From IMG/VR virus record IMGVR_UViG_3300049098_000121, positions 1 through 38,512 of that record: 38,512 nucleotides of DNA; one strand, written 5' to 3'. Below the pieces are notes generated by a model. That model did not search any database, was not told where the DNA came from, and saw only the letters and a list, made by a program, of their open reading frames with translations. Of this stretch, positions 1 to 38,512 are shown one piece after another; position 1 is the stretch's first letter, and every line of letters begins with the position of its first letter. The DNA comes from a virus. Position numbers and translations under genes: made by a program.

Positions 1-28
1 GTCTCCGTGTTTTCATTCTGTGGAGATT

Positions 29-394
29 TTACCCCCCCTCCCCTGATTGTTTATTCCAATGATGGTTAGGATCCAGCGGGATCCCGTTTGTATCACATCC
101 AGCGATAGTTCCTGACTTCTCATATCTTTGCTTGAATGAATCATGACATTGCTTGCACAACGCTTGCCAGTTCGTTGAGTCCCAGAATATTTTCTGATCA
201 CCCTTGTGTGGAACAATATGGTCAACGACCTCAGCCGGTGTCACTCTACCTTTCTGCTCGCAGCGTTTACACAATGGATTGTTCTGCAGGAAAGTTATTC
301 TGGCCTTGCGCCATCTGCGGCCATAGCCACGCTTTGCTGATGAATCTCTTTGCGAATCATAGAATGATTTTGATTTCATCTGTCCGTATTTCAT
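29..394 (-). CDS. HNH endonuclease, packaging-associated
   Basis: Predicted HNH nuclease of 121 residues. The fold is visible as two CxxC zinc knuckles (CKRC and CKQC) around the core DHIVPHKGD, followed by WQALCKQCHDSF. Such HNH proteins sit next to terminase genes in HK97-like phages and assist cleavage of packaged DNA. Here its stop lies at the left end, so joining the ends places TerS about 55 nt downstream. I chose the ATG at 394 because it opens the conserved part; longer readings run back through the terminator at 396-421. The gene starts right after that terminator, so expression should need antitermination from the late promoter. The C-terminus is Gly-rich. Confidence 0.88.
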   Translation of the reverse strand: MKYGQMKSKSFYDSQRDSSAKRGYGRRWRKARITFLQNNPLCKRCEQKGRVTPAEVVDHIVPHKGDQKIFWDSTNWQALCKQCHDSFKQRYEKSGTIAGCDTNGIPLDPNHHWNKQSGEGG

Positions 395-395
395 A

Positions 396-421
396 AATAA
401 AAAAGCCCGGACGAACCGGGC
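396..421 (-). terminator. Intrinsic terminator, second of a tandem pair
   Basis: On the minus strand GCCCGG-ttcgt-CCGGGC forms a perfect 6-bp GC stem followed by TTTTTT. It lies between the late promoter and HNH. Together with the hairpin at 462-498 it matches the position of a lambda tR'-type terminator that Q must overcome. Confidence 0.85.
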
Positions 422-461
422 ATCAACGAGAGAAACATTTGTCATTGACTTTTCAATGGGC

Positions 462-498
462 ACAAAAAAAGCCGCTTGGGTTTCCCCTGAGCGGCTTT
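462..498 (-). terminator. Intrinsic terminator, first of a tandem pair (tR'-like)
   Basis: On the minus strand AAAGCCGCT pairs with AGCGGCTTT (9 bp), with an inner CCC/GGG pairing, followed by a run of seven T (plus-strand A run 463-469). It lies about 20-50 nt downstream of the predicted late transcription start, before any late gene. Confidence 0.85.
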
Positions 499-510
499 AT
501 GTCAATGTAC

Positions 511-547
511 GATAAATATACTACTTTTTGTGTAACACACTTGTCAA
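511..547 (-). promoter_or_regulatory. Late promoter (pR'-like)
   Basis: Minus-strand -35 TTGACA (547-542, exact consensus), 18-nt spacer, -10 TAGTAT (523-518), predicted start near 511. It lies 11 bp beyond the stop of the Q-like gene and before two tandem terminators, the layout of lambda Q/pR'/tR'. The spacer contains a small GTGT/ACAC inverted repeat that could be part of a Q-binding element (inference). Confidence 0.7.
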
Positions 548-557
548 CTATTTTTTA

Positions 558-908
558 TCATCGACTCAACATTGCCTCCATCCAGCCCATGCCCGTGTTT
601 AAATATTTCTGGAATGTAACAGGACTGATCCGATTTCTATCTGCCGATGCTCTGACGCTCAATCCAATAAAATAATACGCCATTAACGCCTGGTAGACAT
701 CATACCATTTGAATTTTAATTCACTGAGAAGACGTTCAACCTCTTCCGCTTCCTGGTTGTGCTTTTCCATCCTGCCGCTCTGAGTGCCCGGTGTTTTTTG
801 TTCAGGTGAACAGGTGGGATAACCCAGTTGCTTGAGCGCTGTTTCCTCATGCAGCCAATCAGCCCATTGCTTTAAACGTCTGTCTGCCAAATGGTATTCA
901 ATACACAT
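558..908 (-). CDS. Q-like late antitermination protein
   Basis: This protein of 116 residues has a C-terminal helix-turn-helix-like segment (YYFIGLSVRASADRNRIS, then TFQKYLNTGMGWMEAML) resembling phage antitermination protein Q families, in which a sigma-region-4-like HTH binds near the late promoter. The N-terminal half is charged and Trp-containing. The stronger evidence is context: it is the last gene of the leftward early operon, directly followed by a consensus promoter and two intrinsic terminators, then the whole late gene set on the same strand. Its start at 908 has AGGGGA upstream. The family call from sequence alone is moderate; another small HTH regulator is the alternative. Confidence 0.68.
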   Translation of the reverse strand: MCIEYHLADRRLKQWADWLHEETALKQLGYPTCSPEQKTPGTQSGRMEKHNQEAEEVERLLSELKFKWYDVYQALMAYYFIGLSVRASADRNRISPVTFQKYLNTGMGWMEAMLSR

Positions 909-939
909 TGTTACTTTTCCCCTATGTGTTTATTTTAAA

Positions 940-1413
940 TTATTTCAACAGGTTGCGTATCTCAGTCAGGTTTATGCGACGGGCTTCTTTGGTGTCCTCG
1001 CGCTGTTGCATGATCGCTTGTGGCTCTGGCAGAGATTTAGGATCCACATGCTGGCCGTATGAAATCGGAAGTTCTGCCAGTTGCATTTCGTTTGCCAGGT
1101 TTATCAATTGAAACACATTAGGTATGAATTCTGGGTTCCTCAGTGTTCCCAGGTTATTGCCAATTAAAACAATCTCGTTATAGCCGATTGAATTTTTCTT
1201 GAACTCGTGCCGCCATAAATTCGCTATGGTCGAGTCAACCAATCCCATCTTTTGCACAAACCCCTGGTGCTGGTAATGGTTCGTCAGCAGAATCCATAAC
1301 TTCACAAAAGCGGCCTCCGCTTTCGATTCGATTGATGTATGCGATGTTGTATCTATTGGCCGCTTCGAGTTCTTGAATTTTTGAAGGTTTATTATTTTGC
1401 TGGTGTGATCCAT
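940..1413 (-). CDS. Replication protein P-like (helicase loader)
   Basis: This protein of 157 residues resembles the lambda P family, which loads the host DnaB helicase onto the O-bound origin. The visible pattern is an early helix (FVKLWILLTNHY), a central LWRHEF-K-NSIGYNEI segment and a P-F-IPNVFQLINLA segment, comparable to the W...L...I...G and P-FLPS-QF blocks of the family. The start at 1413 is supported by a good Shine-Dalgarno (AGGAG, then AGGAACA). It overlaps the end of the O-like gene by 179 nt in another frame, unusually long. A shorter start at 1246 would give a near end-to-end arrangement but has no ribosome-binding site and would lose the first helix. Confidence 0.68.
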   Translation of the reverse strand: MDHTSKIINLQKFKNSKRPIDTTSHTSIESKAEAAFVKLWILLTNHYQHQGFVQKMGLVDSTIANLWRHEFKKNSIGYNEIVLIGNNLGTLRNPEFIPNVFQLINLANEMQLAELPISYGQHVDPKSLPEPQAIMQQREDTKEARRINLTEIRNLLK

Positions 1414-2206
1414 TGTTCCTCTCCTGCTTGATGATATCCTCGAGTCGTGTAAATTGTTTTCGCAGTTTGTCAGGTGAGCGAATATTCGGCTGCCAGAATG
1501 GATTTGTGTTTGCCCATACGAATACATCCTGAATTTCTTTGTGGGTTCGTTCATCACGTTCCCGCATCAGACGAATGGTGTTTGCCCATTTTTCAAAATC
1601 AGGTATTTTTTCCTTCGCATTGAAGTCTTGTATTCGTTTGAAGATAAACTTCGCCAATGTCATATCATCATTGGTAAACTTTTTTCCTGAACGATCATTA
1701 AATATATTTATATATTTAATATGGTGATTGGTGAGGTGTGACGCTCCTCCTTCGATTTCTCCATGTTTTGCATTTTTGCGATCAGCCTCTGAGAGGCATG
1801 GTTGAGAGGTTTTTTCATGTGACGTTCGTGTGACGCTCATGTGACGCTCCTCATCTGGACGGATTGATTTTTCGATAACAGAGAACGGCAAAAAAAAGAC
1901 CATCACTCCTCTGCGTTCAATCAGTTTTTTTCTGCATAACACATCAATCAAGGATCTTATCTTTCGGTTAGTATAGCTTACTACTGCACAATTATGGCTC
2001 CCTCTGTCATGATGCACTTCAAGTGTTTCACGTATCATCTGATAACTAATCCTGCGATTAATTCCACAGATACCAGAGGCATCGACATACAACCTCAAAC
2101 AAAGCATATACAGCAATCTAACATCATGAGGCAGGTACCGCAGAACATCTATTTCATCAGCATTAATATGGAGTATCTGTTTAATTGTCGGCCTCTTAAC
2201 AGTCAT
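1235..2206 (-). CDS. Replication initiator, O-like
   Basis: This protein of 323 residues has the layout of phage O-type initiators. The N-terminal winged-helix origin-binding region covers about residues 30-110 (VDASGICGINRRISYQMIRE ... RKIRSLIDVLCRKKLIERRG). A polar middle follows, then a C-terminal domain with WANTIRLMRERDERTHKEI, VFVWANTNPFW and SPDKLRKQF, a signature common in phage replication proteins. It would bind iterons inside its own gene at 1737-1849 and recruit the P-like loader. The gene follows the small regulator with a short overlap and has GAGGGG before its start. The last 59 residues overlap the P-like gene and look less like a folded domain. Confidence 0.82.
   Translation of the reverse strand: MTVKRPTIKQILHINADEIDVLRYLPHDVRLLYMLCLRLYVDASGICGINRRISYQMIRETLEVHHDRGSHNCAVVSYTNRKIRSLIDVLCRKKLIERRGVMVFFLPFSVIEKSIRPDEERHMSVTRTSHEKTSQPCLSEADRKNAKHGEIEGGASHLTNHHIKYINIFNDRSGKKFTNDDMTLAKFIFKRIQDFNAKEKIPDFEKWANTIRLMRERDERTHKEIQDVFVWANTNPFWQPNIRSPDKLRKQFTRLEDIIKQERNNGSHQQNNKPSKIQELEAANRYNIAYINRIESGGRFCEVMDSADEPLPAPGVCAKDGIG
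1697..1849. other. Predicted replication origin: iterons plus AT-rich element
   Basis: Inside the O-like gene, TGTGACG(C/T)TC occurs at 1737-1746, 1818-1827, 1829-1838 and 1840-1849. The last three are spaced exactly 11 bp apart, one helical turn, so they face the same side of the helix. A run of almost pure A/T at 1697-1722 lies next to the first copy, and a 13-bp palindrome (GCCTCTGAGAGGC) lies at 1785-1797. Lambda also places its iterons and AT-rich unwinding region within gene O. The repeats are seen; the origin function is inferred. Confidence 0.68.
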
Positions 2207-2390
2207 TTTTCAGCCCCTCGAAAGGGATAATTTCAGCCTTTAAGTCAGACTTGTTAGTCAGCCTGTTAAGCCATTCTGTCTTTACAAGTTCAATGACTTC
2301 ATCATGGCTCTTGTTCTGCTGACGAGCGTATTCATGCAGCAATGCGTGTTCTTCATCTGTGAACGTCAAAATCAAATAATGCTTTGACAT
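2196..2390 (-). CDS. Small ribbon-helix-helix-like regulator
   Basis: This protein of 64 residues has a short beta segment (KHYLILTFTDEE) followed by two predicted helices (HALLHEYARQQNK and HDEVIELVKTEWLNRL), which resembles the ribbon-helix-helix fold of small DNA-binding phage proteins. It is placed between the terminator at 2391-2425 and the replication genes, where lambda has cII. Its Shine-Dalgarno AGGAGG (2405-2400) lies inside that terminator hairpin, so its translation may depend on RNA folding. It overlaps the O-like gene by 11 nt. Function is unassigned. Confidence 0.6.
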   Translation of the reverse strand: MSKHYLILTFTDEEHALLHEYARQQNKSHDEVIELVKTEWLNRLTNKSDLKAEIIPFEGLKNDC

Positions 2391-2425
2391 AAAAAAGGCC
2401 CTCCTGTTGACCTCTTGAGGACCTT
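2391..2425 (-). terminator. Intrinsic terminator overlapping a ribosome-binding site (tR1-like)
   Basis: On the minus strand AAGGTCCTC (2425-2417) pairs with GAGGGCCTT (2403-2395), 9 bp with one G-U, followed by TTTTTT. It begins 2 nt beyond the stop of the ribbon-helix-helix gene. The 3' part carries the AGGAGG of the next gene. The position after the cro-like block and before replication genes recalls lambda tR1. Confidence 0.78.
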
Positions 2426-2426
2426 C

Positions 2427-2615
2427 CTATGCGGACTTATTTTTTATAGAGTGACTTGCAAGATGCTCGCGAATATGAGCCAGAACCGCTTCTCTCACAA
2501 AAACGGCTTTCTGTTCGCCGTTGTAATTGCAGATGGACTCAATCACATCATCCTCTATCTCATTAAATCGGATTTTAACTTCCCTGTTTCTGATTTTTTT
2601 AGGATCTCGGTACAT
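2427..2615 (-). CDS. Ribbon-helix-helix DNA-binding protein
   Basis: This protein of 62 residues is very basic at the N-terminus (KKIRNREVKIRFNEIEDD), followed by helices (DVIESICNYNGEQKAVFVREAVLAHIREHL). This is the usual pattern of small ribbon-helix-helix repressors: a basic beta strand that reads DNA, then two helices that dimerise. It is the second gene of the leftward operon, 11 nt after the Cro-like gene, with GAGGG upstream of its start. A second early regulator beside Cro is plausible; the DNA target is unknown. Confidence 0.65.
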   Translation of the reverse strand: MYRDPKKIRNREVKIRFNEIEDDVIESICNYNGEQKAVFVREAVLAHIREHLASHSIKNKSA

Positions 2616-2628
2616 GGTTAACCCTCAA

Positions 2629-2853
2629 CTACTCATTGACGATTCGCGGTTGTTCTTCGGGTGGGTAGATATCAATAACAGCGTTTATTTTCCCGTTTGA
2701 CAAATAATAAAGAGGCCATGCGCTTTGCTCTGGAATATATTCGCCCCATTGATTCACCGCCTGTCTTTTTATTTTTAACAAGACTGCTATGGAGGACTCA
2801 CTTCCAAAATAAGAGAGCGCTTGTGACTTCTTTAAAAGAATTCTGTTTTTCAT
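2629..2853 (-). CDS. Cro/YdaS-like repressor
   Basis: This protein of 74 residues contains the short HTH of Cro-like phage proteins: ALSYFGSESSIAVLLKIKRQ, then AVNQWGEYIPEQSAWPLYYL. The phrase I-R-QAV-QWGE-IPE-A is typical of the YdaS/Cro family. I start it at 2853, because an upstream reading to 2892 would run through the promoter. The predicted transcription start of the pR-like promoter falls on or next to this ATG, and no Shine-Dalgarno is present, so the message may be leaderless. It is divergent from the CI-like gene and shares the operator at 2861-2876, the normal arrangement of a lysis-lysogeny switch. Confidence 0.8.
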   Translation of the reverse strand: MKNRILLKKSQALSYFGSESSIAVLLKIKRQAVNQWGEYIPEQSAWPLYYLSNGKINAVIDIYPPEEQPRIVNE

Positions 2854-2916
2854 ATCATTAGTAAAGCAGACTTTACCCTTTAAGTCAACCAATCTTTACT
2901 ATATGTAAAGTATAAT
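2853..2916. promoter_or_regulatory. Divergent promoter-operator region between cro-like and repressor genes
   Basis: Minus-strand promoter: TTGACT (2888-2883), 17-nt spacer, TTTACT (2865-2860). The perfect palindrome GTAAAG-CAGA-CTTTAC at 2861-2876 covers the -10 and part of the spacer. Plus-strand promoter for the repressor: TATAAT at 2911-2916 with no recognisable -35. It is preceded by an inverted pair CTTTAC-TATAT-GTAAAG at 2894-2910, so it may need activation as lambda pRM does. Both starts fall close to the ATG codons. Confidence 0.72.
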
Positions 2917-2923
2917 TGATAAT

Positions 2924-3415
2924 ATGACAACGACAGCAGAAAGAATAAAAAAAGTGAGGGACACCCTTGGGGTAGGGATGCCTCAATTCGGAAAATGGGC
3001 CGGTGGTTTAAGTAAGCAAGCCGTATACAATTGGGAAAAAGGAAAAAACATGCCAGATGGTGATGCCTTACTTAGTTTGCAAAAATCGAAACATGTTAAC
3101 CCTTTTTACATTAGGGACGGAAAGCCGCCTATGTTTATTAATTGGATGAAACAAGGATCGTTATCAGAAAAGAAGTCAGTCATTAATGAATTACGGGCTG
3201 ATTATTTGCCCTCACTCTCACCAGGTACAATTTTCCTGCTAAAAGAAATAACGACCTGCGCCCATGATTTAACTGAAGATGAAGCCAAAATGCTGGCGCT
3301 GGAAATTAAATTGCTCTGTCAATCCAGAGAGAAAACCGAAGAAACTAAATTTGAGATTGATAACAGGATGTCCGCCTTTCTTGAAAGATTCAAAAAAGAC
3401 GATACGATGGTATAA
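2924..3415 (+). CDS. CI-like phage repressor lacking a peptidase domain
   Basis: This protein of 163 residues has an N-terminal HTH of about 60 residues (TAERIKKVRDTLG ... WAGGLSKQAVYNWEKGKNMP) typical of phage repressors. The rest is helical and polar. There is no visible S24/LexA-type serine-lysine self-cleavage domain (no conserved A-G cleavage site or Ser/Lys motifs), and it is shorter than the roughly 220-240 residues of cleavable CI. Induction may therefore not go through direct RecA-stimulated cleavage. TATAAT lies 8 nt before the ATG and no ribosome-binding site is seen, suggesting a leaderless message. It lies between two copies of the same operator. Confidence 0.8.
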   Translation: MTTTAERIKKVRDTLGVGMPQFGKWAGGLSKQAVYNWEKGKNMPDGDALLSLQKSKHVNPFYIRDGKPPMFINWMKQGSLSEKKSVINELRADYLPSLSPGTIFLLKEITTCAHDLTEDEAKMLALEIKLLCQSREKTEETKFEIDNRMSAFLERFKKDDTMV

Positions 3416-3440
3416 AAAACATTTTAAAATCGTCGAGTGG

Positions 3441-3836
3441 TTAATGTTTCAAGTGATTGGTAAAGTCCACTTCATCTAATTTAGCAACATCAATGGTAGG
3501 AACTATTCTTTTAGTTGATTTTGCTGTTTCGATCATCTCAGGTTTTTTATCTGGCTCAACACTTCTGCCGGCATCTTCTGTTTTTATTTGTTCTTTATTC
3601 TGATTGACCAGATCAGAACCACAGTGCTTGCACTTTATAGCCTCTTTTTTAACCCTTTCCTTACAATACGGACATTCCATTTTAATTTCATCGGGCAATA
3701 TCTTAGCCACAACCCAGCCGATAAATGGTGAAAAGATTAAGGACACCAGGAATACAGTTCCTGCCCAATTTTTAGTCCCTCCATACCATGAGACCAGCAA
3801 AACCAAACCGAGATAAACAACTACAAAAGTTCCCAT
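3441..3836 (-). CDS. Membrane protein with zinc ribbon, possible superinfection-exclusion protein
   Basis: This protein of 131 residues has two hydrophobic segments near the N-terminus (about residues 3-16 and 22-46), then a double-CxxC zinc ribbon (CPYCKERVKKEAIKCKHCGS, about residues 61-80) and a polar cytoplasmic tail. The start at 3836 has an excellent AGGAG. The gene sits inside the immunity region, convergent to the repressor, with its upstream region overlapping operator half-sites. That is the position of lambda rex and many superinfection-exclusion genes, often expressed in the lysogen. The function is inferred from position and topology only. Confidence 0.6.
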   Translation of the reverse strand: MGTFVVVYLGLVLLVSWYGGTKNWAGTVFLVSLIFSPFIGWVVAKILPDEIKMECPYCKERVKKEAIKCKHCGSDLVNQNKEQIKTEDAGRSVEPDKKPEMIETAKSTKRIVPTIDVAKLDEVDFTNHLKH

Positions 3837-3923
3837 TGATTTCTCCTTTTCTTTAAACCATAACACCAACCACCTGTTTTTTTACTGACAAATATCAATA
3901 AATATAATTAACACAATTTTAAA

Positions 3924-3967
3924 GTAAAGCCATCTTGACTTTACAGGTAAAGAGTGCTTTACTTTAC
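3924..3967 (+). promoter_or_regulatory. Rightward early promoter with repressor operators (pL-like)
   Basis: TTGACT (3935-3940), 17-nt spacer, TTTACT (3958-3963): same elements and spacing as the minus-strand promoter at 2888-2860. The palindrome GTAAAG-AGTG-CTTTAC at 3947-3962 overlaps the -10 and is the same 16-bp operator as at 2861-2876. Extra half-sites GTAAAG (3924-3929) and CTTTAC (3939-3944) flank it. The former may also touch a minus-strand promoter for the zinc-ribbon membrane gene. The leader to the first ORF is about 50 nt. Confidence 0.75.
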
Positions 3968-4019
3968 TCAACACACAAACAAAACGAACCTATAAACTAT
4001 GACCCATCATGAGAGAACA

Positions 4020-4172
4020 ATGAAACTTACAATTAAAGAGTTACTAGAACTAATTAATGTACCCAAGCAATCAAGCACTATTGATCATGAAACAAACACA
4101 CTTAAAAAAAATGATTGGCCAAAAGGTCATTATAAGAACGTATTCAGCCGGTGTATGGTTCGGAGAACTTGA
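4020..4172 (+). CDS. Small early protein, unknown
   Basis: This ORF of 50 residues (begins MKLTIKELLELINVP, ends near NVFSRCMVRRT) is the first reading frame after the rightward early promoter. Only a weak GAGAGA precedes the ATG; an in-frame ATG at 3999 is an alternative. It overlaps the DUF6948-like gene by 86 nt. Composition looks like a real protein, but no family is recognised. It is not arginine-rich enough at the N-terminus to call an N-type antiterminator. Confidence 0.45.
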   Translation: MKLTIKELLELINVPKQSSTIDHETNTLKKNDWPKGHYKNVFSRCMVRRT

Positions 4173-4401
4173 ACAAAAAGCTGGCAGCGAGGTGATACTA
4201 AAAAACGCCCGGAGAATGTGGCGATGGTGGGCGGCTAAATCAATAAGCCTTTCATCGGTTTCAATTTACGGAATCAAGCCAGATAAAAGCAAGATCGCAC
4301 CTGTTGTATCCAGCGTATGGCTGGATGCAATAGAAATTATTCCCTGCACAACAAAATCAATCAACAGCATTGAAGGGTGTCCAGATGCCGAAGCTGAATA
4401 A
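4087..4401 (+). CDS. DUF6948-like phage protein
   Basis: This protein of 104 residues carries the pattern of the phage-associated DUF6948 family: IGQKVIIRTYSAGVWFGELEQK, then VILKNARRMWRWWAAKSISLSSVSIYG, ending AIEIIPCTTKSI. It is probably a small beta-rich domain; the function of the family is not known to me. An ATG at 4105 is also possible; the ATG at 4087 has no clear ribosome-binding site. The next gene overlaps its end and encodes a Gly/Ser/Tyr repeat protein. I recall this pairing from other phages, but cannot verify it here. Confidence 0.72.
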   Translation: MKQTHLKKMIGQKVIIRTYSAGVWFGELEQKAGSEVILKNARRMWRWWAAKSISLSSVSIYGIKPDKSKIAPVVSSVWLDAIEIIPCTTKSINSIEGCPDAEAE

Positions 4402-4552
4402 CATTATTAAGGCTTTCGATGGCTCTGGCTCTGGCTATGGCTCTGGCGATGGCTATGGCTATGGCTCAGGTTCAGGTTATGATTCTAACGCTGGATCTGG
4501 ATCTGGACTTGGCCCTGGATCTGGATCTGACGATGGATCTGGCGATGGCTAA
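4385..4552 (+). CDS. Gly/Ser/Tyr/Asp-rich low-complexity microprotein
   Basis: This protein of 55 residues has about 12 ordinary residues (MPKLNNIIKAFD) followed by about 43 residues made almost only of Gly, Ser, Tyr and Asp in GSGSGYGSG-like units. The DNA alternates GGCTCTGGC and GGATCTGGA blocks. GAAGGG sits 7 nt before the ATG at 4385, supporting translation. It overlaps the end of the DUF6948-like gene by 17 nt, so the two are probably translationally coupled. The tail would be unstructured. Slippage-prone repeat DNA suggests variable length between relatives. Function unknown. Confidence 0.65.
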   Translation: MPKLNNIIKAFDGSGSGYGSGDGYGYGSGSGYDSNAGSGSGLGPGSGSDDGSGDG

Positions 4553-4566
4553 AAAATACCCGAGAA

Positions 4567-4632
4567 GCAGGCCTAACCCACCTGCCAACTGACATTGGTC
4601 AGTTGAACAAACCGTCTGAGCGGGACTCAGGC
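4567..4632 (+). ncRNA. Triple-hairpin RNA element
   Basis: Three adjacent inverted repeats fill this intergenic stretch of the early plus-strand transcript: GCAGG/CCTGC (4567-4585), CAACTGAC-attg-GTCAGTTG (4586-4605, perfect 8-bp stem) and GTCTGAG/CTCAGGC (4614-4632, one G-U). None is followed by a T run, so they are not intrinsic terminators. A cis-acting antitermination element of the HK022 put type, a processing site or a small RNA would all fit; the function is inference. Confidence 0.45.
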
Positions 4633-4658
4633 ACTATCAATTATCAGGACGTTAAAAC

Positions 4659-4775
4659 ATGAAGATGAATAAGAAAGAGGCACTCATGGAGTGCGTTTAC
4701 GGCATTTTATTTACCCTCTCGGGCGGAGTTATCGCATTGGTGCTTTACCTTGGCCTGGTGGCGGAAATTGGTTAA
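4659..4775 (+). CDS. 38-residue single-span membrane peptide
   Basis: MKMNKKEALMEC is followed by one hydrophobic helix (about residues 13-36, VYGILFTLSGGVIALVLYLG) and a very short tail. The positive N-terminus suggests an N-in orientation. It lies between the triple-hairpin element and the KilA-C gene. No strong ribosome-binding site is visible (CAGGACG at a distance). Possibly an early inhibitor or exclusion peptide; function unknown. Confidence 0.5.
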   Translation: MKMNKKEALMECVYGILFTLSGGVIALVLYLGLVAEIG

Positions 4776-4786
4776 ACCAAACCTGC

Positions 4787-5131
4787 ATGAACACCTCAAG
4801 TTACACAATGAATGAAGCCGTTAAAGTGCTTGGCTGCGACAGGTCGCGCAACTGGCTGTTTAATCTCCTGCGAGAAAATCATGTGCTGGACGGCAAAAAT
4901 AACCCGAACCTGCTGCTCAAAGCCCAGGGTTATTTCACCCAACGGGAAACCAGCTTCGACGTGAACGGACACAAACGTGTTTACCTGCAAACGCTCGTGA
5001 CTCACAAAGGGATACACTTTATCAAAGGACTGATGTATGGGGCAGGAAAAAAGACCGAGAGCATACGCAGCGGAGATCATAGCGCTAAACACCATAGACC
5101 AGCGCAGGAGCGCACTGACACAAGTGCCTGA
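4787..5131 (+). CDS. KilA-C-domain antirepressor-like protein
   Basis: This protein of 114 residues matches the C-terminal KilA-C (phage antirepressor) domain: MNEAVKVLGCDRSRNWLFNLLREN, then NLLLKAQGYFTQRETSF, then VTHKGIHFIKGL. It has no N-terminal ANT/Bro or Rha domain, so it is a KilA-C-only form. KilA-C proteins bind DNA or repressors and can trigger induction. The domain ends near GIHFIKGLMYGAG; the following residues overlap the next gene in another frame and look random. Given that the CI-like protein lacks a peptidase, an antirepressor is an attractive induction route (inference). The start at 4787 was chosen because the upstream frame overlaps the membrane peptide. Confidence 0.72.
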   Translation: MNTSSYTMNEAVKVLGCDRSRNWLFNLLRENHVLDGKNNPNLLLKAQGYFTQRETSFDVNGHKRVYLQTLVTHKGIHFIKGLMYGAGKKTESIRSGDHSAKHHRPAQERTDTSA

Positions 5132-5201
5132 GCCTTTGCGTGACTGGGTTAAAGAATACGTGAACAACCATTTTGAACTAAGGAAATACCGACGTGTATA
5201 G
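5037..5201 (+). CDS. Small phage protein (RPRAYAAEI-type)
   Basis: This protein of 54 residues begins MGQEKRPRAYAAEIIALNTI and continues with RRSALTQVPEPLRDWVKEYV. The R-P-R-A-Y-A-EI-AL and VPE-LRD-V elements resemble small conserved phage proteins seen beside replication or antirepressor genes. It overlaps the KilA-C gene by 95 nt in another frame and the next ORF by 8 nt. The helical, charged composition suggests a partner-binding protein; role unknown. Confidence 0.6.
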   Translation: MGQEKRPRAYAAEIIALNTIDQRRSALTQVPEPLRDWVKEYVNNHFELRKYRRV

Positions 5202-5337
5202 AATCATTATCGACATCACAGAAAACAACCGGCAGGAACACGGGCCTTTTGACTCATTAACCGAAGCCGTCCAGTATCGCGCACGATTGATAGCCAGACT
5301 GACAAAACAAAACCGCATCCCCTGGAACAAACCATGA
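5194..5337 (+). CDS. Small early protein, unknown (GTG start)
   Basis: This protein of 47 residues (VYRIIIDITENN ... AVQYRARLIARLTKQNRIPWN) starts with GTG at 5194, preceded by AAGGAA with 8-nt spacing. It probably has one beta strand and a helix. It overlaps both neighbours by a few bases (stop ATGA with the next gene), typical of a compact operon. Confidence 0.55.
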   Translation: MYRIIIDITENNRQEHGPFDSLTEAVQYRARLIARLTKQNRIPWNKP

Positions 5338-5480
5338 CACCCATTAACTGCAACACCAAACAGCCAAAACAAAAAACACGGCAATGGTATTTTGCCAGAG
5401 ACTTATTTTGCAAAGAAATGCAGGCCGAGTACCGCTGGCGCCTGGAACGCATCAGAGCCTGGTACGGCAAGAATAAATAA
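5334..5480 (+). CDS. Small basic early protein, unknown
   Basis: This basic protein of 48 residues has a Trp/Tyr/Arg-rich C-terminal half (QWYFARDLFCKEMQ, YRWRLERIRAWYGKN). The ATGA overlap with the preceding gene implies coupled translation. The amphipathic, positively charged helix could bind nucleic acid or a host protein; no family is recognised. Confidence 0.55.
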   Translation: MTPINCNTKQPKQKTRQWYFARDLFCKEMQAEYRWRLERIRAWYGKNK

Positions 5481-5684
5481 CCGCATATACCGAGTGCAGC
5501 GGTTTGCTTCGCATATGACTGCACAAGCCCCAGGCAGCGGTGGGCTGAAGCGAAAACACTGTCAGCAAAAGCGGATCGCCCTCCTTCCATAATGAGCGTT
5601 CGTGATTTTGCCGGGTAATGTCGAGAATCATAGCCCAGGGCCGCCCTATCGCCCTGGCAATTATTCAATCAAAGGAGAAAATAC
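5481..5684 (+). other. Gene-poor gap with one hairpin
   Basis: No convincing gene in these 204 bases. A hairpin CCAGGGC (5635-5641) / GCCCTGG (5651-5657) with a 9-nt loop lies about 28 nt before the next start; it is not followed by a T run. A 25-codon ORF at 5515-5592 has no support. Confidence 0.4.
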
Positions 5685-5939
5685 ATGTCCCTGATAGAAA
5701 ACAAACATTGCGAATACTGCGAATCACAGTGCTTAAGCTGTGACGACACGAATGACTCGGGCGCGTATGCTGAGAGTCATTTAAAGGAAAGATATGCGGC
5801 TTATCATAATGAGATTGGTTATGAAGCCGGTCAGTTATCCCAGGAATTAATCGACGATCTCACCTGGATACGCAATACATCGCTGGACGACGATATACGC
5901 GTCATGGCTGAGAAGTGGATCCAGAAAAATGGGCGATAA
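5685..5939 (+). CDS. Hypothetical early protein with Cys cluster
   Basis: This acidic protein of 84 residues has a strong AAAGGAG ribosome-binding site. The N-terminus holds a cluster of four cysteines (CEYCESQCLSCDD), a possible zinc-binding or redox site, followed by an acidic helical region (SQELIDDLTWIRNT, IRVMAEKWIQK). It overlaps the next gene by 11 nt. No family recognised. Confidence 0.65.
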   Translation: MSLIENKHCEYCESQCLSCDDTNDSGAYAESHLKERYAAYHNEIGYEAGQLSQELIDDLTWIRNTSLDDDIRVMAEKWIQKNGR

Positions 5940-6360
5940 AGTAAGGGTTTGGACCCCTGAACTTATAGCGCGTGTCAAAGAACTAGGCAAAACAAAAACC
6001 AGAACTGAAATTGCCGACATACTCGACATGTCACTGTACAGCATTAAAAACGGCGTTCAAAGGCATAAAATAAAATGCGTCAATCAACCCATCCTCAGAT
6101 GGAAGAAAGAACGCATCGAAGAACTCAGGCAGATAATGGCCTCAGGCGCGACATTCAATGAAGCCGCCAAAGCCCTGCGCGAGACACTGGCCACCATTAA
6201 GTATCGGTGCAGAATATACAAAATCGACAACACCTCTAGGAGATCAGCATCTTGCAAGCCCATCCAACAAAGAAAAACGCCGCCAAAACCCAAGCATATC
6301 ACCATTGATGACTTGAAACTTATCCACAAAGACAACCTAATTTGTAAACGATGGCATTAA
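5929..6360 (+). CDS. Tandem helix-turn-helix DNA-binding protein
   Basis: This basic protein of 143 residues contains two HTH/SANT-like units. The first is VRVWTPELIARVKELGKTKT-RTEIADILDMSLYSIKNGVQRH (residues 5-45), the second KERIEELRQIMASGATFNEA-AKALRETLATIKYRCRIY (residues 60-97). A basic tail with PPKP follows. The W-TPE start and alternating L/I pattern resemble GcrA-like or Myb-like phage regulators. It probably binds DNA as an early regulator; the target cannot be seen here. Confidence 0.65.
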   Translation: MGDKVRVWTPELIARVKELGKTKTRTEIADILDMSLYSIKNGVQRHKIKCVNQPILRWKKERIEELRQIMASGATFNEAAKALRETLATIKYRCRIYKIDNTSRRSASCKPIQQRKTPPKPKHITIDDLKLIHKDNLICKRWH

Positions 6361-6420
6361 GGAGGTGCAGTAAAGGCAATTTAACCGTTAGAAGCGGGCT
6401 GAAATAACAGAATGTTCTTA

Positions 6421-6443
6421 GGTGCTCTTTCCTACAGAGCACC
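6421..6443 (+). repeat. Perfect 8-bp stem-loop in early intergenic region
   Basis: GGTGCTCT and AGAGCACC pair perfectly around a 7-nt loop (TTCCTAC). The following sequence is GCTTATT, not a T run, so termination is unlikely. It lies 30 nt before a small membrane-peptide gene and may control mRNA stability or processing. Confidence 0.5.
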
Positions 6444-6472
6444 GCTTATTAAACAGGACAAGAGTACAGGTA

Positions 6473-6589
6473 ATGAGCGACTGCAGCATAGCAAATGTTT
6501 TATTTTTTTCTTTCGCGCTGATTGTTATCACAATGATCACAGGTTACGTCTTCTTCAAAGAAAACAATAACACTGAGAATAAGGAGTGA
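6473..6589 (+). CDS. 38-residue membrane peptide
   Basis: MSDCSIANVLFFSFALIVITMITGYVFF is one hydrophobic span (about residues 8-28), followed by a polar tail KENNNTENKE. It resembles the peptide at 4659-4775 in size and topology. The stop is 5 nt before the next gene, and its end carries that gene's AAGGAG ribosome-binding site. Function unknown. Confidence 0.5.
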   Translation: MSDCSIANVLFFSFALIVITMITGYVFFKENNNTENKE

Positions 6590-6594
6590 ATTTA

Positions 6595-6786
6595 ATGGCC
6601 CAACCAACCTATGAAGAACTGTTCTTTCTGGCCAGTAAGTTAGCCATTGACCTGCATTATTTTGTTGATGTCTGCGAAGGCAGCGGCAATGAAATGCAGG
6701 ACTCACGCAAGCTGCTGGATGAATGGGATGAAGTCTTTTTACAGTTCTTCCAGCAATTTACATTTAAAAGGAGCGGAGATGACTAA
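6595..6786 (+). CDS. Small acidic early protein, unknown
   Basis: This acidic, helical protein of 63 residues (YEELFFLASKLAIDLHYFVD ... SRKLLDEWDEVFLQFFQQF) starts at ATG 6595, with AAGGAG at good spacing; a GTG at 6586 is less likely. It overlaps the next tiny gene by 8 nt. The negative charge and aromatic helices suggest a protein-binding inhibitor; no family is recognised. Confidence 0.6.
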   Translation: MAQPTYEELFFLASKLAIDLHYFVDVCEGSGNEMQDSRKLLDEWDEVFLQFFQQFTFKRSGDD

Positions 6787-6868
6787 TACTAAACCAACCA
6801 CAGACGAACTTAATAGCTGGCAATCCAAGCTAGAGGGTGAATTGCCGGAAGATCTTGAACACCTGTAA
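6779..6868 (+). CDS. 29-residue acidic microprotein
   Basis: The ATG at 6779 has AAAAGGAG upstream and overlaps the preceding stop. The product (MTNTKPTTDELNSWQSKLEG, then ELPEDLEHL) is short and acidic. The good ribosome-binding site supports translation, but size makes the call uncertain. Confidence 0.42.
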   Translation: MTNTKPTTDELNSWQSKLEGELPEDLEHL

Positions 6869-6874
6869 ATCGTT

Positions 6875-7159
6875 ATGTCCATTAACTACAAGACCATACG
6901 TCAATTTTCTGCAGAATCAGGGTATACTGAGTCCGCTATTTACAAAAAAATACATAATGGCATGTGGCCAGAGGGCGCCGTGTGGGTAAAAGCACCCGAC
7001 GGACGAACACTTATTTCAGTTGATGGGTATAACCAATGGGTAGAGACCAGTTTGAAGGCGTCCGGGCTGCCTCAAAAAGCACGATTGAAATCGACTTCTA
7101 CTATCGCGGTGAACGCTGCAGAGAACGCATCAAGCTACAGCCCACGCCCGCTAACCTGA
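6875..7159 (+). CDS. xis: Excisionase
   Basis: This protein of 94 residues matches a common phage excisionase pattern: a MerR-like winged HTH (TIRQFSAESGYTESAIYKKI, residues 7-26), then WPEGAVWVKAPDGRTLISVD-GYNQWVE (residues 31-57). Excisionases bend attP/attL/attR DNA and direct the integrase toward excision. Its 3' part overlaps int by 124 nt, and the last 30 residues probably exist only because of that overlap. Gene order xis-int-attP on the plus strand is canonical. Confidence 0.82.
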   Translation: MSINYKTIRQFSAESGYTESAIYKKIHNGMWPEGAVWVKAPDGRTLISVDGYNQWVETSLKASGLPQKARLKSTSTIAVNAAENASSYSPRPLT

Positions 7160-8193
7160 GACGTGCCGCACGTCATCGGAGCGCCATCCTGGACGCTATA
7201 GAGCGACACACCTTCGATTATGCCGTCACCTTCCCAGACAGCCGCAAGGCCGATAAATACGCCTCATTGCCCGGCCAGACCATGACTCTGAAAAAATACC
7301 TTGACCAGTGGCTTAAGAACGCAAAATCCCATGTCAGCAGCAGCACCTGGGACGGGTACCGCAAAATCGTTAACAACCAGCTTATTCCCGCTTTTGGCGA
7401 TTTAAAACTGACCGACCTGAAACGACGCCATATCAAAGACTGGGGCGCTTCCTTGACGGTATCCAATAAAAGAATGGCCAACATCCTTTCACCCTTGAGG
7501 ATCGCACTGAACGAGGCCGTTGAAGACGAACTAATTGAAATCAATCCGCTTTATGGCTGGCAATATAAGAAAAAGGAAGCCCCCAAAACTATGGATGAAA
7601 TCGACCCTTTCTCACCCGATGAAATACAGGCGATCCTGTCAAAACTCACAGGTCAGGCCGCAAACCTTATCCAGTTTGCCTTCTGGACCGGATTACGACC
7701 GTCTGAATATATCGCGCTTAACTGGGATGATATTGATTTCAAGCGAGGCGTAGTGATCATTAACAAAGCCATCACCCAGGCCGCCAGAACACCTGAGGCC
7801 ACAAAAACAGCATCGGGCACCCGTGAGGTCAAGTTACTGCCTCCGGCCCTGGCTTCCATCACATCACAAAAAGCATTTACCTGGTTAAATGGGGAGGAAA
7901 TATTCCAGAATCCGCGCACTGAAGAACGCTGGACCGGCGATCAGCCAATCCGTAAAACACTGTGGGCACATGCCCTGAAACGTGCGGGCGTAAGATACCG
8001 GAGACCGTATCAGACCAGGCACACTTATGCCTCGATGATGTTGTCAGCGGGAGAATCACCCCTGTGGGTTGCTAAACAAATGGGCCATGGCGACTGGACC
8101 ATGATAGCCAGAGTGTATGGCAAATGGATACCAGAAGCTGATCTGGAGGCGGGGAATAAAGCGGTTGAGGTTTTTTCTAAGAAGGGCTATTAA
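7036..8193 (+). CDS. int: Tyrosine-recombinase integrase
   Basis: This integrase has 385 residues. An N-terminal DUF3596-like arm-binding domain covers about residues 7-70 (IEIDFYYRGERCRERI), a SAM-like core-binding domain about 82-165, and the catalytic domain about 190-370. Catalytic residues visible: Arg221 (TGLRPSE), Arg328 in YQTRHTYAS, His351 (MGHGDW) and the nucleophile Tyr361 (ARVYGKW). The usual first His of HxxR appears as Tyr325. It recombines attP, 78 bp beyond its stop, with the 3' end of a host tmRNA gene. The start at ATG 7036 lacks a Shine-Dalgarno and is probably coupled to xis translation. Confidence 0.95.
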   Translation: MGRDQFEGVRAASKSTIEIDFYYRGERCRERIKLQPTPANLRRAARHRSAILDAIERHTFDYAVTFPDSRKADKYASLPGQTMTLKKYLDQWLKNAKSHVSSSTWDGYRKIVNNQLIPAFGDLKLTDLKRRHIKDWGASLTVSNKRMANILSPLRIALNEAVEDELIEINPLYGWQYKKKEAPKTMDEIDPFSPDEIQAILSKLTGQAANLIQFAFWTGLRPSEYIALNWDDIDFKRGVVIINKAITQAARTPEATKTASGTREVKLLPPALASITSQKAFTWLNGEEIFQNPRTEERWTGDQPIRKTLWAHALKRAGVRYRRPYQTRHTYASMMLSAGESPLWVAKQMGHGDWTMIARVYGKWIPEADLEAGNKAVEVFSKKGY

Positions 8194-8270
8194 GGCATAA
8201 AGTAATATCAATAAGTCAGTAATTCGCCAACATGCTCACGCAAGCCATTGATTATAAAAAAACGCCCGGT

Positions 8271-8295
8271 GGTTCGACTCCCCCCGTCTCCACCA
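8271..8295 (+). other. attP core identical in form to a tmRNA (ssrA) 3' end
   Basis: GGTTCGACTCCCCCC-GTCTCCACCA reads as a T-loop (TTCGACT), the 3' T-stem strand, a 3' acceptor strand and an encoded CCA. The CTCCACCA ending is typical of tmRNA. No tRNA or tmRNA body exists upstream, so this is only the 3' fragment carried by the phage. One T-stem position just upstream (GGTGG facing CCCCC) mismatches, suggesting the identity starts about here. Phage genes on both sides make it attP. A tRNA rather than tmRNA target cannot be fully excluded. Confidence 0.8.
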
Positions 8296-8352
8296 ATACG
8301 CACAATAAAAACAAGCACTTACAAAATTAATATTTCAGAAACTGTCCTGAAT

Positions 8353-8399
8353 TGGTCTATTTTTTCCTGTGTATGGTCAGTTTTTTGGTCAGCATTTTT
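8353..8399. repeat. Three TGGTC-T-run direct repeats, candidate integrase arm sites
   Basis: TGGTCTATTTTTT (8353-8365), TGGTCAGTTTTTT (8374-8386) and TGGTCAGCATTTTT (8386-8399) are direct repeats within 105 bp of the attP core, on the side away from int. Clustered direct repeats beside attP are the usual form of integrase arm-type sites. The third repeat touches the stop of the lysin gene. Confidence 0.5.
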
Positions 8400-8715
8400 A
8401 TCGCATCCCTCTATATGCAAAACTAAAGTGATTCATGTCACCTTTTATACGCTTTGCCCCACCAATTAAATCCCAATAATCATGCAGTTGTTTGAATGCC
8501 GGATGATTGCCGTCTTTTATCCATTCCCCGTTAATCTTTAAGTTAAAATCAACAGCCAGCCTCAGTTTGTGCAGGCTTTTTGGATGCAGACCTGCCGGGT
8601 TTCCTTCCTCGTATGCTCTACCAAAAGTTAAATGATAGCCTAAACTATAAGCAAAAACGATTAGTAACCCGACAGCCATAGTAAAATCTTGCTGCTTTTT
8701 TGCTAACTTCGTCAT
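8398..8715 (-). CDS. M15-type peptidoglycan peptidase (endolysin)
   Basis: This protein of 105 residues is a likely L-alanyl-D-glutamate or D-Ala-D-Ala type peptidase of the M15 family. Zinc-site motifs are visible: SLHKLRLAVDFNL gives His49 and Asp56, and GDMNHFSF gives His96 with Asp93 nearby. These match the SxHxxGxAxD and NHF patterns of phage lysins. The N-terminus has a hydrophobic stretch (AVGLLIVFAYSLGYHLTFG), part of which probably belongs to the fold rather than a signal. It is the last late gene, next to attP, and overlaps the preceding stop as TAATG. Confidence 0.85.
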   Translation of the reverse strand: MTKLAKKQQDFTMAVGLLIVFAYSLGYHLTFGRAYEEGNPAGLHPKSLHKLRLAVDFNLKINGEWIKDGNHPAFKQLHDYWDLIGGAKRIKGDMNHFSFAYRGMR

Positions 8716-8945
8716 TAATCGTTACATACAGTAATCATGACAGTATCACAGAAAAACACTGTCATTCCAGATTGTTCAGAAGCAGGCACTTCCTCACACT
8801 TATCCTTGTCTATTTGTTCAGGAAACTGAGTCACACACCCTTCTTCAAATACAGGATTCTTTACACGCTTTTTATCACCTTCAGCCATAACCAATGTGTA
8901 TGTACACAAAAATAGAATAATAGCAAATAGTATATGTTTAATCAT
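8715..8945 (-). CDS. Secreted small Cys-containing protein in lysis cassette
   Basis: This protein of 76 residues has a clear signal peptide (MIKHILFAIILFLCTYTLVMA, cleavage likely after VMA). The mature part has about 55 residues with four cysteines (GCVTQF, DKCEEV, FFCDTV, TVCND), probably disulfide-bonded in the periplasm. AGAGGTG precedes the start. It sits immediately before the lysin gene. It could be a spanin-like or lysis accessory protein, but no lipobox or coiled coil supports a spanin call. Confidence 0.65.
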   Translation of the reverse strand: MIKHILFAIILFLCTYTLVMAEGDKKRVKNPVFEEGCVTQFPEQIDKDKCEEVPASEQSGMTVFFCDTVMITVCND

Positions 8946-8976
8946 TTTACACCTCTTAATTACTAAAAAATAAAAA

Positions 8977-9483
8977 TTAGTTTTTACCCGCTTGCAATTC
9001 GAGCCAATCTAGTCTTTTAGCACATTGTTCGAATCGTTTTTCAACTTCTTTAACTCGCACCTCATATCTATAGTCAACAAATTTATTTCTTGCTGTAGCA
9101 TCTTTTCCAGTCCATCTATCTGAGGATTTTGCATTTATTAACCTATTTAAATTATCAATTAATTTATGCAAATCAGAAAAACGATCTTTAAAGTCCTGTT
9201 CTTTATCTGTCATATATTGATCGTGTACAGATTGCCATACTTTTAATGCATGTAATTCTTTTAGCATTTCTGTAATAGTAATAGAAAATTCTTTTTGTGT
9301 TTCTGAATGATGTAATAATTTTTGAATAGCCTTACCTTGTTCAATTTCTGAACGCACTATCCAACCAAATACACCTATAACCACAATAAGAATGGCGCTC
9401 ACTATTGCTTTAGTAAGTGGCCCTGGTAGGGCTTTTCCTAACTCGTTCCTAACCTCTGTTCTAACTTCTTCCCTGGTGCACAT
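8977..9483 (-). CDS. Membrane-anchored coiled-coil protein, candidate holin or spanin partner
   Basis: This protein of 168 residues has a short cytoplasmic N-terminus, one transmembrane helix (about residues 23-44, LTKAIVSAILIVVIGVFGWIV), then about 120 residues of heptad-like helix and a conserved-looking RWTGKDATARNKFVDYRYEVR segment. Proteins with this RWTG-DA motif and a single span occur in phage lysis regions. The topology suits an i-spanin or an atypical holin; neither is proven. No other holin candidate with two or three spans is present. Confidence 0.6.
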   Translation of the reverse strand: MCTREEVRTEVRNELGKALPGPLTKAIVSAILIVVIGVFGWIVRSEIEQGKAIQKLLHHSETQKEFSITITEMLKELHALKVWQSVHDQYMTDKEQDFKDRFSDLHKLIDNLNRLINAKSSDRWTGKDATARNKFVDYRYEVRVKEVEKRFEQCAKRLDWLELQAGKN

Positions 9484-9494
9484 ACTTTAATCTT

Positions 9495-9875
9495 TTACAT
9501 TAGTGCTTTAAATTGTTTAAATCGTCTGAACATACCATTTTGTTGACACTTTTTACACCCTGCAATAAATGACATCCATCCCCAATAAAATGATCTAAGT
9601 CCTCTATTTTCACTGTATAAGATATCACTCAATACCCAACTAGCTTGCCAATTAGTAGCAGGTGTACCATCATCCCATATACATTCTTTGCATAGTTTAT
9701 CATGTACCCACCAGCTTTTACTACTAATATCAAAGGCACCCGTAGCACCATCACTTACAAATCCAACTGGTACTGTTACAAAACGGTTATAGCGTTCGCT
9801 ATAGTATTTTATTTCTTTTAAAAGCCGATAATGTTTATCGCCAGCTATGCATATTTCTTCATATTTAATAAGCAT
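9495..9875 (-). CDS. DUF1353 family protein
   Basis: This protein of 126 residues has the DUF1353 pattern: VTVPVGFVSDGATGAF, then WWVHDKLCKE, then WQASWVLSDILYSENRG. The conserved His-Asp (VHD) and later Asp resemble a metal- or catalytic site. DUF1353 proteins are common near phage lysis and tail-fibre genes; their activity is not established to my knowledge. A good AAGGA ribosome-binding site is present. Confidence 0.8.
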   Translation of the reverse strand: MLIKYEEICIAGDKHYRLLKEIKYYSERYNRFVTVPVGFVSDGATGAFDISSKSWWVHDKLCKECIWDDGTPATNWQASWVLSDILYSENRGLRSFYWGWMSFIAGCKKCQQNGMFRRFKQFKALM

Positions 9876-9887
9876 TTTTAGTCCTTA

Positions 9888-10199
9888 TTATTTAACAGTT
9901 AAATGCACTCTTTGAATCATTTTTTGAGTTAATGGAGATTCAATTGTAGGTACTTTGCACTCAATTATATATGTTCCTACAGCATCAGCTCTTAACTTAA
10001 TAGACGTTAACGGAGCTAAGTTTTGTTCATCCATGTTTGTAAGTCCCGCTGGTATAAACCAAATTGCACTACCATTTAATGTGTCATTTTCCGCAGTGAG
10101 CCATTCAGACCAGTCAAGAGTATAGTACTTTTCACTCCCAACAATAGCATCTGGTTTCCACCATGCATTACCATCTGCATCAACGTCTGTTGTAATCAT
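9888..10199 (-). CDS. Beta-sandwich virion protein (LtfC/fibre-adaptor-like)
   Basis: This protein of 103 residues has the motifs WWKPDAIVGSEKYYTLDWSEWL, WFIPAGLTN and a C-terminal QRVHLTVK strand. This Y-LDWSEWL ... I-PAGL layout is shared by small phage beta-sandwich proteins annotated as fibre or tail adaptor (LtfC-like). It sits in a pair with the following 167-residue protein. Ribosome-binding site AAGGATG. Virion placement is inferred. Confidence 0.6.
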   Translation of the reverse strand: MITTDVDADGNAWWKPDAIVGSEKYYTLDWSEWLTAENDTLNGSAIWFIPAGLTNMDEQNLAPLTSIKLRADAVGTYIIECKVPTIESPLTQKMIQRVHLTVK

Positions 10200-10211
10200 A
10201 ATTAACCATCC

Positions 10212-10715
10212 TTACGCAGCAGTATCACCACCAAATCGGATACTAGCATCTGTGTCATTAGCAGCAGAAGCGGCAGCGCTCACAACACGTCTTATCCATA
10301 ACGCCTTGTGTGACCCGGCAGCCAGATCGCCAATAGTCAACTCATTTGCAGAGCCAATACCTGTTTCCCAGGTAACACCTGCTGGAGCCGTATCCTCGTC
10401 ACCGACAGTCTGTTCAGTACCATCAATAGCTGATGTACCCAAGGCAATTGCCATCTGCGTCTCAGAGTTTGCTGTATCAGCAACAATGTATACAGTTGCG
10501 CCCTGAAGCGTCAACGTGCCATGCGCATTTTTTAAATAAATGCAGCGGTACTCTGTGTCTCCAGCAGTTGCCTCATCACTGCTTACTACATCAAATAAAT
10601 TATGTAGGCTTGCATCTGTGACAGTATTTGCATGGATAGCCCCACCCAAAGACGTGATTGGAGTGCCTGTTGCACCTGAAAAATGATATTCTAAATCGCC
10701 TGCTACAATTGCCAT
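10212..10715 (-). CDS. Putative virion-associated beta-rich protein
   Basis: This protein of 167 residues, rich in Ala, Thr and Gly, begins MAIVAGDLEYHFSGATGTPI. It contains LGGAI...LFDVVSSDEATAGDTEYRCIYLKN, a pattern I associate with conserved phage structural proteins of unknown role, and ends in small-residue repeats. It has no signal peptide. Its place between the repeat protein and the adaptor-like protein suggests a capsid or fibre decoration protein. AGAGGA precedes the start. Confidence 0.55.
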   Translation of the reverse strand: MAIVAGDLEYHFSGATGTPITSLGGAIHANTVTDASLHNLFDVVSSDEATAGDTEYRCIYLKNAHGTLTLQGATVYIVADTANSETQMAIALGTSAIDGTEQTVGDEDTAPAGVTWETGIGSANELTIGDLAAGSHKALWIRRVVSAAASAANDTDASIRFGGDTAA

Positions 10716-10728
10716 AGGTTGATCCTCT

Positions 10729-13725
10729 TTATGGTTTTACTATTAAAGTTCTGTTTTCTGGTTCTACAACCAGGGTTCTGTTTTCTGGTTCTACAACCAG
10801 GGTTCTGTTTTCTGCCGGTACTACATATATTATAGAATATTCCGGCGGTTGAACACTATTGATTTGCCAGTGTAAAGTCAAATCATGTGCTGTTTGCTGG
10901 GTTATTCCCCAGTGAAGTGTTAAATCGTTACTTGCTAGATTGTTAATGTTCCATTGAAATGTTATATCACTATTAGCTGAAGTGTTTATATCCCAAAACA
11001 GCAACGTATCTTTATAAACAGCACTTAATATATTCCAGTGTAGTTCGGTTGTGCTGTAGACGTTATTCTGAATACCCCATTGCAGCGTTAGGTCGTTCGT
11101 GACCTGGCCGGGTTGTTCAGATATATCCCAATGAAGCGTTAAATCATTAGAAATTACTTGCTCAATATTCCAGTATAAATCTAAATCATTTGTTACTGTG
11201 TCATTGATTCCCCACTGTAGATCCAGATCGCTAGAAACTAAGTTATTAACATTCCAGTACAGATCCAGATCACCTGTCACCAGGCTATTAATACCCCATG
11301 ATAAAGTTAAATCATTTGATACCGATCCAGGTTGTTCTGAGATATCCCAGTGCAAAGTAAGATCGTCAGAGACAGTGGTGTTGATCCCCCATTGCAAAGT
11401 TAAATCTGTATCAACAGAGTCGTTTATTCCCCAGGCTAAATCTAAATCATTTGATATTGCGCCATTCACGCCCCATTGCAAATCTAAATCGTTACTTGCT
11501 GAATCATTAACACCCCAATACAGCGTTAAATCATCATTAACAGAATCATTAATTCCCCATTGCAAGGTTAAGTCGTTTGATACAGCACCGGGCTGTTCTG
11601 CTATATTCCAGTGAAGCGTTAAATCATCATTAACAGAACCGTTGACGCCCCAATACAAATCCAGGTCTTTGGTTGCCTGGCTGTTTATTCCCCAATGAAA
11701 GGTTAAATCGCCATCAACGCTATCATTGATTCCCCACTGTAATAACAGGTCATCGCTTACTGAGCCATTAACGCCCCATTGTAGGCCCAGATCATTAGAG
11801 ATAACCTCGTTGATATCCCATTGTAATGATAGATCATTAACAATTGAGTCATTAATCCCCCAATGGAGTGTTAAATCATTTACAGCGCTACTATTAACAC
11901 CCCAGTACAGCGTTAAATCCTGGTTAACTGAATTGTTTATATCCCAATATAGGCTTAAATCATTTGAAATCGCATTGTTGATATTCCAATATAAATCTAA
12001 ATCATTTGTAACGCTGTCATTAACATTCCAGTACAGATCCAGATCACTAGACACAGCGTCGTTAATATTCCAGTACAGATCAAGGTCATTAGAAACTGCT
12101 GTCGTGCTTGACCCGCCATCTATGCCGATTGACCATACTGTTATTGCTTCAGCGTCAATATCAGAGGTGAATACAGCACTTAGATCAGCGCCTGCATCAT
12201 ATAAGATTGAACTTGTGCCAATGTGATAATCACTGTTCGCCGCATCAACGAAGTCTGTGCTTGCGGTTATATTGGTTGTAAGTGGGTTTGACCCAGGAGG
12301 CGTGTTTGTCGCTGCATCGTCAGCCGCATTATTCGTTGAGCCTGTCGCCCAATCGCCCGTATTATTTAAGTGATAATTGTTTGTTGCTGTTATCGCGAAA
12401 CAGTTTTTGAGAGTAATGCCGTCTGTTGCTAAGTCGTGATAATAACCGTATGTTGAGCCTGCCGAGCCACAATTAAGGTATTGCGCCGTCGATGAACTGG
12501 AGAAATAATTAACCAGCATATCGCTGGCAAAATCACTGTCAGCCAAACAGTTAATTAATGTGACATTTCCGGCGTTAACATTAAAACCTAATACATCACC
12601 CGCCGTGTTCGTATTTGTAACAATACAACCGACTAATTTAGAATAGTCCCCCGTTGTGATCTTGTATCCATGAACGTATCCGGTAGCAGTACCCTCTTTG
12701 GATATATCCATGTATTCAATGAGCGTATAATCGCAATTTACGTCAAAACCGGAACCCCATGTAGTTTTTAGATAAAACCCTGTCTGTGGTGTGCCGTCGT
12801 GTCTTTCATCCGGTAAAACATGGATATGGGCATAATGCGTTGCGTCTGTGGTTCTTTCAGCGATAACCACATTATCACTAAGGCCACTCGCCCAGTCGTT
12901 ATAAACATTAAGCCGCCATATCTCATCATCAGTTACAAGACTCGCAGGTAAATCATCTTCCCAGAGCGACATTAACGAGTAATCGCCACCGCTTGACCTT
13001 AGCGTATAAGTGATTGTGGGCGCATTTATATTCCAGTACAGATCCAGATCGCTTGAGGCTGCACTATTAATGCCCCACTGCAAACCAAGGTCGTTTGTTA
13101 CAGAATCGTTAATACCCCATTGCAGATCCAGATCGCTAGAAACTGAATCGTTTACGTTCCATTGTAAATCTAAATCATTTGATACCGCTGTTGTGCCGTC
13201 GTCATACGTTATCGTAAACGTGATGTTATCAATATATAACTGTAAATCAGCAGTAGGATGGGATTGAAGCGTAAGCGTTACATTAGCGCGGATATAGACG
13301 GTGTTATCACTGGCAAATGAATGGCCTGTGCTATCAGTCCCGTTGTTGGTGTACCAGGTTGAATCAGGGCCTGTCCATGATCTGGTTGATGCAAGCGTTA
13401 TATTTGTTGTATCGTCTGTCAGAACAACATCATCAACCTGACAGGTAGTTTCTCTGTTACAGACTGGAACCTGATAATCTGCGCTTGCACTTGTGACACC
13501 TGTTACCGTAGACCCAGCCGGAACGCCTAAATCTTCCCAGGTTGTCTCTAATTCCCAATAACCATCAGGACATGTAAGGCCACCATTGCCATCCATGTCA
13601 ATATAAAGTGAGCCAGACGGATTACCCACGCTGCTGCTATGTGAAAATGTAGCATCACCAACACTTTGACCTACAAAACTCTCTGTGGTTGTCGCAAACG
13701 TAAAGGTCTTTTGTACAGTAGCCAT
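10729..13725 (-). CDS. Giant repeat protein: 33 copies of a 14-residue unit around a beta-helix domain
   Basis: This protein has 998 residues. The N-terminal domain (about 1-180) is beta-rich (FTFATTTESFVGQSVGDATF). Four 14-residue repeats follow (181-236), consensus VSNDLDLxWxINDS. Residues about 237-540 look like a right-handed beta-helix (DYTLIEYMDISKEG, NVTLINCLADSDF, GITLKNCFAI). Then come 29 more repeats (about 544-958) with three regular EQPG insertions of three extra residues, and a C-terminal triplicated ENRTLVVEP motif. Each unit pairs an alternating DLxLxW strand with a turn, consistent with a long beta-stack or shaft. A virion fibre or host-binding protein is likely from its place in the late operon, but no characterised relative is recognised. 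Confidence 0.75.
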   Translation of the reverse strand: MATVQKTFTFATTTESFVGQSVGDATFSHSSSVGNPSGSLYIDMDGNGGLTCPDGYWELETTWEDLGVPAGSTVTGVTSASADYQVPVCNRETTCQVDDVVLTDDTTNITLASTRSWTGPDSTWYTNNGTDSTGHSFASDNTVYIRANVTLTLQSHPTADLQLYIDNITFTITYDDGTTAVSNDLDLQWNVNDSVSSDLDLQWGINDSVTNDLGLQWGINSAASSDLDLYWNINAPTITYTLRSSGGDYSLMSLWEDDLPASLVTDDEIWRLNVYNDWASGLSDNVVIAERTTDATHYAHIHVLPDERHDGTPQTGFYLKTTWGSGFDVNCDYTLIEYMDISKEGTATGYVHGYKITTGDYSKLVGCIVTNTNTAGDVLGFNVNAGNVTLINCLADSDFASDMLVNYFSSSSTAQYLNCGSAGSTYGYYHDLATDGITLKNCFAITATNNYHLNNTGDWATGSTNNAADDAATNTPPGSNPLTTNITASTDFVDAANSDYHIGTSSILYDAGADLSAVFTSDIDAEAITVWSIGIDGGSSTTAVSNDLDLYWNINDAVSSDLDLYWNVNDSVTNDLDLYWNINNAISNDLSLYWDINNSVNQDLTLYWGVNSSAVNDLTLHWGINDSIVNDLSLQWDINEVISNDLGLQWGVNGSVSDDLLLQWGINDSVDGDLTFHWGINSQATKDLDLYWGVNGSVNDDLTLHWNIAEQPGAVSNDLTLQWGINDSVNDDLTLYWGVNDSASNDLDLQWGVNGAISNDLDLAWGINDSVDTDLTLQWGINTTVSDDLTLHWDISEQPGSVSNDLTLSWGINSLVTGDLDLYWNVNNLVSSDLDLQWGINDTVTNDLDLYWNIEQVISNDLTLHWDISEQPGQVTNDLTLQWGIQNNVYSTTELHWNILSAVYKDTLLFWDINTSANSDITFQWNINNLASNDLTLHWGITQQTAHDLTLHWQINSVQPPEYSIIYVVPAENRTLVVEPENRTLVVEPENRTLIVKP
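10732..10818. repeat. Triplicated ENRTLVVEP-coding repeat (27-bp unit)
   Basis: Three near-identical 27-bp units encode AENRTLVV-EPENRTLVV-EPENRTLIV at the C-terminus of the repeat protein. The two central units are almost base-identical, implying recent duplication or gene conversion. Confidence 0.85.
10852..12096. repeat. 42-bp coding repeat array, 29 units
   Basis: 29 x 14 codons plus three extra 3-codon insertions (after units 12, 18 and 23) account exactly for the 1245 bases. Units share Asp-Leu-x-Leu-x-Trp-x-Ile/Val-Asn while synonymous sites vary, so selection has kept the protein repeat over time; neighbouring units are often closest. Confidence 0.85.
13018..13185. repeat. 42-bp coding repeat array, 4 units
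   Basis: Exactly four 14-codon units of the same family as the 29-unit array lie on the N-terminal side of the beta-helix domain of the same protein. Confidence 0.85.
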
Positions 13726-13728
13726 GAT

Positions 13729-14034
13729 TTATTTTAGTACAGGTTTATTCTGAGCATCACGCTTATACTTTCTTCTTTTGACAAGTTTTCTGTACCTGTC
13801 TTTAAACAAAGAATGTCTGAATGCTGGTATCTGTGATATTGCACTGGTATTTTTAAACTGTTTGTCATCCATCGTTAAATATGACATTTCTGCATCAGTT
13901 AAAGTTGGCATATCAACTGCAATTCGTTGACCTGCCAATAAATCTCTTGAGCCAAACACATGTGAATCATCAACAAATGTGATTACATCGCCGGTTTCGT
14001 AAGTGCTGTCTGACGCTCTTATGATAGCTTTCAT
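13729..14034 (-). CDS. Hypothetical late protein
   Basis: This protein of 101 residues has a beta-rich N-terminus (MKAIIRASDSTYETGDVITF) and a very basic C-terminus (FKDRYRKLVKRRKYKRDAQ). The start overlaps the preceding stop as TAATG, so it is coupled to the 96-residue protein. It sits upstream of the giant repeat protein, with a 3-nt gap. No family recognised; the basic tail may contact DNA or an acidic partner. Confidence 0.6.
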   Translation of the reverse strand: MKAIIRASDSTYETGDVITFVDDSHVFGSRDLLAGQRIAVDMPTLTDAEMSYLTMDDKQFKNTSAISQIPAFRHSLFKDRYRKLVKRRKYKRDAQNKPVLK

Positions 14035-14324
14035 TATGCGACTGTACCATCCCCAGGCAGGAACTCAAGACAAGCCGTGATGATTGATTGTGTTGCGCTT
14101 AACGTGTCATCTAAGACATTAACGCGAGCAATAAAATCCGTATATTCCTGTCCGGATAATGTATGCGGAACGTCTGCCCTGATACTAGAATCATCATCTG
14201 CAAGCATTGAATATCCAATATGGATTAAATTCTCTGCTATATTAAAAGCAAATGAATCTACTTCCAATTTATAGACTGTACCTGATACGCTGTACGGTGT
14301 CGTTAAAGTTTTTTGTAGTGCCAT
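14034..14324 (-). CDS. Hypothetical late protein
   Basis: This protein of 96 residues (MALQKTLTTPYSVSGTVYKL ... ADVPHTLSGQEYTDFIARV) has a strong AAGGAG ribosome-binding site. The mix of beta strands and a helical middle resembles small accessory virion proteins. It is coupled by TAATG to the next gene. No family recognised. Confidence 0.6.
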   Translation of the reverse strand: MALQKTLTTPYSVSGTVYKLEVDSFAFNIAENLIHIGYSMLADDDSSIRADVPHTLSGQEYTDFIARVNVLDDTLSATQSIITACLEFLPGDGTVA

Positions 14325-14327
14325 TTA

Positions 14328-14510
14328 TCACTCCTTTATTTGTCGTTGTTTCATGATGTAATGATATTCTTCCGCAGTCAAAGCAGTATATATTTTCACA
14401 GATTTACGTTTTCTTCCCTTTGAATAATGCCCACGACAAAATAAAGTATTTCTATTCCATTCGGCATATTTTTCAAGCACACCTCCTTTACTTCTAAATT
14501 CTTTAGGCAT
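14328..14510 (-). CDS. Small basic late protein
   Basis: This strongly basic protein of 60 residues (MPKEFRSKGGVLEKYAEWNR, then GHYSKGRKRKSVKIY) lies between two weakly spaced neighbours and has no clear ribosome-binding site. It may bind nucleic acid. Function unknown. Confidence 0.5.
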   Translation of the reverse strand: MPKEFRSKGGVLEKYAEWNRNTLFCRGHYSKGRKRKSVKIYTALTAEEYHYIMKQRQIKE

Positions 14511-14516
14511 AATTAA

Positions 14517-14600
14517 TTATATTAAACACCCGTCAATCATTTCCATAATCGCCAATATAACAATAATTTGTAATAGCACCAGCCAAACAATATTTTTCAT
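14517..14600 (-). CDS. 27-residue hydrophobic peptide
   Basis: MKNIVWLVLLQIIVILAIME followed by MIDGCLI. It is a single hydrophobic span, coupled by TGAATG to the preceding secreted protein. The short length leaves doubt, but the coupling and composition support a real membrane peptide, perhaps a small lysis or toxin-like peptide. Confidence 0.4.
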   Translation of the reverse strand: MKNIVWLVLLQIIVILAIMEMIDGCLI

Positions 14601-14800
14601 TCACATATAATCCTACATGCTTTTATTTCATCATTTATTTTTGCATTTATTTCTATCGTTACATTATCACGAGTTTTATTTGATTTATTTTTTGAAACAA
14701 ACGAAAAAAACTCCTCTGCTGTATATTGTTTTTTAGGATTGGCAGATACAGACATAAAAAATGAAATACAGAGTAATAACACAATGTATAATTTAATCAT
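14597..14800 (-). CDS. Small secreted protein
   Basis: This protein of 67 residues has a signal peptide (MIKLYIVLLLCISFFMSVSA, cleavage after VSA or nearby) and a mature part NPKKQYTAEEFFSFVSKNKS with two cysteines near the end (CRIICE). I start it at 14800; a longer reading to 14836 overlaps the upstream gene. It resembles the secreted protein at 8715-8945 in size and opening (MIK plus hydrophobic run). Function unknown. Confidence 0.55.
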   Translation of the reverse strand: MIKLYIVLLLCISFFMSVSANPKKQYTAEEFFSFVSKNKSNKTRDNVTIEINAKINDEIKACRIICE

Positions 14801-14960
14801 TTTCAATAGGCACAATTGGCTTAAGTTCAAACGCATCCAGCCTGTTCTTAATTTCTATAATCTCACTCGTCAATCGCGCATTGATAGATTTCTGTTCATT
14901 GTCTCTTCTCTGCAATTCAGCGACTAATTCATCAAGATTTAAAGTAGTTGGATAGTTCAT
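14793..14960 (-). CDS. Small coiled-coil protein
   Basis: This protein of 55 residues (MNYPTTLNLDELVAELQRRD, then NEQKSINARLTSEIIEIKNR) is predicted to be helical with heptad-spaced Leu/Ile. It starts 3 nt after the large fibre gene stop and overlaps the secreted-protein gene by 8 nt. Possibly a small trimerisation or chaperone protein for the fibre upstream; unproven. Confidence 0.55.
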   Translation of the reverse strand: MNYPTTLNLDELVAELQRRDNEQKSINARLTSEIIEIKNRLDAFELKPIVPIEND

Positions 14961-14963
14961 TTA

Positions 14964-17900
14964 TTAATCCTCGTAGAATGGGTAATCAGTAGTAACCAAA
15001 ATTACACCATCCCTTTCTGGCAGGCTAAAGTTAGTCGTTGAGCCATTATTTCTTGTAATGTCTTGCCCTTCAAAAGGAAGTCTACTTGCATCAAATCTTG
15101 TAAACCCAGGGAAATCGTTTGCAAAGTCTATCAGCACTGCGCCATTACCTTTAGGATTACAAATTGAAATCCCGTACTGAAATTCACGTACCCACAGACC
15201 ATCAGCGTTAGCAGCACTTGGCGGGGTATCCACTTCTTCACCCAGGTTCAGGCTATATTCATCAAAATATTGTGGTGAGGCATAAGAACCAAAATGAAAG
15301 TAACCATCTCTTAAAAGAGTCGTTGTTAATCCATAACGCATAATAGCTAAGGTACAATACTCTGGGGCCATGTCTGAACTGACACCCACTAATGCGTATA
15401 CATTTTCTGTATTCTTTGCATGAGCAATGGCTGAATCATACACAGCAAGTGCTGTTGTAAATCCATGCCAGTATTCAATGGATACTTCACTTTTGCCGGC
15501 TGGTGCGCGATCATCAGTAATCAAATGCTCAATGAACCCACCATCCATCAGACCTGTATATTCTGCTGCTTCCATAACAAAATCATTAGCGGGTGAGTAA
15601 TCACTGGTATTCCCCATAAATTTCATGGTTGGTTGTAATTCCTGAGCCTTAATAATGTTATCTGCTATGCCATCGCGATATGCAGGCATAATAGTCGCAT
15701 CATCACCAAGATCATTCGTGCCGTCTATATCCCAATCAGCATTGTCCACTCTGGGTTTAAAGAAAACATTATCAAAATACCAGATATCCCAATTGTCTGG
15801 CGCAAAAAATTCTGTGTTATCCCTTTTAGCTTTATATTGTGGAAATCTATCGCCATTTGAATCTACCACCGTCCAATCAGTAACATTGACAAGGTATGAA
15901 TTGCCGTCCTGTGACGTTACATAAGCATCGCTCGGCTCATCGAGAACCCACCAGCCCTCTGCATCGACTTTGGCCCTTAAATCGGCTGTAGCCGTATCAC
16001 TTGTATTTGATATAACCTGCATCGGCATCGTATATTTACCGAGAATGATATCTGGGTTTTGATTTCTGAGATCACTCAGTACACTTGTCATTGTCCAGCC
16101 ATTTCTGGCCCAATCACGATACATACCAAGTATAGATAAATCGTATTTAGCGATTGTTGCTCTCTTAACCGCATTGTCCATGTCATGAGCACCAATATTC
16201 ATGCCGCCAATTCGCGGGAAGGTCAGTGCTGTTCCTGGTACGGTAGGTTCGCCCGTTTCTTTGTAATCCAGATAAACAATATTGTTAAAGATAATGGGGG
16301 TCGTATATCGTGATAAATAAATATCATCGACTCCACCATTACCTGTATCAGTCGCATAATAAATACCAAAGCCTGCACCTTCGGTATTCTGTAGATAGAT
16401 ATTGTGGATACCATCTGAATTAGCTGAATAATAAGCAGTTCCTGTAAACAGCCTGTCATGTATTTTTAACTGATTATATGTGCCGCCCACTCTATCTTTG
16501 AAGTTAAAACCAATCTTCATATAACAGTCAGTCGGCAGATCAGTATCATAAGAAGCATCCAGAATTAACCTGTCACCTGTTGTGATAAAGGCTGCGCCGG
16601 CACTGCTTAGAGTAGCATCGCCTGACACTGACCAGTTTGTTAAGTCGTCAAAGGTGCTTTCAGCGGTAGGCAATATGCTGACAAGGGCGGTATCATCTTC
16701 ATTCTGATAATTTAATGAATATTGATCTAAAGAGTATTCATCACCGTCTACAGTGAATTTCTTAATCCCACCACTGTAAAATTCTGTAGTGCCATCAGGA
16801 CTACCAATGTGCGTTAATGTTCCAGAACCTACTAAACCAATCGTATGAAACTCACCATCAGTTGGCATGGCTGGTGTAGTGGTTCCCTGTAACACTGAGT
16901 CAATAGATACATCAGTAATTGTGCCTGAAAGGATTTCAAGATTACCACTAGTCACCTTACAGATATTACTGATTGCATAACTAGCCGTATTAGGCGTTTG
17001 TAATTCAATCGCTGTGGAAACAGTAAACGTACCATCAGTCACCTCAATAAACTTAGCAGTGTTAGCCACACCAAAATCTAAATAGACTGTTTGTTGAGTG
17101 GTAGGTGCAGCCGTACCTTCTACTACAACGGCACCTCTGAAATGCTCAGTATTTGTACCGTGAATATCCGTTGTAGATATATCGGCACTTAAGACTAATT
17201 TATCGCCTGCATACCGTGTCGGCACATCAATCGTTAACACACCATTGATAATACTGGCATTATCACCAGAAGCGACAAATGTTTGTTCAGACGATTTAGT
17301 GCCCTCTGTTAATTCCCAGCTTACAGAAGCATTATCGCCATGCAGTGTTTGAGCGTTATCAATAACAATCGTTGCACTTACTGTATTAGCTTGAGCGGTT
17401 GTAATTCCGTAACTCACTGGCGTAGAGATATTAGTATCGCTATCAATTTGCGTAAACCAGACCACATAAGCCGTATTTGAAGTAAGTCCTGTTATTTGTG
17501 GTAAGGCATTTGTGCCCGTGGCTGTAGGTAATTTTGTTACAATCCCGCTTCCAAGTGAGTCAACTTGCGTAGTTAACTCATCAATAATATCCTGACCATC
17601 TGTAATCGTTGTGCCCTGGGCAAACACCCCTGCATAAATTGTTCCTTCTGCCTCATCCGTATTCACAGAAGGTGATATTGTTGTTGTTTCTGCTGTTGCG
17701 GTAGGTGAAGTTAAAGAGGCTGGGCCATCAAAAGCGTTTAATGTTAATGCAAGCGCATTCCATACGGGCGGATTTGCTGTTGGTTCCCCTTCTGTGGCTG
17801 TTAATCTGTCATAGATCGCTAATGGACAATTACCCACATTATCAACAAGAGCACCTGCTAGATCGCCTGTTTCATCTAACCAGTGATGAGTAACGCCTGG

Positions 17901-18446
17901 GATAGAACGCGGATCATCTAGAGCCGCCAGTAAATCAAATTGTGCCTCAGTTAAAACTGTATTATCAGCAAAAAAGAAATCCTGCATGTAGCAGTCATCT
18001 ATAAACTGTGTCACTCCACCCACTAAATTCAGGTCTGCATGTCCAAAAACTACAGCGGTTATCTCGTCAGAGAGCCACGTTCCAGCAGTATCTGTGCTTT
18101 GAATATATTCCTTCGTTCCGCCGATAGGTTTTACATATAAATGACCAAGGGAATCATTTGTTCTTGAAAATCCAATAAAAATCCAGGTATTAAGCGGTAA
18201 CAACTCAACACCCGAAATAGTTACATCTGTAGACGCATCAAGGATGTATTTTCCAATTTCGCCGCCACCTTTTTCCAATTTATGATTATTGGCTGAAGTG
18301 CTTCCAACTGTCATTATTGGGTATGTTGCTCTATCACTTCCAAGATAAAACCAACCGCCCCCTGAAACATTATTCTTTCTTTGTATTACAGACTCAAAAG
18401 CGCCGTAAATAAAGGCATCTGGGTCAACTGGAAAATATATACTCAT
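14964..18446 (-). CDS. Large tail-fibre-like protein with glycoside-hydrolase-like C-terminal domain
   Basis: This protein has 1160 residues. The N-terminal region (about 1-190) resembles a LamG/concanavalin domain (NTWIFIGFSRTNDSLGHLYV). Residues about 225-430 look like fibronectin/Ig-type strands (TGLTSNTAYVVWFTQI). A beta-rich middle follows. The C-terminal 415 residues resemble a TIM-barrel glycoside hydrolase of the putative GHL15/GH114-like kind (GWWVLDEPSDAY, DIWYFDNVFFKP, LDRGFIEH-type acidic segments, MRYGLTTTLLRDGYFHFG). Conserved acids at DEPSD and FDN could be catalytic. It would act outside the cell on a surface polysaccharide. The strand ribosome-binding site is AAGGG. The enzyme family is a tentative call. 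Confidence 0.65.
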   Translation of the reverse strand: MSIYFPVDPDAFIYGAFESVIQRKNNVSGGGWFYLGSDRATYPIMTVGSTSANNHKLEKGGGEIGKYILDASTDVTISGVELLPLNTWIFIGFSRTNDSLGHLYVKPIGGTKEYIQSTDTAGTWLSDEITAVVFGHADLNLVGGVTQFIDDCYMQDFFFADNTVLTEAQFDLLAALDDPRSIPGVTHHWLDETGDLAGALVDNVGNCPLAIYDRLTATEGEPTANPPVWNALALTLNAFDGPASLTSPTATAETTTISPSVNTDEAEGTIYAGVFAQGTTITDGQDIIDELTTQVDSLGSGIVTKLPTATGTNALPQITGLTSNTAYVVWFTQIDSDTNISTPVSYGITTAQANTVSATIVIDNAQTLHGDNASVSWELTEGTKSSEQTFVASGDNASIINGVLTIDVPTRYAGDKLVLSADISTTDIHGTNTEHFRGAVVVEGTAAPTTQQTVYLDFGVANTAKFIEVTDGTFTVSTAIELQTPNTASYAISNICKVTSGNLEILSGTITDVSIDSVLQGTTTPAMPTDGEFHTIGLVGSGTLTHIGSPDGTTEFYSGGIKKFTVDGDEYSLDQYSLNYQNEDDTALVSILPTAESTFDDLTNWSVSGDATLSSAGAAFITTGDRLILDASYDTDLPTDCYMKIGFNFKDRVGGTYNQLKIHDRLFTGTAYYSANSDGIHNIYLQNTEGAGFGIYYATDTGNGGVDDIYLSRYTTPIIFNNIVYLDYKETGEPTVPGTALTFPRIGGMNIGAHDMDNAVKRATIAKYDLSILGMYRDWARNGWTMTSVLSDLRNQNPDIILGKYTMPMQVISNTSDTATADLRAKVDAEGWWVLDEPSDAYVTSQDGNSYLVNVTDWTVVDSNGDRFPQYKAKRDNTEFFAPDNWDIWYFDNVFFKPRVDNADWDIDGTNDLGDDATIMPAYRDGIADNIIKAQELQPTMKFMGNTSDYSPANDFVMEAAEYTGLMDGGFIEHLITDDRAPAGKSEVSIEYWHGFTTALAVYDSAIAHAKNTENVYALVGVSSDMAPEYCTLAIMRYGLTTTLLRDGYFHFGSYASPQYFDEYSLNLGEEVDTPPSAANADGLWVREFQYGISICNPKGNGAVLIDFANDFPGFTRFDASRLPFEGQDITRNNGSTTNFSLPERDGVILVTTDYPFYED

Positions 18447-18450
18447 TTTT

Positions 18451-20775
18451 TTAAGCCCTTGGTAAAAATGCCCACATCGGGTTCTCTATGGACGCGTCTT
18501 TAGGTACAACTGTCGCCAAACAGTAAGCCCATGCTTCATTCCCATAGGGTAATGCTGTTGTGAAACTTAAATGTGCAGCAGCTAAGTGATCATATCTTAA
18601 TGCGTTTTGATCTGCTTCTGTATATAGCACTGTTTCTGCAATATATTCTGGTTGATATAGAGACATCATTTCCGCAATATCTACCGGCCATGTTCCATCC
18701 AGTTTAACGGCTGGGTAAGGATAAGCCCCAATCATTGCAGGTTCAAATGCGACATTTGAAAATATACCTCTATAATACCGGCTTACAAACTCTAAAAGAT
18801 TATCAGTTTTATATCCTAATTCTTTAGCCCTTCCGAACGCTGTACCTAAATATGAAGTCTGGAATCCACCAGACGCTGTTTCTAAAATAGTTGTATCAAA
18901 CTTTCCAAACAGATTGGCATATTCAGTATATCCGTCATTCCAATTACCATGAGGCGCAACAACACCACTATATTTGGTAAACCAAAATCGCACATTTGTA
19001 ATTGCAAAATTGTATAAATCAACATGCTCAGGATAACTTTGATTTAACCCATGCCATCCTTCCCAAAAAGCAATCATTTCTTTATTTAGCCGTTTAAAAT
19101 AGGCTTTTGAAGGGTGCGCATCTGGAAGCAAATCTTCTGTAGTACATCGAAGATTACAAGACCACGCCGAGCCTCTTGCCTGATTTCCAAAATAACCACC
19201 TTCGCTACCTGTTGGCCCTCGACCGTAGTTGTCAGTTAATTGGCCGTTGCTATCACCTAGAACATAGGTTGCTGAGAACAATTGCATTTCCAGATAATAG
19301 TAATCGCCTAATAGCAAATAAAGAGATGTTGAGATATTTGGAAAATGCGATGTATCCGCAGACCATGCGGTAGTATATGGGCCGACAGTGTTTATTCGAT
19401 GATCTACATGTACCCACTCATTATCCCATCCTCCCCGTCTTGACCAATGGTAAAATCTACCGAATGGGGAGATTGATATAGGCATTCCGACCGCTGGAAC
19501 AGTACCGTCAAAATCGTAATAAGTAAAAGCCGCATTACCTTCTCTTAACCATATCGGCCATGCTGAGGCTAAATCTGCCTGCCCCTTAGCAATCTCGAAC
19601 ATGCGAGGATCAAAGCTATTCAACCAACCAGCTTCATATCCATTAATTACGCCGATATCCGGTCTGCCACCAGCATTACCCATATTTTTAGCCCACCTAC
19701 CACCACCATAAAGATCAGTGTCAGCCTCAAGCCATAAATTATATCTTCTAACTATCTCAGCCTCTGGTATAACACTGGAAGTGTCATAGTTTGGAAAAGC
19801 ATTTGCTGAAATCAAATAAGGTAGATTGTGATTTATATTTAATTCTGTTGGTGCTGTATCACCCCAAAATTGTTTAGTCCATCTTGATGCAGCCGCATGT
19901 ACTAGTCCTGTTTTTGTATACCTAACCATATCAGAAGTGCCTGTCATCAAAGTTAAGTCATACGTCTGGTCTTGCAGTACCTCAACATTCTCATTTCCTG
20001 CAATATATCTTACTAGATATTTATTAATCCCAGGCCAAAACGTAATATGAAATATAGGCCGGACTGAATTATAAGAATCTGCCCCAACATCATACACTCT
20101 TGTAAGGCTGTGATCAGACAGCACGATAGAGGTAGCTATTGGCCCTTCTAACCAATATTCAAAATGATCATTACTCAACATTGTCCTTGCATTAATAATC
20201 TCAACAGTAGGGAACTCTAATTGCATCTTAGCCTCCCAAGTCATCGCAAGCATTTCTGTCTTTGTCATCGCTGTATCAAGTGTAGTTGCCTGATTGACAA
20301 ATTTAGCGACCATCGCCTGACTTGCATCAATACTTGGGATTACAAAATTAATTACACAATGCTTAACGCTACCATCCGGCCAGCGTGTTTTAACATTAGC
20401 CTGTGTATCGTACAAAACATCTGCAATGCTAACTTGCGGAAAATCAGGAATTGTACCCTCTACAAACTGTCTGCCGATTTGTACAGGAACATCAGTGGCT
20501 GTCGTTGCTGTTGTGTTCGTTAAAGTGATTGCATTTGATATAGTTTCAGGTGGTAACGGCGGAGCCGACCCTGCAACATCCCACGTTAAAATACCATCTG
20601 TATATACATGCAAAACTTCTGTGCTAACACCACCATTACGAACGTATCTGTTTTGTATTTGCAATCCATCACAATATTCATTTTTTATTTCATTATTAGA
20701 AGGATCATAAACTTCATCTTGCGTTCCAGCAAAGACGACATTATTTTGCTGTACTTTTATTCCAATCGTACTCAT
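18451..20775 (-). CDS. Large tail protein resembling PcRGLX/YetA-type polysaccharide lyases
   Basis: This protein of 774 residues has a short N-terminal phage domain (MSTIGIKVQQNNVVFAGTQD ... LTWDVAGSAP) followed from about residue 80 by ITLTNTTATTATDVPVQIGR and KTRWPDGSVKHCVINFVIP. These resemble the N-terminal domain of exo-rhamnogalacturonan-lyase-like (PcRGLX/YetA) proteins. The large C-terminal part is helical and Trp/Tyr-rich (AFWEGWHGLNQSYPEH, WFTKYSGVVAPHGNWNDGY), consistent with an alpha-barrel lyase. It probably serves as a receptor-degrading spike. The ATGA overlap with the preceding fibre gene suggests co-translation. Family placement is from pattern memory and needs a search. Confidence 0.6.
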   Translation of the reverse strand: MSTIGIKVQQNNVVFAGTQDEVYDPSNNEIKNEYCDGLQIQNRYVRNGGVSTEVLHVYTDGILTWDVAGSAPPLPPETISNAITLTNTTATTATDVPVQIGRQFVEGTIPDFPQVSIADVLYDTQANVKTRWPDGSVKHCVINFVIPSIDASQAMVAKFVNQATTLDTAMTKTEMLAMTWEAKMQLEFPTVEIINARTMLSNDHFEYWLEGPIATSIVLSDHSLTRVYDVGADSYNSVRPIFHITFWPGINKYLVRYIAGNENVEVLQDQTYDLTLMTGTSDMVRYTKTGLVHAAASRWTKQFWGDTAPTELNINHNLPYLISANAFPNYDTSSVIPEAEIVRRYNLWLEADTDLYGGGRWAKNMGNAGGRPDIGVINGYEAGWLNSFDPRMFEIAKGQADLASAWPIWLREGNAAFTYYDFDGTVPAVGMPISISPFGRFYHWSRRGGWDNEWVHVDHRINTVGPYTTAWSADTSHFPNISTSLYLLLGDYYYLEMQLFSATYVLGDSNGQLTDNYGRGPTGSEGGYFGNQARGSAWSCNLRCTTEDLLPDAHPSKAYFKRLNKEMIAFWEGWHGLNQSYPEHVDLYNFAITNVRFWFTKYSGVVAPHGNWNDGYTEYANLFGKFDTTILETASGGFQTSYLGTAFGRAKELGYKTDNLLEFVSRYYRGIFSNVAFEPAMIGAYPYPAVKLDGTWPVDIAEMMSLYQPEYIAETVLYTEADQNALRYDHLAAAHLSFTTALPYGNEAWAYCLATVVPKDASIENPMWAFLPRA

Positions 20776-21518
20776 GGCGTCGGATCAGATCCGTCTGTGG
20801 TTTGATACAATGTCTGCGTAGCTATATCAAAATACCCTCGCATATTTTTATTGATAGCAGCATAAGCCGCATCATGATTATGAGTTGCAGCTGCATAAGT
20901 ATCTAATGCAGCTTGTAAGTCAGTCTGATCTGTAATATCCCCAGTCGCATCACCCCAGACAAACCCCTCACCCGCGACTGTTAAATAACTGCGAGTATCG
21001 GTTACTGACGTGATCCCTGTGTCATCAATGTTCAGTTGCGCTATCTCTAGCGTCCCGCGCGGCAATGTCGGGGCTGTTGGCGTTATTGCTGCTGTGCCTT
21101 CCATGACATAAACGCCGATTTGTCCGCTTGAAGAAAACGCCAGATAAACAATATCAATCCTTGAATATAGTGCTGACGGGAACCCGGTATCGTCTAAAAC
21201 AATAAACGTCTCGTTTGAGTAGTGGCCTATGCCACCAACTAATGCGACGCAAGCATAGTCAATCGGCTTGCTCCAGTTGGATGACAATTTGTCAGGATTC
21301 CTGTGTGCCGTATCTTCATCCGGGTATGTGCCGTCCGTCGTGCCGTCAGAGATCCTGATGGTCTTTAGATCAGTATGAGCCTGAACGAAATAACCGTATT
21401 TTACGCCCTGTCCGAAAATAGCATGTTCAATACCGCTGGCCTGGTTGCCTAGTTGTGTAGCCTGGACTCCGGCTATATCGCGTTCATTTTTAGAGATACG
21501 TTCATCAATTGTCGCCAT
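20772..21518 (-). CDS. Tail fibre / receptor-binding connector protein
   Basis: This protein of 248 residues starts with a helical N-terminus (IDERISKNERDIAGVQATQL), then a beta-rich middle typical of baseplate upper/fibre proteins (YFVQAHTDLKTIRISDG, TLPRGTLEIAQLNIDDTGIT). It ends with DLQAALDTYAAATHNHDAAY, an HxH-type motif that binds metal in trimeric phage fibres. It probably links the tail tip to the enzyme-like spikes encoded downstream. The short upstream gene overlaps it by 14 nt. Confidence 0.7.
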   Translation of the reverse strand: MATIDERISKNERDIAGVQATQLGNQASGIEHAIFGQGVKYGYFVQAHTDLKTIRISDGTTDGTYPDEDTAHRNPDKLSSNWSKPIDYACVALVGGIGHYSNETFIVLDDTGFPSALYSRIDIVYLAFSSSGQIGVYVMEGTAAITPTAPTLPRGTLEIAQLNIDDTGITSVTDTRSYLTVAGEGFVWGDATGDITDQTDLQAALDTYAAATHNHDAAYAAINKNMRGYFDIATQTLYQTTDGSDPTP

Positions 21519-21657
21519 TTTCTTCGCCCGGTTTTTCTACAATTTTGTTATGCTCTTGAAGGATTGTGGCATAAAGGCCGTTCATCACTTCTTGTGTGAG
21601 CCTGTTACCCTCGTTCCTGAGTAAAATTTGTTGTAATGCTGTTTCAAATTCAGTCAT
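21505..21657 (-). CDS. Small tail-region protein
   Basis: This helical protein of 50 residues (MTEFETALQQILLRNEGNRL, then TQEVMNGLYATILQEHNKIV) ends in an acidic tail. It starts 9 nt after the upstream fibre gene stop and overlaps the next fibre gene by 14 nt. Similar short helical proteins lie between tail-tip and fibre genes in many phages. Function unknown. Confidence 0.6.
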   Translation of the reverse strand: MTEFETALQQILLRNEGNRLTQEVMNGLYATILQEHNKIVEKPGEENGDN

Positions 21658-21666
21658 GTTATTACC

Positions 21667-23262
21667 TTAATAAAACGTATATCTGTAAGTACCCCAGTCG
21701 CCATCACCATCAGTCCCGGAGGCGATTTGCCAGACTTTCATAGTGCCAACAGCTTCATAAACACCTGTGCCCTTGTATAATCTATTGGCATACATCGAGG
21801 CCCATCTTGCGCCAGTTGCTCCAAGAGTTTTTGTGCCGTTTGTGCTTGGGTTTACATCGTCAAAATTCGTTGCATCCAATGTCCCTGTAATTGTTGTATT
21901 GCCGCCCAAATAACTTATGCCAGAAACATATAAAGCATTACCTCCGCCAGAATTAACAGCTTGAACGCCAACTGATGCAGATAATGTGGTCCCACCATAA
22001 ACTCCAGCACCACCAGTAGCAGTACAAACACCAGCAACACCACCAGACCCTCCTGTGGCATCAACAGCAACGCCGTCAGAAGCAACAGCCTGAACAGCTT
22101 TACCGTTCAGCGCAGCAGAATACGCATAAAGCCCTATTTCATCACCAGAAGCATAAACACCTTTTTTCTTCCCGGTAACAGACGAGTTATTATTAAAGTA
22201 TCCCGCGTATCCAGTCGATAAAGCATCAGAGGCCGTGACAACTTTTACCTGATAATCTGTAGATATTGTGCCGCTAAACAACGCATCACCCGTTAACGAA
22301 CTAATTGAAAAGGTTGTGCTGCCGCTGCTTTTTCCGTAAATCCCGCCTGAGCCTATAAACACCCCGGTTGTGTCTGATGATTGCAGTTTCAAAAAACTGG
22401 TGCTGTTTGCGTCAATCGCAATGGCAGAATCTGACAATAAGGTTGACAGGTAAGAGGGTGAGTTTAAATCGGCATCAACAGCATTAGCGGTTGCCAGTGC
22501 TTCCGCCGTGTCGTTATCTATCTCTGTTGCTGTTTTTGTGCCAATCAAGACGCTGCCATCTATTGTTGACCCGACCGCTATAGTCCCGGCAAAGCTGGCA
22601 TTGCCTGTGGCCGCTTCAAACCCTAACTTGATGTCGCCGTTATACACGCCCATGATCCCAGGGCTGCCGACGATAATTCCGCTGCCGCTTGGCCCTACGC
22701 CAGTGACATAAGCCGCCGTTCCTGTGGCCAGATAACCAAGCTCTGAGCCTCTATCGAGGATATTAACAATGCCTGCGATATCGAGTTGGTTCGCTGAAAA
22801 CTTTAATGTAGGTGCTGACTCACCGCCTAAATGGAATCTTGAGTTATCCAGATCCATCACCATGCCGGTTGTGCCGCCACTATCAACATAAGCGTTAGAC
22901 CAGATTTCTCCCGTTCTTATCTTGTCGCCAATAATTTGCGTAATTTTTGGATCAACTTCCCCGGTAGATTGCCCGTTTTGATCGCGCACAAAATCAGCAA
23001 ACGTGACTTGCCCGACCACTGCGATCCTGTCGGCAGAAATTAAAGCAGCGTCCTCAGTTAATAATATTTGAGATATCACGTCCCCGCTGTCTACTTTAAA
23101 CTGGATTGAGTTTTCAAGGTTGTTTAACCGCTCTGACAAGTCAGCTAAAACAGCATAGGTATGTTCAAACGGGTTAGTCCCGTTTGACGGTAAAGGCATA
23201 CCGCCGTAATCAATCTGCTCGCTCTTAAAAAAGTTTGTGGTTAAATCGCCAACTTTAATCAT
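21667..23262 (-). CDS. Tail tip fibre protein, beta-helical
   Basis: This protein has 531 residues. Its N-terminal part has the phrase YAVLADLSERLNNLENSIQFKV then a DUF1983-like stretch (QIIGDKIRTGEIWSNAYVDS, SRFHLGGESAPTLKFSANQL) known from central tail-tip fibres. The C-terminal half is made of Gly/Ala/Val-rich turns (GVYASGDEIGLYAYSAALNG, GGAGVYGGTTLSASVGV) like beta-helical fibres, and ends with LGATGARWASMYANRLYKG, a segment typical before a chaperone domain that is absent here. It overlaps the J-like gene as ATGA. Confidence 0.75.
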   Translation of the reverse strand: MIKVGDLTTNFFKSEQIDYGGMPLPSNGTNPFEHTYAVLADLSERLNNLENSIQFKVDSGDVISQILLTEDAALISADRIAVVGQVTFADFVRDQNGQSTGEVDPKITQIIGDKIRTGEIWSNAYVDSGGTTGMVMDLDNSRFHLGGESAPTLKFSANQLDIAGIVNILDRGSELGYLATGTAAYVTGVGPSGSGIIVGSPGIMGVYNGDIKLGFEAATGNASFAGTIAVGSTIDGSVLIGTKTATEIDNDTAEALATANAVDADLNSPSYLSTLLSDSAIAIDANSTSFLKLQSSDTTGVFIGSGGIYGKSSGSTTFSISSLTGDALFSGTISTDYQVKVVTASDALSTGYAGYFNNNSSVTGKKKGVYASGDEIGLYAYSAALNGKAVQAVASDGVAVDATGGSGGVAGVCTATGGAGVYGGTTLSASVGVQAVNSGGGNALYVSGISYLGGNTTITGTLDATNFDDVNPSTNGTKTLGATGARWASMYANRLYKGTGVYEAVGTMKVWQIASGTDGDGDWGTYRYTFY

Positions 23263-26200
23263 ATTGAACCCTTATATATCAGCGGGACAATGGGCGATCT
23301 AATCAATACGGGTAAGCCTTGCTCTATGCTCATGCGTCCAAACATAACGGTGATTGCCGCCCAGTCCGTGTGTTCCGGGATTTTAATATCAACCTCAAAG
23401 CTGGATTCATATCCGCCCGTCACTTCAACGAATGACGTTGCAGGAACAATAATAAACGCCGTACCAGGTCCAGGAGCCGGGTAATATGAGAGTTCTTTGC
23501 CTGTAGCATCAAGGCTTGAGCTATCTTCTGCTTGCCTCGTAACGCCCAGAAAACTAAACAACCCAGCATTGTATTGTAAATCTTCCCACTTGATAACTTC
23601 ATAATCGGTTCCGTCTGTTATGACAGACAACTTGAACTCATCCTCACGCACATCGCCCCAGGGTAACTCCCAGAACTCTAGCGTGTCCCCTGTCGTCGGG
23701 ACAAACAATAAATCACGAGCAAGATAAATATAAGTTCCGTCATACCAGTCAACTTTAACAAACTTTGAATAGCCATTAACAGGAGAATCAATCCTCATCC
23801 ACCACATACCAGCCACATCAGTGTCAGCGTCAATAGGATCTTCCCATAGTTTGATTTTTGATAGTGTGTTGCCGCCGTCATCCAGCACCGGCATTGTGCC
23901 TGAACTGATCACGTCAACGCTGGATACCACCAGGTTGTTATCTAAAATATTTAAGACGTTAGGGTGCTGCTCCATTGTATACATAAAAATAAGGAAATCT
24001 GGCAGACCTGTCGATGTCCATCCGGCGCCGTCACCCGTATCAATCCTGAATCTCATCCGGTCTATGCGGTTGTTCTCGATTGAGAAATAAGCCTGTGGGT
24101 TTACTGGCTTAGGCATACCGACCCTGGTAATTAATGAGCCTGCACCTTGCGTCTCAATGTCTTTGTAATACCATTCTGTCGGTGGTGATGTTGGGTGCGT
24201 ACCGCGAACCCTGACGGCATAGTGAGACATTTTAACGCCGTCGATATCACACGTTAGCGATTCACCCGAGTAGGCGTTCATCCACTCGCTGCCTGTCTCA
24301 AGTAAATCCCTGTACTGTACCTCGGTGCTGGCCCTGAACGCATAATTGTAATCAGGGTTCATGACGGCCGTTACCACAATCTTTTCTTTAAGGTTGCCGG
24401 CAGTATCTATGTAAGCGGCAGTTGCAAGATCAACAGAGTCAAACTGGTTCGCCCAGGTCGTTGTTGGAAGGAATGTATTGATTGCTAAATCTTCTGCCGT
24501 ATAATCCCCATAAGCCCAGTCATAGACCGCAGAGGCTGTTTCTTTGAGTGACAATGAAATGCTTGAATCAGTATTTAACGTCCATTTTATAACCTCGAAA
24601 ACTTTACTTGAAAACCCTAAATCACTGATGGTCACAGTGACGTTATCGCCAACATCCAGTTTGTAGGCTTTCAGGTTGCACACCAGGTCTAACTGTTCGT
24701 ATTGCCTGTGCTTTTCAAGGTATAGCTTAGCGAGTCGCTTGGCTCTAACAGGTTCAGTGACAAATGGATATTGCACCTCTTGATGGATATAATCATTGAC
24801 CGTACACGCAACGCCCTGGTTATCTTCCTGGCAATAGGTCGGGTTTTCATAAGCCTCAAAGTCGGTCACTTCCCAGTTTTTATAACGTGAGATATACGTG
24901 CCTTTAACTGCATTAAAGAGTGCATCCCTGCTTGCCCGTGGGCGAACTACCACATCCGTAATGATCCAGTCTTCGGTTATTTCAGCAACAGGCAATGTAT
25001 AATGCCCCGTCTTGACCTTATACTTGCCGTTATCAAACGTGAGTGAGCCATAACCCAGATGCACAAGCATTGAATCAATAACGCCTGACGGCTCAATGGA
25101 CGTATCCACAGGGCCATCAATCGTATAACGCCTCTGACATAATGTGCATGTAACGGTCTCACCACCAGATAGCAGACTTGTGGTTCCATGAGCGAGGATC
25201 GTATCTTCATCAACCACAGACAGTTCTGCATAACCTGTCTCACCGGCATATTCAATCCTCACCAGATTGTATGAGGTAAACCCGTGATCTGTAATCGTGA
25301 TCCTGGTTGAATTGCCGCTTATGGGGTTACTCTCTACGCCAACCACTAAACCACTGACGGAAGGAAGTAAATCAACAATCTCGTCTGCTACGGCGGCCTC
25401 AGCAGCAAAATTATCAATATCTATTTCGTCTAACGTGCAATTTAATCCTTCAGGGCTTAACAGGTAATCCATTAGCACAGATACGCCGTTTGTCGTATAT
25501 ATACCGATTTTATCTCTTAATGCCTGCTTGTCGGTTAAGTCCTCATTCACGCCGATAGCCATCGGGTCAATTATGTCGTCTACCCCTAGAATTTCAACGG
25601 AATAGTTCGGTACGCCGTTTGGCAATTGCTCATGGTCATAAAACACATGAGTAACCAGGTTAGCAACGCCATTACCTCTATGGTCAACCGTCCACTCACC
25701 CGGGAAGTGTTCGCGCAGCATCACGGATGGCTGCTGTATCCGTTCGCCGTTATTCATTTCATACTTAAGAATGCCGTGCGTAGCGCCTATGGTGCAGTCA
25801 ATGGTCACGCCGTCGCGTGTATTGGTGAACCCGGTAAAATGGAATGTATTCGGTGTGCTTGCTTTTACCTTCTCAGGGTTATATTCACGGGTCAGCGTGG
25901 TATATAACATAGTTATGTCATTGAATTTGGCGTAATACCATAAACCGTCAGTGTCAACCCATACTGGTCGGTTAACATGATATGTAGTTTCACCGAACGC
26001 TTCCTCATCAACATAATAAGTATAGCCGCCGTCTGTCTTAACAAATGCGTCTCTCGCGGCCTCCGTTGTCTGGTAAGTGTCAAATGTTTTTGTGGCTCCG
26101 TTCCATAGAGGGAAATACCAATCATCAGGCGTCGGGTCAACCTTGTAGTCGATATAGGGCGCACCATCTATTGTAACGTCCCATAATTGGTTTAACGCAA

Positions 26201-26822
26201 TCTCTCTAACGTGTATCGCACGTATGCTGTCTTCATTCCCGGCACAGGCCACCTGGTTGGCTGCGTTTATAACTTCGTTGGTATGATAAGTCACAGTGTA
26301 CCCAAGCGCATATAATTCTGACTCAAGAGCACAAAGACCCACGTCAGTCAAAGCTGTCCCGTTGACCGTTCCGCTGATTGTCATAGTGGTTGAGCCGGTT
26401 CTATGCAGGTACAGCGTTACGCTATCGTTGGACTCAGTTTCCCAGCTTGTTGCTAAAGAATACTGCTCATACCAATAGAGATCCTTGTCGTTAACGTAGA
26501 GATTTTGAAAAGAATGGATATGTCTCGGTGAAATCGCGATAGCCATAAACAAATCGCTTTTGCCGGTATCGTCCCACTGCCGAACGTCTTTGGTGTTTGC
26601 ATAGACCATTGTACCGCCCAGCCTGCAACGTCCGTATGGAATTTTACGAGGATTAGTTGCTCCCCTTAATACCGTGAGGTTCTTTCTGTTGTCTTCGATA
26701 TTGGGTTGCTTTATGGCTCGTCTTGCCATGATCAAAGAAACCACAGTTAAGCCGATAGCAATCCATGTTCCAGTGCTTGCTAAACCTGCAATGGCCGCTA
26801 CCGCTGGCGCCAGAAACGGCAT
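23259..26822 (-). CDS. Tail tip / host-specificity protein (J-like)
   Basis: This protein of 1187 residues starts with a hydrophobic segment (AVAAIAGLASTGTWIAIGLTV) and then PNIEDNRKNLTVLRGATNPR-KIPYGRCRLGG. That segment, together with size, matches tail-tip attachment proteins of lambda J type. The middle includes IDVDDNVTVT-type hub segments (YKLDVGDNVTVTISDLGFSS) and later fibronectin-like strands (YAVRVRGTHPTSPPTEWYYK). It forms the tail tip that engages the receptor. It follows the DUF6950-like protein by TAATG overlap and precedes the fibre genes, the standard order. Confidence 0.85.
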   Translation of the reverse strand: MPFLAPAVAAIAGLASTGTWIAIGLTVVSLIMARRAIKQPNIEDNRKNLTVLRGATNPRKIPYGRCRLGGTMVYANTKDVRQWDDTGKSDLFMAIAISPRHIHSFQNLYVNDKDLYWYEQYSLATSWETESNDSVTLYLHRTGSTTMTISGTVNGTALTDVGLCALESELYALGYTVTYHTNEVINAANQVACAGNEDSIRAIHVREIALNQLWDVTIDGAPYIDYKVDPTPDDWYFPLWNGATKTFDTYQTTEAARDAFVKTDGGYTYYVDEEAFGETTYHVNRPVWVDTDGLWYYAKFNDITMLYTTLTREYNPEKVKASTPNTFHFTGFTNTRDGVTIDCTIGATHGILKYEMNNGERIQQPSVMLREHFPGEWTVDHRGNGVANLVTHVFYDHEQLPNGVPNYSVEILGVDDIIDPMAIGVNEDLTDKQALRDKIGIYTTNGVSVLMDYLLSPEGLNCTLDEIDIDNFAAEAAVADEIVDLLPSVSGLVVGVESNPISGNSTRITITDHGFTSYNLVRIEYAGETGYAELSVVDEDTILAHGTTSLLSGGETVTCTLCQRRYTIDGPVDTSIEPSGVIDSMLVHLGYGSLTFDNGKYKVKTGHYTLPVAEITEDWIITDVVVRPRASRDALFNAVKGTYISRYKNWEVTDFEAYENPTYCQEDNQGVACTVNDYIHQEVQYPFVTEPVRAKRLAKLYLEKHRQYEQLDLVCNLKAYKLDVGDNVTVTISDLGFSSKVFEVIKWTLNTDSSISLSLKETASAVYDWAYGDYTAEDLAINTFLPTTTWANQFDSVDLATAAYIDTAGNLKEKIVVTAVMNPDYNYAFRASTEVQYRDLLETGSEWMNAYSGESLTCDIDGVKMSHYAVRVRGTHPTSPPTEWYYKDIETQGAGSLITRVGMPKPVNPQAYFSIENNRIDRMRFRIDTGDGAGWTSTGLPDFLIFMYTMEQHPNVLNILDNNLVVSSVDVISSGTMPVLDDGGNTLSKIKLWEDPIDADTDVAGMWWMRIDSPVNGYSKFVKVDWYDGTYIYLARDLLFVPTTGDTLEFWELPWGDVREDEFKLSVITDGTDYEVIKWEDLQYNAGLFSFLGVTRQAEDSSSLDATGKELSYYPAPGPGTAFIIVPATSFVEVTGGYESSFEVDIKIPEHTDWAAITVMFGRMSIEQGLPVLIRSPIVPLIYKGSI

Positions 26823-27214
26823 TATTCAATATTCCAGAAAACGTCAATCTGATCTGACGTGATCACTGTCAACCCGGACTCAAGCATAAACAAGCCGTTG
26901 GCTCCATCATAGACCCCCATAGCCGGGCCATCCTCAGATTGTGTGCTGCATAATGCGCCACGTTTAGCCTTGCGTCTGTCCACTCTTTTGAAGAATGAAT
27001 CTATCATTTCGGTAGGGTCATTAAAGCCGTATTTTTTTAATAATTTAACCGCGGATAGCTGGCTCGTGTATTCGCCTGAATAATGCCCTCTGTAATTAAC
27101 CCCTGTGACCAGAAACACCCATCTTGCAGCGAAGGTCATGCAGTCGTTGACGCCATACACAAACTGCGAGTCTTTGTATTCGTTGTAAAAATCGTTGAGT
27201 TTTTTATCAATCAT
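26822..27214 (-). CDS. DUF6950-like tail assembly protein
   Basis: This protein of 130 residues contains FVYGVNDCMTFAARWVFLVTG and a later GPAMGVYDGANGLFMLESG. This is the Cys/Asn-Asp pattern of DUF6950, a NlpC/P60-like fold found directly before J-like proteins and comparable in position to lambda K. It may cleave peptidoglycan during DNA entry, with Cys in NDC as nucleophile; a matching downstream His is not obvious, so activity is uncertain. Overlaps both neighbours by 1-4 nt. Confidence 0.75.
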   Translation of the reverse strand: MIDKKLNDFYNEYKDSQFVYGVNDCMTFAARWVFLVTGVNYRGHYSGEYTSQLSAVKLLKKYGFNDPTEMIDSFFKRVDRRKAKRGALCSTQSEDGPAMGVYDGANGLFMLESGLTVITSDQIDVFWNIE

Positions 27215-27771
27215 ACGTAGGGGTCAAACCTGATCTCTTTGCCTGCCGTTTCTTCGACGTACTGGAAGAACTTGTCCGGTTTCTGGTCAGCCGCTAATGT
27301 CCTTTGGTGGCTTGCGTCATTCCACCTGGACTGTGATCCTCGTTGCCAGTCCACCAGCCTGTTTTCGGCCTCGACACGTATGGCCGCTGTCTTGCCCATA
27401 GTGATATCCATCGTGTTCAGTCGGCCACTGAAAACGATATGAGCATAGACCACGCCAGCCGCAATGATACACACCAGAACAGAGCACGGTCGGCCCTGGT
27501 AGTGCTCAAGCATCACGTCTGAAACAAGACTCGGATCAATGCCTGCTAATGTCATCACAACCCCTTCAGGCGAACTGGTGCCGTCTTTCTTGATCGTATC
27601 AATAGAACCCAGATCGCCGGCGCCTGTGTATGTCTCACCATTAATCGTATAAGTGCCTACGGCGCCGCATAATCTTAAGTGGCCCGTCGGCAGGTCAATA
27701 TCAACCGCATTGAACAGGCCTACATGTCCGCTCTCAAGTGCCGCTTCCATTGCCGGGTCTAATGTTTTCAT
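27211..27771 (-). CDS. DUF2163-like tail tip protein
   Basis: This protein of 186 residues begins MKTLDPAMEAALESGHVGLF and contains LRLCGAVGTYTINGETYTGAGDLGSI, then FSGRLNTMDITMGKTAAIRVEAENRLVDWQR and a C-terminal QKPDKFFQYV. This is the pattern of DUF2163/Gp84-type tail proteins, similar in position to lambda L and the distal-tail proteins. The start at 27771 forms an ATGA overlap with the upstream stop, so the longer reading to 27816 is unlikely. Confidence 0.75.
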   Translation of the reverse strand: MKTLDPAMEAALESGHVGLFNAVDIDLPTGHLRLCGAVGTYTINGETYTGAGDLGSIDTIKKDGTSSPEGVVMTLAGIDPSLVSDVMLEHYQGRPCSVLVCIIAAGVVYAHIVFSGRLNTMDITMGKTAAIRVEAENRLVDWQRGSQSRWNDASHQRTLAADQKPDKFFQYVEETAGKEIRFDPYV

Positions 27772-28319
27772 GCGATGTCTTCTACCCCGGTAATAGAAAA
27801 TGTTCCATGCCTGCACACACTAATATCCCATCCCACAGCGTCCGTTTCAGAGACAAAAATTCCGCCCGGTTTATTTGTGTACACTGTTACAGCGGTCATG
27901 TCTTTTCTAAATGGTGGCGCAATGACATAAGACGTTGCTGAGCCGCTGATAATCATTTTTAATTCATCGCCGACCTGAATGTAATCCCCTGGAACCAGGC
28001 TGATGGATGCAGACAAAGATAATGCAGTATCGTTTTGTAAACCTGTTCCTGTTATTGCTGCATCTGCCGGGCCAGTGTATGAAAAGTCACGAAATAAAAA
28101 CCTGTTCTCCATGCCTGCTAATGACGCCTGGAACGCTCTTAATGTTTTTGTATCAGATTCAGACAGCACCGGAAAATGGGCAGTCATGACCCAATAGGCA
28201 CCAGGCACCCCAACGGTCTGTATTGAACCCGTAAAAACAGACTTGAATATTCGCGTATTACTCACAAGCCTAATTGACATCTGAGCGGATGACACATCAG
28301 GGAAAGCAATCGTCGTCAT
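27768..28319 (-). CDS. Distal tail / minor tail protein
   Basis: This protein of 183 residues (AFPDVSSAQMSIRLVSNTRIF, GVPGAYWVMTAHFPVL, FLFRDFSYTGPADAAI) lies between the tape measure and the DUF2163-like protein. Its beta-rich character and the R-WVM-AHFP-L segment resemble distal tail proteins of siphoviruses (lambda M-like position). Coupled to both neighbours by ATGA overlaps. Confidence 0.7.
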   Translation of the reverse strand: MTTIAFPDVSSAQMSIRLVSNTRIFKSVFTGSIQTVGVPGAYWVMTAHFPVLSESDTKTLRAFQASLAGMENRFLFRDFSYTGPADAAITGTGLQNDTALSLSASISLVPGDYIQVGDELKMIISGSATSYVIAPPFRKDMTAVTVYTNKPGGIFVSETDAVGWDISVCRHGTFSITGVEDIA

Positions 28320-30031
28320 ACGCCGTATGCCCTCCTGATCGGGCCGTTGCGCTGTGCGTCTCTATAAACAAGCTGAGCGCCTTCCTGTGCGGCCCTTGCC
28401 ATGGCTTCAGTCAATGTCTTATCTCCGTTGCCTGTAACGCTGATGTTTTGATTGATGATTGTCCCGCCCAGCGAGTCGTTCGGCGTGATATTGCCGCTGC
28501 TGGCACCCATGGTCAGCAATTCAGGCCCTTCCTCACCGACAAGGTATGATTTACCAGACAATACAGGCCCGCCCATGGCTTTTCCGCCGGCAAATATAGC
28601 GCCTATACCTGCAGCAATGGGGTTTCCAGATGAAGCAAGCGCGCCGCCAATCGCTTTAAATATTTGACTGGAGGCGTATTCTGCGGCCATTCTGCGTAAC
28701 GTATTACCAAATGATTTCAACATCCCGTCAAGCCCGTCCTCGAACGGATCAAACAGGAAATCTGCAAACGCATCTTGCATATTTCTTGCTGCCTGTCTGC
28801 TTATTTCTGATAACTCACCATAAGTTTCTTTTGCTTTTTCTGCCTGCTCTCCAAATTGAACCGCTAATTTTCGCTGAACATCTCTGACATCATCTAACGA
28901 AACAAGGTTCGTTCTTGCTGCTGCGTCTAATCGCCCCATTCTCTCAATGAAGTTTTCAAGAGGTGTTTTTGTGTCAGCGACTGCCAGGTTGTAATCTCTA
29001 AGCAGCGCTTCCATTTTTTCTATCCAGGCTAGATATTTCGGATCTTGTTCCGGAGTCCCTGTTGTTAATTTACCGCCCACCGTGCTGGTACTGGTCGCGC
29101 CTGGCACTGTAAATTCTGGCGCTGTCAGAGCCTTTCTTTTCTTCCTAAGTAAATCAAGTTCTTTTCTAAGGTTCTCAACCTTAACCTTTCCGTATCCGTT
29201 CTTTTTCAGGATCTCTTCATACTTGATCAGTTCTTTTTGGGTTTTGACGATATCCTGGTTAACTTTCGCAACAGCATCGAAGTCAGTACTGGTTAATTTT
29301 CCTATAAATTTATAGATGGAAAGAAAAAACTTTTTATATCGATTTCCAATACTGGTCAGTAAATTATTCCAGTCATCATTCAGCTTTTCGAGATTTTGAT
29401 TGTCTAATCGTTCAATCACCAGACCCAGGTCGCGCATTTCCTGCCTGGCCTGCTTCGCGCCATTAGCCATATTGACCATGGCAACACCGGCACGACTAAA
29501 GGCCGCATTTGCGATAGCAGCTTTCTCTGCCGCGCTGGTTGTGCTTTCAATAGCGCGAAGAACAAGCATCAATGCCTCTTCCTGCGATTTTGAGGCTTTA
29601 ATATTGTTGAGCAGTTCCTGGTGAGAGTTTTTCAGGCCTGAAATCAGAGGCCCCATGCCGTTTTTGGCTTCACCGACCCGTTTCACAAAGGCGGTCATAT
29701 TGGAATTAAATTGAGACTGAGCGATACCGGCGCGATCAGCGATAAGCTGAAACTCCTGGTATTGCTCTGAGGTGAGGCCGATGACTCTGGACTGTTTTAG
29801 CATGGCATCGGTGGCCTGAAGGGTCCCGGTTGCAAATTTTTTGATGCTGACCAGTGTGCCTACGCCCACCAAACCTTTTGCCATGCCTGCAAACTCTTTT
29901 TTCATCTTTCTGACCGAGTTTGTGGTTCTGCGCTCAAAGCCCTGGATGGTTTTTGTGGCTTTTTGCAGGTCGGTGTGCAGCCGCTTGGTTTCCGCTTCCA
30001 GTTTAACGACTAACTTTGCCAAATCAGCCAT
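28316..30031 (-). CDS. Tape measure protein
   Basis: This protein of 571 residues starts ADLAKLVVKLEAETKRLHTDLQ-KATKTIQGFERR and is mostly helical with coiled coils. It includes an early SEQYQEFQLIADRAG segment and a C-terminal module DLFDPFEDGLDGMLK-like (FADFLFDPFEDGLDGMLKSF) followed by a Gly/Ala hydrophobic stretch (IAAGIGAIFAGGKAMGGPVL) and GEEGPELL, as in lambda H-like tape measures. The length sets the tail length; at 571 residues it predicts a rather short tail, under about 100 nm by the usual 0.15 nm per residue (estimate). It overlaps the T-frame stop by 8 nt. Confidence 0.92.
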   Translation of the reverse strand: MADLAKLVVKLEAETKRLHTDLQKATKTIQGFERRTTNSVRKMKKEFAGMAKGLVGVGTLVSIKKFATGTLQATDAMLKQSRVIGLTSEQYQEFQLIADRAGIAQSQFNSNMTAFVKRVGEAKNGMGPLISGLKNSHQELLNNIKASKSQEEALMLVLRAIESTTSAAEKAAIANAAFSRAGVAMVNMANGAKQARQEMRDLGLVIERLDNQNLEKLNDDWNNLLTSIGNRYKKFFLSIYKFIGKLTSTDFDAVAKVNQDIVKTQKELIKYEEILKKNGYGKVKVENLRKELDLLRKKRKALTAPEFTVPGATSTSTVGGKLTTGTPEQDPKYLAWIEKMEALLRDYNLAVADTKTPLENFIERMGRLDAAARTNLVSLDDVRDVQRKLAVQFGEQAEKAKETYGELSEISRQAARNMQDAFADFLFDPFEDGLDGMLKSFGNTLRRMAAEYASSQIFKAIGGALASSGNPIAAGIGAIFAGGKAMGGPVLSGKSYLVGEEGPELLTMGASSGNITPNDSLGGTIINQNISVTGNGDKTLTEAMARAAQEGAQLVYRDAQRNGPIRRAYGV

Positions 30032-30341
30032 TGGTTTTTTCCTTTGCGATGGCGAATAACTGGGTGATGACGTTGTTGGTTTCTTTTTTCTTTATCTCTT
30101 GCGCGTCTTTAAGCATAAAGTCATCACTCGAAAATTGTTTTTTAGAGAAAGCATTTGCAAACACACTGGCCAGTGTTGCCATGTGCCAGTTGTCGCGTTC
30201 TTGCCCAAAGGGTTCAAGCGAATAATAGGCCTCCCATTGCAGGAACTCCCTAATGCTCATGCGCCTTTCTAATTCTGAGACCGTGCAACCAAGGGCCAAG
30301 GCGAGCCTGAACTTAAATTTTAAGCCTGGCTGCTCTCTGAG
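30024..30341 (-). CDS. Tail assembly chaperone, T part made by -1 frameshift (GT-like)
   Basis: This frame has no good start of its own. It becomes connected to the G-like gene by a -1 slip at 30341-30347 and then reads LREQPGLKFKFRLALALGCTV, then SELERRMSIREFLQWEAYY. The phrase RLALALG-TV-ELE-RMS is typical of lambda-like T domains. The GT fusion would have about 203 residues. T binds the tape measure during tail assembly and is absent from virions. A TTG-initiated reading from 30299 is possible but unlikely. Confidence 0.8.
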   Translation of the reverse strand, partial: LREQPGLKFKFRLALALGCTVSELERRMSIREFLQWEAYYSLEPFGQERDNWHMATLASVFANAFSKKQFSSDDFMLKDAQEIKKKETNNVITQLFAIAKEKTNG

Positions 30342-30634
30342 TTTTTTATTTCTTCCTCGAACGGTCTCGTGATCTCAACCACTTTAAGCCCTATTTTAGT
30401 GATCACCGCCGGTTTTAGCTTCGTTAACAAAGCTGGATCTGACTCGAACAAATCACACCCGTGCAGCGCCGCAAACTCAGCCATTTTTATTTGATCGGAC
30501 TCAGCCAGTTGCAGCATTTCGCTGATATAGGTCAGCGGCACCTCATGTATCTCGACAGACCGGCCATCCCCCAGGTCAACGGAATCTGTGTTTAGCTTGT
30601 ATTCAGCCAGTAATTGATCTTTGGTTAAGTTCAT
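30320..30634 (-). CDS. Tail assembly chaperone, G-like
   Basis: This protein of 104 residues (MNLTKDQLLAEYKLNTDSVD ... VEITRPFEEEIKNSESSQ) lies between tail tube and tape measure genes, where lambda has G. It contains slippery codons near its end. Most ribosomes would make this short form and a fraction would slip into the T frame, the ratio being important for tail assembly. Start overlaps the tail tube stop as TGATG. Confidence 0.8.
   Translation of the reverse strand: MNLTKDQLLAEYKLNTDSVDLGDGRSVEIHEVPLTYISEMLQLAESDQIKMAEFAALHGCDLFESDPALLTKLKPAVITKIGLKVVEITRPFEEEIKNSESSQA
30341..30347 (-). other. Programmed -1 frameshift slippery site A AAA AAC
   Basis: The minus strand reads ATA AAA AAC in the G frame, so the heptamer A AAA AAC is in the right phase for simultaneous -1 slippage. 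The -1 frame continues open to 30024 into a T-like domain, with no stop between. Confidence 0.85.
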
Positions 30635-31059
30635 CAGGCTTCAGTCAGTGTAACGTCGCCGGACATTTTTACTGTGAAACTGATGGTATGGGCATCATCA
30701 ATGGATGGATTAATAACCCATGACAAACACGCACCGCCAAAGTCAAAGGTGTGCGTTGTGGTTCCATCCGTCATCACAAACTGAAAATTACGGTTGTTGC
30801 GACTATTGACGTCAGCAATCAGAGCCTGCTGCTCTGTATCCAACGGCACGTAATTACATTCAATAGCAATTTCCTGTCCATCTGCCAGCCCAGGGATATA
30901 TTCCTTGACGCAGTTGGAGTCAAAATTCGTGACTTCGACCAGTTCGTTTGTTTTTCCCAGTCCGGAGAGAGACTTTACTTCTCCGACTGTCGTAAATGCT
31001 TCCGTGATTTCGCCATCACCGCGCTTAAAGGTTAAGCCGCAAGTAAACGCATCAGACAT
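30634..31059 (-). CDS. Major tail tube protein
   Basis: This protein of 141 residues (FTCGLTFKRGDGEITEAFTT-VGEVKSLSGLGKTNELVEVT ... GLADGQEIAIECNY) closely follows the pattern of siphovirus tail tube proteins (lambda gpV N-domain family): V-S-SGLG-T-E-VEVT then FSFxVKxxG-type ending (TISFTVKMSGDVTLTE). It forms stacked hexamers around the tape measure. Strong AGAGGA ribosome-binding site, fitting high expression. No C-terminal Ig-like domain is present, unlike lambda gpV. Confidence 0.88.
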   Translation of the reverse strand: MSDAFTCGLTFKRGDGEITEAFTTVGEVKSLSGLGKTNELVEVTNFDSNCVKEYIPGLADGQEIAIECNYVPLDTEQQALIADVNSRNNRNFQFVMTDGTTTHTFDFGGACLSWVINPSIDDAHTISFTVKMSGDVTLTEA

Positions 31060-31071
31060 TGTTCATTCCTC

Positions 31072-31455
31072 TTAGTATGCAATCGTAATATTAAAAGATG
31101 TCCGATATTTTTTAACCTCGGACTCATACAGCGAATAAGGCTTATCCACCATTATTTTTTGAATAAAAGTTCCTGCATGGGTTTCATGCGTGATATTTTT
31201 TATCTCATTTCTGACGGTATTGGCCAGTGTTTTTGCGGCCGTCAAAGTGTCAGCCCAGCAATCAATCACAAAGTCATCCATTTCCAGCGACTGATAGCCG
31301 TCAAAGGTATAATCCATGTTCCCGCTGTCCGTACTAAAACAAATAAACGGGTAGGTTTTATTTTGTGGCGCTATTTCTGGGTATATCCGGGTGCTGACAA
31401 TATCCGTGATGGCGGTTTTGCCGGTGAGCAAGGTATAAACGGCCTCATCAATCAT
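31072..31455 (-). CDS. Tail terminator / completion protein (DUF3168)
   Basis: This protein of 127 residues has the DUF3168 pattern: ALxxLLTGxxA-type N-terminus (VYTLLTGKTAITDIVSTRIY-PEIAPQNKTYPFICFST), then VIDCWADTLTAAKTLANTVR, ending YRTSFNITIAY. It caps the tail tube and joins the head. Position between gp10-like and tail tube genes is standard. ATGA overlap with upstream gene. Confidence 0.85.
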   Translation of the reverse strand: MIDEAVYTLLTGKTAITDIVSTRIYPEIAPQNKTYPFICFSTDSGNMDYTFDGYQSLEMDDFVIDCWADTLTAAKTLANTVRNEIKNITHETHAGTFIQKIMVDKPYSLYESEVKKYRTSFNITIAY

Positions 31456-31907
31456 CGCGTGGCTTTCAAAACCTGTTTTTTAAGTTTCGCCTTCAACTCT
31501 GACAGCATCTTATTTTCCTTATCAATAAATGTTTTTGTTAACCAGTTTTTGCGCCGCAACGTATAGGGTTTAATGGATTTTTTATCCCGCATGGATATTT
31601 TATGCGGGCCGGTATCAATCAGCAGCCCGTACCAGGCCTCTTTAGCCACACCAATGGACACGGCAACTTTCCCATCTCTTACCCTGGAGGCCCTTTTTAT
31701 GTTTCTCCTGAGAAACCCAGGCGCCACCAGCCGCCCTTTATAGGTCCGGTGTGATTCATTCCCTACAGGTGCTTTGGCTTTCATCTCACGCAGCGTTGAA
31801 GTCGTGGCCTGCATTGCCGCCGAACGGATGGCCTTTGCTTGCAGTTTTGCATCCAGTGTATCGAGTTGTTTTAATAACTCATTGACCCCGGCCAGCTCTT
31901 TTGACAT
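31452..31907 (-). CDS. HK97 gp10-like head-tail joining protein
   Basis: This basic protein of 151 residues (ELLKQLDTLDAKLQAKAIRS-AAMQATTSTLREMKAKAP, then FLRRNIKRASR, AWYGLLIDTGPHKI) has the typical HK97-gp10 arrangement: an N-terminal helix pair and P-G-L-xI followed by the Y-xxxxE/DxG motif. It helps complete the tail and couple it to the head. Confidence 0.85.
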   Translation of the reverse strand: MSKELAGVNELLKQLDTLDAKLQAKAIRSAAMQATTSTLREMKAKAPVGNESHRTYKGRLVAPGFLRRNIKRASRVRDGKVAVSIGVAKEAWYGLLIDTGPHKISMRDKKSIKPYTLRRKNWLTKTFIDKENKMLSELKAKLKKQVLKATR

Positions 31908-31910
31908 CGC

Positions 31911-32231
31911 TCACAACCGCTCAACGCATTGCATGATAAGTTCTTTGTTCATCTCCATGGTATTGATAATGGATTCAATATCGAAAATACGAACACCATA
32001 GAGAATGCGATCAGAATGTAATACGCCCGAGAGATAGCGGATCCTTATCTCATGGGTCACTTCGCTATTCGTAGCCTGCCCGGCAAATGTTTCTTTGCTG
32101 CTTAACGGTGTTATTGAAGCCCACACCTCGGCTTTTGTTGCGTAGACTTTCTTTGGCTCGCCAATGGATTCAGGCGCTGTTGTCACCAGCCCCTGGATAG
32201 TAATTTGTTTATCCATCCGCCCTGCTCTCAT
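31911..32231 (-). CDS. Head closure / head-tail joining protein
   Basis: This protein of 106 residues begins MRAGRMDKQITIQGLVTTAP and contains VWASITPLSSKETFAGQATNSEVTHEIRIRYLSG, the pattern of Phage_H_T_join (SPP1 gp16-like) stoppers: M-RR-D--I-IQ then W-----L-G-E-------S--TH-I--R. It closes the portal after packaging. Confidence 0.87.
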   Translation of the reverse strand: MRAGRMDKQITIQGLVTTAPESIGEPKKVYATKAEVWASITPLSSKETFAGQATNSEVTHEIRIRYLSGVLHSDRILYGVRIFDIESIINTMEMNKELIMQCVERL

Positions 32232-32749
32232 ACAGCATGGATCCGGTAAGCGTTAAGCAACTGGTCTTCTGCTCGCAAAGTCACTTTATTTATTGGAACA
32301 CCCACAATATGATTCTCACGCTGCTCATACATTGTGCCGAATATCAGTTTTACCGCCTGGTCAATGTCAGCAGGGATCGCGCTGTAGCCTACGCCATAAG
32401 TAATAACCACGTTTTCTGGCTCCTGGTTGGTATCTGGCCAGTCAACGTCAGTAACAGGTTGTATTGTGGCCTCAACCTCTCGCAGGTCCAGGTAATACTC
32501 TGTAAACGACTGCAGCACGTCATCTGTATCGTAATATTCAACACTGATAACGCTTGATACAGGTGCTTTAGGCAGCGTTATCACCGGCTCAAAATCATCC
32601 AGATTATAAGTCTCCGTCACCGGGAGAATGATTCGGCCCGTGTAGTTCTCAGCGTATTTATAAGCGGCATCCAGCAAGGTTTGTATATAAGCATCTTCAC
32701 TGTCTGTATCAATTCTTGAATGTGCCTTGACATCAGCGACGGTTAGCAT
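32228..32749 (-). CDS. Head-tail connector (HK97 gp6-like)
   Basis: This protein of 173 residues begins MLTVADVKAHSRIDTDSEDA-YIQTLLDAAYKYAENYTGR, the signature of gp6-like connector adaptors, and ends in a helical LRAEDQLLNAYR segment. It forms the ring under the portal. It overlaps its upstream neighbour by one base (TAATG) and its downstream neighbour by 4 nt. Confidence 0.88.
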   Translation of the reverse strand: MLTVADVKAHSRIDTDSEDAYIQTLLDAAYKYAENYTGRIILPVTETYNLDDFEPVITLPKAPVSSVISVEYYDTDDVLQSFTEYYLDLREVEATIQPVTDVDWPDTNQEPENVVITYGVGYSAIPADIDQAVKLIFGTMYEQRENHIVGVPINKVTLRAEDQLLNAYRIHAV

Positions 32750-32901
32750 TATTTAGCCTTGTTCTTTTCTTGCGGCTTTGTCACTTTTTCGGCTTGTCCG
32801 GTTTCAATTAAACGCTTTTCTGTTTTTGCGTCTAACGTGACCGTATCGCCTGCAGCATAACTAAACGAGTCGCCAGCTATGGATGTGTTTAGTTTGATCA
32901 T
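32749..32901 (-). CDS. Small head-region protein
   Basis: This protein of 50 residues (MIKLNTSIAGDSFSYAAGDT-VTLDAKTEKRLIETGQAEKV) has a Lys-rich tail. Short proteins of this kind, with I-G-xFxYxAGxxVxL and L-xxGxAE, are commonly found right after the capsid gene. It starts just beyond the terminator at 32918-32947. Role unknown, possibly a capsid-connector accessory. Confidence 0.7.
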   Translation of the reverse strand: MIKLNTSIAGDSFSYAAGDTVTLDAKTEKRLIETGQAEKVTKPQEKNKAK

Positions 32902-32917
32902 AAATCCCCCATAGAGC

Positions 32918-32947
32918 AAAACCCCCACTATGAAAGCGAGGGCTTTT
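32918..32947 (-). terminator. Hairpin with T run directly after the capsid gene
   Basis: On the minus strand CCCTCGC (32942-32936) pairs with GTGGGGG (32928-32922), 7 bp including two G-U pairs, with A's before and GTTTT after. It lies 5 nt beyond the capsid stop. A partial terminator, or a 3' stabilising hairpin, would raise capsid mRNA relative to downstream genes. Confidence 0.65.
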
Positions 32948-32952
32948 CACCA

Positions 32953-34137
32953 TTAAGCCTGAATTAAATGCTTAACCGCCGCGGACAGTGTTAATTTACC
33001 GTCCATACGCTTGTACATTCTGAACCCAACCTGACCATTGGCCGCATACAGCTCATTAAGACGCTGCAGGATAGCCCCGCTGCGATCTGCTACAGTGTAG
33101 TAAGATAAATCACCAAACAGCACAGATTTAAGACCCGTGGTTGCAGCCTCACAAGCAGATGATGTCACCAGAGGTCTACCCAGTATCGTATCTGGCTGGC
33201 CTGCTTGTAAGCCTGGTTGCCATAGATACTGTGAGTTCCCATCCTTCAGCTTGCGGACAAGCTTCACGGTAGAGTCATTCATAATCCATGTTGCATTTCT
33301 GCGATAGGGACGACCCAAGGAATGATACAAGTCGATCATTTCATCGGAGGTGATCGCGGCTGCGCCAGCGGCAGAAACACCCAATGAAGAGCCATCGGTG
33401 ATACCTGTTGGCTGGGTTGAGCCTGCGCCGTTAATAAATGCGGCTTCTTCAGCAAGACCGAAGCGTTTACCAAAATTACGGGCAAGGTATGATGGAACAT
33501 CAAAGAAAGCATCCTGCAGTAATTCTTCAGAAACTTTGATAATGGTTCCAAGCTTGTAGGCACTCAAAACAACCTGACCAAACGCTGCGTCAGACTCGGT
33601 ATAAGCCGCTTCTTCAGCCGTCCATGTGGCAGTCCCTAATGAACTTTCTATGGGAATGTTTCGGTCAGATGCAGTATTAACAACAGTCACGTAATTACGG
33701 ATTTCGTTAATATCCTGCAAAGCTTCAACAAGCATAGTATCGAACTCTTCAGGAACGATATAACCACCCTCTGAGTCAGTACCGATTTGCAGGGCGTTTA
33801 AAATAACCGGATTCATCACTGAATTGCCATAACGCGCATAAGAGTCAAAAGCGTTCTTATAATCTTCAGATCCTAAACGTGATTTAAGACCTGAATTGCC
33901 AACAGTCGGCTTATGAGGAATAGATGATAAAACCTCAATGTCAGACTTTGCGTCAAGAATACGCTGCTCACGGTCAATCCTGGCTTTTAAGTTCGCCTGT
34001 TCTTCGTGCATATTGTCAATTTTTGCGTCTTCCTCAGCGGTAAGTTCGCGATCTTCTTTTTTGGCCGCATTTAGGACGGCATCCATTTCGTGAATAATAT
34101 TTCCACGTTCCTGGATTAAATCGTTAATATCTTTCAT
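32953..34137 (-). CDS. HK97-fold major capsid protein
   Basis: This protein of 394 residues has an N-terminal helical delta domain (about residues 1-75, DINDLIQERGNIIHEMDAVL, EEQANLKARIDREQRIL) that acts as scaffold and is usually removed by the prohead protease. The capsid fold follows: GTDSEGGYIVPEEFDTMLVE, RNYVTVVNTASDRNIPI, LGTIIKVSEELLQDAFFDVP, FINGAGSTQPTGIT, RRNATWIMNDSTVKLVRKLK and the C-terminal FGDLSYYTVADRSGA. These are characteristic of the Phage_capsid (HK97) family. AGGAAA ribosome-binding site. Terminator-like hairpins flank it on both sides. Confidence 0.96.
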   Translation of the reverse strand: MKDINDLIQERGNIIHEMDAVLNAAKKEDRELTAEEDAKIDNMHEEQANLKARIDREQRILDAKSDIEVLSSIPHKPTVGNSGLKSRLGSEDYKNAFDSYARYGNSVMNPVILNALQIGTDSEGGYIVPEEFDTMLVEALQDINEIRNYVTVVNTASDRNIPIESSLGTATWTAEEAAYTESDAAFGQVVLSAYKLGTIIKVSEELLQDAFFDVPSYLARNFGKRFGLAEEAAFINGAGSTQPTGITDGSSLGVSAAGAAAITSDEMIDLYHSLGRPYRRNATWIMNDSTVKLVRKLKDGNSQYLWQPGLQAGQPDTILGRPLVTSSACEAATTGLKSVLFGDLSYYTVADRSGAILQRLNELYAANGQVGFRMYKRMDGKLTLSAAVKHLIQA

Positions 34138-34161
34138 GATATTTCCTTTCTTTAAAGCAAT

Positions 34162-34183
34162 AAAAAAGGCACTAAAAAGTGCC
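34162..34183 (-). terminator. Intrinsic terminator between protease and capsid genes
   Basis: On the minus strand GGCACT-tttt-AGTGCC (6-bp perfect stem) is followed by TTTTTT. It lies within a 90-nt gap, 25 nt before the capsid start. It would cut read-through into the capsid gene unless polymerase is antiterminated, or it may act as an mRNA processing point. Confidence 0.78.
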
Positions 34184-34227
34184 CTAGATCATGGTTTAAG
34201 CGCGTCCACGCCTAATAAGCCGTCCGG

Positions 34228-34950
34228 CTATTCTTTTAACAAATTAAGCCGTTTTTCTTGCAGGCTTAATCTGTGTTTTGTTTCTTCTTCTGCTGGTTGC
34301 GATGAAATTTGTGCAGAAATCGTATTTTCTTTAATTTCTTTGATTTTTTCTGGTGCCACAGTCAATGTTGAGGCGTTTTTGGAAAGTTCTGGTATTTTTT
34401 TAGGTTTTGGCGCGTTTTTGATCCATGGCCGAGAAAATGCTGCTATTTTTGCCTCAATTTCTTCATCTGCATCAGCAAAACCGTATTCAATGGCTTCCGT
34501 GGCAGTAAACCATTTTTCCTCATTCATCCAGGTGGATATTTTTTCTTCACCAATACCCGTCCTTGCCTCATACGTATCGACTAAATTGCCTTTTATCGAC
34601 TCAAGTCTTTCTGCTACTTTGGTTAATTCTGACGCATCACCAGCCGCAAAAGTCCATGGATTGTGTATCATCATCTGTGAGTTAAACGCCATAGAAACGG
34701 TATCACCCGCCATTGCAATAATAGATGCGGCGCTCGCAGCCCATCCGTCAATTTTAATGGTGACGTTGCCTTTATGTTCTTTTAGAATGTTATAAATGCC
34801 TATCCCTTCAAACACATCGCCACCACCTGAATTAATGCGAACTATTACATCGCCATTTATTTCATCCAGTTGTTCTTTTATTTTCTTTCCAGTAACTCCG
34901 TCTGAAAACCAGCTTTCCCCTATATCGTCATAAATTAAAATTTCATTCAT
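34228..34950 (-). CDS. Prohead protease, ClpP-like (S14)
   Basis: This protein of 240 residues has an S14 serine-protease fold: VIVRINSGGGDVFEGIGIYN (residues about 35-54), the nucleophile Ser73 in GWAASAASIIAMAG, His96 in MMIHNPW and a likely Asp125 in GNLVDTYEAR. It would mature the capsid by removing the delta domain. A C-terminal extension of about 70 residues, rich in Lys/Pro/Glu, may serve scaffolding. It starts by overlapping the portal stop by 8 nt. Confidence 0.93.
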   Translation of the reverse strand: MNEILIYDDIGESWFSDGVTGKKIKEQLDEINGDVIVRINSGGGDVFEGIGIYNILKEHKGNVTIKIDGWAASAASIIAMAGDTVSMAFNSQMMIHNPWTFAAGDASELTKVAERLESIKGNLVDTYEARTGIGEEKISTWMNEEKWFTATEAIEYGFADADEEIEAKIAAFSRPWIKNAPKPKKIPELSKNASTLTVAPEKIKEIKENTISAQISSQPAEEETKHRLSLQEKRLNLLKE

Positions 34951-36412
34951 TGCCTAATTCCTCTAATTCTTTTTTGCAGTGCTTTAAAATATAAGGGACT
35001 GCCATCACTGGATCGGCATGAATCTCTGCGATCCGCTTGTCTGCGTAATTTTTCGCCTTAGAAACTGGGATCCTAAGAGCATCCGTTAAGACCTTTGTGA
35101 ACCTGTTGTAATATTTTTCAGCCCAATCCTTAAACTCATCCGGTGAATTCCTCTGCATTTCTACATTGATGGCCTTTGTTTCTTTTTCGCTTAACATGTT
35201 AGCCACTGAATTATTTAACTCCTGTTCGCGTTCTGAGGTGGTCGCCATATTTAATGGGGTTAAATACTCATCCAAGCCATCAACTTTGTTTTTGTTTTCC
35301 ATCTCCCTGACTTCGTTTCGATTCAACCACCCATCAGTAATACCTTTCCCGTATGCTTCAAACCGCGATTTTGTATCACCTCTCAATAGCGCATCAGCCG
35401 TGTGTGAAACTGTCAATTCATTCTGTTCCTGCAATGTGAACAGATCGCGCATTATGGTTTGCTCTATTCTTACCAGCCAGGGACGCAGTGTACTTGTGTA
35501 GTATTCAATGCCCTGGTGTTCAATGTTTGAATGAGTGGCTCTTTCCAGGTCTCCCACCTTATGAGGTGGCATCCGGTACCATCTCAAGACATCAGTTATT
35601 TGAAACTTCCTTGACTCTAGGAATTGCGCGTCATTGGCACTCATGCCAATCTGCGAATACTTCATCCCAGATTCTAAAATTAACGGTTTATATGCGTTTG
35701 CAGTACCTTGATGATTATCGGCCCATTGCTTCCTTAAGTGGTCAATCTGTTCCTTGGATAATGTCTGCGGAAATTCCAAGACGCCAGGGATTTGTGCTCC
35801 GTTTGAGTACATTTTTCCGCTTTGCTCTTCGCCTGCCTTAACCACACCCATAGACTCCCGCGCTAAGGCGACAGGAGACAACCCTGTCACCCCGTTACTT
35901 CCTATTGCTGCAATTCTCCATATTTCAGAGTCATTATAAACTCTTGCATTACCTTCTTCTTGATAATCAAAAACAAGTTTTCCGGCACCATTCCGGTCAA
36001 CGTGCATATATTTGGCATTTAATGGCTGCAACATTACAACACGACCGCCACGCCTGATAATTTGACAATAGGCATTGCCTCTTAAAGCAAGGTTCGCCAT
36101 AAGAAACTCACGCATTTCAAACGCTGTTTGTTCACCGTTTGGAGACACATTAAACAGCCTTGACAAAGGGTGGTCACGTAAAACCTCCCTGCCATCGTCA
36201 GATTTGCGGTAAATTTTTAATGGTAGACTGGCAACGTCTTCAGACAGTGTTCTCACACAAGCATAAACAACGCCTATCTGTAAAGCGTTATCTGGATTGA
36301 TGTAAACCCCTGAAGTGGTCGGTAATCCTACGCCTATTTGACGCCACCATTCTGGCTCTTTCAGTGTGGTATCATTGAAAAACCGCTTATACAGATTGTC
36401 AAAAATACTCAC
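34943..36412 (-). CDS. HK97-family portal protein
   Basis: This protein of 489 residues contains VVYACVRTLSEDVASLPLKIYRK, FLMANLALRGNAYCQIIRRGG, IWRIAAIGSNGVTGLSPVALAR, FQITDVLRWYRMPPHKVGDL and THSNIEHQGIEYYTSTLRPW. These are diagnostic for the phage_portal (HK97) family. The dodecameric ring is the DNA entry channel. Start codon is GTG at 36412, overlapping the TerL stop as GTGA. A polar, helical C-terminus extends past the core. Confidence 0.95.
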   Translation of the reverse strand: MSIFDNLYKRFFNDTTLKEPEWWRQIGVGLPTTSGVYINPDNALQIGVVYACVRTLSEDVASLPLKIYRKSDDGREVLRDHPLSRLFNVSPNGEQTAFEMREFLMANLALRGNAYCQIIRRGGRVVMLQPLNAKYMHVDRNGAGKLVFDYQEEGNARVYNDSEIWRIAAIGSNGVTGLSPVALARESMGVVKAGEEQSGKMYSNGAQIPGVLEFPQTLSKEQIDHLRKQWADNHQGTANAYKPLILESGMKYSQIGMSANDAQFLESRKFQITDVLRWYRMPPHKVGDLERATHSNIEHQGIEYYTSTLRPWLVRIEQTIMRDLFTLQEQNELTVSHTADALLRGDTKSRFEAYGKGITDGWLNRNEVREMENKNKVDGLDEYLTPLNMATTSEREQELNNSVANMLSEKETKAINVEMQRNSPDEFKDWAEKYYNRFTKVLTDALRIPVSKAKNYADKRIAEIHADPVMAVPYILKHCKKELEELGNE

Positions 36413-38109
36413 AATGTAATAAATCCTCGGTCATTATAAGCATGGGGTTCTTCCTTTTCACGTTTCAACAACATACCTATCGCGTTTAGAGTTGCAACGA
36501 TTCCATCAACCCGCCCGGTTGCTTTTTTCTTTGAGATTTTTCTATTCCCAGCCGGATCTTCTTCTGTTGTCGCATTTGCCGCGCACCAGGTCATTGCTGG
36601 ATTTCCATTGTGCTTTATTTCATCACTCAGCAGCAATCGCTCAAACTCATCGACAGCAGGCGCCATGTCTTTGTATCCCTGGCCATAAGAATCAAGCGGT
36701 ATATCTTCACCCTCATCGGCAAGTATTTGCTTAAGATCCTCTATTCTCCATCGGTCATAACCAATCACCATGATGTCGAACAAACTGGACAGATAAATAA
36801 TACGTTTACACACAGCCAGTTTACTGATCGCTTTACCGGGTGTCGTTTCAAGATAACCGTCTCTTTTCCACATCAAATAATCAACGCCATCCTTTTCAGC
36901 CTTATTGCTCAATCCTTCCTCTGGCAACCAAAAATAAGGAACAAGACGATAAACGGGATCATCCTCTGTAGGCTCAAAAATCAATGCCAGCGCAGTTAAA
37001 TCCTGAGTGGACGATAAATCGAGTCCGCCCCAACAGCTCCTTCCTCTTAATTGATCGATTTCAATGCTTTCCTGTGCATCTAACCAGACATCTGATGAGA
37101 TCCATGGAGACTCTGCACCCACCCATTCACAAAAGTTCAATCGTCTTACAATAGATTCTGCCGACGGCATCCCTTTTGCCTGTGTGACCAGTTCGCGCAA
37201 ATAGTCTGGCTTAATGGTCACGCCAAGACTGGGGTTAGCCTTTGGCCAGCAGGTCTCATCGTTCATCGGATCATCATTCTCATCCAGCGCGCAAATGTAT
37301 GAGAAAAACGAATCATCCTGTATCTGACCAGCTGCGACCTTCTTCCCATATTCGTGATAATTCCAGCAAACCGATGTTTTATCATGGCCGCTATTTGTGA
37401 TCATAAACATGAGCGCCTGGCGCCTGCCTTTTGTTCCTGCACGAAGCATATCAACGACATTGCTGTTTTTATGCTCATGGATTTCATCCAGCAATGAAAT
37501 ATGAGGCCTTGGACCGGATTGACCATCATCGGCACTGATAGGCCTGAAAAACGACCCTTGTTCTAAAAAGGCCAGGTTCCAGACATTCTGCCCGGTACCG
37601 GATTTAACGATAGCGCCTGATAGATCAGGAGACATATCAACCATGGCAACAGCATCTCTGAACAAGACCATGGCCTGATCTTTTTTTGCGGCAGCGGCAT
37701 AAACTTCCGCGCGAGGTTCCCCATCTGACGTCAAGCCATACATCCCAATTCCAGCCGACAATGGACTCTTGCCTGAACCTTTTCCGGTTTCTACAAAGGA
37801 AACCCTGAACCGTCGATAACCGTCTTCGTTAACCCAGCCAAACAGACTGCCGATAATAAACTTTTGCCAGGGCAACGGATCGTATACTTCGCCTTCAAAC
37901 TCTCCGCCATTTAATCTTAATACTTCCTGAAAAAACCCAATAACATGCAAGGCCCGTTCAACATCAAAATAAAAACCACGATCAGAGGCTTTTTCCAAAT
38001 CGTCAAGATGACGTTGACATGCGTTTCTGACATGAGGACCTGCAATAATTTTCTCATTCACCACATCCATGGCGTAATCGGTTACAGGATCAGAAATATT
38101 TTTTTGCAC
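36409..38109 (-). CDS. terL: Terminase large subunit
   Basis: This protein of 566 residues is the packaging ATPase and nuclease. The Walker A-like motif is VETGKGSGKSPLSAG (about residues 106-120); Walker B is HISLLDEIHEH (about 203-213), with catalytic Glu. The C-terminal nuclease domain shows GGLDLSSTQDLTALALIFEP, GYDRWR and the late acidic DGIVATLNAIGML. This matches the HK97-type large terminase family. It starts with GTG, overlapping the end of TerS by 20 nt. Confidence 0.96.
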   Translation of the reverse strand: MQKNISDPVTDYAMDVVNEKIIAGPHVRNACQRHLDDLEKASDRGFYFDVERALHVIGFFQEVLRLNGGEFEGEVYDPLPWQKFIIGSLFGWVNEDGYRRFRVSFVETGKGSGKSPLSAGIGMYGLTSDGEPRAEVYAAAAKKDQAMVLFRDAVAMVDMSPDLSGAIVKSGTGQNVWNLAFLEQGSFFRPISADDGQSGPRPHISLLDEIHEHKNSNVVDMLRAGTKGRRQALMFMITNSGHDKTSVCWNYHEYGKKVAAGQIQDDSFFSYICALDENDDPMNDETCWPKANPSLGVTIKPDYLRELVTQAKGMPSAESIVRRLNFCEWVGAESPWISSDVWLDAQESIEIDQLRGRSCWGGLDLSSTQDLTALALIFEPTEDDPVYRLVPYFWLPEEGLSNKAEKDGVDYLMWKRDGYLETTPGKAISKLAVCKRIIYLSSLFDIMVIGYDRWRIEDLKQILADEGEDIPLDSYGQGYKDMAPAVDEFERLLLSDEIKHNGNPAMTWCAANATTEEDPAGNRKISKKKATGRVDGIVATLNAIGMLLKREKEEPHAYNDRGFITL

Positions 38110-38485
38110 CTGACTGGTTATCTTTATTAAACAATTCCATCTGAGGTGATGGTGTCACACGTGATCTGGATGAGGGTGACATCCCAAATTCAGCCATAAA
38201 CTTGTGCATCTGCTCTGCAGCTCTGTTACTGATCTGCAGCAAAACGGAAATCTGCTTATAGCCTGATGGCGTTTCTTCAATCAACCCATCATCACCCAGT
38301 TTTTTTATCTTTGCTTCAGTGTCTGCCCACCGCGCATACGCCTGGCAATACACAGCCAGAGCAGCCCGATCCATTTGTGTGATCAGGCCAAGTTTTTCCA
38401 GTTGAGGTGAAATGCGTCTCCACTCTTTTTTTGCCATTGGCAACAAATGGTCTGGACATTTTGGAACAGACACTTCTGGGGACAC
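38090..38485 (-). CDS. terS: Terminase small subunit, P27 family, short N-terminus
   Basis: This protein of 131 residues matches the P27/Terminase_4 family: PKCPDHLLPMAKKEWRRISP, ALAVYCQAYARWADTEAKI, AAEQMHKFMAEFGMSPSSRS. It recognises the packaging site and feeds DNA to TerL. The family usually begins with a basic RRKPT-like segment and LxGxxRxxRH before this point. Here the only available start is GTG at 38485, without a visible Shine-Dalgarno, and in-frame stops occur just upstream. Joined to the other end of the window, an ATG at 16-14 gives MKTRRLTGL then a stop in a different frame, so the natural N-terminus may be interrupted or the junction incomplete. Confidence 0.82.
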   Translation of the reverse strand: MSPEVSVPKCPDHLLPMAKKEWRRISPQLEKLGLITQMDRAALAVYCQAYARWADTEAKIKKLGDDGLIEETPSGYKQISVLLQISNRAAEQMHKFMAEFGMSPSSRSRVTPSPQMELFNKDNQSGAKKYF

Positions 38486-38512
38486 CGAGTCGTGTTAATT
38501 ATAAGCCGGTTA
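38486..38512. other. Right end of the sequence, probable packaging-site (cos) vicinity
   Basis: The ends fall between HNH and TerS, where cos lies in many HK97-like phages. No direct terminal repeat is shared by the first and last bases. Joining the ends leaves only about 55 nt between HNH stop and TerS start, so some bases may be missing. Confidence 0.35.

Follow-up and report, generated by a model that had tools for sequence, protein, structure and literature searches.

A 14-residue beta-strand repeat array encoded with two small genes suggests a modular phage fibre

This study focused on a phage gene for a long and very regular repeat protein, and on the two small genes that follow it. The window, by which is meant the whole stretch of DNA that was analysed (38,512 nt, positions 1 to 38,512 of IMG/VR virus record IMGVR_UViG_3300049098_000121), carries all three on the minus strand, between tail genes and a putative lysis region, the latter recognised by eye (Table 1). 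The array protein is specified by one open reading frame with an ATG start, and the gene of its small partner begins 13 bases downstream. Two further genes of the fibre region lie upstream (14964-18446, 1160 aa, and 18451-20775, 774 aa), and neither matched a Pfam or PHROG model at E values up to 1. The terminase large subunit (36409-38109) is 62% identical to that of Halomonas phage vB_HmeY_H4907, which gives the closest indication of the host group.

Table 1. Features of the array gene and its two companions in the window.
Feature	Position	Strand	Remarks
Array protein (P0001), 998 aa	10729..13725	-	single ORF; PHROG 6079, E 1.5e-26
N-terminal domain, residues 1-180	13186..13725	-	no family match
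First repeat block, 4 units of 14 residues, W189-W231	13018..13185	-	
Middle domain, residues 237-543	12097..13017	-	beta-helix-like by eye only; no Pfam support
Second repeat block, 29 units, W552-W953	10852..12096	-	AlphaFold2 model covers residues 544-711
EQPG insertion 1	11587..11598	-	17-residue step 706-723
EQPG insertion 2	11326..11337	-	17-residue step 793-810
EQPG insertion 3	11107..11118	-	17-residue step 866-883
C-terminal R-cap, ENRTLVVEP x3	10732..10812	-	27-bp repeats, copies 1 and 2 identical
Partner gene, 167 aa, PHROG 13135	10212..10715	-	predicted Ig-like fold
Third gene, 103 aa, Gp77-like fiber-tail adaptor	9888..10199	-	PF23148, E 3.3e-4, under curated cut-off

The array protein comprises, in order, an N-terminal domain, four repeat units, a middle domain, 29 further units and a tail of three ENRTLVVEP motifs. 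Its 33 repeat tryptophans (at 189, 203, 217 and 231, and then 29 between 552 and 953) are exactly 14 residues apart within both blocks, bar three steps of 17 residues, in which the turn is extended by EQPG and one further residue for a net increase of three. Numbered with tryptophan at position 9, the unit reads V1-S-N-D4-L5-x-L7-x-W9-x-I11-N-x-x. Trp at 9 and Ile or Val at 11 were present in 33/33 units, D4 in 32, Val, Ala or Ile at position 1 in 32, L7 in 31 (with Phe in the other two) and L5 in 30, while Gly occupied position 10 in 17 of the 33, a site taken by Asp, Asn or Ser in relatives. Positions 1, 5, 7, 9 and 11 were never charged, and the strand face that holds W9 also holds L5, L7 and I11, aliphatic residues that hardly vary. 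All of the regularity described in a first-pass annotation of this DNA, namely 33 units (4 plus 29) of 14 codons with a fixed Trp and three EQPG insertions, was seen in the translation. Its picture of repeats built around a beta-helix needs adjusting, as the array flanks the middle domain on both sides and that domain is plausibly a beta-helix by eye, without support from Pfam. The annotation gave no strand, and mentioned neither the repeat at the C-terminus nor the two small neighbouring genes.

The longest chain of tryptophans at 14- or 17-residue spacing numbered 29, against a maximum of 6 across 2,000 residue shuffles, and chance or low complexity was rejected as the source of the array. 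Mean identity between units was 51%, and no two of the 33 were identical. In comparisons between units, pN/pS was 0.62 outside the framework and 0.10 within it. Selection on the framework, which had been proposed from synonymous variation alongside conserved residues, is upheld by this, and purifying selection on the beta-strand repeat is supported. Nucleotide identity between units was about 0.55 and flat over distances of up to 15 units, from which it follows that the array is old. The C-terminal tail has a different history. It is encoded by a 27-bp tandem repeat (10748-10814, 2.5 copies at 100% identity) specifying the ENRTLVVEP motif, and since the first two copies are identical it must be recent or homogenised; it is far younger than the array units. 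Open reading frames on the plus strand inside the array (e.g. 11198-11614 and 11726-12226) also show a 14-residue lag, and were set aside as shadows of the minus-strand repeat.

Database searches showed that the protein is not a singleton. PHROG 6079 (annotated 'tail protein', 605 positions) matched it over five stretches, and the same cluster matched the C-terminal half of gp15 of Vibrio phage KVP40, gp15 of F86, and arrays at loci L033, L064 and L026; the repeat itself occurs in dozens of IMG/VR phages. Neither Pfam nor NCBIfam holds a model that matched the array protein, no PDB sequence matched the protein or a profile of the array, and for PHROG 6079 no description of a structure, partner or mechanism, and no definition of a repeat, was found. 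Searching for related loci with the whole array protein returned none. By tblastn against 50,697 phage records, related arrays were found extending the C-terminus of gp15 in KVP40-group Vibrio phages, and the search also gave 14-residue ADLTAPYGLQPGVI-type repeats ending a tail protein in Aeromonas Casjensviridae. In Aeromonas phages AVP3 (L007) and BUCT551 (L010), a large tail protein ends in the ADLTAPYGLQPGVI repeat, which shares the period of 14 with the tryptophan array, has Tyr where that array has Trp, and includes a Pro-Gly turn.

When IMG/VR was scanned with a DNA pattern describing four hydrophobic-x-hydrophobic-x-W units in succession, at least 118 stretches matched, about half of which were low-complexity or wrong-frame matches and were removed by hand. 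Inspection of reading frames left at least about 40 arrays judged genuine; among the matches listed, one protein had as many as about 49 tryptophans at the period, and the consensus varied around V-x-[KDS]-[DT]-L-x-L-x-W-[ND]-[VI]. Two successive units of the full DLxLxWxIN consensus had no other match among viral contigs; the exact consensus was found only in this phage, and the looser unit is common. The only match to a genome contig (L129, Plectonema) was a short spurious reading frame with a different repeat. Locus L101 carries two array proteins in tandem, one of 1229 aa with about 49 units and the other of 479 aa with about 16, and a small gene between them. A variant form (L028, L055, L076, L089, L103 and L107) has the consensus IPVEW or IPIEW at steps of mostly 14-17 residues, lies within large proteins, and is followed by other small gene families. 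In the record of Vibrio phage 1.081.O (L132, MG592456.1, 238315-238508), 'CRISPR spacers' 2-6 are annotated inside the gp15 gene; they track the 42-base period of the 14-codon array, and are therefore very probably a misannotation. No paper describing the repeat was found in the openly accessible literature.

The partner gene belongs to a family of no assigned function, PHROG 13135, whose HMM matched residues 18-167 at E 9.1e-32. Homologues occur in KVP40-group Vibrio phages, directly after gp15 in the genomes opened, and in an Alteromonas schitovirus, where the gene follows that of a 159-aa protein with Phe/Tyr repeats of roughly equal period; a search of plasmids gave none. A profile made from the partner alone recovered 80 IMG/VR loci. 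Arrays were called as reading frames with a 14-residue lag (z > 6.5) within about 4.5 kb of the partner, and were present at 56 of the 80 loci against none of 26 controls, the latter being 20 loci recovered with a random 15-mer and six with the window's major capsid gene. With partners clustered at 70% identity, 33 of 45 clusters had an array (Fisher 2e-10). Among partner loci with full flanks, 10/47 were without an array by the 14-lag test, and in the reverse direction a partner homologue was present in 13 of 33 loci fetched by their arrays. The first-pass annotation placed Trp in every unit, which is so in this protein; in related arrays Tyr or Phe stands at the same place. This aromatic class changed 10 times on the partner tree compared with 24 after shuffling, and so follows the partner lineage with which it is co-inherited. 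At several loci (L064, L086, L104, L164 and L172) the gene directly downstream of the array belongs instead to PHROG 1084, a small family with one member weakly resembling BppU_N; the L172 protein weakly resembles L-shaped tail fibre assembly proteins.

The third gene resembles those of PF23148, the family of the fiber-tail adaptor Gp77 of podophage GP4 (PDB relative 8jou, chain D). At 21.6 bits against a curated cut-off of 27 it falls short of membership, and is treated here as Gp77-like; it aligns with relatives that pass the cut-off, and homologues at the same position scored 87.3 (L150), 63.3 (L162), 43.6 (L130) and 27.5 bits (L139). One locus, L190, has the array and the Gp77 domain on one protein (PF23148, 1.3e-16). 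Presence of this gene is associated with the way in which the array protein ends. If an R-cap is defined as at least two R-x-hydrophobic-x-hydrophobic motifs at the end of the array protein, as with ENRTLVVEP in the window, a Gp77 gene lay downstream of 11 of 16 arrays with an R-cap and 2 of 34 without one (Fisher 7e-6, the loci being not all independent). The array is a member of a conserved gene cassette with the partner and the Gp77-like gene. A comparable arrangement exists in the Burkholderia podophages BcepMigl and BcepIL02, which are related to GP4 through Gp77: one gene (BcepIL02) or two genes (BcepMigl) upstream of the Gp77 homologue lies that of a strand-repeat protein with an arginine-rich C-terminus, recorded as virion-associated. 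These proteins (BcepIL02 gp56 and BcepMigl gp57) gave no convincing PDB match. The GP4 capsid paper mentions neither Gp77 nor fibres, and a search of the openly accessible literature yielded none on the GP4 tail.

Where such arrays sit in the virion is indicated by their fusions. Virion connector proteins carry them in independent lineages: they are joined to the tail sheath stabilizer gp15 in KVP40, F86, nt-1 and 1.081.O, with PHROG 227 and PHROG 6079 on a single chain in KVP40 and F86, and to the head-tail adaptor PHROG 442 at L161, L163 and L177; at L198, partner and array are flanked by the major capsid gene and the head-tail adaptor. These fusions, the L198 gene order and the placement of the cassette in the window put the repeat on surface proteins of the neck or tail, and we infer that the array protein is present in the virion of this phage. 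Domains N-terminal to arrays were judged by eye to be LamG-like (L101, L045 and L059), LamG-like with an SGNH-esterase-like domain (L130) or propeller-like (L198), and the one Pfam hit to such a head was Laminin_G_3 at L187, with 23.1 bits against a cut-off of 27.6.

Structure prediction of units as a monomer, a check proposed by the first-pass annotation, was run in AlphaFold2 on 12 units of the window protein (residues 544-711) with an alignment of 30 rows. The model (pLDDT 82, pTM 0.69) consisted of 12 equal strand-turn coils with evenly spaced strands of 7 residues, suggesting a beta-solenoid of 14 residues per turn. It should be taken cautiously, as confident yet false beta-solenoids are known from AlphaFold2 on repeats (PMC11795689). 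That the units are only 51% identical, and that positions presumed to point inwards, an assignment made from strand alternation, are never charged, argues for the solenoid being real. The model is shaft-like, as had been anticipated, and the stacked Trp ladder envisaged with it is consistent with the model. No solved structure in the PDB matches the array, in keeping with the earlier statement that no described structure was known. Foldseek found no PDB match at E <= 0.001 and TM scores were low, the best rows being mostly beta-solenoids. VIA-align gave Z 12.8 (rmsd 3.0 over 166 residues) to the SufB/D beta-helix of chain 9h78_B, although for repeats a Z under about 13 may reflect merely a common arrangement. 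The partner was modelled as an Ig-like domain (pLDDT 88, pTM 0.86) with one clear viral match, an uncharacterised siphovirus protein (E 7.7e-10). Its best PDB neighbours were GH123-type N-terminal domains (Z up to 7.8), with PorA and the chaperone-usher pilins FimA, FimG, PapA and CfaB (Z 5.4-6.9) also among them, all within the common-arrangement range.

The reading that we favour, with moderate confidence, is that the array protein is a modular virion fibre, with binding domains, a beta-strand shaft, C-terminal docking to a Gp77-type adaptor and an Ig-like partner. The N-terminal and middle globular domains would be the receptor- or surface-binding part, and the 14-residue units would build a long, regular shaft. 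The simplest form for it would be a beta-solenoid in which each unit makes one turn, with L5, L7, W9, I11 and V1 facing inwards and stacking. The R-cap may dock the protein to the adaptor specified by the third gene, at a head-tail or tail-fibre junction, and the Ig-like partner, inherited together with the array, would be a structural subunit that binds it or forms its cap. Anatomy, fusions and linkage are all explained by this reading; the role of the partner is its weak step. A self-folded solenoid needs no such partner, and for this reason the main rival that was kept gives the partner a central part: each unit would complete or dock one Ig-like subunit, by analogy with donor-strand complementation in chaperone-usher pili, so that a single array chain becomes a beaded fibre. 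The tight two-way linkage and shared aromatic class, which a free-standing shaft leaves unexplained, speak for this, as do the alternation of the LxLxWxI unit, like that of donor strands, and the presence of many pilins among the PDB neighbours of the Ig-like partner model. Set against these, the pilin scores are of the common-arrangement kind and exceeded by those of GH123-type domains, and for some arrays the stretch examined contains no PHROG 13135 gene, several being followed directly by PHROG 1084 instead. We consider such docking unlikely, and slightly more doubtful still its full form, a covalent strand rail giving a pilus-like fibre anchored at neck or tail, in which the number of units in one gene would set both length and subunit number and donor-strand assembly would proceed without chaperone or usher.

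The monomer model could also mislead if the shaft is an obligate trimer, with three chains wound together as in the triple beta-spiral of adenovirus and reovirus or the triple beta-helix of T4 gp5. Phage fibres are trimers as a rule, the relative of GP4 Gp77 was deposited as three chains of 8jou, and the array has a period near the roughly 15 residues of the adenovirus shaft. However, the adenovirus unit has 15 residues and a conserved Gly/Pro turn, and the array has neither, its period being 14 and its family units lacking a conserved Gly or Pro turn; furthermore, the gp15 and head-tail adaptor fusions place arrays on rings with a symmetry of 6 or 12, and an obligate trimer appears improbable. 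The single conserved aromatic residue per unit, together with the lectin- and esterase-like companion domains, would suit a multivalent binder of host glycans, with exposed aromatics lining the array in the manner of aromatic carbohydrate-binding repeats. This is very improbable, as W9 shares its strand face with L5, L7 and I11, the pattern of buried residues, and substitution by Tyr or Phe tracks the phage lineage.

A modular fibre of the tail or neck, the reading preferred here, belongs to a known kind of thing, and the adenovirus shaft is a familiar case of short-period beta repeats linking an end that docks to a head that binds. Among the closest known relatives of the array are the gp15 extensions of KVP40-like phages, matched like it by the annotated cluster PHROG 6079. 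These likewise have 14-residue tryptophan units, followed directly by the same partner gene (about 36-42% identity). They differ in bearing the array on a neck protein instead of on binding domains, vary in tryptophan number (14, 8, 21 and 12 across four phages), and have the terminase small subunit after the partner, where the window has the Gp77-like gene. GP4 Gp77 is tied to the cassette by the relatives of the third gene that pass the Pfam cut-off. The repeats of BcepMigl and BcepIL02 lack Trp and are some 20 residues long, and no PHROG 13135 partner was seen in these phages. The beta-solenoids of SufB/SufD, FHA and CsgA are of the same fold type as the array model, but have no sequence relation to the array, which consists of 14-residue, one-strand units on a phage protein. 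As far as the literature searched shows, the unit, the cassette and the Gp77 link have not been described together.

These results define a unit, a partner and a probable anchor for a type of fibre labelled only 'tail protein' or 'hypothetical protein', and the unit allows such fibres to be recognised in metagenomic phages whose binding domains share nothing. Through the fusions to gp15 and to head-tail adaptors, the position that the repeat takes in the virion can be tested directly on cultured phages, nt-1 among them. With lectin-, esterase-, propeller- and helix-like heads carried on arrays, the cassette has the look of an all-purpose mount on which receptor-binding parts are exchanged as phages evolve, and the array with its two small genes looks like an undescribed way to build and attach phage fibres.
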